DNA of 64,000 nucleotides from positions 1,116,001-1,180,000 of the forward strand of contig JAXBDG010000001.1 in assembly GCA_036320915.1 (NCBI GenBank), given 5' to 3'. Position 1 is the stretch's first letter. Every line of letters starts with the position of its first letter. The DNA is from Linnemannia elongata (lineage: Eukaryota > Mortierellomycota > Mortierellomycetes > Mortierellales > Mortierellaceae). The notes under the pieces were generated by a model. It was not told the origin of the DNA, searched no databases, and saw nothing but the letters and a program-made list of their open reading frames with translations. Made by a program: the position numbers and the translations under genes. Below are positions 1 through 64,000 of this stretch, piece after piece.

Positions 1-112
1 CTCTTTCTTTCACCGACTTGCACATATTTCCATTCATTAATCCACACAAAAAAAATATTGTACTTTTAGTATTCCACATGTACCACAATACAAAGAGATG
101 GGAAAAAACAAG

Positions 113-156
<44 letters not shown>

Positions 157-380
157 ATTTGAAGTTGCGCGTAGTTGTAGTGTGTATTTTCTGTCGCGTC
201 GTTTGTTTGTTTTTCCGTCCCTCGTACCTTTAGCGTGTAAATTATTTTCCTCCTCTTCGTAATAAAAAAAAACTATGCGTTGGAGTGTATTACTCTCTCC
301 CTCTCCTGGAACGTTTTGAATGTTATCACTTTCATGTCTTTTTTAATGGTATTATGGTGAGGTGAGAGTTATTTTTTGTT
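1..380. other. 3' flank of the S41 peptidase gene, no gene seen
   Basis: This stretch lies downstream of the minus-strand peptidase gene. It holds a run of about 40 A at 113-152 and otherwise AT-rich sequence. On the minus strand the A run would be a poly-T tract. I see no supported coding region. Confidence 0.6.
113..152. repeat. poly-A tract of about 40 nt
   Basis: An essentially uninterrupted A homopolymer. It could be a simple-sequence tract or the tail scar of a retrotransposed copy. No retroelement body or target-site duplication is visible beside it, so I call only the tract. Confidence 0.9.
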
Positions 381-2599
381 CTATTTCTTCTTGGGGGTAA
401 GGTCGTTGGCAATCTTGACCCAGACGTTATCGGGATGTCTGGCAGAGACGGGGTCCTGATCGAGATGGACAGTGGCAGCATAGAACTGAGAGTCGTACTC
501 GAGAGGGACGGTGCTGTTAGCATGGGCATACAACTCACCCATGGGCAAGTTGGCCGAGGCCATGATTGGCAGTTGAGTTGGGGCAGTCTTGCCGGGAGCC
601 TTGTACCTGATCATGGACAAGTCAGCAACGACCGAGCCGATCTCAGTCACAAATCCACCAGGGAACGAGAAGTACGAAAGAGGTCTTTTGGCGATTCCAC
701 CAATAGCGTAGGTCTTTACGTTCTGAGTGATGGCGAAACGGGTGGCGATCATGGAGCAAGCAGAGCCACAGAAGCCGTTGGTAATGATAGCCATGTTCTG
801 AGGCTTGAACGTGAGCTCCTGGCCCTTCTTGAGGGGGAGGAAGGGCCAGTTGAAGGGGAAGTAGGAGCGCTGGGAGAAGGTGACGGTGGCAGAGCCGCGC
901 TTCTGGCGGACGTCCTTGGTGAACATGGAAGTGTCCTTGAAGCGCTGGTTAGTTGCTGCAGAGACATACTGGGTGGCGTCGAGCATCGAGTGGGCAGTGT
1001 GGACCTTGATTGCCCGGCGAGAGGCATCGTGGATCATCTTGTTGGTCTTGATGTCCTGGACAAAGTAAGGGTCAGCCTTGGGGAAGAGGAGGCGGTTGAT
1101 ATAGTAGGCAAAGTCGATGAGACCACCACCGTTGTTGGTCATGTCAAGGATCAACTTGGTGCAGCCCTGGGACTGGAGCTTCTGAAGACCCTTGGCAAAG
1201 TTGAGGTACTCATCTGAATCATACTCATGTTCCTCAGTGTCCTCGGTCGCAATGACAGCAACACAGGCGTCCTTGACCTTGCTGCCTGTCAGGCGGTAGA
1301 AGGCAGAGGTACGAGTCGTGGCGACCAACTTGGCCTGAGTGATGACAGCAGGGGTCTTGGGCTCGCCATTGCGGCCGTTGGACTGGCCAGGCTTAGGCTG
1401 CGTGATCTTTCCGCGCTCGCGGAAGGTCGTGAGAGCGGGGGCGGTCTCGCTAGCACCCTTCTTGGAACCGGCAGCAAGGGTTTTAGCGGCGGTGGTAGAA
1501 GGCAAGCGGCTGTTGCTACGACCGTTGTAGTCGGCAGCCGAGTTCTGGCACTGGACTTCCCAGTACGACTTTGTGTCGGTAAAAGTGCTGTATTCGTAGT
1601 AGTCACTAGGGCGAACAACCCAGGGGACAGTCAAGGTCTGAAGGGGGCCCTTGGCACACTGGATGGTGTACTTAACGGACTCGTTGGGGGGGAGCTCGTA
1701 GCGGTTGGCAAAACCACCAGGGCTGGAAGACCACTCATCGTACCAGGAGGTGCTGGCCAAGGCATCGTTGAGACGGACACCGGGGTCCTTGGAGATGGCC
1801 GAGACACGATCAGTAAAATCCTGGATGGCCTTCAGGGCAGGTTGACCGTCGATTGTCTGGACGACACAGTCGGTAAGAGAGGAGGGGTTGCTGGGGAGAC
1901 CCTTCTTGCCGATGGTGGTGTCGACGTAGAAGACGCGAACGTCTTGCTTGCCGTTGACGACAGGGGCGTAAAGCGAGAGGGGCTGCATGAACTTGGCGGT
2001 CATGTAGCAGAAGTCTATTTTCGAATGAATGTTTGCGTCCCGAATTAGTATTAGCGCCCATCCAGGCACGAACAGCCTGACCAATGAAAACAAAGACAGT
2101 TCCGACAATTTGGTTGCTGGTTCAAGGGCAGAAACACAATCGATCGGGTGAAGGGGAAGAACTACTTACTCCTGTAGCTGACATGGCCATCGTTGAAAGA
2201 AGCTGCCAGACGAGTAACGGCCAATTGGAACTCATAATCATTCGCCCACTTCTTCTTACGAATCGCATCCAACTCTTTCAACGCATCCACAGGTGCAGTA
2301 TCCAAAGGAGAACCAGCGACCTTGGTAGGGCCAACCTTCGCTTGATCAATAAAGACGAAAAAGTTGTTGTACGTGTTCTCGAGCGAGCTGAGCACCCTGG
2401 CGGCAACATCGGGCTTGTACTTGTGGTTGTTGAAGCAGCGCTTGACCACGTCATACGATAGTTGAGGGTTGCTGTAGGTTCCTTGTTTGGCGAGCTCTGC
2501 GCAAGGGTCTTTGTTGATGGGTTTGGGTTTAGGCGCTGCGTCGGAGGAGGTAGCCATGCAGATCGCGGCAGCGATAGTGAGAAGAGGGGTTACTTTCAT
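381..2599 (-). CDS. Secreted S41-family (CPAF-like) serine peptidase, two exons
   Basis: Exons 2599-2170 and 2014-381 join across a 155-nt GTAAGT...TAG intron with matching phase and give 687 residues. The protein starts with a typical secretion signal (about residues 1-21, ending TSSDAA), so it is probably extracellular or vacuolar. Residues 135-142 contain NDGHVSY, resembling the catalytic-His region of CPAF-type S41 peptidases. A glycine-rich ILDMTNNGGG motif and, near residue 561, GFCGSACS, the expected nucleophile-Ser region, follow in the S41 core. A low-complexity Ser/Ala/Lys-rich linker separates the N-terminal half from the core. S41 enzymes cleave proteins near C-termini or at internal sites; the substrate here is unknown. 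Family assignment is confident from motif order; activity is inferred. The start was chosen because it opens the signal peptide. Confidence 0.85.
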
Positions 2600-4441
2600 G
2601 ATGAGCTAGGTATCTATTCTATGTAGGCTGAGTTGTCGATGAGGTATGTTGTGATGATGCGGACTTGAGTTTGTGTGTATGAAAGGAAGGGGCTTTGCAA
2701 TTGAAGTTCTGCGATGTGTGGGGGCGGATGATCCCTGGAAAGGGTGGAAGGGGTCGCCTCTTTGCGACTTGAAGGATGATAAAAAGAGGGGAGGAGGATG
2801 AAAAACCAAGGGAGTGTGGATCCACGAAAGGTCTTTGAAGGATTAGGAGAAAGAAGGAGATGAAGAGAAAATGTAGGGGTTGGAGAAAGAAAACGGGCGT
2901 CGTTTTGGCTCCGCATGCTTCCTTTTAAATGGTCTTGGCCCCGCTGGAGGTAAAGTAAATTCGTTTCCTATTTTTTCTTCTGACATTAGGGATGTGGGCA
3001 ATGGGCAATGGGCATGCTCCTGTATGGCCTCCCACTGGACCATCGCTGCCTGCACTACCCATATATCGGGGTCAGAGGTAAAAACATTCATCGCACGAGA
3101 GAGATTTTTGGTTCTCCTCAATCCATACATGAATGCTCTCAACTCAACTGTGTACTCATCTGTTGTTTATTCTCCAATTGTACCGTGAACTACATGTAAA
3201 CAACCTAGACAGACTGAACCAACCTCCTACAAATAGCCCGTGAGCAACAGGGAAAAAGAAGTACCATACTCCCCGGTAAGTTATTTTTTCTCCTCACGGT
3301 TTATTATTATTATTATTGGTGCTTGAATCTTATCCCATGTTCCCACCTAGCCAGCCAATATTGTTTTTTTGCCCTTCTCCTCCTGGCTGCACATTACAAT
3401 CATCTTTGTACTCACTTCATTTCAGCTAACGCCCAAATGGCTACCTTTCCATCAAGTTTTCCTTATCCATCTGGACATTGAGGTAAAATAGGTGCATGGG
3501 CTGACATGAGCCAATATCGAGCAGAGAGGAGGAGTGCCATTGTCTTGCTCTTCCTGCGAGTGAGGGACAAAAAGTACAAAAATGGCGCCTAATGACACCC
3601 ACCCACTTGGACGTGCATGCAGAGGGTTACGGCAGTTCAAAATACATTCATCAGCCGAAATTGCTATTTTCTTCAGACAGGGAGTAAAGTGGAGGAAAAG
3701 AGGTATCAAAGTGAACTTAGGAGTTAGCGACAGGCTGTCTGGCATGTTTGTAGAGAAGGGAAAGAGCAAATGGGTAGCGTAAACAGCGAAATAATGCTCA
3801 GATTTTTCTCCCTTCACTCTCTTTGTTTTGCATTATTTTCGAGAATCAGATAAAAAAAACACCCCTGGAACCGTACTTTCGCCCCGATAAAGATCACCCT
3901 TTCCGTGAAAAAGGATACAACAAATAACCAAACAGGACACTGCCAGCAGAACAAGCAAACAGAAAAATGAAAGACCAGTCCATCGGGTCATGTATTGCTT
4001 GCCATCTTGCTTTTGTTTTGTTTGCGAGATGAACATCTTTTCCGCTATGACAACGACGTGGATTTTGATTTGGCTGGCAACAGACCCCTCGTTGGCAAAC
4101 GTAAAAAAAAAAAAAAAGGGACTTATCCCACGGGTTGTTTTGTCCAGCAGTCAAGGTTTAGCAAATTTTCAAAAACGATATTAGTTCGCTTATCAGATTG
4201 CACATCTATTTTAAAGGATCCCGACCACCCACTCTCTTTCTTTGGTCTGGAACCCACAAAGACCCAACATGGTTACTTCAACCTAGCTGACCGTCCGACG
4301 CATCATGAATCCAGAACCCTAATGAAAGAAAACAACAAGAACAATTGCCCTCAGCAACGAAAATATATTGTTTGCGTTTCCTGCATACGAGTCCACCTGT
4401 CCATCTGACTGGCATGCATTACATATTTCCTTGTCTCTAAC
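2600..4441. other. Intergenic: promoter side of the peptidase gene and 3' side of ERD2
   Basis: On the minus strand a TTTAAAAGG motif at about 2923-2931 sits some 325 bases upstream of the peptidase start and could act as a TATA-like element. The rest is AT-rich with short homopolymers (for example 4105-4117). Short open frames here have no recognisable domain, no splice partners and poor composition. I see no gene. Confidence 0.5.
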
Positions 4442-5695
4442 CTATTGGGGAAGTTCGAACTTGGCGCCTTTGAGAACCCTATTACATACAATTAACGCAT
4501 ACGGCGAGTAATTGAGAAATAGTGGTGAATAAAGAATTGGGAGCGAGTGGGTAATGTTTTCTATGGGGACCTCGAGTATACTCAGATCTATATCCTCACT
4601 CCTCTCATTCTTTTCATCAACCATATTCGCAAGCAAACTGTAATAACCCTCGTTTGGCTACATACTTTGTAAAGTAGATATAGAAAAAGTCACAGTAGAG
4701 TCCAGTCTGCACAGCTCCCGCAATCCAGACAATCCAGTCGACGTAGTATTCGGTCCAGTACCGATAGATCCAGTTGACGAGGTAGAGCCCACGATATGTT
4801 CCCAGTGCAAAGAGGTAGTGAGTGGTAATGATTTCGGCCTCGCCGGTTTTGGTGAGCATGAAGAGTTGGGGGAGGATCGCCACTGCTTCAAGATAGATCG
4901 AAAATGTCCAGAGAACCTAGAAGGTATGATGTACCATAAAGAAGCGTGGTAGCAGTGAGTGCGTATATCCATGTGGTGGTTATTGCCATGGCAGAAGGAG
5001 GATGAAACCCTTTGCTCAGTGTGATATGCCCCCTAAAGTACTTGGTACGTTTCCCCCCTCCTCTCTCTCTCTCTTACTCGGACTCTCTCATACAGCTCCA
5101 CGCTCAGCGCTCGTGAAGTAGCAATTGACTTTCTTCAAAATAATCACACGCCTGGCAGTCCCTCCCCACTGGCTAAACACTTTACCTCCTGGACTGTAAA
5201 CGCATAATTGACGATTAGTGCCAAAGCGGCGGCACCGCCGACAACATACTGAGCTTTGAAGGTATCAAGACGAGGATCGTTGGTCGCCTTGAACTTGAAC
5301 TTCATCAAGAACACAATGTACAACGAGGACGCGATAAAGAAGACCTTCATAGTGGTGTTGTAGAGAGATTGGAAATTGGCAAACAGATCCGTGTAACGTG
5401 TCAAGAACACTGTTGCGTAGAGTGCTTGCGTCTTGAAAGAGATGCCTATCAAACCGAGAGGTCGAGAGAAAGGAGGGTAAGACGAGAGAACGAACGATGG
5501 GCCAATGATTCTCCTCTGTTCCTAATGGCAATCCCTGAGATCTCCATTGCTACAGCTTGTTTTTTTTTGCACAGAAACATAAAACATAAGGCGAGAGCAC
5601 CTGCCTGCGACAGAACGCGTCTTCTGCATTTTGAGCAACAGGATAAATATCGATGCCAAGTGCATCAGGTCTGCGACTAGTCGGAACAGATTCAT
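4442..5695 (-). CDS. ERD2: ER lumen protein-retaining receptor (HDEL/KDEL receptor ERD2)
   Basis: Four exons, 5695-5605, 5445-5186, 4916-4666 and 4478-4442, give 212 residues, the length usual for the family. It is a seven-helix Golgi/ER membrane receptor that binds escaped C-terminal HDEL/KDEL proteins and returns them to the ER in COPI vesicles. The start [17 protein letters not shown], then [53 protein letters not shown] and DFFYIYFTK are family signatures in correct order. The first intron (5604-5446) needs a GC donor (GCAGGT) to keep the AGISFKTQ reading; the other two use GT-AG. The last exon is only 37 bases. Identification is very secure. A glucosidase II beta subunit with an HDEL tail, a likely client, lies at 40212-42586. 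Confidence 0.96.
5446..5604 (-). other. GC-AG intron in the ERD2 gene
   Basis: The exon ends ...GTCGCAG, followed by GCAGGT, and the intron closes TTTGATAG before GCATCTCTTTC. Only this junction keeps the invariant AGIS reading frame. The GT four bases downstream (5600) leaves the wrong phase. Confidence 0.8.
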
Positions 5696-6192
5696 GGCCA
5701 AGTGTCGCTTGCAATCAGATCACTGGTTAGTTGGTGAAGTGAGTGTATGTGATGTCGAGTAGTGATGGAGTGGATGGTAAAAGGAGAAAAGAAAGAAGGG
5801 GGGGGGGGGGGAAGGCAGCAAAAGGAAAGGAGAGAAAGGAGGACGAGGGGGCAGAGACGAAAGGATAGGAGAAAAACGCCCGTGTCGCATAGACAACGTA
5901 GGAAGCCTTCATGTACACGCCGCACTTACTCCTTGAAGACCATAAGCAGCTTGGCGCCATCCTGCATCATCGATCAGGCTCCGTGTCGGACCCCTTCTTT
6001 TTCATCATAATGCCCTACCAACCAATCTCGCCGCCAGATACTGAAATATTGTCGATCAGGTGGCAAGCAAATCCATAGTCGCTACACATGAAAGACATCA
6101 CTTCAAAAATGACCATTCAAAGAGTCTCCTCTCTTTTCCGAGCCATTTATTACAATTTTCGGGAAGCTAATGCTAAAAGGATAGCAGATGCT
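5696..6192. other. Spacer between eS26 3' end and ERD2 start
   Basis: Both flanking genes run on the minus strand, so this carries the eS26 3' end and the ERD2 promoter and leader. It includes a run of 12 G at about 5800-5811 (poly-C on the minus strand) in a pyrimidine-rich minus-strand leader, a style seen at other promoters here. No gene is seen. Confidence 0.55.
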
Positions 6193-6982
6193 TTACAGAG
6201 GCTTGGCAGCCTGAGCGGGAGCGACCTTCTTGCCATCCTGGATGAGCGAAAGGGGAAAAAAAGTATGAGAACGATGTCAGTTTCAAGTCATAAAGTAGCA
6301 TGCACGGAAAAAGATAATAGTCGTTGCTTTCATACCTTGAAGCGGAAGCGTGGTGGGGGAGCACGGCTGCGACGGCCCTCACGGGAACGAACACGGACAA
6401 TGTGGGCGTGGACGGCGCAGGAGATGCAGTAGTGGATCTTGATGTAGAACTTGGGGAGGGTGTACTCTATTCATCCGCAATATGAAAGAACTGAGAGTAA
6501 GTGATAGATTCATGGCTGATAAGCTCTGTCGCGACTACTAGAGTCTGTTCCTGAATGGACATTTGGAAGATAACCAAGATATGTAGGCGCATCTTTGTCG
6601 TAGAGCAGTCGCCGGTACTTTCTCCCCATAAACCGCACTTGCGTATAACGACATGTCCACTCTCCAGCTGCACAGTAAAAGTGAGTCCTGAGGTCTAGCA
6701 AAATGTCCACTTGATCCTGCATAGGTGTTTCGTGGAAGCGCCTTTCCATAAGTGTCTTGGGTGAAGATCCTTACCCTTGTAGACAAGAGCCTCAGTGATA
6801 TCACGGACGGCAGCCAACTCGACCATAGGGCGGACGGTGTAGCGCTTGATGGCCTTGTCCTTGGGGACGCAGCGGGAGCAGTTGGAGCAGCGGACGGGCT
6901 TAACGTGGCCACGACCGTTCTTGTTGCGTCCGTGGTTTCTTCTCTTGACGGTCTGTTTGAGTGAAAAGTAAAAAGATGCCAT
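6193..6982 (-). CDS. RPS26: 40S ribosomal protein eS26 (RPS26)
   Basis: Three clear exons, 6952-6775, 6466-6336 and 6237-6193, encode 117 residues beginning [15 protein letters not shown], against a usual length near 115-119. eS26 is a small-subunit protein at the mRNA exit site. Diagnostic segments are [18 protein letters not shown] (zinc-binding cysteines), [38 protein letters not shown] and a C-terminal [13 protein letters not shown] tail. The start is the uncertain part. The sequence before the first clear exon reads TTTTCACTCAAACAG and looks like a splice acceptor, so a separate ATG exon is likely, but I found no convincing ATG-GT donor upstream. An in-frame ATG at 6982 would add ten unusual residues and is used here as the outer limit. 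Confidence 0.93.
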
Positions 6983-7039
6983 AAGAGGTTGATAGGTAAG
7001 TACTGAGGTTCCGAGGATGTATGTTTGGGTGTGTGAAAA

Positions 7040-7284
7040 GAACGGTGCTTGGTCCTGTTTGAAAAAAGGTCGTGCTGTACTGATGATGGATCGTCCTTGG
7101 GATCAATCCACTTTCCCGTCCCGAGTGAACGCACATAGGTCCTGTCATAAAAACGATCGCTTCCTGTCATCGGACGGTAATACCCCAGTTTTCCCTTCCA
7201 GAGCTCTCGAGGCACATCGATAGTCCGTCCTGGGCAAACTGTAACTCCCTTACGACAAGGGAGCAAGATCATTATGCCGACCAA
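7040..7284 (-). other. Coding-like segment upstream of eS26, unassigned
   Basis: One minus-strand frame stays open from about 7318 into the eS26 region. Between roughly 7040 and 7270 it has protein-like composition, with segments such as PGRTIDVPRELWKGKL and YYRPMTGSDRFYDRTYVRS. I cannot name a family. It could be exon sequence of an unrecognised small gene, a relic, or chance in the eS26 leader. Reading into eS26 in this frame is out of phase with the ribosomal protein. Confidence 0.25.
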
Positions 7285-7657
7285 GGTCCGATGATAGATT
7301 CCTCCTGTCTTGCAAGTTCTTTATGGCCTGCCTGCAAGTTCTTCATCGATATTCGATGTAGAAACTAGCACTCCTGTGTATTTTTTTTTTGACGATGGGT
7401 TCCAGACAAAGGGCTCATGCTGACTTCGTGAGATGTTGGGCATGCATAGTTGAGGCTGATTGATAGACTCCTGCTACAAAAAAAGTAGCTGATAGTGGTG
7501 GATAATGACGGATGAAGGGGATGTTGGGTTTTGGGTGTATCGATGGGGGCCGATGGGTTCGATGGGTCGATGGATCGATGGTTGATGGCATCGGATGAGT
7601 GTATTGGGTTATGTTGCCCCATACGAATTCTCGTAGTAAACGCCCTCTGGTCTGAGT

Positions 7658-7970
7658 TCAATATACTTTCCATGATGGGAAGTTGAAAGGGAGAGCTTCC
7701 GCCACACCCCCCACCAGTCGCATATCAATGAAATTTCCAATTGCTCCTTCCTCCACGCGCCCCTTAATTTCTTCCCTAACCACTCCTCCTTCGTGCCATG
7801 GCCACTTGGTACTCACACGGCCGCTTTGAACCCACACCTAGAAGAAAAGGGTAGAGAGGATCTACTATCGCATATAATAACCATGGTTATAAAAGGGTTC
7901 ATCGACTCACAAAGTCGTGGCAATATAAGAAAGAATAAGTTCTCACGATACCCACCTTCTTGCCATTCAT
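7658..7970 (-). CDS. Possible small spliced gene, unknown product
   Basis: A tentative two-exon model: ATG at 7970, first exon 7970-7956 (MNGKK) ending at a GTGGGT donor, acceptor TTTTCTTCTAG, and second exon 7837-7658, giving 64 residues. The second exon begins VWVQSGR and ends FPSWKVY. A strong GTGAGT donor directly after VWVQSGR (7816) offers an alternative in which further exons lie at lower coordinates, possibly the coding-like segment near 7040-7270. I recognise no family, and nothing beyond splice signals and open frame supports it. Confidence 0.25.
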
Positions 7971-8381
7971 GATGCTCTCGATTGTCTATGTGGTTTATCG
8001 TGTCCATCTCTGGTTTTTGTTAAGCCTAGATAGCCATTGACCGCACCATCTTCTGTTGTTGTTGATGTTCGTCTGTTCATGCCAAAAGCTACTCTTTCCA
8101 TGAAACGTTAGCTTGGGCTGGCCGGTTGTCAACATCGTCGTCATCATCGTCCGTCGCCCTGTGCTCACTTTTTTTGCCTTCTCCTCTCTCTTTTTCTCGC
8201 ATGCAAACAACAACACAAGCGGACCAAAAAAGGGCTGAAAGGGCTCCTTGTGCACTGTCAAGACCACCGTTTTTTGCATAAAGTTGCAGGGGGGTTCGTT
8301 GTTTTGTGCGAGGGGCGTGTTTATGCATGGATTCTTCCCGCCATAATCGCCAATATCATTTGACCAACACACAGAGAAACA

Positions 8382-8412
8382 AAGAGAGAGATAGAGAGAG
8401 AGAGAGAGAGAG
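8382..8412. repeat. (GA)n microsatellite
   Basis: Tandem GA dinucleotides with one AT interruption, intergenic. Confidence 0.9.
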
Positions 8413-11400
8413 GAAGGGATGAGGAGGATGGTGTGTGTTGCCCAGTTTCTTTGTGTGTTTGTGAAAAGGCGTAGTCAAAAAGATAGACCCAGATACGTGC
8501 CAGAGTGAATATTTTTTTTTCTTTTGGTGTGGGCAGTAGAGGTGGCATTGGAAGAACAACAATTCATGTGGTTCCCTGACTGAGGTTGATCCCCAATGCA
8601 TATCTTGAAGAGGGATACACATTCTGAAGATGCAGCAAAGAAGAACGAAGAAGGACATAGGACAGTGTCGATTCTGGTCTTGACTGGGGGTTGTGTGTAT
8701 GCGGTTTTGTCTTACCCTGCACTCCACGAAGGTCCTCTTCGCGTGCGAAGAAATATGTTATTCAGCGGAAATAAAAAACGGACAGGGTACTTAAGCAATG
8801 CACATGTACGTCAACAGGAACAGGAAAGGGTGTCCCCACATCCCCATCTACACTGGAAGGCTTTTCTTGCCTTCGTGTCGCGTCGTGCGTTTGCTCCTCT
8901 GCATGTGCATCTCTTCCTCTCTTCCCCGAGGCGAAAAACGGAAAGTGCTCGTCGCACATTTTGTTGTGGTCGATCGAGAATTGGTTTTTGGCCGCTTTGG
9001 AAGCGCCCTTTTGTTTTCTGCTTAGCAAAAAAGGAACAGAAGAAAGGCAAAATGCTTAGTGGCCAGTGTGTTGGTTTTTTTTTGGGCTTGTACAAAGCCA
9101 CTTGGCATTAGCATGGGGCAATGCAGATATTGGGTAAAGAACAGGATAAGAAAACATGATGAAAGAAAGGGAGGGCGGGCTAATGGCCAATTGCCAATTG
9201 CTTTATCTTTCACATCGGTCGCTCTCACAATTTGTTTCTATCTATCCTTAGTTGTTTGTCATTCTTGAGAATTCACTCACACGCCTCCTGCCTTATTGTT
9301 GTTCCTGCTCCAAGCCATTTGCTCAAGCGCGACAACTGATATCCGATCGACCGTACACGTTTCACAACCCCTCATTGCAACAAGCGGTGATCCAAAATCA
9401 AAAAAGAAAAAAGAAGAACATGATGCATGGTGCATATTTCCGTTCTGCGAAAGAGAATACGATTGTATTTTTTTTTCCTTCTTTCTCTCTCTATCTCTCC
9501 CTCTTTCTCTCTCTGACTCTTGCTGCTAGGCTGGCGCCTTTTTGTCAATTTTTTGTTTGTTTTGGTTTCCTGCTGGTGCTGTTGGTGTCTGACAACCAAA
9601 AAAAATGAGGAGCAACAATTATTATTATTATTTTTTTTTTTTGTGCAAGTGGACTCTGGACCATTGAGGCAAATAATGTTTTAGTGGCCAGGGGAACAGA
9701 CCATGAATACCATTGGGATGCTGTAAGTCGTGATCGTGATTAGAGACAATGAAGTGAAAGAAGGAAGGGGGGGAGGAGGATTGATGCATTCAACTGCAAA
9801 TTGCGAGACACGAAAGGGTGAATCGTAAGCACCGCAAAAAAGTAAAGATAACGCACTCAGGCACAATAAGCACAAGCATGGGACAACAATAAACGGATCA
9901 GGGCAATTTGTCGGAGGAGGCAGCTGTTTGCAACATTTTTTTGCTTCTATGAATAAATGAACGTAACAAGACCCTGATAAGTCGATCTGCTGCAGTAATA
10001 ACAACGCAACAAACCGACGGAAAGAAGCAAACGTACAAGGGAGTAATGTATGCACCATGACTCCTGCCCCATGGGAGACGGCAAGGGGTACAAGATAGAT
10101 AGAGAAAGGGAAAAAGGGGGGCTGTCACTCTCATCATCACCGATGTCGCATTTCAGTTTTCTTTTCTTTCCCTTTCAGCCGCAACAGCAAAAACACAGAG
10201 AGAGAAGAGGAGGGAGAGGGAAGAAATAGGGGAATGGACCCATGGGTTGTCGGGGTGACCATTATCATATGCCAATGTGTGCCAATGCTCACCAGACAGA
10301 GACAGACGGACAAAACAAAACAAGGAATAAGTACACCCAAACATACTTTCGACATATTCAGGCCCAATTTATTCCCTCGGAATAGAATAGGTCTGCCCCG
10401 TCATATGTGATGATGTTGCGACCCTTTTTTAGCATGCCATGGTATGGCATGGCATGGACAGTGCCTCAGAGCCTATTCACCTATTTGCCTGCGTCGAGGC
10501 CAATCCCTTCCGAAGGGGAGGAAGGGGGTCTCTGAGATAGAAGATGATAATAACGATTAGGAAGACATCAGCAATAACGACAATAACAACAACATGCGAT
10601 TGAACAAGCGATTGAATCGTAAGAAAAGAAAAAATGACGGATGATAGTATATGTAGCAACGAGGGCCCGCCAGGGTAATGTTCATTTAACTTAGTCTTTT
10701 GAGCATTCCCAGCTCTGACTAAACTAAAGTAAACTCAACAAAGGTAGAAGGCCGACCTGACAACCACCACCCACCCAACCAGCTCCAACCAGCTACTTGC
10801 ACACACTCTCACACTGTCAGCAACCACCTGTCAGCCAACCAGTCAACTCGTCAACTTGCCTGCCTGCTTGCTTGTGAAAATAGCAAAAATAAAAATCCCC
10901 CCTGCCGCCATCTCTTTTTTTCTTTCATTCCCTCTTTTTTTGTTAACCCGCCATCACTTCTTTCTCTTTTCTTCTTTTTCTTTTTCTCTTTCTCTCTCTC
11001 TCTTTTCTATTTCTTTTCCCTCTGCTTATTATTTTCCTTCTTTTATTCCACTCCTTTCCCTTGCATACCTCACTCACCCCCTCGATACCCACACCTGCTC
11101 TCTCCTCACTTTTCTCTCCCCTATACCCTTCGCTACTTCTTTACCTCTTCTCAACTCTTTCTCGCTCCTTCTCTCGCTCACAACCTCCTTCTCTTCGTCA
11201 TTCGCACGCACATCCGAATCTCTCAGCTCTTCTCTTGAATCCAAAAAAAAGGTTAGTAACTAATCTTCACCTTCCCCACCCTACACTCAACTCGCTCATA
11301 CTCCTTCAGCACTATTGTTCTTCCACCTTCGACACTCATACAACCATTCCGCCCCTCAACGATAACGCAATCGAAACAATCGATTGACAACAACAACACA

Positions 11401-12769
11401 AAGTGCGGCAAAACAGGGGTAGTGACTACGAACATACGGACGGACAAACACCCTATCTGTGCACATGCATACCGTGGGCCATGGTCCATGGTTCATTGGT
11501 CCACATCTATCCGTTCCTCTTTTGCTCTCTCTCTCTTACACACACACCCTGCCCTTACCTTCCCTCCCTACGATAAGAAAGGAACATACAAACACACGTA
11601 CACACGACCTTGGGTGATTGATACATCGCTCTCCCAGCCTCAAATTTCGTCCTTCTCCCCATCCCTTCCCGTTCCTCAACCCCGTCGTTGACTGTCCTCT
11701 TCCCACCTTACCTCCTCAATCTCCCCTTTCCCTGTGTCTGGTCTTCCTCCTTTTCCTTGCCTATTTTCCCTGCCATCTTTCCCTTCTCTTTTTCTTTCCA
11801 GTTCCGTCATCTCTCCTCAGCGCTCTCCTTTCCTCCTCCCTGCCTTTTTGCCTTTTTTTCTTTTCTTTCTCTTCTTCGCTTGCCCCTTCATCGATGGTGG
11901 TTCAGGGTGGTGGTGATGTTTGTGATAATGCATTCTCATATGACAATGGCATTGGGCGGGATGTGCTATTCGAAACAGGGACCAGGGACTTTTACGGAGA
12001 AGGACGCCCCGAGCGCTCATTTGCCTCCGTCGCGCTCTTTTGTCCCCGTCGCGCTCTTTTGGCTTATCGGTAGACAAAACAGGTGTTTAGCTTGATAATG
12101 GTCAAGAGCATTATTTCATTGTGGCAATCGATCGAAACACAAGACAGGTGGTGCAAACTGGCTGTTCCCCCCTCCTTATGGCCCCAATATCTTGTTATTC
12201 TCCTCCACCTCCCTTTCACCTAACAAATCTTCCATATCATCATCATCCATCACCTGGCTCCCTGCGATTGGCTAGAGTGCCACGCGACTGAGACCACTAA
12301 AGTTGGTGCCTGAATATCATACACTACAGCGATGGATCCCTCACTCTCCCATCACTTCTGTTTCTTCACAATCAATCAATCAATCCCGTTGATCCCGCCA
12401 GTCGCACTATATTTGATAGTTGGAGATTCATACCGCATACCGCGGATATAATTATCTCTCTCTCTCTCTCTCTGTGAACTGACTGACATATGAAAGAAGG
12501 GGACCTGCTCTTACTGTCTACGGTTGCCATGCTCCGTCCGTTTTGGGGGGGCCCTACCGCGCACAAGGATGACACGGCTTCATCCCTATGACGGCCCCGC
12601 ATATTTCCCTTTTTGTTGTTTTGGCTCTTGTACCTGTTCCCTCCTCTTTCACTTTTGTCACTACTCTACTCCTCGTCATTTCACCTACTGGATTAGAGAG
12701 GGCAAACACACAGCGATAAGACGAACACTACATCCACCCCCTCTTTGACTAAGGTCTTCCAAAACAGTA

Positions 12770-12776
12770 TAAATGT
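12770..12776 (+). promoter_or_regulatory. TATA-like element of the GAS2-domain gene
   Basis: TATAAAT lies 229 bases before the ATG at 12999 and is followed by a pyrimidine-rich leader starting around 12800. Position and context fit a core promoter; function is inferred. Confidence 0.45.
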
Positions 12777-12879
12777 GTAGCAACTGCGCTAACTGCTTCT
12801 TGCTCACTTTCTTTCTCTCCTCATGCTTCGCCGCCTTTCTTTATCTACCTTCCCCCTTTCTTTCTCTATCTTCTCTCTT

Positions 12880-12893
<14 letters not shown>

Positions 12894-12913
<20 letters not shown>
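12894..12913 (+). repeat. (CT)n tract in the leader of the GAS2-domain gene
   Basis: CT dinucleotide run inside a pyrimidine-rich presumed 5' leader. Confidence 0.85.
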
Positions 12914-12917
<4 letters not shown>

Positions 12918-12998
12918 CACTTTCTTAATCAGAAATAGCATACAGCAAACCAACCCAAAGGACTCCACTCTTCATACAAATACCCCCTACCTACAGCC

Positions 12999-15900
12999 AT
13001 GTCACTATCCCAAGAGATCACACCAGCCATGCAGTCCCCCAGCTCCCCTTCCCTTTCTACTACATCCGTCACATCCCCAGCATCACTATCAACATCCACA
13101 CCAACACCTGCACCCCTATCACCCGCACCGGCATCCACATCCACATCACCAGCATCAGTACCAGCATCAGTACCAGCATCAACACCAGCATCAGCAGCAG
13201 CAACCACAAAGAACGGTCTCTATCAATCATATCACTCACAGATCGAGAACCTCAAGCGCCTCCCCATTCCCTACAGCGACATCTACCATGCATTATCGGC
13301 ACACGAGACCATCCCTCTGAGAAACCTCCACGAACGGTTCTGCAGCGCCGCAGCAAACTTGACCACCTGGCTCGAGACTGCAGAGATGGCCGTCTTTGCC
13401 CTCGAGTTGGACGTTGGTCAAGAGGGCGCCACCGATAAGGGTGATGTCGGCCAGATGGATGTTATCATGAACCGGTTCCAGCCCAACATTGAGATGCTTG
13501 TTGAACTCCAAGAGAGGATCGAGTGCCGCGTCAAGGCCGCTTCAGCTGTCGAGCTCCAAGACATCTCTCCCCAGCAGATCGAGCAAGATTTGCAGCAGAC
13601 AACGCAGAATATCAAGTCGAGCTGGGCCTCTCTCAAGCAGATGCTCGAGAAGGTCAAGGGTGACCTCGCAGGCGCAAGACTCCGGGCTGAGCTCATGACG
13701 CACATGGACAATGTGCTCACGGACATTGAAGACATCTGCACCAGTATTGATGCATACAACAACGAGCGCAGCGCCATGACTTCAGACGAAGAAGGCTTCC
13801 TCCCAAGCAAGGTCGGTCACAGCCAAGCCGACGCACAGGCCAAGCAGCGCAGCTTGGATACCCTCGCCCAAGTCGACTCCCGCATCGAGATCTTGATTGC
13901 CCGGGTCGATTTTTTGGATAACCGCGTTGGATCCCTCCCCACAGATGAGGCCGGTTTTGGCAACGAGTCCAAGGATGCTCTTCAGAGCCGGTATCAACAG
14001 GTCCTTTGCCGCTGGGACGACCTCAAGTTCCGTCGCGAGCGTGTCAGCGAGGAACTGAAGGAGGACAAGTGGCTCGAAGTCTTTGAGCAGGTGGCGGAGC
14101 AAGTCGAGTCGATGATGGAGTCGATGGAGAGGGCCATCATTCACTGCCAGGGACTCTTGGACCAAATCAAGGGCATGGTCCGCCAGAAGGTTGTCCCTGA
14201 CGCTCCCATCGACCGTGAACATCTTTACAGCATCTTCAAGTCGTTCGAGGCCAAGCAAAAGTACTACGCCCCAGCCGTCAACAAGATGCTTGACATGTTG
14301 GAGAGCGGTATCGAGAGCCGTACCTCGCGCAACATGGACGTTATTTCTCGTCACCAGTCCATGAACCTCAAGTGGGACCAGCTCCAAGATGGCCTTGAGC
14401 GTGTCGACATGGAGTTGGATGATGTCGAGAGACTTCTTGATATTCTCGACGACTCTAGGACTCCTTATCTCCCCAAGCTCCCTCTCAAGAAGGCCGAGAC
14501 GCTAACTCCCGCAAACAAGCGTACTACTGCCACTGGCGCCAACAAGCCCGGTGCCTGGAAGTCCCCAAATGCTCAGCCAACGACGATGCAGCAGAGGCAG
14601 CAGCAGGCGCAACAGCAAAAGTTAAGTGCACAAAAGCTTCAGCAGCAGCAACAGCAGCAGCAGCAGGCCCAGCGTGGAAGACGTCCACCACCCTCGAGCT
14701 CGATGCGGTCGCCCTCGCCTTCACGAGGTCGTTCCCGAACTCGCTCCCCCATGGGTGGCTATTCCCATCGCCCTTGGTCGCCTGCCAATTCCAACAGCGC
14801 CTTGTCCCAGTCCGGCCTATTGTCTCCCAATGCATTGAACAGCTATCGCTCTCTGAGCCCCAGCCCCTCGAGATCCCCTTCTAGGTATCGCTCTCGCCCA
14901 TGGTACGTTTACGTCATGAGTGCTTTCTTCCCTATTCACTTTAGGTCAGCGTTAATTAACTCATTATTTGTTTAATCTTCCTTATTCTCCGATATTAGGT
15001 GCCCATCGGTTTCAGTGACGTCGCCTGGCATCCCAGGTTTCCCGCAGTCCCTCTCTGCGGCAGCGACGTACCTTCCTCGTCCTGTCTCGAGCGTTGGCCA
15101 GAACCGCGGCGAGTCGCCTGTTCCACCAGGTCGAGCTGGTTCGTCCATGTCTGCCGGATCGAGGAGTGCAACCAGCACTCCTTCGATGCTAAAGGCTCCC
15201 AACCAGTTCAAACCCGTGTTCTCGCCTGCTGGCAGCATCAGCAAGCTTTCGACCGGCATTCACTCGACGCTCGCATCGGCTGCACCCTCGACAACAACGA
15301 ATGGTGCCCGCAAGACCCAGTTGCCCATGCCTTCTTCAAGGCCACCAAGCCAGCAGCGATCCACCATGAGCCCTTCTCCTCAGCTCCAGCGGCCACAGTC
15401 TCGCGGCTATGGCCGTGACGCGACCTCACCTGTCCCAAACAACTACGCTGCAGGCTCAACAGCCTCCAACAGGTTGTCGACATCTAGCGCGTCATCCCTT
15501 TCGGGCCGTCAGAGGCAGTTCAGCGCCAACGGTCAGGCCTACCATGGCTACGGCCAGGAGGGTCGTTCTTCTCCAGGGACAGCTCATCTGACATCTCGTC
15601 AGAACCAGCATAGTTACTATGAGGACAGCACATACAGCTCGCGTCCAGGCTCAGTTTCCGGATCGACATCAAGTCTTGGACGCGACCCTTACAACCACTA
15701 CCAGTCGTATGAAGAGCCTACCAGCCCTTCAGCCTCGTCGAATTCTTCGATCACGTCGGCGTCTCGCTATCACCAGCAACACTATGGCCGTGATCAACAT
15801 GCTCTCCCCGAGCTTATGGACAAGATGAAGGTCAACGATGTCAAGCCCTATGTCGCTACCCGGGGTGATGAACTGGATGAAGAGTTCGCGCGTGTCCTGA

Positions 15901-16298
15901 ACGCCAACCCTATTCAGATGCAGGTGCACCGTCTCGGCGAGGGCAAGTACTACTTCGGCGGCCGCATCGAGGATCAGAACCTTGTTGGCGGAAAGCTCTA
16001 CCTCTGCCGATTGATGGAGTACGGCCGCGTTGGTGCGGGTGAGGAGGACTCTGGTGTGTCAAGCGGAGGCAGCCACAGTGGCACGGATGACGGTCTGCAC
16101 TCTACCGCAGCAAATGGCCGCCAGTCGAACCGTCGCAACCCCTCGGGCCTGGCAACCATTTACTCTGCAGGAAGCCTCGCAGGTCTGCAGGCTGAGGAGA
16201 ACACCCGTCGCGATAGCAAGAAGCGCCCTAGGAAGGTGCTGGTCCGTGTTGGTGGTGGATGGCAGGACCTGGACATCTTCCTGTTGGACCATTGCTAA
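12999..16298 (+). CDS. GAS2/GAR-domain protein with spectrin-like helical region
   Basis: Exons 12999-14902 and 14999-16298 join in phase to give 1,067 residues. The N-terminus (about 1-70) is a Ser/Thr/Pro/Ala repeat coded partly by a tandem 12-base unit near 13144-13200. Residues of about 75-510 are long amphipathic helices with Trp/Leu spacing like spectrin repeats (for example SSWASLKQMLEKVKGDL). The middle is Gln-, Ser- and Arg-rich, with SPSRGRSRTRSP-type basic stretches that could bind microtubules. Residues of about 915-1067 form a GAR (GAS2-related) microtubule-binding domain: MQVHRLGEGKYYFGGR through KVLVRVGGGWQDLDIFLLD, interrupted by a roughly 65-residue Ser/Gly-rich acidic insertion. 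By analogy with spectraplakins it probably links or stabilises cytoskeletal filaments; no actin-binding CH domain is seen. The family of the C-terminus is secure; the spectrin assignment is moderate. Confidence 0.85.
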
Positions 16299-17515
16299 AC
16301 GACAACACTGTTTGTAGCTTATAGCAGCTTTTTTTAATTTTTGTGCTTTAGCGAATTTTTTTCTCATATCTTTACGGCTCCAGGCCTTTGTTGATAGCAA
16401 TTTGACTTGTATCCTACCCTTTTGTCACCATCCCCTTCTCTCGTACACTTGCTCCTTCTCCTTTCCCCCTTTGCGATACCCTCCTCTTATCTTTCCACAA
16501 AAACAACAATCAAACAAAAACAGATGTAAAAAAGTAAAAAGTCAAAAAGAATAAAAAGGAAATAACCCCATTCATGTCCATACTACGTCATGGTGTTTGG
16601 TATGCTGTTCAACTAGAGCGGCCATTCCCAACACTGCTCGTATAGAGCGCAGCAAGCACAGCCGTAACGTAGATCATACGCAGGCATGCTTTTCTCTATT
16701 TTGGAGTCTTGGGGGCATGGGGACAATGAGCACATCAATGTATAGCCGTAATGTGCGTGTCTTTCGTACATTAGTCCGTGGATAATGGAAAGCGATGACG
16801 GTAACAAAGAAGAAGAGGTCTAAAAGTGGCAGTTGACAACGAGGATGATGCCTTTTCTTTCCTCGTCTTTCTCCGTTTGAGCGTGTTCCGCATCTTTGGT
16901 GTGGTTGTCGTGTCATGTTTGCGCGCATTTGGAGTAAGGAAACAAAAAGGATTGACACGGTTTCTTCCTGATTGTCGTTAAATGAAGACTACCGTTTTTT
17001 TTTTCTGCTGTTGTTTCTCCTTTCCTTTCTTCTTGTCTTCGTCGAGCACATCATTATCCTTATTGTTCTCCAGACTGTTTGTTTTTCCTTGTTTTTCTCT
17101 TTTTTTGTCTCTCGACCTGGTCTACGATCTTCAGGTCCACCGCTTCACTCCTTTCTCTTCGTCACTCCTTTTTTTCCCCTTCGTTTCCTCCTTCGATCCG
17201 CACTCCTTTACTCACAATCAAAGCTGTGCTTCGCCTTCACTCGCCCAATCGCCATTCAGCACCATCTTCATGGTTCTCAAACATTCTCTCAGTATACATC
17301 CCACCCTCGCCTTCAATCATCAATTCTTCACTATTCACCCAGCGCCTTCTTCGCCCTGACTTCACATAGATCTTCTCTCTCTCTACCAAGCAATACTCTT
17401 GTCTCCCATTCTCTCCCTCCAACAAACTCGACGAGATATAGGGCACAGTTTCACACTACCACTGCCACATCCTTCTACCTTCTCGTACCCACCCCTACCT
17501 GTCCCTTATCATTGC
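16299..17515. other. Intergenic between the GAS2-domain and DUF4436 genes
   Basis: It contains the 3' flank of the first gene (AT-rich, AATAAAA-like signal around 16549) and a pyrimidine-rich promoter and leader from about 17000 to 17515 for the next gene. I see no coding region. Confidence 0.55.
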
Positions 17516-19739
17516 ATGACATTATTCCATAGACAAACAGGACAACTCCGAGCATGGGCCCGCAGAACCCTCTGGTGCATCATCGTCATAGGTTCCCTCT
17601 GCGCAATCGTCATCCCCATCTTCTCCATCTACCGCAAAGAGGGCGATAATACCCGGTCTGTCGTTGAAGTCCCGCCTCAGGGGGTGTCTCATACAGGAGA
17701 TTATATTCATGTCCTGGGGAGTGTGGCAAGTGTTGATTTTGAGGATAAGAACTTTCGGGTGCATTTTGAGTTTACGCCGCATGGGACTCTGGCTGGGGAT
17801 GATGGCGTTCTGACGGCTGCGATTGCGGTGTCGTTGTTTTATACGACTTTGACGTTTCCTGAGTCTCAGATCATGTACGTTTCAGTGAACGAAAAGGAAA
17901 AGAAGGATGGTAAGACCATGCATTTCGCCCAAAGGCAGTCGCTCTGACCACCACTTCTCATTATATACTTTGTTCATGTACTTTTTTCCATTCATTCATT
18001 CATCAACACCACAAGGCGGTCGGTAGATGTAACAATGCCATACACCCAGGGTGCAACAATCGATTATCCTTTCGACGCCTACAAGTCCTACTTTGAAATC
18101 CTCGCCAACAAGGATAAGGAACGCCTCCACAAGATCCCCATCTCCCTCACTTTCCTCGGGAAACTCCAATCTGTTGAATTCATCCCCACCGTTCAGGTCG
18201 AGACAGATGACTTGTATAAGATTGCGATTGAGATCTTCACCCGCAGGTCACCGACGACGATCGGGTTCAGTCTGTTTATTGTGTTGATTATGTGGATGTT
18301 GAGTATTGCGATTGGGATTATTGCGATTCAAGTAATTAGGAAGTATCGGGTGTCGGATGAGCATGTATTGACGTTGGGGATTACAACTTTGTTTGCTTTG
18401 CCGGCGCTGAGGGAGACTCAGCCCGGTATACCGTCGATTGGCTGTGCCGCTGATGTCCTTGGTTTCTACTGGTAGGTTTTATCATCTTTTTTTTTCAGGT
18501 ACAACAAATCACAAACTGCGAACGTAATTAATAACATCAAATTCACTCGAACGATATATTAGGAACATGGCAATCATCGCAATTTCGTCAATAATGATCC
18601 TCATGGCGTCCGCCCTCCGCTGGAAAGAACCCTCGATCGAGCGCGAGATCGAACTCGTCCACAAGCAACACGATTTCCAATCAAAACTCATTTCAGAAAT
18701 GGCCATCCCCATGCCCTTCCCCATCACGGGCGGTCCCTTTTCGGATTACCAGGTCAAAAAGAAGCGGATTCCCTTTATGATGAGCCACCGTCACCGTTAC
18801 CGGCGTCAGGGAGATGGGCGTGATGAGGGGTTTGGTTCGAAATCGATGCGGTCTTCTTTGAGGTCACCGCCCTATAGTGAGGGCGGATATGAGTACCATC
18901 ACGAGCCGTCTCACGAAGGGTACGTCTTTGCGGAGAATCCAAATCATCAGAAAATTATTCTTTTGCGACAGCACCATCATCAACAACAACAGCAGCAAAA
19001 GCACAAGCAACAGCAGGAAGAAGAGGAAGAGTATTGGCGAACCAAGGCTGTATTTGGAGTTGAGCAACCGCAACTTCAAGATTTGGTCCCAAATGGAAGT
19101 GTGGAAGAGGGTCTCCAAGAACAACAACAACAGTGCCAGAATCGCACGTCTGTATGCCTATCAGTAGCAGCCTCCTCAACAACAGCATCCACTTCCACTG
19201 CTACTTCGTCTTTATCCATATCGCCTAGAAACAATGAAACGCCACCAACACAACACACTTTCACTGGTAGATACCACCGTCGCCACAACCCTATCCCAAC
19301 GGCGACTTCGCCTTCCTTTTCATCCTCCCACTCTCTCCATCCCGAGCAACAAATCCAAGCCCTCGAGATCCACAGAGCAGTCCTAGACCAAACTGTCTCT
19401 GATGAAAACCAGAACGCCATCCTCTCGATACCGTCCTCGTCCTTGCTTCGCACAATCTCGCCTATACCCTGGAACTCGACAAGTCCCGCCACCCCGCGGT
19501 GGATATACGATATCCCGCCTTCATATCATATGCCTGTCCCACCTCTACCGCTTCTACCGATATCACTGCCACTATTGCCAGCAAGAGGTGCAGGAGCAGG
19601 AGCGGGAGCGGGATCAAGAACAGGGAGTTCTGGGCGCGCCGCCGAAAAGCAGCATGCATATCACTATCAAAACTCATCCTCAAGTTCTACATCCACTTCT
19701 ACACCCACAACCATCCAACATACACTCCTCAGACTATAA
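17516..19739 (+). CDS. DUF4436-family multi-pass membrane protein
   Basis: Exons 17516-17874, 18016-18471 and 18563-19739 give 663 residues with all phases matching. A first membrane segment lies at about residues 17-40 (LWCIIVIGSLCAIVIPIF). A lumenal or extracellular beta-rich domain follows with PYTQGATIDYPFDAYKSYF. Then come three closely spaced membrane segments, including the signature LFALPALRETQPGIPSIG. These features and their order match DUF4436, a fungal membrane family of unknown function. The remaining C-terminal half (from about residue 310) is hydrophilic and low complexity: Gln/His runs near 18970-19020, Ser/Thr blocks and a Gly/Ala run. It is probably a disordered cytoplasmic tail. 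No catalytic motif is visible. The family is confident; the role is unknown. Confidence 0.82.
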
Positions 19740-20148
19740 ACTAACTACGCCCAATAAGTGAAGAAAAAAGGGGGGAGGGGGAGGGGAGGAGATTTTATGA
19801 GCATGTGCATGTGCATGTGCAATATGCAATGTGCGGACTGGACCCTTATCATCCCAATTTCTTCCGACCCTTACAGACATGGCAACAACAACAAAAAAAA
19901 AGCTAATTGTTACCACTTTGTCTAAACACATGATTATGATTGACATAAAAGACGGAGGGAGGGGTGGGTGCAGTGCACAGGTAGCCTTCCGTCATTGTGT
20001 TTTGTACTGTATCACAGGGTGAATGGTACGTGCATGGTTACATGAGAGATCGTGATAGTATTTTATTTTTGCATGTGAAATGAATGAGTATAGGGTCATT
20101 ACAGAGAAAGATGCTATATGGTCATGCGCGTGCCTGTATGACTGTTGC
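19740..20148. other. Convergent 3' spacer
   Basis: It lies between the plus-strand DUF4436 gene and the minus-strand PLP-enzyme gene and holds a short GTGCAT repeat (19803-19820). No gene is seen. Confidence 0.6.
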
Positions 20149-23100
20149 TCACTTGCGTTGCTTGGGGAAAGGAGAAACAATAGTCGACGAAGGATATGAC
20201 AACTCCTGGGTGTACATCTGTGCAACCTCAAAAGGTGTCACAAACCAGCGCATCTGTTTTGCCAAAGGTGCGTGTTCGACTGCATCCACCTCTGCTTGGA
20301 GGAGATCCCACGAGAGTTCGTCCATTGCAGCATTGAGGAGGGTCTGGGATACATGATCTTTGGGAGACTTGGAGGAGAACATGCTGGTGGGTTTCCTTTT
20401 TAAGCCGTCGGTAGAGTCGTTAGAGGCAATAGTGGAGGCGTAGGTTCCTTTGTTGTATGGTTTTGTTCCTGTCGTTCCTAAATTAGGGCAGAGACTGGCG
20501 TTGTTGTTGTTATTGCTTCCACTGTTGGCGCACGTGACTGGAGAGGGATGGGTGGAGGCGATAGAGGAGTCGTCAGAGTGCGGTTCAAGGATCTGGGGCA
20601 GACCAAGAGAATGGCCAGGTTGATGAACGTTTTCGTCATCATGCTCATTGTGGTTAGAAGGGCCTCTTGCGGCGGCGGTGGCGGTGGTGGCTCCAAAAAG
20701 CTCGACAGAACTGTAACGGTGATGGTTGGCATCCTGCTCAATGGACGAAGAGGAGGTGGAGGAGGAGAGGTGACCAAAGGCGACCGAGATAATTTTGCGC
20801 AAGGACCGTTGAGCCTGACCCAGTGTTGCAAAGACCTCGGGGTTGCCGGCGGTGGAGGTAGCGGGACGGCTGTGATCGTCAACTTGCAAGTAAGAACTGC
20901 GTTGAAGACGGTGATCGATTGACGATGACGATGGTTCTCGAGAAGGACCGGCAGCCGCAACAAGACGTTCACGGAAGAGCTTCTTCAAACCATGGATACA
21001 ATCAATAGCGACAGGGATACAATGATCCCTGGATCCAGAGGTCAATCTCTTAGGAGAGATATTGGCACAGACAGCCTTGCGGACAGACTTACGGACAGTC
21101 CATTCTGCGGTACAGGCGTTGAGGCGGTAGAGGGGCACGAGGAGGTATCCGTATTGGGAGACCCATTCGAGCGACTGGATCACAAACTCAACGTCCTTGT
21201 CCTTGGAAAAGTAGGTGAAGCTGAAGCGGACGAAACCAGTTTGAGACTCTTGTTATTAAGGACTTGCTCGTGGATGTTCTTCTCCTCGGCTTGATCGCTC
21301 TTCTCAGACTTGGTGCTGTTGTTGTCGTTGTTGCTATTGCCGGAACCGCCAGGGTGCATCGCTTCCTCTTGTCCAATTACCAATAGCTTCCAGAATGCAA
21401 CCTCCTTAAACGAATCGAGCTCCAGCAACTGCCACGCATAGGGACCAGCACACATACACCCACTCCGCATTTCGATCCCGAAGAAGTCGTTCATGATAGT
21501 ACTAACGAGTGCATAATGGATCTGAAGCGGGGACTGCCGGTCGTAAGTCAAGAACCTCGGCACCGCAATTGTCAACCCAAAGACCGCAACACGACCCAAC
21601 TCTGACGCTCCAAGGACTCGGATGGTCTGGTTCAAATTCTGAGACAATAGTCTTGCAAGGACCATCTTAGCCAGTTTGTACTCCTTTTGGATGATCCAGG
21701 CAGGATTAACAATCTCCTGGAGACGGAAAACAAGCCCTGCACGGATGGTCGCCAGGATGTTGGGGGTGCCTGCCTCCTCACGGGCAAGGATATTGTTGCT
21801 GTACTTGTGCTCGCCACTCGTCACCATATCGACCGTTCCACCGCCAGGAGTCATGGGGACAAACTCGTTCCGGCCGGTGACATTATGTCTCTCCGCCCAC
21901 GAAAAGATTTCAATGCGAGCGACCAGTACTCCTGATGCGCCAGGTCCGCCCAGAAACTTGTGGGTCGAGATAAAGACTCCATCCTTGTAGGCCAGACTGC
22001 GAGCAAAGGGTCCGATTGTGGGGTTGGAGGGTGGAGGGTTCATGTCGATGGTTGTGTAAGGGCCTACTCCGGCGTAGTCGTAAAAAGCGTAACCGCCGTG
22101 TTTGTGCATCAGTTCCGAGATTGCCACCGTATCATTCTACGTTTGGGTCAGTCAAGAAAAGGTTTAGATATATTAGCGTTTTGGTCAAAGAAAAACAAAA
22201 GAATAAAGGCAAAGAGGGAGGTTGAGCTTTGTGCTATTGACATACCAAGACACCAGTGATGTTACTACCGGCAGTGAAGCTTCCCAGCTTAAGAGGCCGG
22301 TCGTGGTGAAGGATCAACTGCTCTTCCAAAATGGCCAGGTCCAACCGATGGTCACTATTCTCGGGAATGACAACGACATCGGCACGAGAGTCGCGCCAAG
22401 GCAAGAGGTTGGAATGGTGTTCTTGGATAGAGAGGAAGACAACTGGGCGGTCTTGAGGAAGGAGACGTGGGGTTGACAGCGATGGGGCTTTGTTTGACGC
22501 GCACGAGGCCAATAGCGCGGCTTCTTGGAGCTGTGGCGATACGCTATGTGTCGAAGACTGAGCTGTGCTGCTGCCGCTGATGCTGATGCTCCTGGAAGCA
22601 GCGGCGGCTCTACGCGTCCAGTAGGCCTCGTCCTCGAGTTTGAAGACACTGCGGATCTTGTGGATGCCTGATGTAGCACCAGAACTGTTCACATGGTACA
22701 ATGAGAACAAAAAGGGTGATGCCTCTCGATTAGAAAGATACAACAAAATCAAGAAAAGAAAACCACACAAAAGCAATTTGATGCATTTTAATACGAAGGA
22801 CTTTGTGCTTACCCGCAAAAGATAATGGCGGCTTGGTGCTCATGTCCCTCAGTTGCTATAGCATTCGTGCACCGGCGAATAGTATCTCTCGCATGCTTAA
22901 CGCTCTGCGAAGTGAACCTTGCAGTCGAGGTGGTGGATGTATGAGTGTTGGCATAGAAGGGCAAGACGGCATTTCGCATGATGTCCTCGAATCCACTGAG
23001 GGCCTTGGCAGAGGCAAAGTAGTCGCAATAGACGGATTTCTTGGTGCCGAAGGGCGGGTTGGAGATGAAGGGTGCAGAGATGAGATCGCGTTGGATGGTT

Positions 23101-23168
23101 TGGAGGAACTGCTGGGGGTCCTTGGCGTGGAGACATTCCAGTTCTGCGAGCTGTTCTTTGGGGTCCAT
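20149..23168 (-). CDS. PLP-dependent class-V aminotransferase/desulfurase-like protein, copy 1, frameshifted
   Basis: Exons 23168-22813, 22684-22246 and 22136-20149 mirror the neighbouring copy at 24962-28249 in intron position and phase. The fold is that of cysteine-desulfurase/MOCOS-type PLP enzymes: SGATSGIHK phosphate-binding loop, FYDYAGVGPYTTIDM, and STHKFLGGPGASG with the PLP-binding Lys. No MOSC domain follows; the C-terminal 350 residues are family-specific with low-complexity linkers. The last exon is 1,988 bases, one short of a whole number of codons. At about 21239-21240 the paralogue reads CCAGGTTTGAG and this copy CCAGTTTGAG (plus strand), a one-base deletion that throws the frame. 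The correct frame resumes at once with conserved sequence down to the stop at 20149. It is either a young pseudogene or a sequencing error; an intact protein would be about 927 residues. Confidence 0.8.
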
Positions 23169-24961
23169 AATTGGTTATTTTTTTTTTTTTACTAGAGGTG
23201 GATAGATTTGAGAAAGAGAGGGAGAGTAAAGTATATGCACTTGTTTCTGTTTGTTTGTAATGCAAGTATAAAGATGAAAGAACCCCAGGGAAGAGTGAAG
23301 AACCAGATTGGGGGCCGACGCGTCCCCTTTTAAATCTTTTTCCTTGTCGTTCTAGCTCAGAGTGAGAGCTGTGGGTGTATAAGAAAGTAGGTTGTGGCAG
23401 TGAGTGCTTGAAGAGACTACTCTGTATGGACAGAGAGGAAGACATCAAGTCCCCGAGTTAACGGTACTCATTCCAATAGCATTCATTCACGCCTATTACT
23501 AGGACAACAGCAGAAGAAGTCTATACTCCACTTCAATTCTCTTCCACTCTTTTTGCTCTTATCAGCAATAACAACCCCTATTACTATCTTTCTCCAGGAC
23601 AGCACATTCAATTGTCTGTTCTGTTTCATTGGGGAGCATGCTTATTTTGTGTTGGGAACACAAGCAATGCCCAATCCGTGATTCACAAAGCCCTGTCCCT
23701 GCGTGTTGGCTTCTTTTGGCTCTCTTTGTACAGATACGGGGACTAGAACGAGATTAAGAGAGAGCCTCTTTGGTCTATTTCTTGGTACACAAGACCGTCT
23801 AACGAAGGACTGAATAAGAATTTCTCCTCTGAGGAAGAGAGGATATGGATCCAAAGTAACGGTTCTAGAACTGTAAATGGCAAAAAAAGGGCACAAGACT
23901 CATGTGGGAATGGCCCCTTTTTAGTGTTCGAGGGATTAAAAGCGAATCGTAAACGGTCGACTCAAAAAAGAAAATAAGAAACACGACGCGAAAGGAAAAA
24001 AAGAAAAGCCCCTTCACTCACTCAACTCCTTCTCGGACTTTTCCCACAACGTTTTTTTGGTTGCACAGCCCAAATCCTGAAATGGTCATAGTTGTGGTTT
24101 AGTAGTAAGCAAACAGGAACAAAAACGCTCAGCTCCAAGGAAGGATGGGGGAGGGCAAGTAGACCCCGAAATCTCTAAGCCCTTATATCCCGCTGGTGCG
24201 TGGACCACTTCACGTATTAGTCTTTCGTTCGTGGTGCTGCTCTTCGCCATCTGTCGCCACTTCAAATCAAATGGTATTAATTAAGCAGATCACACCAACT
24301 CACATCCAATACTGGGCTGTGTATCACTTTTTCCCCCTCGGGAGACGAATAGAACGAATGAAAAACTCATTCAACCCCTGACTCGGCTGACTCCCTTCTC
24401 GCCCTCTCTCTCTGTCTCATACACACACACCACACACTCTTCACTCTTTTCATTTTTCCTTTTCGCGTACCTCCGAGGAGAAGAGTCGACGCGTTATTCA
24501 TTCTTATTCATGCAGGTATGTCTCATTCTTTCCTTCCCTCTCCTTCTTCTCTTCCTCCTCTCCTCTTCCTCTCTCTCTTTGTCTCGCTAATCTTCTACAC
24601 AAAAATAGAACAAAGCAAAAGTAGAATTGTCATAGCCAGGTACAGCTATCCAACGCCGCATCCAGACACCCTTCGCTCCTGTATTGGAAGAGCGAGAGCG
24701 ATACACCTCTAAAATGAACAATCAGGTACCATTCTATGGCTAAGTCTACATGGGACACACAAGTCCAAAAGGACAAACAAGTACTCATTTTTGTTAAATT
24801 GTTTCTCCCTCAGAGACACATGGATAACCAGCGCACATACAGGACGTATGATATGAGAATGAGTGCTGTTTATTTGACAAGAGCCGGTGATGGGTATATT
24901 GGTCATTTATACAGTGGGTAAAAGAAAAGAGCGTTCGTACGTGTGCTAAATGAACTACTTT
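23169..24961. other. Intergenic between the tandem PLP-enzyme copies
   Basis: It contains the presumed promoter of copy 1 (minus-strand TTTAAAAGG at about 23329-23337) and the 3' flank of copy 2. On the plus strand a pyrimidine-rich leader-like stretch near 24400-24510 runs into ATGCAG followed by a GTATGT donor (24511-24521), suggesting a transcript start, but I cannot find convincing downstream exons. No supported gene. Confidence 0.45.
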
Positions 24962-27900
24962 CTACTTGCGCTTGGGGAAGGGTGAGACGGCAGAAGGATT
25001 GGTCAACTCCTCAGTATACATCTGCACAACCTCCAATGGAGTTACAAACCACCGCAACTGCTTGGCCAACGGGCTATGTTCAACCGCATCCACCTCAGCC
25101 TTCAAACCATCCCATGACAGCTCTTCCAAAGCATCCAACAAGAGCTGGCGGTCCTTGGGTCTGATGTGTCGTTCGGGGGAAAAGAACCTGGGCTTTTTGG
25201 TTTTCGACATCATGCCACCATTGCCATTGGACTCGAAGTCTGAGATCGAGGAGGTAGAGGAAGCAAAAGAGGAGACCGAGGAGGCGTAGGATTCGTTAGA
25301 GTAGATTCTTGGGTGGAGGAGGTTCATGATGCCGTTATTGTTGTTCCGGTTGTTGTTGAGTGCTGTGATGGACAGGGAGCTGAGGGCGTCTTCGTGGTCG
25401 GAACTGAAGCGCACGCCGCTGCCAATATCGGAAGAGAGCGAGGAGAGATCCGAATGGGGCTCGTTAATCTGGGGAAGACCTAGAGTGTGGCCAGGGTGGT
25501 GGACATCTTCATCGTCGTGGTGGTCAAGGACTCTACCGTTACTGGCGCCAATAGAACCCGATTGAGAACTAGGAACATTCTGCTCAGAGTGACCAAAGGC
25601 GCCGGTGATGAGCCTCCTCAATGACCGTTGAGCCTGTCCGAGTGACAAAAAGACATCAGGCTGGGAGGCACGGCGGTTATGATTGGCCACCGAAGCGGAC
25701 GTGTGGGGACCGAGGTAAAAACCACCATGCTGGGGTTGATCGTCCGGCGAAGAGACATGAGTCAAAGACGATGCCGGGGGAGACGCCCATAGCCAGGTAG
25801 GCGTGATCCGCTCACGGAAGAGCTTCTGCAAACCATAGATGCAGTCGACGGCGGCAGGGATGCAAAGACCTCTAGATCCGCATGTCAAGTTCTTGGGTGC
25901 AATATCAGCGCAGACAGCCTTGCGGACAGCCTCACGGACAGACCACTCTCCAGAGATGGCGTTGAGGCGGTAGAGAGGGATGAGGAGGTATCCGTACTGG
26001 GCGACCCATTCAAGCGACTGGATCACAAACTCGACGTCCTTGTCCTTCGAAAAGTAGGTGAAACTGAAGCGGACGAAGCCAGGTTTGAGACTCTTATTGC
26101 TGAGGTCCTGCCGGTGGATGTTCTGATGCTGATCGTTGTCACCACCCTCGTCGTCAGACATGGTGGTGTCGTTGTCGCTGTTGGTAGTGTAACCAGGACG
26201 GGATCCTTCCTCTTGCTCACCCAACAACAGCTTCCAGAAGGCATCTTCCTTGTCGGCATCAAATTTGAGCAGTTGTGAGGCATAAGGGCCAGCGCACATG
26301 CACCCGCCGCGCATCTCGATCCCCAAGAAATCGTTCATAATGGTACTCAAGAGCGCATAATGAATCTGGAGAGGGGTTTGACCGTCGTGGCTTAGGAACT
26401 TTGGCACCGCAATAGTCAGACTGAAGACTGCGACACGGTCCAAGTCAGACGCACCAAGGACCCGGATCGCTTGATTTAGGTTTGGAGACAAGAGTCTCGC
26501 AAGCACCTTCTTGGCCAGCTTGTACTCTTTCTGAAGGATCCAGGCAGGGTTAACGATCTCCTGGAGACGGAAAACAAGCCCTGTCCGGATGGTCGCGGGA
26601 ATGTTGGGGGTACCAGCTTCCTCGCGAGCAAGGATGTTGTTGCTGTACTTGTGCTGGCCTTTGATGACCATATCCACAGTGCCACCACCGGGGGCCGCAG
26701 GGATGAATTCGTTCCGACTGGTCCCACTGTGTTGCTCCACCCACGAAAAAATTTCGATTCGAGCGACCAATACACCGGAGGCACCGGGTCCGCCCAGGAA
26801 CTTGTGGGTCGAGATGAAGACACCGTCCTTGTAGGCTAGGTTCTTGGTGTCGCCGTTAGGATTGGAGGGAGGGGGGTTCATGTCGATGGTGGTGTACGGA
26901 CCGACACCAGCATAGTCGTAAAAGGCAAATCCGTCGTACTTATGAAGAAGTTCAGAGATTGCCACGGTGTCATTCTATTTGTGAACAAAATGTGTGTGGG
27001 TCAAAAGGTGTTAGCGTTTTGTATCTGGAATACCCAAAAAAAAAAAAAACAATTTCCAAGCATAAGCACAAGAGAAAATCAAGAGGGAACACATTCGTCT
27101 GTATAATAGAGAAGGCTTGGAGGCTGTGTTTGATGTAAAATAGTAGTGGACTTACAAGAACACCGGTCAAGTTACTGCCAGCAGAGAAACTTCCCAACTT
27201 GAGAGGGCGGTCTCGGTGAAGGATCAATTGCTCCTCCAAAAAGGCAAGGTCCAGCTGATGGTCACTGTTTTCGGGAATGACAACAACATCGGCGCAGCAC
27301 TCACGCCAGGGCAGGAGGTTGGAGTGGTGTTCTTGGATGGAGAGAAAGACGACTGGGCGGTGCTCGGAGGGGATATGTGAGAATGTTTGCGAGGAGGAGA
27401 GGCTTGGGCTCGATTCAGCAGCGCATGCTCCATCTGAGTGCTGTGTTGAGGTGGCTTGGTGTGATTTAGATTGGGCGGTGCTCAAACTATCTCTGTTGCT
27501 AGTCTTGGACATCGATGCTGACCTACGGATCCAATAGGCCTCGTCTTCGAGTCTAAAAACACTGCGGACCTTGTGAATGCCGGAAGTGGCGCCAGACCTG
27601 TTCGTTACAATGGTGTATTCAATACGAAAAACAAAGGATTACGATTAATAAACTATCGCAAGATTCATGGAGGATTACAACACTATGCATTGACATTCAA
27701 GCTGACTTTCGATCCAATGCATGAGGGCTGAAGTGAATAGAGCGAGAGAGAGGGCTGAGAAAAAAAAATAGGGAGAGAGAGAACGAGAGAGCGGACTACA
27801 TGCAGGTGTGATCGATGAGAGCAAGCGAAAGAAAAAAAAGTCTAAAAAGACTAAAAAGACAGACAGAGCTCTTTTTGTAGTGGGTCTGCTTACCCATTAA

Positions 27901-28249
27901 AGATAACAGCAGCTTGGTGCTCATGCCCCTCAGTCGCAATTGCGTTGGTACATCGACGGACGGTTTCCCGGGCATGTTTGACGGACTGGGATGTGAATTT
28001 TGACGTGGAGGTGGTGGAGGTGTGGGTGTTGGCATAGAAGGGCAGGACGGTTTGGCGCATGATGTCCTCGAAGAGGTTCAGGGCCTTGGAGGAGGCAAAG
28101 TGGTCGAGGTAAATGGATTTCTTGTTACCGAAGAGGGGATTGGAGATATAGGGTGCTGAGATGAGATCGCGCTGGATGGTGCGAAGGAACCGTTGGAGGT
28201 CTTTGTCGTGCACGCGCTCCAATGCGGCTAATTGCTCTTTAGGATCCAT
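24962..28249 (-). CDS. PLP-dependent class-V aminotransferase/desulfurase-like protein, copy 2, intact
   Basis: Exons 28249-27894, 27597-27156 and 26974-24962 give 936 residues with no break. Exon 1 opens MDPKEQLAALE and includes the aromatic FASSKALNLFEDIM region. Exon 2 holds SGATSGIHKVR and HHSNLLPWRE. Exon 3 has FYDYAGVGPYTTIDM, STHKFLGGPGASG (presumed Schiff-base Lys), HKYSNNILAREEAGTPN, and later RGGCMCAGPYA with two Cys spaced like a desulfurase loop. The N-terminal 550 residues resemble the aminotransferase class-V fold of MOCOS and cysteine desulfurases; the last 390 are family-specific, with Ser/Asn/Asp-rich linkers and a CGSRGLCIPAAVDC segment. A sulfur-transfer role is possible but unproven. 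It is a tandem duplicate of 20149-23168, same strand and intron phases. Confidence 0.85.
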
Positions 28250-28557
28250 GTTTTTAGCTGTGTGTATGTGAGTGTAGAGTGAAGGGGCTGGAGTACTTTG
28301 TGAAGGTATGGCGATGAAACGGAGAAGGAAAGTATAAGTGAGGCTTAGCAATCTTCGGCAAGAAGTGGTGTCGAGTGGATCAGGTAATAGCTATGCGTGA
28401 AGTAGGAAAGGGGGTATGAGTGATAGAGGGAGTATGATGATGCTTGCTATGCAGGAGTGAAGGAGAAAGAGATGGGAAGAGTTGAAGAGAGGAAGGAAGG
28501 AAGAGAAAAATAAAAAAATGAGCTGAGGGGAATATTCAGGAGAGGGGGCAGCTCCTG

Positions 28558-28566
28558 TTTTTATAC
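28558..28566 (-). promoter_or_regulatory. TATA-like element of PLP-enzyme copy 2
   Basis: TATAAAAA on the minus strand, about 310 bases upstream of the ATG at 28249, followed by an AG/CT-rich leader. Function is inferred. Confidence 0.4.
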
Positions 28567-30182
28567 ATTTTTTGTTTGATATGTCTTTACCCGTTTAGGG
28601 TGCTGACCTGAAATGGATTTTGTTATATCTCAGAGATATCCGTGATCTAGGCGCCGCAGAGACAAAGACCTACTCAATCACTGGCTATGTCCATACTGTG
28701 AACTGACTGGCCTGGATTGAGCTATCTTTTATCTCATGAGCCAGCACTGTACTGGGGCAAAAGCCTTTTTACACAGTTATAATATCCTCTTCACCCACCC
28801 TCACCCTCACCCTTATTCTCACTTCCGCACCCTCTTTGCCAAACCAACTGCCCCGCCAAGAATCATGACTATTCATAATCAACTAAGTCTTTATCCTAAC
28901 TCACTTTGACGCTACTGGACGCCTGTCTGATCATCTGCCTGCATTACCCACATATATGCACACAAGCCCCGTCCCATACTTTCTTCTATCTTTTCTCTTA
29001 ACCATCCTTCTTTTTTCCTGTAAGCAAAATGTGTCCACATTGTCGTAATTATTTTCGTTCCTCTTAACAAATATAGCACTATTCTGGTTGCACTTGTTGT
29101 GCGGTACAGTACTCTGTACAGCAACGATCTCTTACCTCTAATTTATCACCAGTTTTGTACCCTCCACCCAGTTTTTTCATCATTCTCGTTGGTATACACG
29201 TTTGTAACCCCACCAGTACTGGCCTTTTGTCCCGCGGAGTGAGCCAGAAAACTGTTTGACGCTTTAAGGTTTTCTTGTTGAGGTCTGGCTCCACACATAA
29301 ATAACAAAGACATACTCTTCGCCATGTTAACAGCCCTGCGTTCTTCTCCTGCCTAGGCCTTTGCACCTCACGAGAAGCAAAAAAAAAAAATAAAGTTCGG
29401 AAACAAGAATAAAAAACAACAACAGACAACACTCATCATCAGCAAAACGAACTGTCCACAAGACGCCGAAGATCACAAGAAAAGTGAGAAGTGAGAAAAA
29501 GGATGAACAAGAAAACATCAAACGCTAAAAATAAGATCGGAAAAGGGAATTTGAATCGTCGAAAGGAAAGGAAGAACGAATGAAAGAACAAAGCAAAATC
29601 AACACGTAGAAAAGCCTCCTCTTTCTCCTCTTGTCATCCTCATCAGAAAAATGAGGCATAGCCTCCCCCTTTTTTTCGTGTTATCATTACAAGAAAATGA
29701 ATGGCGCCATGCTCTTCGTCTTTCTACCTTTACCTTGGCCAGGGCGAATACATATTTTTTGTGATCCATTTTCTTTTGTTGGCTCCTCGCCGCCATCTTT
29801 TGCCCCACATTGCCAAGTTTCGTGTTTGTCAAGTCAAAGCAAGAATAGCTTTCGTTCTTGTATCGTTGAACGCGCTCCAGATTTTGTTCACCACGTAACC
29901 TCCGCCACACCAATTAGACTCTCGCCACTCCCCTGATGCGGGCCCGATCTTTATGTACCTTGCTCGTTGTACTTTGATCCTTCTGTTTCGTTGGTTCAGG
30001 CAGGTCAGTACTCTTAAAGAGCTACGTGCCTAGAACCATGCCAGCAACAGCCTTTGCCCGTTTTACTCCCACATTGCCCATTTGCCTCTACCATTCATTT
30101 TGCCATTTGCCTTTCCCATTTCGGGTCCCTATTCCACAGTCCAGACCTGTCCCCATCTTCCTTTTGTTCATTCTTTTCTTAC

Positions 30183-30190
30183 TATAAATA
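30183..30190 (+). promoter_or_regulatory. TATA-like element of an unassigned transcript
   Basis: TATAAATA sits in a C/T-rich context typical of promoters in this window, but no gene with a recognisable protein follows within 6 kb on this strand. Confidence 0.35.
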
Positions 30191-31915
30191 GGTCCCCTGT
30201 TCCCCTGTTCTTGTCCCCCCTCTCCTTTCTCTTGTACACAATTCTACACAATAAATCAAAACAACAGCCGTACTCATTCTCCTGAGCCCTGCTCTGTTCA
30301 TCGCACTCGCCATCTGATACCATCACTCTTCCCGAGCAAGAAATTACCTCAAACAAGCATTAAGAAAAAACAGGAATAACTCTAGGAGAATTGTTGGGTT
30401 GTGGTAATCTTCCTGGGAGAAAACAAAACGAACAAACAAAAGTGGAAAGAAGGAACCGAAGTGATCCAAAGGTAGACGAAAGTGAGCGAAAAAATTCTGT
30501 TTGTTGTAAACCCCCCCCTCCCTTATTTTCTGGGTGCCGATTGACAATTCAAGGATAGTTTTCTCTGTATGCATGGGTAGGGGTATGGGTGGACGGATGA
30601 TGGTGCGCGTGTTTAAAAAGGTGTTGTATGCTTTACCTTGCAAAGTGACTTCCGTTTTCCGGGGGCTGATGAGATGGCAGTACGGTGCCACAAAGAAGAA
30701 AGCGAAAGAGTTAGAGCTAAAAGGTAATCGGTCTCAGCCGCGGAGTAGAAAACGAATGATATAGAATACGGTAGTGTTGCCTTATTTTACCTAGCGCTGC
30801 ACTGCTATTCGTAGAGAACAGTAGAAGAGGGGAAGTGAAGAGCTATAAGTACTTTTTTCTGCTTGCTTACATGGTCACAAGAAAACAAGCTCTTTCGCGA
30901 TTAGGATCGAGGAAGCAAAAGTCGAACAAGAAACCAAAAAGGAAAAATCTCGTAGGAGACATAAAAGGATGCAGAGCACGGTGGACAATGCTTCTGCTAT
31001 GCGAAAGGAAAGGGGACAGTACGAAGAGTAGACAAAGTTACAGGCTGACAGGAGACCAAACATAATGGGGTATGACTTGGATGCAAGATGGAGAATAAAA
31101 ATCCAATTACCTATGTCTTGTTTGTTATCCTCATTGCTATCCAATGAAGCAACTCAGCTCATTTCTTGGCCTTTTCGAAAAAGAAAACAAACTGAGCAAA
31201 AACAGGGTAAGCAGCACAGACGCAACCTATTTTTTTTTTTTTTTTTTGTTAATCTTGTCGACTTTGCCTTCTTTTGGCAATTTCACCCATCCCTTAACCC
31301 AAGGACACTCGGTAACATTCAAATCTGTGCAACTCCAATGCTCCACTTATCTGCATATACATACAAATTCACCATCGTCTATTTGTGGCTGGAACGTGGC
31401 GTCTTCGACGCCAAGGTTCATGTTCCTGCGTCCTTGCGCTTCTCTTTCAATCATGATTCCCTTCGACTTTGGCAACTGGCTGGGTGGGACATGGAGCATC
31501 AAAAATGAAGTGACACCTAACTGTCTTGGTTCCCTCTTTTAGGCATTCCATGCCAAATGCCCAAAAGCCAGAGAACTAGGGACATACTTGTCCTCACGCA
31601 ACTGGCTCGCTTCAATTCATGGGTTGAGACTTATGGGTGCAATCATATCTCGCTGGCAACACCTGAACATCTAAGAATACCCATTTGAAGAAAAAAAAAA
31701 AAATAGACAGAAACAAGGATAGTTTACACGTTTATTACAGGATGGGCAGTGAGGATGCGATTAAAGAAATATAAGAGATGATCAACGTAATACAGGAGAA
31801 AGGAAAAAAGTCTATGAATGAATGGAGGTGAGTGAGCATCAAGAAAGAGAGTAGCAATTGGAAATAACGAAAGGTGGCTGGAGGTGATGATGGCAAGATG
31901 AGGTGTAAAGAAAAT

Positions 31916-34435
31916 CTAAATAAGCCGCCTCTCATTCTTCTCAAAGCCACCGAGAGGAGCCGGTTGACGGTTCTTTGGCCTGCCAGCAATGCTTCGGATG
32001 GTGTTGTATTCCTGAGGACGATTGATGATGGTGAAGATATAATGGGCAAGATCCTTGCGTGTCAGAACCTTGACCTTGTTAGCTTTGGGAAGGGCTTCAG
32101 AGCTCACGTAGTACTTCTGAGAGAGATCGCCGTCCTTCAGCGTGATGGGACGGACGATGGTCCAATCCAAGAACTCAGAGTCGCGCTGGATGATATCCTC
32201 CTGCAGCACCTTATCTTTGAGGATGCCGGTCATAAACACACGCGAGAACAGGTTGCGCGTGTTAATGAGGTAGTTGCGTAGTCCCAGGCAGCCGTACGAT
32301 GTCACCACAATCAATCTTCTAACGCCTAATGAAACGCAATTGAATAAGGGCAATTGCATGTTGGTTAGTTATTACTCAGCGCAGAGGCATCAAGTTGGCT
32401 TGTGCTTGTGTGCATTCAAGGTCTCAAAAGATAGACAAATCAGAACTAAGAGACATACCATGCTTCTTCAACGCGTTGTTGAGGACAACTTGCGAATGTG
32501 AACCGATAGTGGCATCATTAGTCATGAGCCGTGCCTATGTTGCGCCAATTGGACAAGTGAGGAGACAATTGGATGTAGAGTTGAGTAGTGAGTAAAGAGG
32601 TGTAAGTGACCACGTTTAGACTATACAGAGAAGATTCAGGGTGATTACGTAATTTGCATTGCGCAGGTCATTCGCATATCCATCAATTGAAAAGCACACT
32701 AACATACCCCAATCACGTTGACAACCACATCTTGACCCTCGACGCAACGGTCTAGGTCGGCTTGGGATGTCGGCGAGCCCCTGACGATGAGAAGATTCTG
32801 GTTCTTGCGAAGCGTGGTGTCCTCGAGCAGTAATTTATCGTCCCGAACAAACGCCGTAACTCTATAGTTTCTCTCAAGACCTTGTCTGACAACCTCCAGC
32901 CCAGTTCGACCGTTGGCTCCCAAGACTAAGAGAGAAGGTAAAAAAAATGGCGCCAGAATATGCAAAGGTGATCAGTACAACGACGTTGGTATATTTTAGA
33001 CGGCAAACGGGTGCAACAGATATGGGTCGAGAAGCTGCGGACTCCAATATGTCCTTGAGCACAGAGGACGCTAGTGCAGTGCTACAATATAGAGCACAAA
33101 GGACATAGTACGATCGCGCAAAGAGAATAGAAAATGAGGGGTGCATGATGGGTGTGTAATCCAATGGCTCTCATAGAGTATGCGTCACTTCGTTAAATCG
33201 AGCATCATTCGTCCCACAATCGAATACACAGTGGACGGCATCAGGGTAGGGGGAAGGGTGCTTTCATTTGAGCATTATGACTGAAAAGCCTCCCTTTGTG
33301 TGATCAGCTGTCGTTCTGGGCGCAGAGTGTATGGAGACAGTGGAACATTAACAAACAGGAGGAGAGAAGGTGTAGGATGGAGAGATGTGGGAAGGAGCGT
33401 TTGTGTTTTCAAAGAGTCTCACTTACCCAGCAAATATTTGCCATTGCCATTGCCAGAGTCCCCTGAGAGTGAGAAGGAGCTCAACGACTCCATCAAGTCC
33501 TGGTCGACATCGTCCTTGGAGTCCCAGCTGGTCAGCTCAGAAGGGGAGGTGAAGGTAGGCGACTGCAGGGTATCCATCAAAGAGTCCCAGCCGTGGGATC
33601 TGGCCGAGTTTTCATCGCTATCGTAGCCAGACTGGTCGATGGTGGCAGCAGGGTTGCTGTTGTAGTTGTGGTAGTTGCTGCTGTTGTTGTTGCGGTGGTG
33701 ATGGTGGTGGTGGTTGTCCGGGGAAGCAGACTGAGGTCCGCCAGACCAGGGTCGGAGGTCATACATCGACTTTGTGTTGCTCTTCAGACTAAGAGAACGC
33801 ACTCGATCTGGGTTGGACCGGGAGGAGCTGGAGGTTGCTGTTGAGGAGGCCGAGGAGAAGAGCTCCTGCTGATGTGGTGAAGAAGGGTCAACATGGTAGA
33901 ACTGGCTCGATTGAAATTGAGGGTTGTTGCCATCATGGAAGGAAAGAGGGTGGATGGGGAGGGAACGCTGCTTATCCTTGTCGCCATCGAGGCTATGTTC
34001 GTACTGTGCCTTGTACATCTGCTTGTAGTCGCTTCTCCGCTGTTTCCGCTCAGCCTTTTGCTGTTGACGCTCGAGCTTGTCCTGCTTGGCCTTTTCCTGG
34101 GCCTCGAGCTGCTGTTGCTGGAGCATGATGATGATCTGCTCGCGGCGCTGACGGGCAGCAGCGCGGGCCTCCTTCTTCTGGTCTGCCTGCTGGGGGGTTG
34201 ACCGTTGGAAATGTTCAGAGTCGACAAAGAAGGGCTCATGGGTATGGTCGTGAGGGATTTTGTCAGCGGTGGATGGTGGAGGGAGGGCAGGGACAGAAGG
34301 GACGGCGGGGATCTGTTGAGTGTATGGGTATTCAGATGAGATATAGAAGTTGTCCCTGCATCCCTTAGTGTCGGCAGCCATGCTCAATGCGCGTTGAGTG
34401 CGATAGGGAGGGGTGGTGGAGCGGGCTTGAACCAT
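31916..34435 (-). CDS. NAD(P)-binding (NmrA/SDR-like) protein with long disordered N-terminus
   Basis: Exons 34435-33427, 32925-32708, 32534-32459 and 32325-31916 are phase-consistent and give 570 residues. Residues 1-330 are low complexity: an ARQRREQIIIMLQQQQLEAQ coiled coil rich in Gln/Lys/Arg (about 95-145), His and Asn runs, and acidic Ser-rich segments. Residues from about 333 form a Rossmann domain: KYLL-V-LGANGRTGLEVV dinucleotide loop, YRVTAFVRD, DVVVNVIG, VRRLIVVTSYG and DWTIVRPITLKDG. This matches atypical SDR/NAD(P)-binding reductases of the NmrA/flavin-reductase type. The substrate is unknown. The first intron is 501 nt, three times the usual here, yet its phase restores KYLLVLGANG exactly, arguing for one gene rather than two. 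A shorter isoform from a promoter inside that intron is possible. Confidence 0.78.
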
Positions 34436-34609
34436 TGTTGATCAGTTTAGGTTGATCAGTGAAGGAGTGACGGTTGATGAGAATGAATGTAATTTGAATG
34501 AATGACTGTATGAAAGAGAAGGAAGGAGAGTGAATATGATGAATGAGGATGAGAATGAGAGTGACAGGGACGGATGAGAGAGAATAAGAATGGGAATGGG
34601 AATGGAAAA

Positions 34610-34800
34610 AAGAAAAAGAGAAAAAGAGAAAAAAGAAAAGAAGAGGCGAGAGAAAGAGAGAGAGAGAGAGAAAGAGAGAGAAGAGGGAAGAAGAGAGGAG
34701 AAGAGAGAAGAAGAGCGAAAGAGAGAAAAAGAAAGAGAAAGAGAGAAAGAGAAGAGGTGTCAAACGAGAAGCAAAAAGAGAAAGAAAGAAGAGAGACAAA
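34610..34800. repeat. GA-rich low-complexity tract
   Basis: Nearly pure purine on the plus strand, built from GAAAGA and GAGA units. It lies 175-365 bases upstream of a minus-strand start codon, where it reads as a pyrimidine-rich leader. Confidence 0.85.
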
Positions 34801-35027
34801 AAAGAAGAAAAGAAAAAGGTTAGCTCGTGCAACCGTCAATGGTCGGATTTTTGTTAGCTCTGATTGATGGAATGGCAACTCACTCACCCCACACTAGCAC
34901 TTGTTGCCGTTTTGTTGTTTTATTTTGCTAGCGTAGAAAGGATAAATGGATCCCAGTACAAATGAACTACATACACATACCCCATTGCCACTCCGATTCT
35001 CCTTTACCTTTTTCTGCTCCTTGACAT

Positions 35028-35028
<1 letters not shown>

Positions 35029-35080
<52 letters not shown>
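35029..35080. repeat. (CT)n microsatellite
   Basis: About 26 perfect CT units, intergenic. Confidence 0.95.
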
Positions 35081-35083
<3 letters not shown>

Positions 35084-35887
35084 ACTTTCTCTCTGGTCTG
35101 TCTCAAAGAGGAGTGTCAATGCGGAACCCATTGACCCTCTTTCTGTGTTATGATATGAACGAACGAATGAGAACCAATGAACAGAATGAACACACCCTGC
35201 TCCTTGCTGCAAATCAGAGACAAATGAAAAGTGAAAAGCAACAAACAAACAAACAAACAAGCAAAACAAAGCAAAGCAAAGCAAACCAACCAAGCAAGCA
35301 CACAAAACAAGCATAAAAAAAAAGATGAGCAAAACGGAAAACGTGGCTCTATTCATAGAGCACCACCCCTAGCACGCATGCTACCCTTTAAAGTTGTCGA
35401 TGGTGACCACAGGTCCTAATCGATTTTCGATTGAGAAAAAAGAAATAAAATAAAGACGAGAGCAATTTCTTTTTTCTTATTCTCTTTTCCTGTCCCCTTT
35501 ACCCTTTGGTATCCTTGCTTGTTTGCCATGCAGCGAACCATACATGGACCCAGTCCATCCTCATGGCTCCATCTCCACATTTTCATAATCACCATGGAAC
35601 TGTCAGCTGACGGTGAGATTAAGTGGTAACCACATCGCGGCTAAAAGTATCCCTTTCTCCCCTTCCCCATTTTGACTACTATCAAGCAGAAAAAGTGTCC
35701 CATCCTGTCGTCCGTACTGCTCTCGTACAAAAGCAAAGCAAGTGACAAAAAAAAGAAAGTTGTGAAGAAAACGGCTATCTGATATGTATGTCCTTACTCC
35801 CTCCGTTTTCTTGAAGACCTTCATTGAAGATGCGCCAGATTTCCTCCGACTTACGCTTACGAAAACTTGTTCATACTCATGATGATG

Positions 35888-35889
<2 letters not shown>

Positions 35890-35922
<33 letters not shown>
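35890..35922. repeat. poly-T tract of about 33 nt
   Basis: Uninterrupted T homopolymer; no adjacent retroelement features seen. Confidence 0.9.
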
Positions 35923-35926
<4 letters not shown>

Positions 35927-36962
35927 GTCTCTCAGCTCGTTTGTTTGTTTGAATTGTTATGATTTGTTTGTTGTTAGGTGTTGTTGTAGAGATGGGAGGA
36001 TGTATACCCGTTGCTGTTGGGCGAATGGCTCATGCGATGACCGGATGTTGCATTGTGTTGTTATTTTCTATCGTCCCTCCGATCCATCCTCCGATCCATT
36101 CATCTGTCCTTCGAGCCTCTACACCAAGCAAATTGCAGTTGAAGAGACAGTTAGAAACAAGCAGCGGAGACAATTTCATACATGGTATTTTCTATTTCTC
36201 CCTTCGGATAGTCAATTCTTTCTCCTTACAAGCCAACAACAACGCAAACAAAACAAACAAACAAACAAAATGGTCGCCTTTTCCTCTGGCCCCTTTGTCA
36301 CTCTGTTAATTGCGGAACCCGGTGCCTTTTCGTTGACCTGCCCCATCACTTTATATCTTTCGCGCTGAGAAAAAAAAACAAGTTAAAAAAGGAATAGCTC
36401 AAGTTCAGGCAAAACCATCACCCGTCCCTGGAAAATTCTAGTGGTGTGTGTGATGTTTAGCAAGGGCTATGAATGATGTCTGTTTGTCTGAAGGCGGATG
36501 GACCAGTGGAGCGAGCAGATTTCATTTTTTTTGTTAGTTATCAGTCATTTGTACAACAATTTTTCTGTTATTGACAAAAATTAGCCACTTCTGAGATGGA
36601 CTAAACCGGAGATAATGAATGGATCGGTCAAAAGGATGCTCGATGATGGTTGGTCAATGGTTAAAAGAAAGGGGCACCAAAGAAGGAAGAGAACAGTGTT
36701 GAGGGGAGCGGACAGAAGTTATCTGTCGTTCTTTCTCCCTTGCACACCACACAGACTACAGCAGTACAGTACACAAACGATGAGATCATTGAAAAAGCTG
36801 TCTATGGCGGAGAAGTAACCATGAACGAGCCACCCAAATTGTGAAGTAGTGTCGTACAGTCGGCCCCTTTTTCTCTCTCTTTTTTTTTTTTCTTTTCTTT
36901 TCTTCACACGTTCATTCAACATACAACAAAACACATATACACTTTGACACTCACATTCACCC

Positions 36963-39890
36963 ATGGCTCCTAGAAAACGGAAACAGGGTCAGAAGCAGAC
37001 TCACTTAAACGCCACCAACGGACACGTACACACCAACGGAAACGGAAACGGAAACGGCAACACTCAGAACACCAACAACAACAACAAAGACAGCAATGGC
37101 AATGCTAATTCCAATCACGACAACAACAACCCATCCCCACACGACGGATTCACAGGTGAGGTCAAGGAGGCCCTGGAGAAACTGTCAAACGCCTTGCCTA
37201 AGAACTCAAAGGTCGAGGTCAGACACCCAACCCTCAGCCGGAACCCCTCCGTCGCCAACTACCTTCGCCAAACACTCTTTGTCAATGATGTTGACGTCCA
37301 AGACCACAAGAAGCACGTCCCTGCCGGAACGCGCCGTCGGGTGGTCCTCTTACTCGGTATCATTATCGGAATGGGTCTGGCGACTGTCCTGATGCGCCAA
37401 TCCAAGGACGCGGCTTACATGGAGGCATTCTCGCACTACTTTCAGGACTTTGATCTGGCCTCAATGGTCCCCTCAGGAATGATCCCTGACGAGTTTATCG
37501 GCAACGTCTCGGCCATGTTCAGACCAGAGATCTTGACAGAGGAAGAGTTCTATCCTGGAGAGGAGCTCCGTGAAGAGCACGGATATAAGCCAAAGTATCC
37601 TGTAGGTAGAAGGGGGGAATGGATAAACAACAGCCCGATATCGTATGATGCGCTGTTTTTTGAAAGGATTTGTAGTTGATCCCGCGAAACTGTCAATGCG
37701 TCTTTGTTTTACTTTACTAATCGGCCGACTTTGCAACCGCACCCTTGACGCGTGCTTCATAGGTTACCATGATCCCCGGAATTGTCTCTACTGGTCTCGA
37801 GTCATGGTCAACAACAAACAACAGCTGTTCTCAAAAGTACTTTCGCAAGCGCATGTGGGGCACTACCAGTAAGTCTTGGCGTTATCGTCATTATGCTCAA
37901 TTTTTTCAAGACAGTAAGAGTATGGGCAACGACAATTTGAACTCATCCGCATTTGTGCGCATGTTTGCTTTTCTTTCCATTCACTCTTAGCTATGTTCAA
38001 GGCAGTACTACTGGATAAAGATTGCTGGATCACCAATTTGAGATTGGATCCCGAAACAGGTGTTGACCCAGAAGGCGTTCGTCTGCGTGCTGCCCAGGGT
38101 CTTGAGGCGGCCGACTACTTTGTTCAGGGGTAGGTCCATGCGACATTATCTTTTTTTCCCTATGCGCATTGTCGCTTTTTCATGTGAAATGCGGAGGAAA
38201 CAAACATTATTTTAGTCATGAATTCGGCCATCATGACGACATTGAACACAAACCACAAACACTTTACCTGTGCCTGAAGTCGGTTCGCTACGTAACTAAC
38301 CGAGTGTTTACGTTCTCTTCTCTGACACTGTTAATAGTTACTGGGTGTGGGCGCCCATTATTAAGGTAAAGGGTGGATTTTTTTCTATGTTTGTTGCGTA
38401 CTCGGATCGCTTGGTGATTGGTACTAACCCGACGTTATTATCCCTGTTGTCGTTGTAGAACCTTGCTGCTATTGGATACGACAACAACAACATGTACCTA
38501 GCGTCATACGACTGGAGGCTTTCCTTTGCCAATCTAGAGAACCGTGACAATTACTTTTCACGCCTCAAGTCCAACTTGGAGCTCTCACTCAAGATGACTG
38601 GAGAGAAGAGCGTCTTGGTGGCTCACTCGATGGGATCTAATGTCATGTTCTACTTCTTTAAGTGGGTGGAGTCGGACAAGGGCGGCAAGGGAGGTCCCAA
38701 CTGGGTTAATGATCACGTCCACACCTTTGTCAACATTGCTGGCCCAATGCTCGGAGTGCCCAAGACCTTGGCAGCTGTATTGTCCGGCGAGGTGCGTGAC
38801 ACCGCTCAATTGGGTGTTGTTAGTGCGTACGTACTGGAAAAGTTCTTTTCAAGACGCGAGCGCGCCGATCTATTTAGGAGCTGGGGAGGTCTGTCGAGTA
38901 TGATTCCCAAGGGAGGAAACCGCATCTGGGGGACTATCCATGGAGCTCCCGATGACGGTACACACGACGAGGAGGAGACGGTTATGAATGAGAAGATTGC
39001 CAAGAGCGAGGAGACTCCTGGAGCGACAACCAAGAGAAAGCATGGCGAGCAATCGCCTACTTTTGGAGCGATGTTGGCATTTGCAGAGGGATCCAACATG
39101 GAGAACCATGGCATGGACGAGAGTATGAGGCTTTTGTCCAAGATGGCGGGAAATGCCTACAACACGATGTTGGCCAAGAACTATACCGTTGGCGCTTCAG
39201 TCACACAAAAGCAAATGGACAAGACTACCAAGGATCCTGCTAGCTGGACCAACCCATTGGAGGCCACGCTTCCCTATGCGCCCAAGATGAAGATCTACTG
39301 TCTCTATGGAGTCGGCAAGTCTACTGAGAGGAGTTACACCTACAATCGTGTCAGCGATCTCGCTCCTCAGATCTTTGATCAGAGACCAGGCAATGTTTCA
39401 GACGAGACTGGACAGGTCCCAAACATCTACATCGACACAACTGTCCACGACGACAAGCTAGGAATCAGCTACGGTGTCCACCAAGGCGACGGGTAATCAT
39501 CAATTGATGGTCGATTATGTCTCCTTCATGCGAATGATGTGTTTCTTTGTACTCATCCTTATGCCATTCATTCTCCAATCTCTTTTGCCACTTGATAGTG
39601 ATGGAACGGTGCCGTTGATGTCGACGGGATACATGTGCGTGGACGGGTGGAGCAAGAAGCTGTACAATCCAGCTGGTTTGAAGGTGATCACTCGCGAGTT
39701 TACACATCAGAGCAGTCTCTCGCCAGTCGACATTCGTGGAGGCAAGCGGACGGCGGACCATGTCGACATCCTCGGTAACTATCAAGTGACAAAAGATCTT
39801 TTGGCGATCGTCGCAGGCCGCGATGGCGATGGTCTCGAGGAGCAGATCTACTCCAAGATCAAGGAGTATTCTGCCAAGGTCGACCTCTAA
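36963..39890 (+). CDS. LRO1: Phospholipid:diacylglycerol acyltransferase (PDAT, Lro1-type)
   Basis: Six exons, 36963-37601, 37763-37868, 37991-38129, 38338-38365, 38459-39492 and 39599-39890, give 745 residues. PDAT transfers an acyl chain from a phospholipid to diacylglycerol to make triacylglycerol without acyl-CoA, at the ER. The N-terminus is basic then Asn/Gly-rich, followed by one membrane anchor at about 127-145 (VVLLLGIIIGMGLATVLM). The LCAT-like lumenal domain has PGIVSTGLESW, SYDWRLSF, nucleophile elbow AHSMGSN (Ser near 361), DGDGTVPL (Asp near 650) and ADHVDILGN (His near 703), a complete Ser-Asp-His triad. Exon 4 is only 28 bases (YWVWAPIIK). Mortierella-like fungi are oleaginous, so a storage-lipid role fits. 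Identification is very secure. Confidence 0.95.
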
Positions 39891-40211
39891 GTCTTGTAGA
39901 TTGTAAACCTGCATTCAACCCCCCTCCCCATAATAATTCACATTTTTCATTTTACTCTTCGTTATGACCCAACGGTCGCTTCGCCCCTGAGAAGAGCCAG
40001 AAGTGACGTGGAATTACTAGGCTGGGCGCCAAATAGTTTTCTTTGCTCGTTTTCCTTCCATGTCATAGCCATTGCTCATCTTTCTTCATCTTCACTTCAC
40101 CTTCTCCATCGTAATCCACCATCCACTCTTCATACTTCTTACATACTTGACGGCTAGTACCCCCTCACACCTTAGACACAAACCCACCAAGTCACTTCCC
40201 TTTATAACAGA
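39891..40211. other. Spacer between the PDAT and glucosidase II beta genes
   Basis: Tandem plus-strand genes 321 bases apart. The spacer holds the PDAT 3' end and a C/T-rich leader with a TTATAAC at 40202-40208. No gene. Confidence 0.6.
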
Positions 40212-42586
40212 ATGAAGAGCAATTCTGTTTGCTTCCCCATCTTGGCAACACTCGCCCTCAGTGTCGCCGTGACCAGAGCCAACGTGAACAACAACAACAA
40301 CACTCCCCGCGGCGTCTCTCCCTCCAGTAACGTTTTTTCCATCAATTGATAAGAAGAATTCATGTCCAACTGATAGAAGTTGACTTCGAATGAATTTAAC
40401 TAAAAAAGTAATAACCGTTCTGGTGTTTTTCAATTGCACGTTGTTTTTTAGACGCCAAGTTGTATGTCCCTGACAGCGGCGGCAACTGGAGTTGTCTTGA
40501 TGGATCCAAGATAATCCCATTCTCGGCTGTCAATGACGATTACTGCGATTGTGTCGATGGTTCTGACGAGCCTGGTAAGTCATACCTTTCGTTCCTCGGT
40601 AATAAATAAAGATAATCGTCAGTTTGAATTGGAACTAGGAAAATCAACATGTCTGTGCTCTCCACTTCCCTTCCTTCAGGCACATCGGCATGCGGAACAG
40701 GACAGTTTTATTGCGCCAACATTGGCCACACTCCCTCAAGTATCAAGACTTCGAGAGTCAACGACGGCGTCTGTGATGAGGAGTGCTGCGATGGCTCGGA
40801 TGAGTATGACGGTCAGACTCACTGCCCTAATGTCTGTGAAGAAGTTGGAGCCAAGGCCCGGGAAGAGAACGACCGTATTCAATCGATCCAAAATGAGGGT
40901 GCTCGGTTACGTAGAGGGTTCATCAAGTACGGAAAGGCTAACAAAGTTTCGTTGGCTAATGAGCTCGAGACTCTGAAGGGCCAGGTCGACAAGGTCCAAG
41001 AGGCACTTAACGATGCCAGAGGTATGCTTTTCTTCACTAGACTGTGTTGTATCCCAAGATACTTCTGATGTTGCATTGTGGGGAGCAAAATGGGAAAATG
41101 ATTGGTATGAGCTAACTATCTCTGCTACCTATTCGTCCCCTGCGAACTGGTAGCTAAACTGGATGCGGCTAATGAGGCACAGGATGCTTATTTGGAGGGC
41201 AGCAAGAGCGAGCGTGAAGCGGCGCGTAAACAACAGCTGGAGCCCATTATTCAGGAACAGACCAAGCGCCTTAAGTATGCCACTGAGGTCAGGGATATGT
41301 TGAGGCTCACACTTCAAAATCTCAAGGAGAAGCACAACAAGAACTACCACGATCTTGCAGTCAAAGGTACTGTCTCTGGATTCGACGAGTACATTGTCGC
41401 ACAGGGCGAGAAGACAGACCCTGCACAGGAAGACTCGGATATTTCGTCGGATCGTCAGTTTGATACGCTAGTAGACGAGACGTCTGTGGTCCTGAGGGAT
41501 ATTGGAACCTTGCACGATCTCTTGGATGGCATGAAGCGGGACTACAACACCGAGTACAATGACGAGGCGGTTTTGGCTGCTGTCAGGGTCACGGAGGATT
41601 TTGAGGTCACCTGGGACTCGAGCAGACTGGACTTTGTCGATGTCGAGCATTTAGTTCTTCCTGAGGAGTTGCCAGTCGACAACCCTGAGGCCGAGAAGTT
41701 CAGAGATGGTAAGGGCGTACGCTATGGTGTCGACAGATATTACTGGCGTTACTTGAGGTCGACCCAAAGAGATACTTACATGACGTTTTTTTATTTTATT
41801 TTTTTATTTTTTTTTTATTTTTTTTTTATTTTTATTCACGACATGTTAGAAGTGGATTTGGCTCAGGAGGCATTTAATGACGCGAGCGATAAGGAGAGCA
41901 AGGTCCAAGAAGGCATTCGGGAGATTGAGCGCAAGCTTAACATGGATTTCGGACCTGACGAGACTTTTGCCCAGCTCGTCGATAACTGCTTTGACTTTAA
42001 GGATACCGAGTACGTGGAGAGAGCCGCCCTTGCAGATGCAATCTGAGATTATGCAGGAGTATATATCTTGGCGCTTCAATTACTTACTTTACTTCTTTGT
42101 TTCGTTTGTAGGTACACTTACTCGATCTGCCTGTTTGGTGATGCCAATCAGAATTCACACTCTAGCACACACCTTGGGTAAGAATCCTTCTTTGCTTTGG
42201 ACTAATACTATTGATCACATCAGGTATCGCTTCTCGATATTCACCCATCCTTTCACCTTGTCAATGCTATCACCAATAGCAAATTTTCGGGATGGGAAGG
42301 AGACAACTACGACGTCCAGATGTACACAGAAGGCGCAAAATGCTGGAACGGACCTGAGCGATCGGTCAAGCTCGTAATGTCCTGTGGTACCAAGACCGAG
42401 ATTGTCTCTGTGACAGAGCCTGAGAAGTGCGAGTATTTGTTTAAACTCCAGACACCTGCTGTGTGCCCTATCCCCGAGGGCGAGGCTGAAGGTGAAGGGG
42501 ATGCTGAGGACCAGGAGCAGGAACAGAGTGCGGAGGGAGTTCAGCAGGAAGGAGAGGAGAATACCCGGAAGCACGATGAGTTATAA
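40212..42586 (+). CDS. GTB1: Glucosidase II beta subunit (PRKCSH/GTB1-like), HDEL-tailed
   Basis: Seven exons, 40212-40326, 40452-40574, 40680-41021, 41154-41708, 41850-42009, 42112-42177 and 42280-42586, give 555 residues. It is the non-catalytic subunit that retains glucosidase II in the ER and binds mannose on N-glycans, needed to trim glucoses in the calnexin cycle. A signal peptide (about 1-23) precedes the GIIbeta N-domain with two LDL-receptor-A-like Ca-binding loops ([27 protein letters not shown]). A long coiled coil with an acidic stretch follows. The C-terminal MRH lectin domain contains [38 protein letters not shown] and [13 protein letters not shown]. An acidic tail ends in HDEL, a ligand for the ERD2 receptor at 4442-5695. 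The 41709-41849 intron carries a T-rich tract. Identification is very secure. Confidence 0.94.
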
Positions 42587-42924
42587 TAGACCTTGACAGC
42601 TTAATAAACGCACGAGAAAGGACTCAGGTGTAGAATGTCGATCCTTTTATGTGATCGTAACTGCAAGCTGGAACTACTCAAAGATGACTTCATACTGCTT
42701 ACGGGTGGCTGCTGTGGCTTTGATATGTCAAGACAAATTGGCAATTATTAGAGCCTCGCGAAGTAAGATTATATATTATAATCTTACTTTTCTGTTTCTT
42801 CCTCGACCTTCACGACTAAAAGCGCCACTTGGTTGAACAGGTCGTGTACAAAGTACAGCAAGGAATCAACGCCGCCATTTTCTCTCCTCTCCACTTCATT
42901 AACCTCACAGGACTCTAAATCGCC
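42587..42924. other. Spacer between the glucosidase II beta and ISY1 genes
   Basis: Compact 338-base spacer with an AATAAA signal at 42602-42607 after the first gene and a pyrimidine-rich leader before ISY1. It includes a TAATCTTAC...GTAAGATTA-like inverted pair (42761-42788). No gene. Confidence 0.5.
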
Positions 42925-44278
42925 ATGGCCAGAAACGAAGAAAAGGCGCAGTACGTTACACTCAGCATGCCTACTTCGACGGTTCTCTTGCAATCAGTAT
43001 TCCCTCACCACTTCTTAATGGAGATCAGCATCAACTAACATCACATGTTTTCTTTATTTTCCTTTATGAAAAAAGATCTATGCTGTATCGCTTTCGCGAG
43101 GCAAAGAATGCAGAGCTGGGCGGGTCAAAAGTACAGCAGCGCCGACCCTTCCGGGTGTCAGAGGTCACTTCCTTGACCGAGGCGGAGAAGTGGCGTCGGA
43201 ACACTATTGGTGACATCTCTAAGAAGATGAGCAAGATTCAGGACAGTACGTTTCCTTTGTTGTTTTTGTGTTTGTTGTTTCACGGATAGGCGCAACGCCT
43301 ACCCGACTCTGCCTTTAGCATTTTATTGTTGTAATACTGGCATGACAATGACTTACTTGATTGGTTGCTAATCAATTGTTGTTAATCTTTGTTTTGTGCA
43401 TGTAGGCAGCATATCCGACTTTCAGATCCGCGACTTGAACGACGAGATCAACAAATTGATGCGTGAGAAGTATCGTTGGGAACAGCAGATCGTGGATCTT
43501 GGCGGTGTCGACTACAGGGTAAATTGCCACAGGACAAAGTCGGCAACTTTGGATCGTGTCAGGAATCTCATATACATGGATCGGCTGACACGTTTCTGCA
43601 ATTGTTCACCATCGATATGTTAGATAACTGGCCCAAAGACATTGGATGCACAAGGCAAAGAAGTCCCCGGTGCTCGTGGATACAAATATTTCGGACGCGC
43701 AAAGGATCTCCCAGGTGTCAAGGAACTCTTCCAGCCCAAACGTAAGCATCACCTGGGATTGTTTCTTTATTCATCATATAACGGTACTGTCCTACCTAAC
43801 ATTCCCATTAACGTCCCCTGCCTTTGTCTATTTCATCGCTTTAGCATTGACGCTGAAGGAAAAGACTAGGGCAGAACTTCACCGCAACGTTGATGCCGAT
43901 TACTACGGATACCGAGACGAGGAAGATGGCACGCTTCTGGAGTTTGAAGAAGAGCAGGAGCGCATTGGTACACTATCTATTACTATGATATTGTTGTTCT
44001 TATTTTTCGAAACTGCTATATTGGTAATCTCAATTGTCTTGATTCTAACTCAATCATCGTCTCTTTGTTGTGTCCTAGCGATGGAGAAGGCATTGGAGCA
44101 AGCAGAGGAGGCGGACGAGGACACAATGGAGGTGGACGGAGAGCAAGGCGAAAGACCCCAGGCTCTGGGTACATTGTACGTGCCTTCGCAAAAGGAAGTG
44201 GAAGAGTACCTCGTCAAGAGGAGGAAGCAGGCTATTCTGGACCGCTACGTGAACGAGGATTTGGTCAAGACTGCGTAA
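42925..44278 (+). CDS. ISY1: Pre-mRNA-splicing factor ISY1
   Basis: Six exons, 42925-42950, 43076-43245, 43406-43518, 43624-43741, 43845-43967 and 44079-44278, give 249 residues, compared with about 235-285 in the family. ISY1 belongs to the NineTeen complex of the spliceosome and acts at the first catalytic step. Signatures: MARNEEKAQSMLYRFREAK at the N-terminus, RRPFRVSEVTSLTEAEKWR, RDLNDEINKLMREKYRWE, GPKTLDAQGKEVPGARGY, YKYFGRAKDLPGVKELF and KTRAELHRNVDADYYGY. The C-terminus has an acidic coiled coil and VPSQKEVEEYLVKRRKQ. The start codon lies in a 26-base first exon. Another spliceosome gene, CWC22, lies at 51803-54555, with no evidence of shared regulation. Identification is secure. Confidence 0.94.
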
Positions 44279-44534
44279 TGCCTCCCATATCACATCCGAT
44301 TCAACATGCCACCCACGCTCACACTCTACTCCCGTTCCTTCGACGGATGAACACACATACAAACACAAAAAAATGTACAATAATATTGCAACCTCTTCAA
44401 AATCAGTTTGTTCAAGGATCGTTGTTTTAGAATTCATATCAAATTGTCTATTTCATTATCTCAAGATGCTTTGTTTTTGTTTTTGTATCTTTTGGGGGTC
44501 AGCGTTAAAAGGATTTAGGGAAAACAAGGAAAAA

Positions 44535-47104
44535 CTATACAGTTGGAGGGGAAGGAGGAGTGGTGGACGAGGATGCAGCAGGGGGAGAGTCGGTAGTGGG
44601 TGCAGATGTTGAGCCGTTAGCGTACTGCTCATCCTGGGCAGTGACCTCAGTTCCCAAGAGCTCGTGCAACTTGTCCTGGAAGGGGCGCTTGCCAAGGAGT
44701 CGCTCCATATCTGCGCGGTTCAAGACCTCTTTCTCCATCAACAGCTTGGCAACCTTCTCGACATCGGCACGCTTCTCGGTTAAAAGGTTGGTCGTCTTGC
44801 GGAATGCCTGGCCGATCAATGACCGCACCTGGTTATCGATCAACTGGCCAGTCTGCTCACTGTAGGGCTTGGTGAACTGGTTCTCTTTCTCGGGGTTGCC
44901 GTATGACAGGGGTCCAAGCTCAGTGTCCATTCCATAGGTGGCCACTAATTGTTTTAAACAATGTGCGGTCGAAATTAGTCTTTTGAGCCGATTCACAATT
45001 TCTAATTGTATGAGCAGAGTAACAATGAAAGTAACATACCTTGGGCGTAGGCCATCTTGGTGACCTTTTGGAGATCATCCTGAGCACCGGTGGTGATAGT
45101 GCCGAAAAAGATGTGCTCAGAGACACGTCCACCAAGAGTCATGCACATGCGATCCATGAGCTGCTGAGTCGAGTACAGGTACTGGTCCTTGGGCAGGTAC
45201 TGGGCATATCCGAGAGCGCCAACACCGCGAGGGATGATGGAAACCTTCAACAAGGGGTCAGCGTGCTCCAGGTACCATCCTGCAACAGCGTGACCAGCCT
45301 CGTGGTAGGCAACAGTCCTCTTCTCCTCAGGCGACAACACTTTGGACTTCTTCTCCAAACCAACAATGACACGCTCAATCGCAGCTTCAAAATCAGCCTC
45401 GACCACAGTCTCCTTGTTGTGTCTGGCTGCGATGAGAGCAGCCTCGTTACAGACGTTGTGGATATCGGCTCCAGAGAATCCAGGGGTAAGAGCAGCCAAC
45501 TTCTGTGCCAGTTTGGGAATATCCTCCTCCGTCTTGATGGGTCTCAAGTGAACTTTGAAGATGTCGCCTCTGCCCTTGATGTCTGGACGGTCAATGGCAA
45601 TGTGGCGATCGAAACGACCAGGTCTCATCAAGGCATCGTCCAGAACATCAGGTCTGTTGGTTCCAGCCAAGACAACAACGTGCTCATTCGATCCGAAACC
45701 GTCCATCTCGACCAACAACTGGTTCAAGGTGCTCTCACGTTCATCGTTACCGCCAAACTGACCACCCTTGCCACGAGCCTTTCCGATGGCGTCAATCTCG
45801 TCAACAAAGATAATGCAAGGGGCATGCTTCTTGGCGCTGGCAAAGAGATCACGGACACGAGACGCTCCGACACCGACAAACATCTCCACGAATTCCGATC
45901 CTGAGACGCTCAAGAAGGGGACGCCAGCCTCACCGGCAGTAGCTTTGGCCAAAAGCGTCTTTCCTGTTCCGGGGGGTCCACTGAGAATAGCGCCCTTGGG
46001 GATCTTGGCTCCCAGCTTCTCGTAAGCAGCAGGGTTCTTCAAGAACTTGACAAACTCCATAATCTCAACCTTAGCCTCGTCCATTCCTGCAACATCCTTG
46101 AACTTGACGGTGATGTCGGTCTCCTGGTTAAACAGCTTGGCCTTGGACTTACCGACGCCAAAGATGCCCTGTCCTGCTCCTCCGCCTCCCTTCTTGGCCA
46201 TGTAGACAAGAACACCGACCAACAACAGGGTAGGTGCAAAGTGGATCAGGGTGCCCAGGACGTTGACCTCATCCCTGTAAGAGACTGGGATGCGCTCCGA
46301 TCCAGGAATACCGAGCTCTGACTGTGCCTCATCCAACTTGCGCTCAAAAGCCTCAACCGATCCAATGCTGAATGTGTAGGTCGTTCCGTGGGGCTGGCCC
46401 AAAGCGCCAGGGATCTGGCCGGGAGCATCACCGCGCAAAAAGACCTTGACTCTGTTCCTGTTCAAGACAACAAGACGATCCACCAATCCGCGATCCAAGA
46501 AAGTCGATCTGAACTCCTGCCAGGTGATCTCGCGGGTGTTGTCTGAAGGCGACATGGCCTTGTAGAGAACGTAGGAGGTGAAGGCGATAGGGAGGACGGT
46601 GTTGGGGTTGATCTTCATCTGATAGAACTGGCCCTCTGGAGGAGGGATAGGCTTGCGGTTAGGTTGACGCTGGCTTCCGCCCTGATTATTGCTGTTGTTA
46701 CTGCTGTTTCCTTTGTTCTGGCTGCTGCGCTCGGAATTGTGGTTCTGGTGAGGTGTGTTGTTGTTGGAAGAACCTTTTTGACCGCCGTTTCCGCTGTTTC
46801 CTGACTTTGAGGCCTGCTGTTGTCCGCCGTTCTCGGCCTTCTTGGCAGCATCGCGGAGGACCTTGCCGAAAAAGTTCTCGAATCCCTTGGGGACATTGTC
46901 GGGTCTGTTGTTCTCGCCATGGGGCTGCTTGTCGGCAGAGTAAAATCGTGTCTGGATGCGACGTTGGTAGAGTCCTGATCGGGACGAGTTGAAGATGGAA
47001 GTGGAAGAGAGGTGGTTGAGACGGGACAGAGATAAGGGAGCACTGCCGCAGCCCTTGGAGGAAGCTGCCTTCAAGGGAGACGCCCTAGCTAGGAAGGCGC
47101 TCAT
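44535..47104 (-). CDS. Mitochondrial m-AAA protease subunit (Yta10/Yta12, AFG3L2-type)
   Basis: Exons 47104-45040 and 44944-44535 join in phase to give 824 residues. It is an ATP-dependent zinc metalloprotease of the inner membrane, facing the matrix, that degrades unassembled membrane proteins and matures bL32m in yeast. The N-terminus is Ser/Arg-rich, consistent with a presequence, followed by an Asn/Gln/Gly-rich linker. Two membrane segments flank the intermembrane-space domain (near [17 protein letters not shown] and [18 protein letters not shown]). Then GPPGTGKT (Walker A, about 375), [11 protein letters not shown] (Walker B, about 435), [20 protein letters not shown] (SRH) and [10 protein letters not shown] (zinc HExxH, about 600) complete the FtsH architecture. 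The C-terminus ends in a Ser/Thr/Pro tail. It is converging with ISY1. Which of the two subunit types it is cannot be settled here. Confidence 0.95.
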
Positions 47105-47263
47105 GATGTGAATGATGGTAGGAATGAAATGTGAAGAAGCACAAAGTCTGAAATGAGAGCCAACTCTCAGGTTATTTAAAAAAAAAAGATCTGTCAAAAG
47201 TCGTGTGAAGGACAACCGAAGATCGAAAAGCGGAAAGCCTACGTCATCGAAGCGCTTGGATAG

Positions 47264-47282
47264 GGAAGAATGGGCGCATAAA
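47264..47282 (+). repeat. Left terminal inverted repeat of the two-nuclease element
   Basis: GGAAGAATGGGCGCATAAA. Its reverse complement occurs at 51716-51734 with a single mismatch (18 of 19), and the inner 14 bases AATGGGCGCATAAA (47269-47282) match perfectly. It ends 109 bases before the element's start codon. No target-site duplication is evident outside. Confidence 0.7.
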
Positions 47283-47391
47283 CTCATATTTGGATGGATT
47301 AAAAGGGACAAGACAATGAGCATAAGTTTCCCACCCTTTCAACTTTATACATCTCCCAAACTGCTTTGACTACTCATACCTTTTATCAGTC

Positions 47392-50300
47392 ATGGGGTGC
47401 CGATCCCTGTGGCGCTTTCTCAGCAAGAAGAAGCACAAACCTCCTCTCCTTTACCTTCGGTCACAACGAGATGAAGGAACATCCAACCAGTTTCGTGTCG
47501 ACGTCCAAGCATGTCTCTTCTCAACGATTCGATACGCCTATACTGCTTCTCACTCCCTGGAAGTGGCCCACTCGGTCGTCGAAAAACGCGTTAAGAAACT
47601 CGTCAAGAATCTCACGACTGCGGTGCTTTACTTTGATGGTGCCCCGGCATTGGAGAAACAACACACTCATCGGCAGCGACAAGAGCTTCGGACCAAGGCC
47701 CTGGATAACGCCAACAAGGCCCTGGATAACGCCAACAAGGCTGTCGATAACTTTGTCGAACGCGTCAACAACAACCAACGAATACGCAAGTAGCACTTCA
47801 TTACTATCAACAAAAATCTCGCAACGGCATTTCGATGTGATCCGGTGGCGAAACAATCGCTAATAGCTTATCTCAGGGAGCGAGGATGGAACGTCGTTGA
47901 GTGCCCAACTGAGGCGGACACCAAGATCGCCGAGGATTGCCATCCTGGGGATGCCGTTATATCCTCCGACAGCGACTCCCTTGTCTACAGGAACATCTCG
48001 GTTGTCTGGCGCCCAATATCAGGAGGACGATTCTTGGTGTACAACATCGACGAGGTCTTGTCAACGCTTGGTCTGAATAGGAATCAGTTGACTGTACTTG
48101 GCATAGTCTCCTACAACGATTACAACAAAAATATCTACGGTTTGGGATGCGCAACAAATTATGGAATCATCAAAGGCTTTACGGAAGAAGGTATATCAAT
48201 TACGTTATCTACATTGCTAAGAATTTACTATTTATTACGTATATTAATTCTCATATCTCTTTTCAATTAGGAATGGAGGTGCCGCCCATGGTGGAAGCGT
48301 ATCTGACTGACAGTCGCGTCGAATTCAAGAACAGGGACAAGCTAAACTTCGCCACGTCGATCCAAGTCTTTGTTGGTGGAAGGCAAACACCAGTTTCATT
48401 TACAACAAACAACAGCTTTGATGATCCGGGTATACTGACGGTAGAGAAGGTCAAGGCACGTTTTGCAGAGGCCCGTTCGATTTACAAGCAAAGAAAGAGC
48501 GAAGAGGAAATGGCCAAACAAGCGAGCAAAAGGTATAGATCAAAGTTGCAGTAGTCTTTACAGCCACCAACATGCCATACCCTACAGTTGATTCTAATAA
48601 TCATTCTTTTGAAAATAGGTCTTCTCCGGACACGTCTACGCAGAGACACAAACCGTCACAGCGCTTCAACAGATACCGGACTATCGACCGACCTCCGCCC
48701 GTGGAGCACAAGGATATCACGGATACGACAAAACGGAAGCACTCAACAGCCTTCGTTCATCGGCCCCGGTTTTCGGTCAAAGCCCGAACAAGGAAAATCA
48801 AGCATGAACCTCCGCCTGCCATGAAGCAGTATTCCTGGAAATCGTGGAAAAAGAAGCCAGAAAGTCCAGCTGTCGACGCGATCGAAGCCAAACCCAAGCC
48901 TGAAGAGTTTGCCAAGTCGCCTTCTTTCAAGTCTCCGCGTCCTCTTGGACCCATGGACAAAAATCAGATTGTCCAAGAACTCAGAAGGGAACACCCCATG
49001 GCAATGCTCCGTGTTGGAACGCTGGCTAAGAACGTCAAGAGTGCACTGAAGGACGATGTCGCCATTGCCAAGGAAGCCATTGGTTGTTTGCAGGAAGCGG
49101 TTCATGAGGCATACGAGGTGAAGAGGCGGGCACAGAGGCTTGTAGGGATGTTTGTTGAGAGGATGGGCGCCGGTGACCTCCTTCCTACTGACCGTGAGTA
49201 TCTAGATCTTCTCTGCCCAAGGATCGTACCTGAAGAGTCCAGCAAGAATGAAAACGTTGGACATGCCAACCCGGACGATGATGACGACATCAAAAACGAT
49301 CGCCAGCAACATTTCCTGCTCGCATTCTTGCGCTTCCTATACTCGGGTAACTATCCACGTGAACAAGGTGTCGGCCGATCCGTCAACGGATTCATTCAAC
49401 GGCTGAAGGGATTGGGTTTGTTCGATCGTTTACGGCAGTCTCCTTTGCGCGACAGGTCGGTTTTACGCGAGACTACGACTTTTCCGCCCACCGAACTTGT
49501 GCGATCAGTATCTTCCCACCTGACGGTCGAACTCAAGAAGATGTACAATAATGGAACGCGAGAGATACAAAAGCAGGTACGAGTAAGCCCTATTGCCTTT
49601 GAAGACATTACTTGTTTGGAACGTTCTGAAAGCAAATCTTTAACACTATGTGTCCAATATTTCTACCCCTTTTCATCATAGCTGAAGGATCAAAAGGTCA
49701 AGGACGAAGACTCCTTAAAAGGATATGACCTGGAGATTCATCAAGAGAAGACAGCTGTTGAGAACTTTCTTGAGTTTAACAGGATGAGTGGAAACACGCG
49801 CCGGATTGCCCCTATATCGTCGAGCAAGGATGGTTTTGTTTCGTTTTCGGAACGAGAGATTATCGGTTTGTTCTGGAAGAGACCCATGATCAAGGCCAAG
49901 ATTCTGGCGTTGGTAACGCCCATGTTCCCTGGCTGTCTGGCATTGAACGATGTGACGACGATTTGGCTGCGCGACCAAGAACCAGGGTTCGTGATCAAGA
50001 GCCTGCTTTGTGATGTTGCTCCTGTTGGTCTGACGAGTCGACAGAGGGGCAAAGCAGGATATCGGGCCGCGATCAAGTTGATGACTATTCCTGAAATCAA
50101 GGACCATCTCTCGACCATCCGCCAGCCAGACTTCGACCCAGGAACCTATGCCACGAAAGGATATCTTCTCCGAGGGTCTATTCGGACTAATGGCTTCAGT
50201 ATTCAGCTAGCGGCTTTCAAGCTGAAGGAACTTCAAGCCGTTCGGTACAGGAGATTTCCAGAGGATCGTCTGCCATCTCGGTTGACGACCACAGTGGGCG

Positions 50301-51596
50301 GATTGGACTATTACTTGATGGAGATTCGGAATATTGCTCGGACCAAGGAAGACGTCGTGGAGTTATGGCCAAATTGTGCGCCCGATCAGATCAAGATTTT
50401 ATCTGTGGACTTGGGTCAAGCCTACGTTGTGGGAGCCTACGCCTCATTGCCGAATTCGACATGCGATACCATCAAAGGGAACGCCTCGACCGCCATGGAT
50501 ATATCGACCGTCTCGACTCTGGCCCCTGTGACCATGCTAAGCAGCCCACCTCAGCCTCAAGTGTTCTATAACCTGTCAGTCAAACAGAAGGCCGTCTCTC
50601 AACCAACTTTCAAGTTTCGGAGATGGACGGAGGATCAAAAGAAACTTGTTCCTGTGGGCGCGGTCAAGTCGGTACAGGATATTGAGTCGGATTTGCCCCC
50701 TCTCCGAGGTCAGGATGCAAGTGTAGTGGATTATGTTGAGGAGATCCAAGTAGCGGAGGACCAATTGCAGGAATTCTACAACGGCAGCAACATGCGATAC
50801 CAGCGCCATAGTTTCGATGCCAGTCGCGCCCGTGAGGAAGAGTTCCGGACAATCGCGGATCGTCTGTTAAGTATGATTGGAGGTTCGGTCGGTGCAAAGA
50901 GAAGCGAGGACGACATGGTGGTCATTGCAATTGGGTTGGGGCAATTTGCGAGTCGGTCGGGACTATCTTCATTGCATGGAACTTTCTTTGCCTTCTTTGT
51001 GTGCCTGGTAGGTGCTTCATCATAACAGCATAGTCTTTTAGGAAAGGGCTTATTTCATTTATTAACTTGCCAAACATATCATTCTTATGTCTTTTTAGGC
51101 CCGTTCGCTTGGGTATATCGTTGTCGGAGTTAATGAATATTACTCTTCAAAGAAGTGTCCTCGCTGCCAGGCCTTTGTGGCGCAGGTTACGATCCGGAGA
51201 TTGTTCTGCAAGGCCTGTAGTATGTACTTTCACAGGGACGAGATGGCCGCGCATAACATGGCGAATGCAGTTCGCGGCCACCTTCTGGACCAACAACGAC
51301 CAGACTATTTGCACCCCATCGATGCTCAAGGCCGGTACCCTTGGAAGGAGGACCTCAGCAGCAGTGCAGATGGAGTTGGAAGCAGCACCAGCACCAGCAC
51401 CCGACCCGACACCGATGCCAAGCCCAAGTCAACTCCAACCCGACAGCCCAGGAAGCGCAAGGCCACCGACAACACGCAACCTCAATCAAGTTCAGCTCGA
51501 CAGCCCAGGAAGCGCAAGGCGATCAATACCGCACAGCCTCTAGCAAATCCCACCCGGCAGTCCAGGAAGCGCAAGGCCGTGGAGGAGGCGGACTAA
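47392..51596 (+). CDS. FEN1/XPG-like flap nuclease joined to a Fanzor (TnpB-like) RuvC nuclease; one in-frame stop
   Basis: Exons 47392-48190, 48271-48532 (or 48550), 48619-49576, 49682-51007 and 51099-51596 are phase-consistent, 1,280 codons. Residues 1-262 read as a FEN1/XPG nuclease: MGCRSLWRFL start, FRVDVQA (D37), YFDGAP (D82), CPTEADT (E174, D176), SSDSDSL (D193, D195), YNDY (D243) and a helix-hairpin-helix-like IYGLGCATNYGIIKGF. A TAG at 47791-47793 (codon 134) interrupts it in frame; no splice junction removes it without deleting conserved sequence. Residues of about 670-1170 match Fanzor: RuvC-I KILSVDLGQAY (D916), AIGLGQF, NEYYSSKKCPRC (E1128, C1135, C1138), LFCKACSMYFHRDEMAAHN (C1152, C1155, D1162). 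The canonical RuvC-II Glu is absent and E1128 is the likely substitute. The tail repeats RQ(P/S)RKRKA three times, a probable nuclear signal. Two adjacent genes, split at 48533-48618, remain possible. Confidence 0.8.
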
Positions 51597-51715
51597 GGGA
51601 GGATTGAGATTGGAACCAGCAACAGACTAGTTTTCATTTTTTGGAGTGTTGCACCCACTCTACACACTGCTGATTGAGGGCAGTAGGTGCCTCTGGGTTG
51701 CGTCCGGTGACGTAA
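51597..51715 (+). ncRNA. Candidate guide (omega) RNA region of the Fanzor element
   Basis: In TnpB and Fanzor elements the guide RNA usually overlaps the end of the nuclease gene and runs to the right element end. This 119-base stretch between the stop codon and the right inverted repeat holds small hairpins, such as GAGTG-ttgcacc-CACTC (51646-51662) and CTGC...GCAG (51667-51683). It is proposed from position alone; no homologue was compared. Confidence 0.3.
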
Positions 51716-51734
51716 TTTATGCGCCCATTGTTCC
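51716..51734 (-). repeat. Right terminal inverted repeat of the two-nuclease element
   Basis: TTTATGCGCCCATTGTTCC is the inverted partner of 47264-47282 (18 of 19, inner 14 perfect). It begins 119 bases after the stop codon of the nuclease gene and lies just beyond the CWC22 3' end. Confidence 0.7.
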
Positions 51735-51802
51735 TCTTTTAACCGCTTCTTTATTTCATTTTTATTAAAAAACTAAAAAAAAAAAAAGGTAACACGAGAG
51801 AG

Positions 51803-54555
51803 TTATGACCGGGAGCGGGTGCGACGTCTGCGGGACGATCGACGGCGGCGACGGTCCTCCTCTGAGTCTGAGGACGACGAAGACTCGCTTCCTGACGAGG
51901 AGTCTGTGTCCGAGTCTGTATCTGATCCTGACGAGGAAGAATCTGAGTCCGAGTCCGAGTCCGAGTCTGAGCTCTCGACATCCTGCTGCTGGGCCATGAT
52001 CGACTTGGGCGCATTCTACACGTTCGAAAAAAATAAAATAAAATAAAATAAAAATCATTAGTATTCTGCTCAAGAGGAGTAATACAAAGAAGTGATCCAA
52101 CAAGTCTAAAGTAGAAACATACCTTCAAATGTTCACGGAGATCAGTAGTCAGAGCACCAAGACCGATACTGGTGAAAAAGTTGATGGCGAAACGGGTGCT
52201 CTTGGGGTTGTCCTTGGGGAACAGGCCAGAGAACCACTCGGCGCAGTATGGATCCTTGACACGCTCGTTCAGCTTCTTCAATCCAAGGGACTCGACCAAA
52301 TCCTGGAACAGGATCTTGATGAAAATACGGGAACTGCTAGTCGTCTCCTCCTCGTTCAAGTGGATCACACTCAAAACATCCCAGGGCAACGCATCCGTCG
52401 ACATCAGATGACCAAAGTATTTGGCAACATTGCGCAGTGGGTTTGTCTCCAAACGATGAATCGTCTCGTAGTTGGTCGCGAAACACTCCTTGAATGCCTC
52501 CGACCAGTCCCGGTTGATTTTTGAGAATCGCTCCCCAACCAGTCCGTAAAACTTTTCGTATGTACGCTCCTGAGAACAACACTCAATCACCATGTTGCAC
52601 AGCTCAATCTAAAAATCGAGAAAAGACGAGAAGGAATGAGTTCCTGCATTGGGAGTTGAAAGCCGAGAAAAACTCAATCCACGACATTGACCATGGGATC
52701 GTATAGCTTACCTGCTGCCCTTGCTCCAGCTTGATCAACATCAACTTGTGACAACATTCCTCAAAGTTGAGAGAACTCTTGATCGTCAGATAGATGGTCT
52801 TGCGGAGGTTAACCAGGTTGGTGTTGGTCCTGTCCTGAATCTCCATCTTCTTTTGAAGGGCCTCTCTGCTCTCTTCTCCGTCTTCCTCGTCCTCGTCCGA
52901 TTCGTCTGATCCAGATTCATCTGAGTCGTCCTCCTCGCCCAAGATCTCAGCCTTGATTGCACTGTATTTTTCCTCGTTCTCCAGGTATTCAGGGTCAAAC
53001 TTGAAGACGTCTACAAAATACCAAGCGTACAGGGAGGTGGTTAATAAATGAAAATATTCCTTGCTGTACTAGCAGACATTGTTCAAAATGAAAAATAGAT
53101 ACTTACTCAGCCCCTCCATGACATCCAGGTCTTCCTCGTCAAGTTCCAGAGTGTGGGTGATCTGTTCATCATCATCGACCAGATCGAGGTCGTTTCCGAT
53201 GGGTGGGTTGTCTTTGTACTTGTCCTTGCGGATCTGGAATAGGACTTCAATCATGTACTGTGTACGTTTCTCGATTTTGCCCTCGTGAAGAATGTTACGG
53301 AGTCTCTCGAATACACCCTCATTAGCTCCTGACGCCTCCTGAGAAAGGAAAGATCCTACCTCTTTCATGAATCCGACTGCAATCTCGATAGAGTCCTCCG
53401 TGGGCTGACCGAGGAGCAAGAAGAGGACCTTCAGGGCCAAGATTTCATGAGCCACCCACTGGTTCGTCAAGTGGGCGATAAAAGTTGTGGTAGCCAAACA
53501 CGTCGCCTTGTCGTTTCGTTTGTACGCCTTCCTGAACTGAACAATGAGGCGGGTGATAAGGAGCTCTCCGATCTGGGGAAGCTTTGTGTTGATGACAGCT
53601 ACAAGAGCGGCATAGACAGGTGTGAATGGCATCGAGGCTGCCTGAGCCTTCATAATGGATTTACAGAATAGTCCACGCCCACGGACCAAGTTCTCTCCAA
53701 ATAATTCTGGAATGATAGCTTTGATGTTGGCAGCCGTCACCTATATGCGCATGCAGTTGTAAGACGATTGGTGAGTCAATGTAACGAGAACAGGATATTA
53801 CATGTAAGCACAATGTTATCCAGCGCCATACCTTGTTGATGAGACCGTTAATACTCTTCTTGAGCGCCTCCCACGCTATCCTCTGATACTCTTTTGAAGA
53901 CTTGTCTGTGATCTGCTCTTGCATCATGCGAAGACGTGCTGGTGGGATATATGCGCCTCCTGTACGAGTCAGCGTCAGGGTCTTCATCTCTTCCATCGGA
54001 TCCTGTCTTGGTCTTGGTGCTGCTGGCGCCCTCTCCTCCATCTGCCTCTCGCGCTCCCTGCGACGCTCCTGATTCACATCATAAATACCGCGAGGAGGTG
54101 GAGGCCCACGCCCACGAGGCTGATCATTCGATCTATCCCTGTTGCGGTCTCTAGAGTGATCTCTGCGACGATCTCTCGAGTCGTCCCTTCGACTTTTGTC
54201 AACGTGGTTAGTTGATGTATCGTCCCTCCTGCTTTCGCGCCTTGGCGAGCCGTCGGGCGAGTCTGCCTTTCTCTTATTGGATCTCCTTGGAGAAGGTGAG
54301 CGAGATGGTGTGCGAGAAGGAGACCGAGATCTGCTCATGGACCGACTCACTGATCTTCCACTGCTCATCGACCTACTCTTTGACCTATGTTGTGGGAGGC
54401 GCGGTTATTATACTTTTCTTTATGAATGCCTGTCATTCAACATCGCTGACAACCATGTTGCCACAAGAGACCTGGCATAAAAATTTAAGAGCGCAATGTT
54501 ACCTGGCTCGTCCTGAACTTGACTCTGGCTTAATGATGACGCTCTGGACCTCCAT
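51803..54555 (-). CDS. CWC22: Pre-mRNA-splicing factor CWC22
   Basis: Six exons, 54555-54503, 54384-53832, 53740-53107, 53010-52712, 52608-52123 and 52015-51803, give 745 residues. CWC22 is a spliceosome component that in animals also loads eIF4A3 for the exon-junction complex. Residues 1-150 are an RS-rich region ([20 protein letters not shown]). Then [13 protein letters not shown] and [20 protein letters not shown] open the MIF4G domain, which includes [32 protein letters not shown] and [18 protein letters not shown]. An acidic linker ([18 protein letters not shown]) precedes the MA3 domain ([46 protein letters not shown]). The C-terminus is Ser/Asp repeats followed by [16 protein letters not shown]. 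The ATG was placed in a 53-base first exon because its phase fits exactly and adds [11 protein letters not shown]. Identification is secure. Confidence 0.94.
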
Positions 54556-55641
54556 AGATGTTTAAAGTGTTTGATGGTTGAGGAAGTGAAGGGGCACTCT
54601 TAAGTTCTTTGGAGATCAAAAGAGTGCCCCTTCCTCAAGGAGAGGGTGACGTGAATTGCTTGGATTTAGCTTAATCAGGGAGGATATAATCAATTTCCCA
54701 ATTTAGCAAATGAATGCTTGTTGCCACCATGTTGCCAGCGCTTTGCCCTGAGAACCTACCAGACTTGTTGCACACCTTAAAGACCAAAAGATAAAGCACA
54801 ATGGCAAAGAAGAATATGGAGATGCCATTTGCGACTTCATAAGAGCCTGATCAGCAATATCGTTAGGTCTACCGGCCTCCGAACTTGCAAGTATTCAGTG
54901 ACCACCTGTTCGCTAGGCAGCGGCGCTAGGAGCGCTTTACAAGCGATCGGACACTCTTTGAGTGAAGCGCGTTGGCTCTGCTTGTCAGAGTAGTCATTAG
55001 ATAGCGCCAAACGATACTGCTATTGATAAAGTTATAAGGTGTAAAGGCAATAACCGACGCGTCGAGTTATGTTTAGCCTAGGGATTTTCCTAGACAAAGC
55101 TGTTATATAGTCGTTCGAATGGCATCTACAAGCCATGCAGTTTCCTGCCTTTTTTTTTCTGCAACAGCGGTTTTCAACTGTTCTGTATTAATGACCATGC
55201 TCGTCCCCCTTCAAATCAACTAAGTGCACTTGAGCAAAAGCTGGTCGGCGGACGACAAAGTATAAGTGGGAGATAGGACTGGTGGCTTGGTTTGATTTTC
55301 TTTTTTTCTGACTTGAGCTCAAAGTTGCTTCTTATTTCCCTCTCTCACTTCCACCCTCATCACAAACCACCCTGTCTGCATTCAACCGCACTCAACACTC
55401 CTTCATTCTCACTCACACATCCTACATATTGTTCACTTTCTTTTCTTCGCTTCAACTGACAACACTCCCCTGAAACAGCTCTACCTTCATACACATACAA
55501 CCCCTTGTAATACCCTGGTGAGTAGGCCACCTACGGTGTTCACTTTTTTTTTACGCGTCAATAGTTGAACCGTAGGAAAAACATAATAACAGTCAAAAAA
55601 GAGATCACCTTCAACTGACATTGCTCCTCTGGACTCGACCA
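54556..55641. other. Divergent promoter region between CWC22 and ISWI
   Basis: A perfect 14-bp inverted repeat lies at 54588-54633, just upstream of the CWC22 start. Upstream of ISWI a pyrimidine-rich leader (about 55320-55510) ends at CCCTG followed by a GTGAGT donor (55520), suggesting a 5'-leader intron before the ATG at 55642. A mixed-composition stretch (about 54720-55130) shows no coding frame or tRNA/snRNA hallmark that I could recognise. Confidence 0.5.
54588..54633 (-). promoter_or_regulatory. 14-bp perfect stem-loop upstream of CWC22
   Basis: GAAGGGGCACTCTT (54588-54601) and AAGAGTGCCCCTTC (54620-54633) pair perfectly across an 18-base loop. It is 33-78 bases upstream of the CWC22 ATG, so it is probably in its leader or core promoter. 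Confidence 0.6.
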
Positions 55642-58600
55642 ATGCCATTAGCATCCGATTCAAACGACAGAATGGACAGTGAAGTGGTATGTTTCCCTGC
55701 TGTTTAGTTTACAGCATGACCCATCGCCCTTCACCCTCCCATCCGGAACTGGACTGTCCTTGGTCCTTCAACTACGCTGTCACAGTCCCGCTCACATTTT
55801 GCGCTTTTTTCTTTGTTGTTGTTGTTGCGATATTCAATTAGACAATGGCCCACGTCTCTGAGGATGAGGTCATGCACAGTGTAAGTTGACCAGACAACGC
55901 TAATATTGATGTACCACTTACCGTCTGTACTTTCAGGACCCTTCGTACTCATCCATTTTCGCTTTAAATCCACATTGTTCTTCTCTTCCAGGGCGATGAG
56001 ACTTCGGCCGCCACCAAGATCACAAAGAAGGAGCAGGAGAAGATCGAAAAGGCTGAGCGCAAGGTCCAGCGAGACAACCAGCGCGATCTGATTCGGCAAC
56101 AAAAGGAGAACTTTGAGAATGATTCTGCCAAGATGGAGAAGGAGAAGGTATGGCCACATTTGCGATTTTCTAATGCTTTCTTCTCATTGAAAATCGAACC
56201 GCAAGGTTGACTAGAAGTTACTTCTCCACCACATAGCTCGTCGATACATCCAACCGCATCTCATATCTTCTTGGTCAAACAGGTACATATGTCGAAGATG
56301 GAACCAGATCGTCATTGACGCATCAAGCGCACATGTAGACCTCTATTTGATCTATTGAACTAACGAACGATGACTTTGTTGTCACAATAGAGCTGTTCAA
56401 GCATTTCATCGATCTGAAGAAGGCCAAGGATCCCGAGTTTGCAAAACTATTGCAGGAGCGTGGCACTGAGCAGAAGGAGAAAGTGAAGGGCCCCAAGGGT
56501 TCTCGCCAGGGTCGCAAGACCGAGAAGGAGGAGGATCAGGAGCTTTTGAACGACGAGGAGAACGAGAACGACGACAGCTCGTTTGTCTTTACAGAGTCGC
56601 CCGCATGTAAGGATCGTGAATCGCCAGTATGGTTACGGCATGATGTCGGCTAGCTTTATACCATTTCTAACCCCACTGCCCATATGTTTTCCCCGTCTCG
56701 ATCTGCTCCAGATGTCAAGAACGGAACTCTTCGCGACTATCAGATTCAGGGCTTGAACTGGATGATTTCACTTTATAAGAACGGCATCAACGGAATTCTC
56801 GCCGATGAGATGGTATGTCTATAGGCGTGGATCTTATCCGTCAAGGGGTATTCATATTGGCTGAGAATTGTCTCTAACACACACTTGATTTGGTTGTATT
56901 ATTTCATAGGGTTTGGGAAAGACACTTCAGACGATTTCATTCCTTGGATATCTTAAGCACGTCCAGGGCGTCAATGGACCTCATCTGGTGATCGTTCCCA
57001 AGTCAACCCTTCACAACTGGAAGAGCGAGTTCAACAAATGGCTTCCCGATGCCAACGTCTTCCTTTTGCACGCACACAAGGAGGAGCGTGTAAGTTGTTC
57101 AGCCCCCAAAAACGTCATCTCTCCTTTTTTTTCTTTTTTTTGCTGTTGGAAATGTGAATCTAATATTATGGGCAAACGCAATTTTTTATAACCTTAGGGC
57201 GAGATGATTCAATCAACACTCTTGACTCAGGACTTTGACGTTTGTTTGACTTCCTACGACATCTGTCTACTTGAAAAGACTCATCTCAAGAAGTTCGCCT
57301 GGCAGTACATTGTCATTGACGAGGCTCACCGAATTAAGAACGAAAACTCTCAGCTCTCGCAGATTATCCGTGCCTTCAACTCCAAGAACCGTCTCTTGAT
57401 CACCGGAACCCCTCTTCAGAACAACTTGCACGAACTTTGGGCGCTTCTCAACTTCTTGCTTCCCGACGTTTTCAGCTCCTCCGAGGACTTTGATTCCTGG
57501 TTCGAGAACCAGGGGGGCGACCAGGATAAGGTTGTTCAGCAGCTGCACAAGGTGCTGCGTCCTTTCTTGTTGCGTCGTATCAAGTCCGATGTCGAGAAGA
57601 GTCTGTTGCCTAAGAAGGAGATCAACCTGTACGTCGGCCTCACTCCCATGCAGCGTCAGTGGTACCAGCGTATTCTTGAGAAGGACATCGATGCAGTCAA
57701 CGGAGCAGCCGGCAACAAGCGCGAAGGAAAGACCCGACTCTTGAACATTGTGATGCAGCTGCGCAAGTGCTGCAACCATCCCTACCTGTTCGACGGCGCA
57801 GAGCCTGGCCCACCCTACACCACAGAGCAGCACATTATCGACAATGCAGGAAAGATGGTCGTGCTAGACAAGCTGTTGAAGCGCATGAAGGAGCAGGGAT
57901 CCCGCGTCTTGTTGTTCTCTCAAATGAGCCGTGTCCTGGACATTCTCGAGGATTACTGCGTTTTCCGTGGATACGGTACGTTTCTTTCTCGAATTGGTAT
58001 TTTTGTGCCAATTACACCGAATAAGACTTCGAATATCTCACTCTTGACTTTATTTACTGCATCAACTATAGAATACTGCCGCATTGATGGTCAAACTAAC
58101 CACGAGGACAGAGTGACGGCAATCGACGAATACAACAAGCCCGACAGCTCCAAATTCATCTTCCTGTTGACAACCAGAGCTGGAGGACTCGGAATCAATT
58201 TGGTCACAGCCGATATTGTTATCCTCTACGACAGTGACTGGAACCCCCAGGTCGATCTTCAGGCTCAGGATCGTGCCCATCGTATCGGACAGAAGAAGCA
58301 GGTCTACGTTTTTAGATTTGTAACAGAGGTAAGAGGTCATTTGCAACTTGAGCATAGGACGCACACATCTAAATGACATAGGATCAAAAGACTGCGAACT
58401 AACTTAATTTGTATATCTTTGCTTTAGAACGGAATCGAGGAGAAGGTGTTGGAACGTGCGGCACAAAAGCTTCGTCTGGACCAACTTGTCATCCAGCAGG
58501 GACGCATGGCTCAGCAACAAAAGGTGGCAAACAAGGATGAGCTCTTGACCATGATTCAACACGGTGCGTCAGATGTCTTCAAGGGAACTTCCGACAATTT

Positions 58601-60157
58601 TGCCTACGACCCTGATATCGAGCAGATTCTTCGTCGCGGAGAAGAGAAGACTTCAGAACTCAACCAAAAGTACTCGAACGTCGGTATTGAGGATTTGGCC
58701 AAGTTCACGAACGCTGAGGGAAGTGCCTACGATTGGCAGGGCGAGGACTGGAGCAACAAGCGCAAGGCTGACGGAAGTCTGCTCTGGATCACACCAGCCA
58801 AGCGTGAGCGTAAGGCCAACTATGCAGTGGATGACTACTACAGAGATGCTCTCCGTGTTGCACCCAAGCAACCTTCTGTGAAGGCTCCTCGTCCTCCAAA
58901 AGCGCTCAACATCAATGACTTCCAGTTCTACCCAGAGCGCTTGAGCGAGCTCCAGGAAAAGGAGATCCTCTACTACCGCAAATCGATCAACTACCGTGCC
59001 CTCAAGCCTGTCGGAAACGAGGCTGCCAACATGACCGAGGAGGAGCTTGAGGAGCATCAGCAACACGAGCAGGCCTTGATTGATACTTCTGAGCAATTGA
59101 CTGAGGATGAGATTGCAGAAAAGGAGAAGCTCTTGGAAGAGGTACGGATTTTTAAGGTCATATTAATGTTGTGAGTACGTTTTATGTGGCGTTAAGGTGG
59201 AATCTAACGCAGTGAGTGCTACTGAATTTTGTCAATAGGGTTTCGAGAACTGGAGCAAGCGCGACTTTATTGCATTCTACAAGGCATGCGAGAAGTTTGG
59301 TCGCAACTCGCTGACTGATATTGCCAACGATATTGAGGGCAAGACGTTGGCTGAGGTCAAGGCTTACTCGAAAGTGTTCTGGAAGCGTTACACGGAGATT
59401 GCAGGTAAAGCAACCATACATTTCAAATGACAATGTTCACTGAAGGTTTTGACTGTAATTATCCTACGAACCGCCACTGACACATATGTACATTGTGATG
59501 TGTAGATCACGAGCGTATCATTGCTGCAATCGAGAAGGGTGAGAGCAAGCTCCAGAAGCAGTCGGATATCCAGGACCAGTTGAGAGCTGTCATCCAGCGC
59601 CATCGCCAACCACTCCAGCAACTCAAGATCACATACAATCAGACAAAGACCAAGAACTTTACAGAAGAGGAGGACCGGTTTTTGATTGTGACCTTGGAGC
59701 GTCTTGGTTACGGCACAGACGATGTGTACGACAGGATCAGGGATGAGATCCGTAAGAGCCCCATGTTCCGGTTTGATTGGTTCTTGAAGAGCCGAACCAC
59801 ATTGGAGCTGTCCAGACGTTGCGCTTATCTCATTAAGTGCCTCATCGCCGACGACAAGACCGAAGAACCCGTCAAAGTCGTAAGTCACCTTTTTTATTAC
59901 TTCTGCCGATATTTGCCCTTTTGCTGTGAAATCAAGCCAACTCATTCTTTATTTACTGTTTGGACTATTAGAAGAAGGAAGATACGCCAGTGAAGAAGGC
60001 CAAGGGCGCCTCGTCGGCCAAGGGATCCCCTGCAGCCTCGCTCAAGGCGTCACCGGCGACGTCGAGGAAAGGATCGCCAGCTGTCTCCAGCAAGTCGTCT
60101 CCTGCTCCCAAGGCATCCACAGGTTCCTCCAGCTCTCGCTCAAGTAGAAGACGCTAA
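55642..60157 (+). CDS. ISWI-type chromatin-remodelling ATPase (Isw1/Isw2, SMARCA5-like)
   Basis: Thirteen exons give 1,085 residues: 55642-55686, 55842-55880, 55992-56147, 56237-56282, 56391-56606, 56712-56812, 56910-57089, 57198-57975, 58072-58328, 58428-59141, 59239-59404, 59506-59879 and 59972-60157. It slides and spaces nucleosomes using ATP in the nucleus. An acidic N-terminus and AutoN-like region ([19 protein letters not shown]) precede the Snf2 ATPase: [81 protein letters not shown] and [19 protein letters not shown] ([21 protein letters not shown]) and SLIDE ([19 protein letters not shown]) follow. The C-terminus ends in a Lys/Ser/Pro/Ala tail. The ATG at 55672 is an alternative start in the same frame. 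Exons 2 and 4 are very short (39 and 46 bases). Identification is very secure; the exact subtype is unresolved. Confidence 0.95.
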
Positions 60158-60413
60158 GGAGCCTTGAGATCCTCTCTTTTCTCGCACCACAACAAAACAA
60201 AATCGACAACAACACCTTTACTTTGCTATACTTTTGTCTCAACCCCTCTTCTCTCACCTCTTTCATTCATCATCAGCACACAATAGATTAGTTGCTTATT
60301 CCACTCAAAAAGAACACCATTAAAGAAGATTTGCTTTTCATTTTAATATATGGTTGGTTTATCGGGGATGACGGGGGGGGGGGGGGGGGGGGAAATGAAT
60401 TTTGTCCGCTGTC
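60158..60413. other. Convergent spacer with a 20-base G run
   Basis: Between the ISWI stop and the end of the minus-strand hypothetical gene. A G homopolymer occupies 60373-60392 and a C/A-rich 3' flank lies before it. No gene. Confidence 0.6.
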
Positions 60414-61151
60414 TCAAGGATCGGCCATGGCTTGGACATGTAACTTTAAAGTCATGTCGAACAAGCCGTGGACAGAATCGCGGTACTTTTTGAAGTGCGT
60501 CTGGATGGCGGGTATCTGGTCCGGTTGAGCTGCGAATGCTGTCAGTAGCACTGGTGAAGAGTCTACTGTGGAGTCATCCTGGTGCCAGTACGAGACCTCG
60601 ACCATGGCGCGGATCTCAGCTTCACTTGAGGGTAACCGGCCTGGAATATCTAGCATCACGGCCAGGTCTTGTTCTGAAATCATGGCCGGTCTTGTTTCTC
60701 CTGTTGTAGTGGGACAAAGAAGGTCGATGGATCGTTGGATTGAGGCTGCTTTAGGGTGCGATTCGATGGTTGTTGAGGACCAGAGGAGGACGTAGCCTTG
60801 GAGGGACATTTCTGGAGACCGGACGTCTCTTGTAATCAATCGACATTCCAGTCCCTGTCCCCCTACGGTTGTTGGACTTGTCTTGGTTGAAAGAATCTTG
60901 TAGGCGGGGTGGTGCATGACTTGTGGGACGAGGACGTTGTGGAAGAAGGCGGTGGTCATGGCGGGGGTGGGTAGTTGGAGGAGGAGGCAGGGCTTGAGGC
61001 CTGCGAGGAGGAATGCGAATTCTCCATAGTGCAGTGAGCAGTCTTCTAATTGGATGCTGGCGCTTGTGGTCCTTTCCTGAGAGTGTATCCAGGCACGTTC
61101 AGCGACACGAAAGGCTCTGTAGAGGTCTTGCACGGCGGTTGTGGCTTCCAT
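60414..61151 (-). CDS. Hypothetical protein, 245 residues, single exon
   Basis: One open frame from ATG at 61151 to the stop at 60414 with strongly protein-like composition and no need for introns. I do not recognise the family. It has no signal peptide and no clear membrane segment. It is mixed alpha/beta in character, with a hydrophobic LHYGEFAFLLAGLKPCLLLQ segment near residues 40-59. The C-terminal half has MISEQDLAVMLDIPGRLPSS, EIRAMVEVSYWHQ, PVLLTAFAAQPDQIPAIQTH and HFKKYRDSVHGLFDM. It is intronless, unlike its neighbours. It converges with the ISWI gene, 256 bases apart. An annotated homologue could exist that I cannot name. Confidence 0.7.
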   Translation of the reverse strand: MEATTAVQDLYRAFRVAERAWIHSQERTTSASIQLEDCSLHYGEFAFLLAGLKPCLLLQLPTPAMTTAFFHNVLVPQVMHHPAYKILSTKTSPTTVGGQGLECRLITRDVRSPEMSLQGYVLLWSSTTIESHPKAASIQRSIDLLCPTTTGETRPAMISEQDLAVMLDIPGRLPSSEAEIRAMVEVSYWHQDDSTVDSSPVLLTAFAAQPDQIPAIQTHFKKYRDSVHGLFDMTLKLHVQAMADP

Positions 61152-61662
61152 TGCGTCAAGGTGGTTTGTTGGATAGTAGGGAGGTGGGAGGTGGATCGTG
61201 TTTTGTTGTGTAAAGAGGGAGAAAAATATCTTTCAAGGATTAAGGGCTGTACGGTGTGGAACTTCTCTTTTGTTTTGTTTTTTCAGGAACAGGACCACGT
61301 TGTGAATCCCTTGATCGACAAAGACCGCTCAATCAATTCTGCTATTTCTTCTTGCCTTCTCACCTTTTGTTTATCTGATCTATAGAAGAATCGCATCAGT
61401 GCACAAAACCACAAGAAACCCCAATGGCTAACCGCGTGGCAAGGTGATGTGGACAAGGGCTTGGCAATGGAAGACAAAATAACAGATTTGAAGAAAAAAC
61501 TGAATAGAAACGCGAAAGTTGAAAAGGAGATGTCGCCATCTTTTCAGAAGATCACAACAAATGAGGGGTAGAAAGTGAGTGACAGAGCTGAGACTTGCGG
61601 CGTTTCAAAAAGACTACACGCGCAAAAGAAAGCAAGAAACGAAAAAAAGGTGTATGTGTGAT

Positions 61663-61710
<48 letters not shown>

Positions 61711-63922
61711 AATGTTTAGTGCCTGCTTGTCCGGTTGAACAAAATTGGTTGTGGTTGAATGGTCGAGCGGACCTTTGTTTTTCTTCCTTGTGCTCTGTGT
61801 TGAGTTGTTTTCCTTGTTCTGGATTATCATCGTGGTACCACGGGGGCGATCAAAAGAAGGAGAAGATGCTGAGATGCGATGGATCAAAAGTTTCTTGTCA
61901 ACTAGGAACAAGTTCCCTTTGTTTGCGTGTTTTTGCGGTTGAACACTAAAACTAACATTAAACAGATGTAATGAAGATGATTTATTTTAATAAATGGCCA
62001 TTGCGTGCGATGTGGTGTGGAGGAGGAAAGCCTGCTAAGGAAGCGCAGTTCAGCAGTGCAAGCCAGGGGACAGCTATTAGAGAACAAAGTGGGTCCTGGA
62101 AGAGAAAGTTGGGTCGTTGGCCCCTCTAAGGTTTTTCTTCTGAGAGAAGGGTTCTTAAAGGGGAGAAAGGGGGCACAAAAAACGGCGAACGACCTTTCCC
62201 AAATTCTGTGTCCCTTCCTTACCCCACACATTTTTTCAATTGGATTCATTTCGATCCACAGAAAATGCAGAATGTATTCTTCTTCAAGTGTAAACACGTT
62301 GGGGTTGGGGATGGTCTGTTTTGTTGTGTTCTTCTCCTCACCCCATCATCGGTATGCATGGTTGAGTGGCACACACACAGAGACAAACGTGGCCTCAGGG
62401 ACTTCAGCAACGGTTTCTAAAGGACAGGGTCAACAAGGAGTGACCCCACTCTCTCTTCGACTTGCTTGGGTGATCGAGCTCTTTCTTTCTCTTCTTCCCC
62501 TTCTTCTCTCCAATACCCCCGCCCTCTTTCTCATTCTGCCTTCGACTCCCGCCCAGACAAAAACCAAAAAGCAAACCCACGGTGGGCCAATCTTAAGGCG
62601 CTGCAAGAGTGGCGGACCTTGGATTCCCTTTTTTCAATTCAATCGCCTTCATTTTCTTATTATTCCCCTGTCACTTACTGTTCAATTGAATAGCAAAGGT
62701 CTATTCTGTTGTTACCCTATGTGTACTCTGGTCGTCGAGTTTGTCTTTGTTTGGTCGACTTGAATTTTCCAGGTCGACAAGAAGGGATTTTTGTGTTTGT
62801 CGACTTGATCTGTCTGATCTGACCGACCGACCAACTGACCGACCAACTCACCCCACAATTTTCTCACGGTACGAAGCAAAATTTATCTGTTTTTTCTGAC
62901 TGACTGACTGACTGACACTCAAGAGACAGCATCCATGGATATTCATAAACGATGGTTATGTCTATGGTATGAAACCAAAAGGGCTTCCTTGTCACAATAT
63001 AGGGAGGAGAGAAGAAGAAGAAGAATAGACAGAAAAGGGTAAGAAAATGGGAGGAAAGGCAAAGACGTGGTGAAGGAAAAGAGTGGAGGGAAGGGGAGGT
63101 GTAGCGCACTAAGTCAAAAGAAATCACCGATGAATCCAACAGTCGATCAACTACATTCCTTCCATGTCGGTGAGGCGCTGATCAGCAGTAAGACAACCGA
63201 AAAGGCTGGATGAGTTATTTTGCCCTGACTTTCAGGAGATGTTACGAAACAAAACAAAAAACTAGGGAAGTAGTGAAGGGTGAATGGGTGAATGATAAAC
63301 GGTGAGTTGACCCTTCAGGGGACAAGAACATTTATTTTTGTTGCTGTTGCAATGCGCTCTTTTTTTTTCGCAATCCAAATCAAACAAATGCTCAGCATTT
63401 CACAGAAGGTAGAGGCGTGGAAAAAATGGGCGGATGTCCTTTTTGGGTCCATGTGGGCGAACTTATGGGGAATGAGAGAGTGAGGGAGTAGTATTAGGTA
63501 TTGCACTGTAAGAGATGAGATGGGGGCTGGAGTTTGGGAGTGGAGAAAGAGTTGACCCGCGAAATGCGAGGGAGAGGGTGAGGGGAGGAGAGTATGAAGC
63601 AGTTGGTACCAAACGTACCACATTGACTGGTTGAAAAAAGGCCAAAGGAAAAAAATAAAATAAAATAAAAAAGGTGGGGCGGGATAAATGGCTGGCCGGT
63701 TTGAGACAGCCAGGGCCAAAGGGGAGAGAAGGAAAAGACCATCGTCGATGTTGATGTCCTCCATTGGTATAGACGAATTTATTATTTTTGTCGATGACTT
63801 TGCTTTTATTGCCAGGGGGGGTGGATCGACCCAGCGATGATAACTGCTATATCGATGGCCATTCAGAGATCCAAAAAAAAAAAATAAAAAAAAAAAAATA
63901 AAAAAATAAAAGGAGAAAGAGG
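61152..63922. other. Intergenic region with dinucleotide repeats
   Basis: It contains a TA/TG microsatellite (61662-61710), tandem GACCGACC/GACTGACT-type units (62817-62850 and 62897-62917) and several homopolymers. Short frames, the longest about 250 codons at 62005-62763 (+), have Ser/Leu/Phe-rich, non-protein-like composition and no domain. Near 63153-63188 a minus-strand ...DQRLTDMEGM-stop follows an acceptor-like AG and might be a terminal exon, but I found no partner exons. I support no gene. Confidence 0.45.
61662..61710. repeat. (TA)n(TG)n compound microsatellite
   Basis: Perfect TA units switching to perfect TG units, intergenic. Confidence 0.95.
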
Positions 63923-64000
63923 CTACTTGGGGCGAATGAGAAGAAGCATTTGCGATTCAGATGTATGAAATTGAGACAGGAACCGCAGAAGATCAGCAGG
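63923..64000 (-). CDS. C-terminal end of a gene extending beyond the window
   Basis: The minus-strand frame is open from the window edge to a TAG at 63925-63923 and reads PADLLRFLSQFHTSESQMLL then LIRPK. Hydrophobic-helix spacing and balanced codons look like a true C-terminus, and the next bases are an A/T-rich 3' flank. Only 25 residues are visible, so no family can be assigned, and the visible part could itself be a last exon. Confidence 0.4.
   Translation of the reverse strand, partial: PADLLRFLSQFHTSESQMLLLIRPK

Follow-up and report, generated by a model that had tools for sequence, protein, structure and literature searches.

In the soil fungus Linnemannia elongata (Mortierellaceae), the fusion of an XPG/FEN1-type nuclease to a Fanzor nuclease is a trait of a transposon family and not of one odd locus, and the fused gene is predicted to encode a single spliced protein. 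The window, a 64,000-nucleotide stretch of contig JAXBDG010000001.1, holds a decayed copy of this Mortierellaceae terminal-inverted-repeat transposon. An initial annotation had described a flap nuclease joined to a Fanzor at this locus; the architecture is borne out for the transposon family, whereas the window copy itself is broken by a TAG codon. Our literature searches, which did not reach the 2023 Fanzor survey, found no paper on a flap-nuclease/Fanzor fusion.

A decayed XPG-Fanzor transposon in the window

The boundaries of the element follow from its end repeats and from comparison with a near-identical copy on contig C23, where similarity (97.7% identity) starts at window position 47258. 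The element and its flanks comprise:

47240..47247, plus strand: CRE-like target motif TACGTCAT, upstream of the left end, at the position held by TGACGTCAC elsewhere; 3 mismatches against the 9-mer
47250..47257, plus strand: left copy of the target-site duplication, 8 bp, imperfect, AAGCGCTT; 7 of 8 bases equal 51741-51748
47258..51740, plus strand: whole XPG-Fanzor transposon, 4,483 bp
47258..47284, plus strand: left terminal inverted repeat and element start, by its inverted match to the right end
51686..51726, plus strand: right-end stem-loop candidate, possibly a guide-RNA scaffold, including the core GGTGACGTAATTTATGCGCC; weak, p 0.08 against shuffles
51714..51740, plus strand: right terminal inverted repeat and element end, by inverted-repeat comparison
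51741..51748, plus strand: right copy of the target-site duplication, imperfect, AACCGCTT, by comparison with the left copy

Between these ends lies one gene, modelled with five exons whose borders are all GT-AG. Several other frame-keeping donors and acceptors were also listed by the script, and exon 4 has an alternative end at 51007 (alternative donor at 51008).

47392..48190, plus strand: exon 1, XPG-N and XPG-I regions, followed by a phase-1 intron (splice modelling, Pfam)
47791..47793, plus strand: in-frame TAG, a nonsense codon at codon 134 (translation)
48271..48532, plus strand: exon 2, end of the XPG half and basic linker (splice modelling)
48533..48618, plus strand: intron 2, the XPG/Fanzor junction, phase 2 as in all five subfamilies tested
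48619..49576, plus strand: exon 3, carrying the linker NRYRTIDRPP and the N-terminal Fanzor part, whose assignment as REC/WED comes from a relative's model
49682..50998, plus strand: exon 4, more of the Fanzor, with T-N-G (50186) and the RuvC-I Asp (codon 50408) (splice modelling)
51099..51596, plus strand: exon 5, with the alternative RuvC-II Glu codon at 51135, the CxxC...CxxC ribbon from 51156 and the RuvC-III Asp codon at 51237, then basic C-terminal repeats and the stop

The single reading through all five exons that had been claimed for this locus is false for the window copy, given the TAG at codon 134; the residue numbering of the initial annotation counts this codon without remark. 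The same codon is a sense codon in relatives, and the C23 copy carries a different stop, at codon 225. An intron masking the TAG was ruled out, as relatives read through the stretch as conserved coding sequence. Judged from its sequence, the window copy cannot yield the fused protein without read-through. In this subfamily selection on the XPG half appears relaxed (omega 1.29, from 3 synonymous versus 13 nonsynonymous changes), and in both the window and C23 copies it contains a stop while the Fanzor frame is open and constrained, so that here the two halves may have separated. The dN/dS rows for A_C1 versus A_C27b (exons 4-5 and all exons), which have an overlong model end, were left out of this analysis, as was the A_C32 gene model.

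The fusion is a family trait

The L. elongata genome contains 35 Fanzor loci of this kind, 30 of them preceded on the same strand by an XPG-like exon. The pairing is therefore beyond chance, and the idea of an insertion unique to this locus, which the initial annotation had named as a way for its proposal to fail, is contradicted by its recurrence: open fused frames are present in other family members and in other species. The five copies of family A are at least 98.8% identical to one another and retain an intact fused frame of approximately 1,322 codons. Copies up to 99.96% identical sit at different sites with perfect duplications, and the intact copies of this related family look as though they have moved recently. 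That the two halves stand together by chance, or that the locus is a dead pseudogene without significance for the wider family, would fit the nonsense codon in the window copy, but the paired loci, intact copies, conserved active sites and occurrence in other species leave this reading with next to no probability.

Among database relatives, 21 proteins were found, 13 of which match at least 84% of the fusion, and all are annotated as 'hypothetical'. A search for viral relatives gave 14 pattern matches, none of them confirmed. The junction intron is in phase 2 and in frame in the five subfamilies tested, including that of the window, and a phase-2 join at the junction is also available in two deeper lineages. 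It could be argued that the transposon encodes two proteins from two adjacent genes and that the fused models are prediction artefacts, since some databases give two models per locus (P0027/P0129 and P0059/P0115), intron 2 of the window copy contains an in-frame ATG, and the window pair combines an apparently relaxed XPG half with a constrained Fanzor half. We consider this unlikely in view of the phase-2 junction and open frame in 5/5 subfamilies and the long single gene models predicted in several species. Moreover, in subfamilies A, E, D and B the 30 codons preceding exon 3 lack a Met, and past the junction the earliest Met lies at least 60 residues on, behind conserved residues.

The two halves resemble FEN1/EXO1 and Fanzor1 nucleases

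The seven FEN1-type ligands that had been proposed (D37, D82, E174, D176, D193, D195 and D243) are located at exactly those codons, at window positions 47500, 47635, 47911, 47917, 47968, 47974 and 48118, and are kept in 31, 36, 33, 32, 33, 33 and 35 of 36 rows of the family alignment, respectively. When the pieces on either side of the TAG were scanned separately against Pfam curated cut-offs, the window copy scored 25.3 bits for XPG_N (cut-off 22) and 26.5 bits for XPG_I (cut-off 24.9). Among database relatives, XPG_I reaches an E value of 0.001 in only 3 of 15, and relative P0022 falls below the Pfam cut-off in the XPG profile test. The AlphaFold model of the N-terminal half of P0022 matches the FEN1/EXO1 fold, at 12-18% identity to solved structures. 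The XPG/FEN1-like nature of this half thus holds up in Pfam profiles and in the predicted fold of a relative, and we regard it as a putative structure-specific 5' nuclease of XPG/FEN1/EXO1 fold. Predicted fold and seven acidic ligands are shared with FEN1, EXO1 and XPG (Rad2); in contrast to those enzymes, the XPG half has this low identity, is transposon-borne, is fused to a putative RNA-guided nuclease and has E-A-D at the second acidic pair, which in FEN1 is E-A-E.

The Fanzor RuvC/zinc-ribbon core is likewise present where it had been placed. The window copy scores 40.6 bits for the Pfam Cas12f1-like TNB domain (cut-off 26.3), and the AlphaFold model of a relative's C-terminal half matches the solved Fanzor fold, supporting a Fanzor-like C-terminal half at the level of profile and predicted structure. 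The RuvC triad is D-E-D with the alternative Glu six residues ahead of the CxxC (N-E-YYSSKK-CPRC in the window, with Asp codons at 50408 and 51237), following the rule given for Fanzors in PMC10711439, and D, E and D are kept in 28, 28 and 26 of 30 rows of the family alignment. According to the same paper, DPG at RuvC-I is near-exclusive to Fanzors; it is absent from the window (D-L-G) and the family (D-G/L/A-G) and present in deeper lineages of the same genome (IDPGE on C9, WDPGE on C11). The TDG motif of the WED domain has D in 22 of 30 rows, N in 4, E in 1 and a gap in 3, the window having TNG.

Against sequences of solved structures, profile A2 gave 0 matches at 0.001 and profile A3 matched LaTranC only, at 0.003-0.004, while the single protein P0004 matched LaTranC (7.6e-6), RAD2 (3.3e-4) and the TnpB-like L79 (1.9e-3). 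Because sequence profiles of both halves match few or no solved structures, we base the assignment of folds on predicted structures together with Pfam. On that footing, the C-terminal half of the fused protein is a putative RNA-guided nuclease of Fanzor1-like type.

Ends, target sites and the source of mobility

Family A elements have GGSTGCAGGACAAT at both ends as terminal inverted repeats. The 8-bp target duplications match at 8/8 positions in 9 of 16 copies and at 7/8 or more in 12 of 16, the window copy having 7/8. In this count W_C23, B_C28, B_C32 and E_C1 have no target duplication at the expected place; E_C31 and A_C27b, whose left ends did not match, were left out. An alternative 7-bp reading was replaced by 8 bp, which gives symmetrical family-A inverted repeats. 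Known transposases such as hAT typically leave 8-bp duplications; those of other superfamilies do so too, so that this length is not diagnostic of hAT. Across insertions, the spacing between the CRE-like target motif TGACGTCAC and the left end is constant. In the left flank beside the elements, TGACGTCACNN is a candidate TAM.

One explanation for this mobility is that the fused protein itself moves the element, RuvC and XPG activities together excising and inserting it, which would make the transposon autonomous and its mechanism a new one. The gene indeed occupies most of the 4.69-kb element A, no other gene was recognised inside the elements, and near-identical copies stand at separate sites with perfect duplications. 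The end matches listed comprise 18 left ends, 42 right ends, 43 short repeats and 12 from another end search. Beyond the copies, loci on C32, C28, C27, C9, C7, C17, C5, C1 and C21/C29 were opened, and part of the other unpaired end matches were viewed solely as 230-240-bp right ends. No transposase gene directly bounded by matching ends was found among the loci opened or in the element. At the loci opened, the end matches were accompanied by Fanzor remnants (C32:627-630k, C28:641k and C27:530k) or by unrelated nested elements (C9 and C27), while those on C7, C17 and C5 had host genes beside them or no recognisable feature. A duplicated part of C21/C29 has a TIR-like site close to a retroviral-type integrase frame, and a second end was looked for there and not found.

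Several observations nevertheless make an autonomous mover very unlikely. The 8-bp duplications fit known transposases better, which lowers its odds, and hAT is among the transposases associated with Fanzor1 in PMC10711439. On C9, hAT- and CENP-B-like genes (the former so labelled by frame reading) do lie between matching ends, owing to a nested 6.6-kb insert that is flanked by separate inverted repeats of 153 bp, and a source in trans may exist. Finally, strand joining is not known for any Fanzor or TnpB.

Subfamilies A and E share 87-89% identity over the last ~156 bp of the element, compared with ~70% in aligned coding stretches. A right-end hairpin has p<0.05 against shuffles in 6 of 19 cases; covariation of this hairpin was tested and not supported. 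The XPG half might conceivably trim the guide RNA, the displaced strand or flaps of transposon replication and not the cut target, given that XPG-family enzymes cut branched nucleic acids and that the right end is predicted to form stem-loops. We think this rather improbable, as nothing points specifically to RNA and the hairpin statistics are weak.

Proposed role and relation to known systems

The fused frames, ligands, terminal inverted repeats, duplications and target motif are observed in this family; the cutting and repair steps that follow are what we infer. Our preferred explanation, to which we give an even chance, is that the fused nuclease couples RNA-guided cutting of empty sites to 5' end processing, so that repair copies the element back. 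RNA transcribed from the right end of the element would load the Fanzor half, which would cut empty sites, either at the donor position once the element has been excised or at the allelic position. At the break, the XPG half tethered to it would then remove 5' flaps or resect 5' ends, and repair would use the other chromatid or allele as template for copying the element in place of simple end joining, with the outcome that the element is kept or spread. For strand transfer, a transposase acting in trans, of the kind that makes 8-bp duplications, would be the plainest candidate. Retention by repair is an idea borrowed by analogy from TnpB models. A bolder version, in which one polypeptide (RNA-guided cutter plus 5' flap/end nuclease) performs both excision or target opening and the steering of repair, with targets set by the TGACGTCA motif whose core also occurs in the element's own right end, seems to us a long shot.

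The closest known systems are the Fanzor1 elements SPu-1 (SpuFz1) of Spizellomyces and PpFz1 of Parasitella, which are like this family in predicted fold, in the RuvC D-E-D with its Glu placed six residues ahead of the first CxxC, and in the T-D/N-G motif. According to PMC3627910 and PMC10432273, SPu-1 has inverted repeats and a single Fanzor frame, and no transposase was found for it. XPG-Fanzor elements differ from both in their N-terminal XPG/FEN1-type nuclease, introns, 8-bp duplications (not TA), CRE-like target motif and D-[GLA]-G at RuvC-I. TnpB of IS200/IS605 and IS607 elements is the ancestral RNA-guided nuclease. The TAM of these elements is in the left flank, which the left-end motif of XPG-Fanzor recalls; unlike them, XPG-Fanzor is eukaryotic and spliced, with inverted repeats and duplications and no TnpA. 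CtIP-Cas9 (PMC5859065), an engineered fusion, also ties an RNA-guided nuclease to a repair factor and biases repair to homology, but it is man-made and has another partner, whereas XPG-Fanzor evolved and its effect on repair is deduced.

The authors of PMC10432273 left open whether Fanzors act in propagation or in trans. A natural fusion to a FEN1/EXO1-type nuclease, which selection has maintained in a family with recent activity, clean target duplications and a target motif, points to DNA-end processing after the cut, and XPG-Fanzor makes this idea testable with a single protein. The target motif provides a handle on site choice by these elements. XPG-Fanzor would be a natural counterpart of engineered fusions of Cas nucleases to repair factors, and possibly a tool.

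Gene structure of the window copy

The initial annotation placed an XPG-like nuclease joined to a Fanzor in the window. The features of this copy and its neighbour are:

47392–51596, plus strand: gene with an XPG-N/XPG-I region at its start and a RuvC/zinc-ribbon core at its end
47791–47793: TAG, codon 134, in exon 1, with XPG-N on one side and XPG-I on the other
48572: ATG inside intron 2, in frame with exon 3
51400–51590: three basic repeats (RQPRKRKA and variants) at the Fanzor C-terminus
45002–47104, minus strand: FtsH/AFG3-like AAA protease frame, labelled by frame reading

XPG_N and XPG_I in the N-terminal half and the Cas12f1-like TNB profile in the C-terminal half exceed their curated Pfam cut-offs, the seven FEN1-type acidic residues are encoded exactly where claimed, and gene modelling agrees on five exons. 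The single open reading proposed across these exons is interrupted by the TAG, the one error of that annotation and a serious one for the window copy. Within the genome, the window copy is most similar to one on contig C23 (97.7% across 4.49 kb), which has a different stop, at codon 225; the Fanzor frame is open in both. Transcripts of the window copy that stay unspliced or start later could yield Fanzor alone, as the ATG at 48572 shares the frame of exon 3. RKR motifs are repeatedly found at the C-termini of relatives, and the basic repeats are possibly nuclear localisation signals. The protease-like frame starts approximately 150 bp away, so the element occupies that frame's upstream region.

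Pairing of the two halves in the genome

The window corresponds to C1:1116001-1180000 of the host genome. Across this genome (51.1 Mb, 32 contigs; Linnemannia elongata, Mortierellaceae by taxonomy), the 103 exon matches of the Fanzor half cluster into 35 loci, and the XPG half has 38 matches. An XPG exon lies upstream on the same strand at 30 of the 35 loci, with gaps of 431 to 2,364 bp. The pairing is a family trait and no accident. The Pfam TNB profile has 54 matches, 20 of them without a nearby XPG-half match; of 7 leftover XPG matches, 4 lie about 3 to 4.5 kb upstream of other TNB matches. Two of these four, loci of a deeper lineage, were read (C9:872300-877300 and C11:31300-36300). At each, an XPG-like frame precedes a Fanzor that has the classical DPG and T-D/N-G motifs, and an in-frame phase-2 GT-AG join is available as one among few choices. 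Pfam XPG profiles fall below cut-off there, and the putative XPG label rests on XPG-half matches and motifs. C12:1107175-1112020 and C12:1850125-1853986 are further candidates for this lineage. Other TNB matches lie approximately 6 to 15 kb from contig ends (C32:6152, C6:6338, C3:12111, C2:8289, C9:1447301, C27:2931583, C31:2724596). The two of these that were read, on C32 and C6, are preceded by a long F-box/LRR-like frame (labelled by frame reading), and no XPG was seen at either.

Relatives in other fungi

A database search with the fused protein of subfamily A returned 21 proteins, all "hypothetical protein" at NCBI, from Linnemannia, Podila, Haplosporangium, Gryganskiella, Mortierella, Entomortierella, and Benniella. 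Of these, 13 span at least 84% of the query at 31% to 81% identity. Database protein P0017 (L. elongata) is the same sequence as copy E_C31, of subfamily E. The XPG part alone matched 81 proteins and the Fanzor part 151 (best 120 listed). Named matches among those listed come from Mortierellaceae genera, plus one partial Apophysomyces protein; the remaining listed matches are unnamed metagenome proteins. The Apophysomyces protein, P0201, matches the Fanzor part and is the sole named match listed from outside those genera; its genus belongs to Mucorales, and it may reflect either contamination or horizontal transfer. Among 15 aligned relatives, Pfam detects TNB in 12 and XPG_I in just 3 at E 0.001, so the XPG label stands on window scores, motifs, and fold.

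One fused protein or two

Introns 1 and 2 are in phases 1 and 2 in subfamilies W (the window's), A, E, D, and B, and exons 1 to 3 contain no stop apart from the window's TAG. Family A copies on C5, C1, C27, C7, and C28 have no stop upstream of codon 1323. The 30 codons preceding exon 3 lack Met in A, E, D, and B, and the first Met past the intron 2 junction comes after 60 (D) to 212 (E) residues, behind conserved motifs, so that exon 3 would only make sense when read from upstream. Some databases do carry a separate model for each half (P0027/P0129, P0059/P0115), and the intronic ATG of the window copy also favours separate halves. We consider a single protein carrying both halves highly probable.

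Selection differs between subfamilies. In the XPG exons, 7 of the changes between A_C5 and A_C1 (subfamily A copies on contigs C5 and C1) are synonymous and 2 nonsynonymous (omega 0.08), and the comparison with A_C27b, which itself has a stop at codon 54, gives 16 and 7 (omega 0.13); exons 3 to 5 have omega 0.43 to 0.59 by segment. The window/C23 pair shows 3 synonymous and 13 nonsynonymous changes in the XPG exons (omega 1.29), and 25 and 19 in exons 3 to 5 (0.06 to 0.29 by segment). These opposite patterns indicate that the XPG half is retained in the young family A and apparently lost in the window's subfamily, whose Fanzor may have persisted alone.

Element ends and target sites

Family A copies have sharp boundaries, with GGSTGCAGGACAAT at either end. 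Among 16 copies with both ends, an 8-bp target duplication is perfect in 9 and matches at 7 or more of 8 bases in 12; it is missing at the expected place in W_C23, B_C28, B_C32, and E_C1. The window copy's duplication matches at 7 of 8 bases, which delimits the element to 47258–51740. Such 8-bp duplications are left by hAT and some other DDE transposases. One report lists hAT among the transposases associated with Fanzor1 (PMC10711439). One family member, at C9:199863-207606, has an internal deletion and two nested inserts: a TA-bordered, hairpin-like element of approximately 0.7 kb, and an insert of 6.6 kb that has 153-bp inverted repeats and contains hAT- and CENP-B-like frames (labelled by frame reading).

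Counted from the left end, TGACGTCAC occurs at offset -19 with at most 2 mismatches in 10 of 20 flanks (exact in 4); every other offset from -40 to -9 has at most one such flank, and the background rate across the window is 0.09%. B_C3, A_C7, and the window copy have three mismatches at -19, and B_C16, C_C27, x_C9, E_C1, D_C8, F_C4, and W_C23 at least five; x_C9 matches exactly when shifted by one base. The flank of E_C4, outside the 20, is an exact match without a shift. The motif's TGACGTM core is present in the 19 aligned right ends, which were selected by a pattern that contains it. Judged by their flanks, B_C31 (C31:23845) and E_C4 are inserted in other members' right ends, at a TGACGTMA core. 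Candidate readers of the motif are a transposase, the Fanzor (as a TAM), or a host factor.

The terminal 156 bp or so are 87% to 89% identical between A and E, versus approximately 70% in aligned coding stretches, as would be expected if they encoded a guide RNA scaffold. Stem-loops, often CUUCGG-closed, are predicted in the right ends, but only 6 out of 19 score better than shuffles (p < 0.05); RNAalifold found no covariation there. The predicted guide RNA hairpin is a lead.

A possible role for the fusion

Within a survey of incomplete coverage, literature on Fanzor/TnpB with XPG, flap endonuclease, or Mortierella contained no Fanzor transposon with a repair-type nuclease fused on. The fusion is much firmer than its role. 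The element shows no other gene, and on a bolder view its fused protein might mobilise it as well; given the 8-bp duplication, an ordinary transposase acting in trans is the simpler guess. For TnpB, the established idea, cautiously extended to Fanzors in PMC10432273, is that empty sites are cut and repair then restores the element. By analogy, the Fanzor half would cut empty sites so that repair brings the element back, and at that cut the EXO1/FEN1-type half of the protein would resect 5′ ends or trim 5′ flaps. This is the role we favour, with roughly equal chances of being right or wrong.
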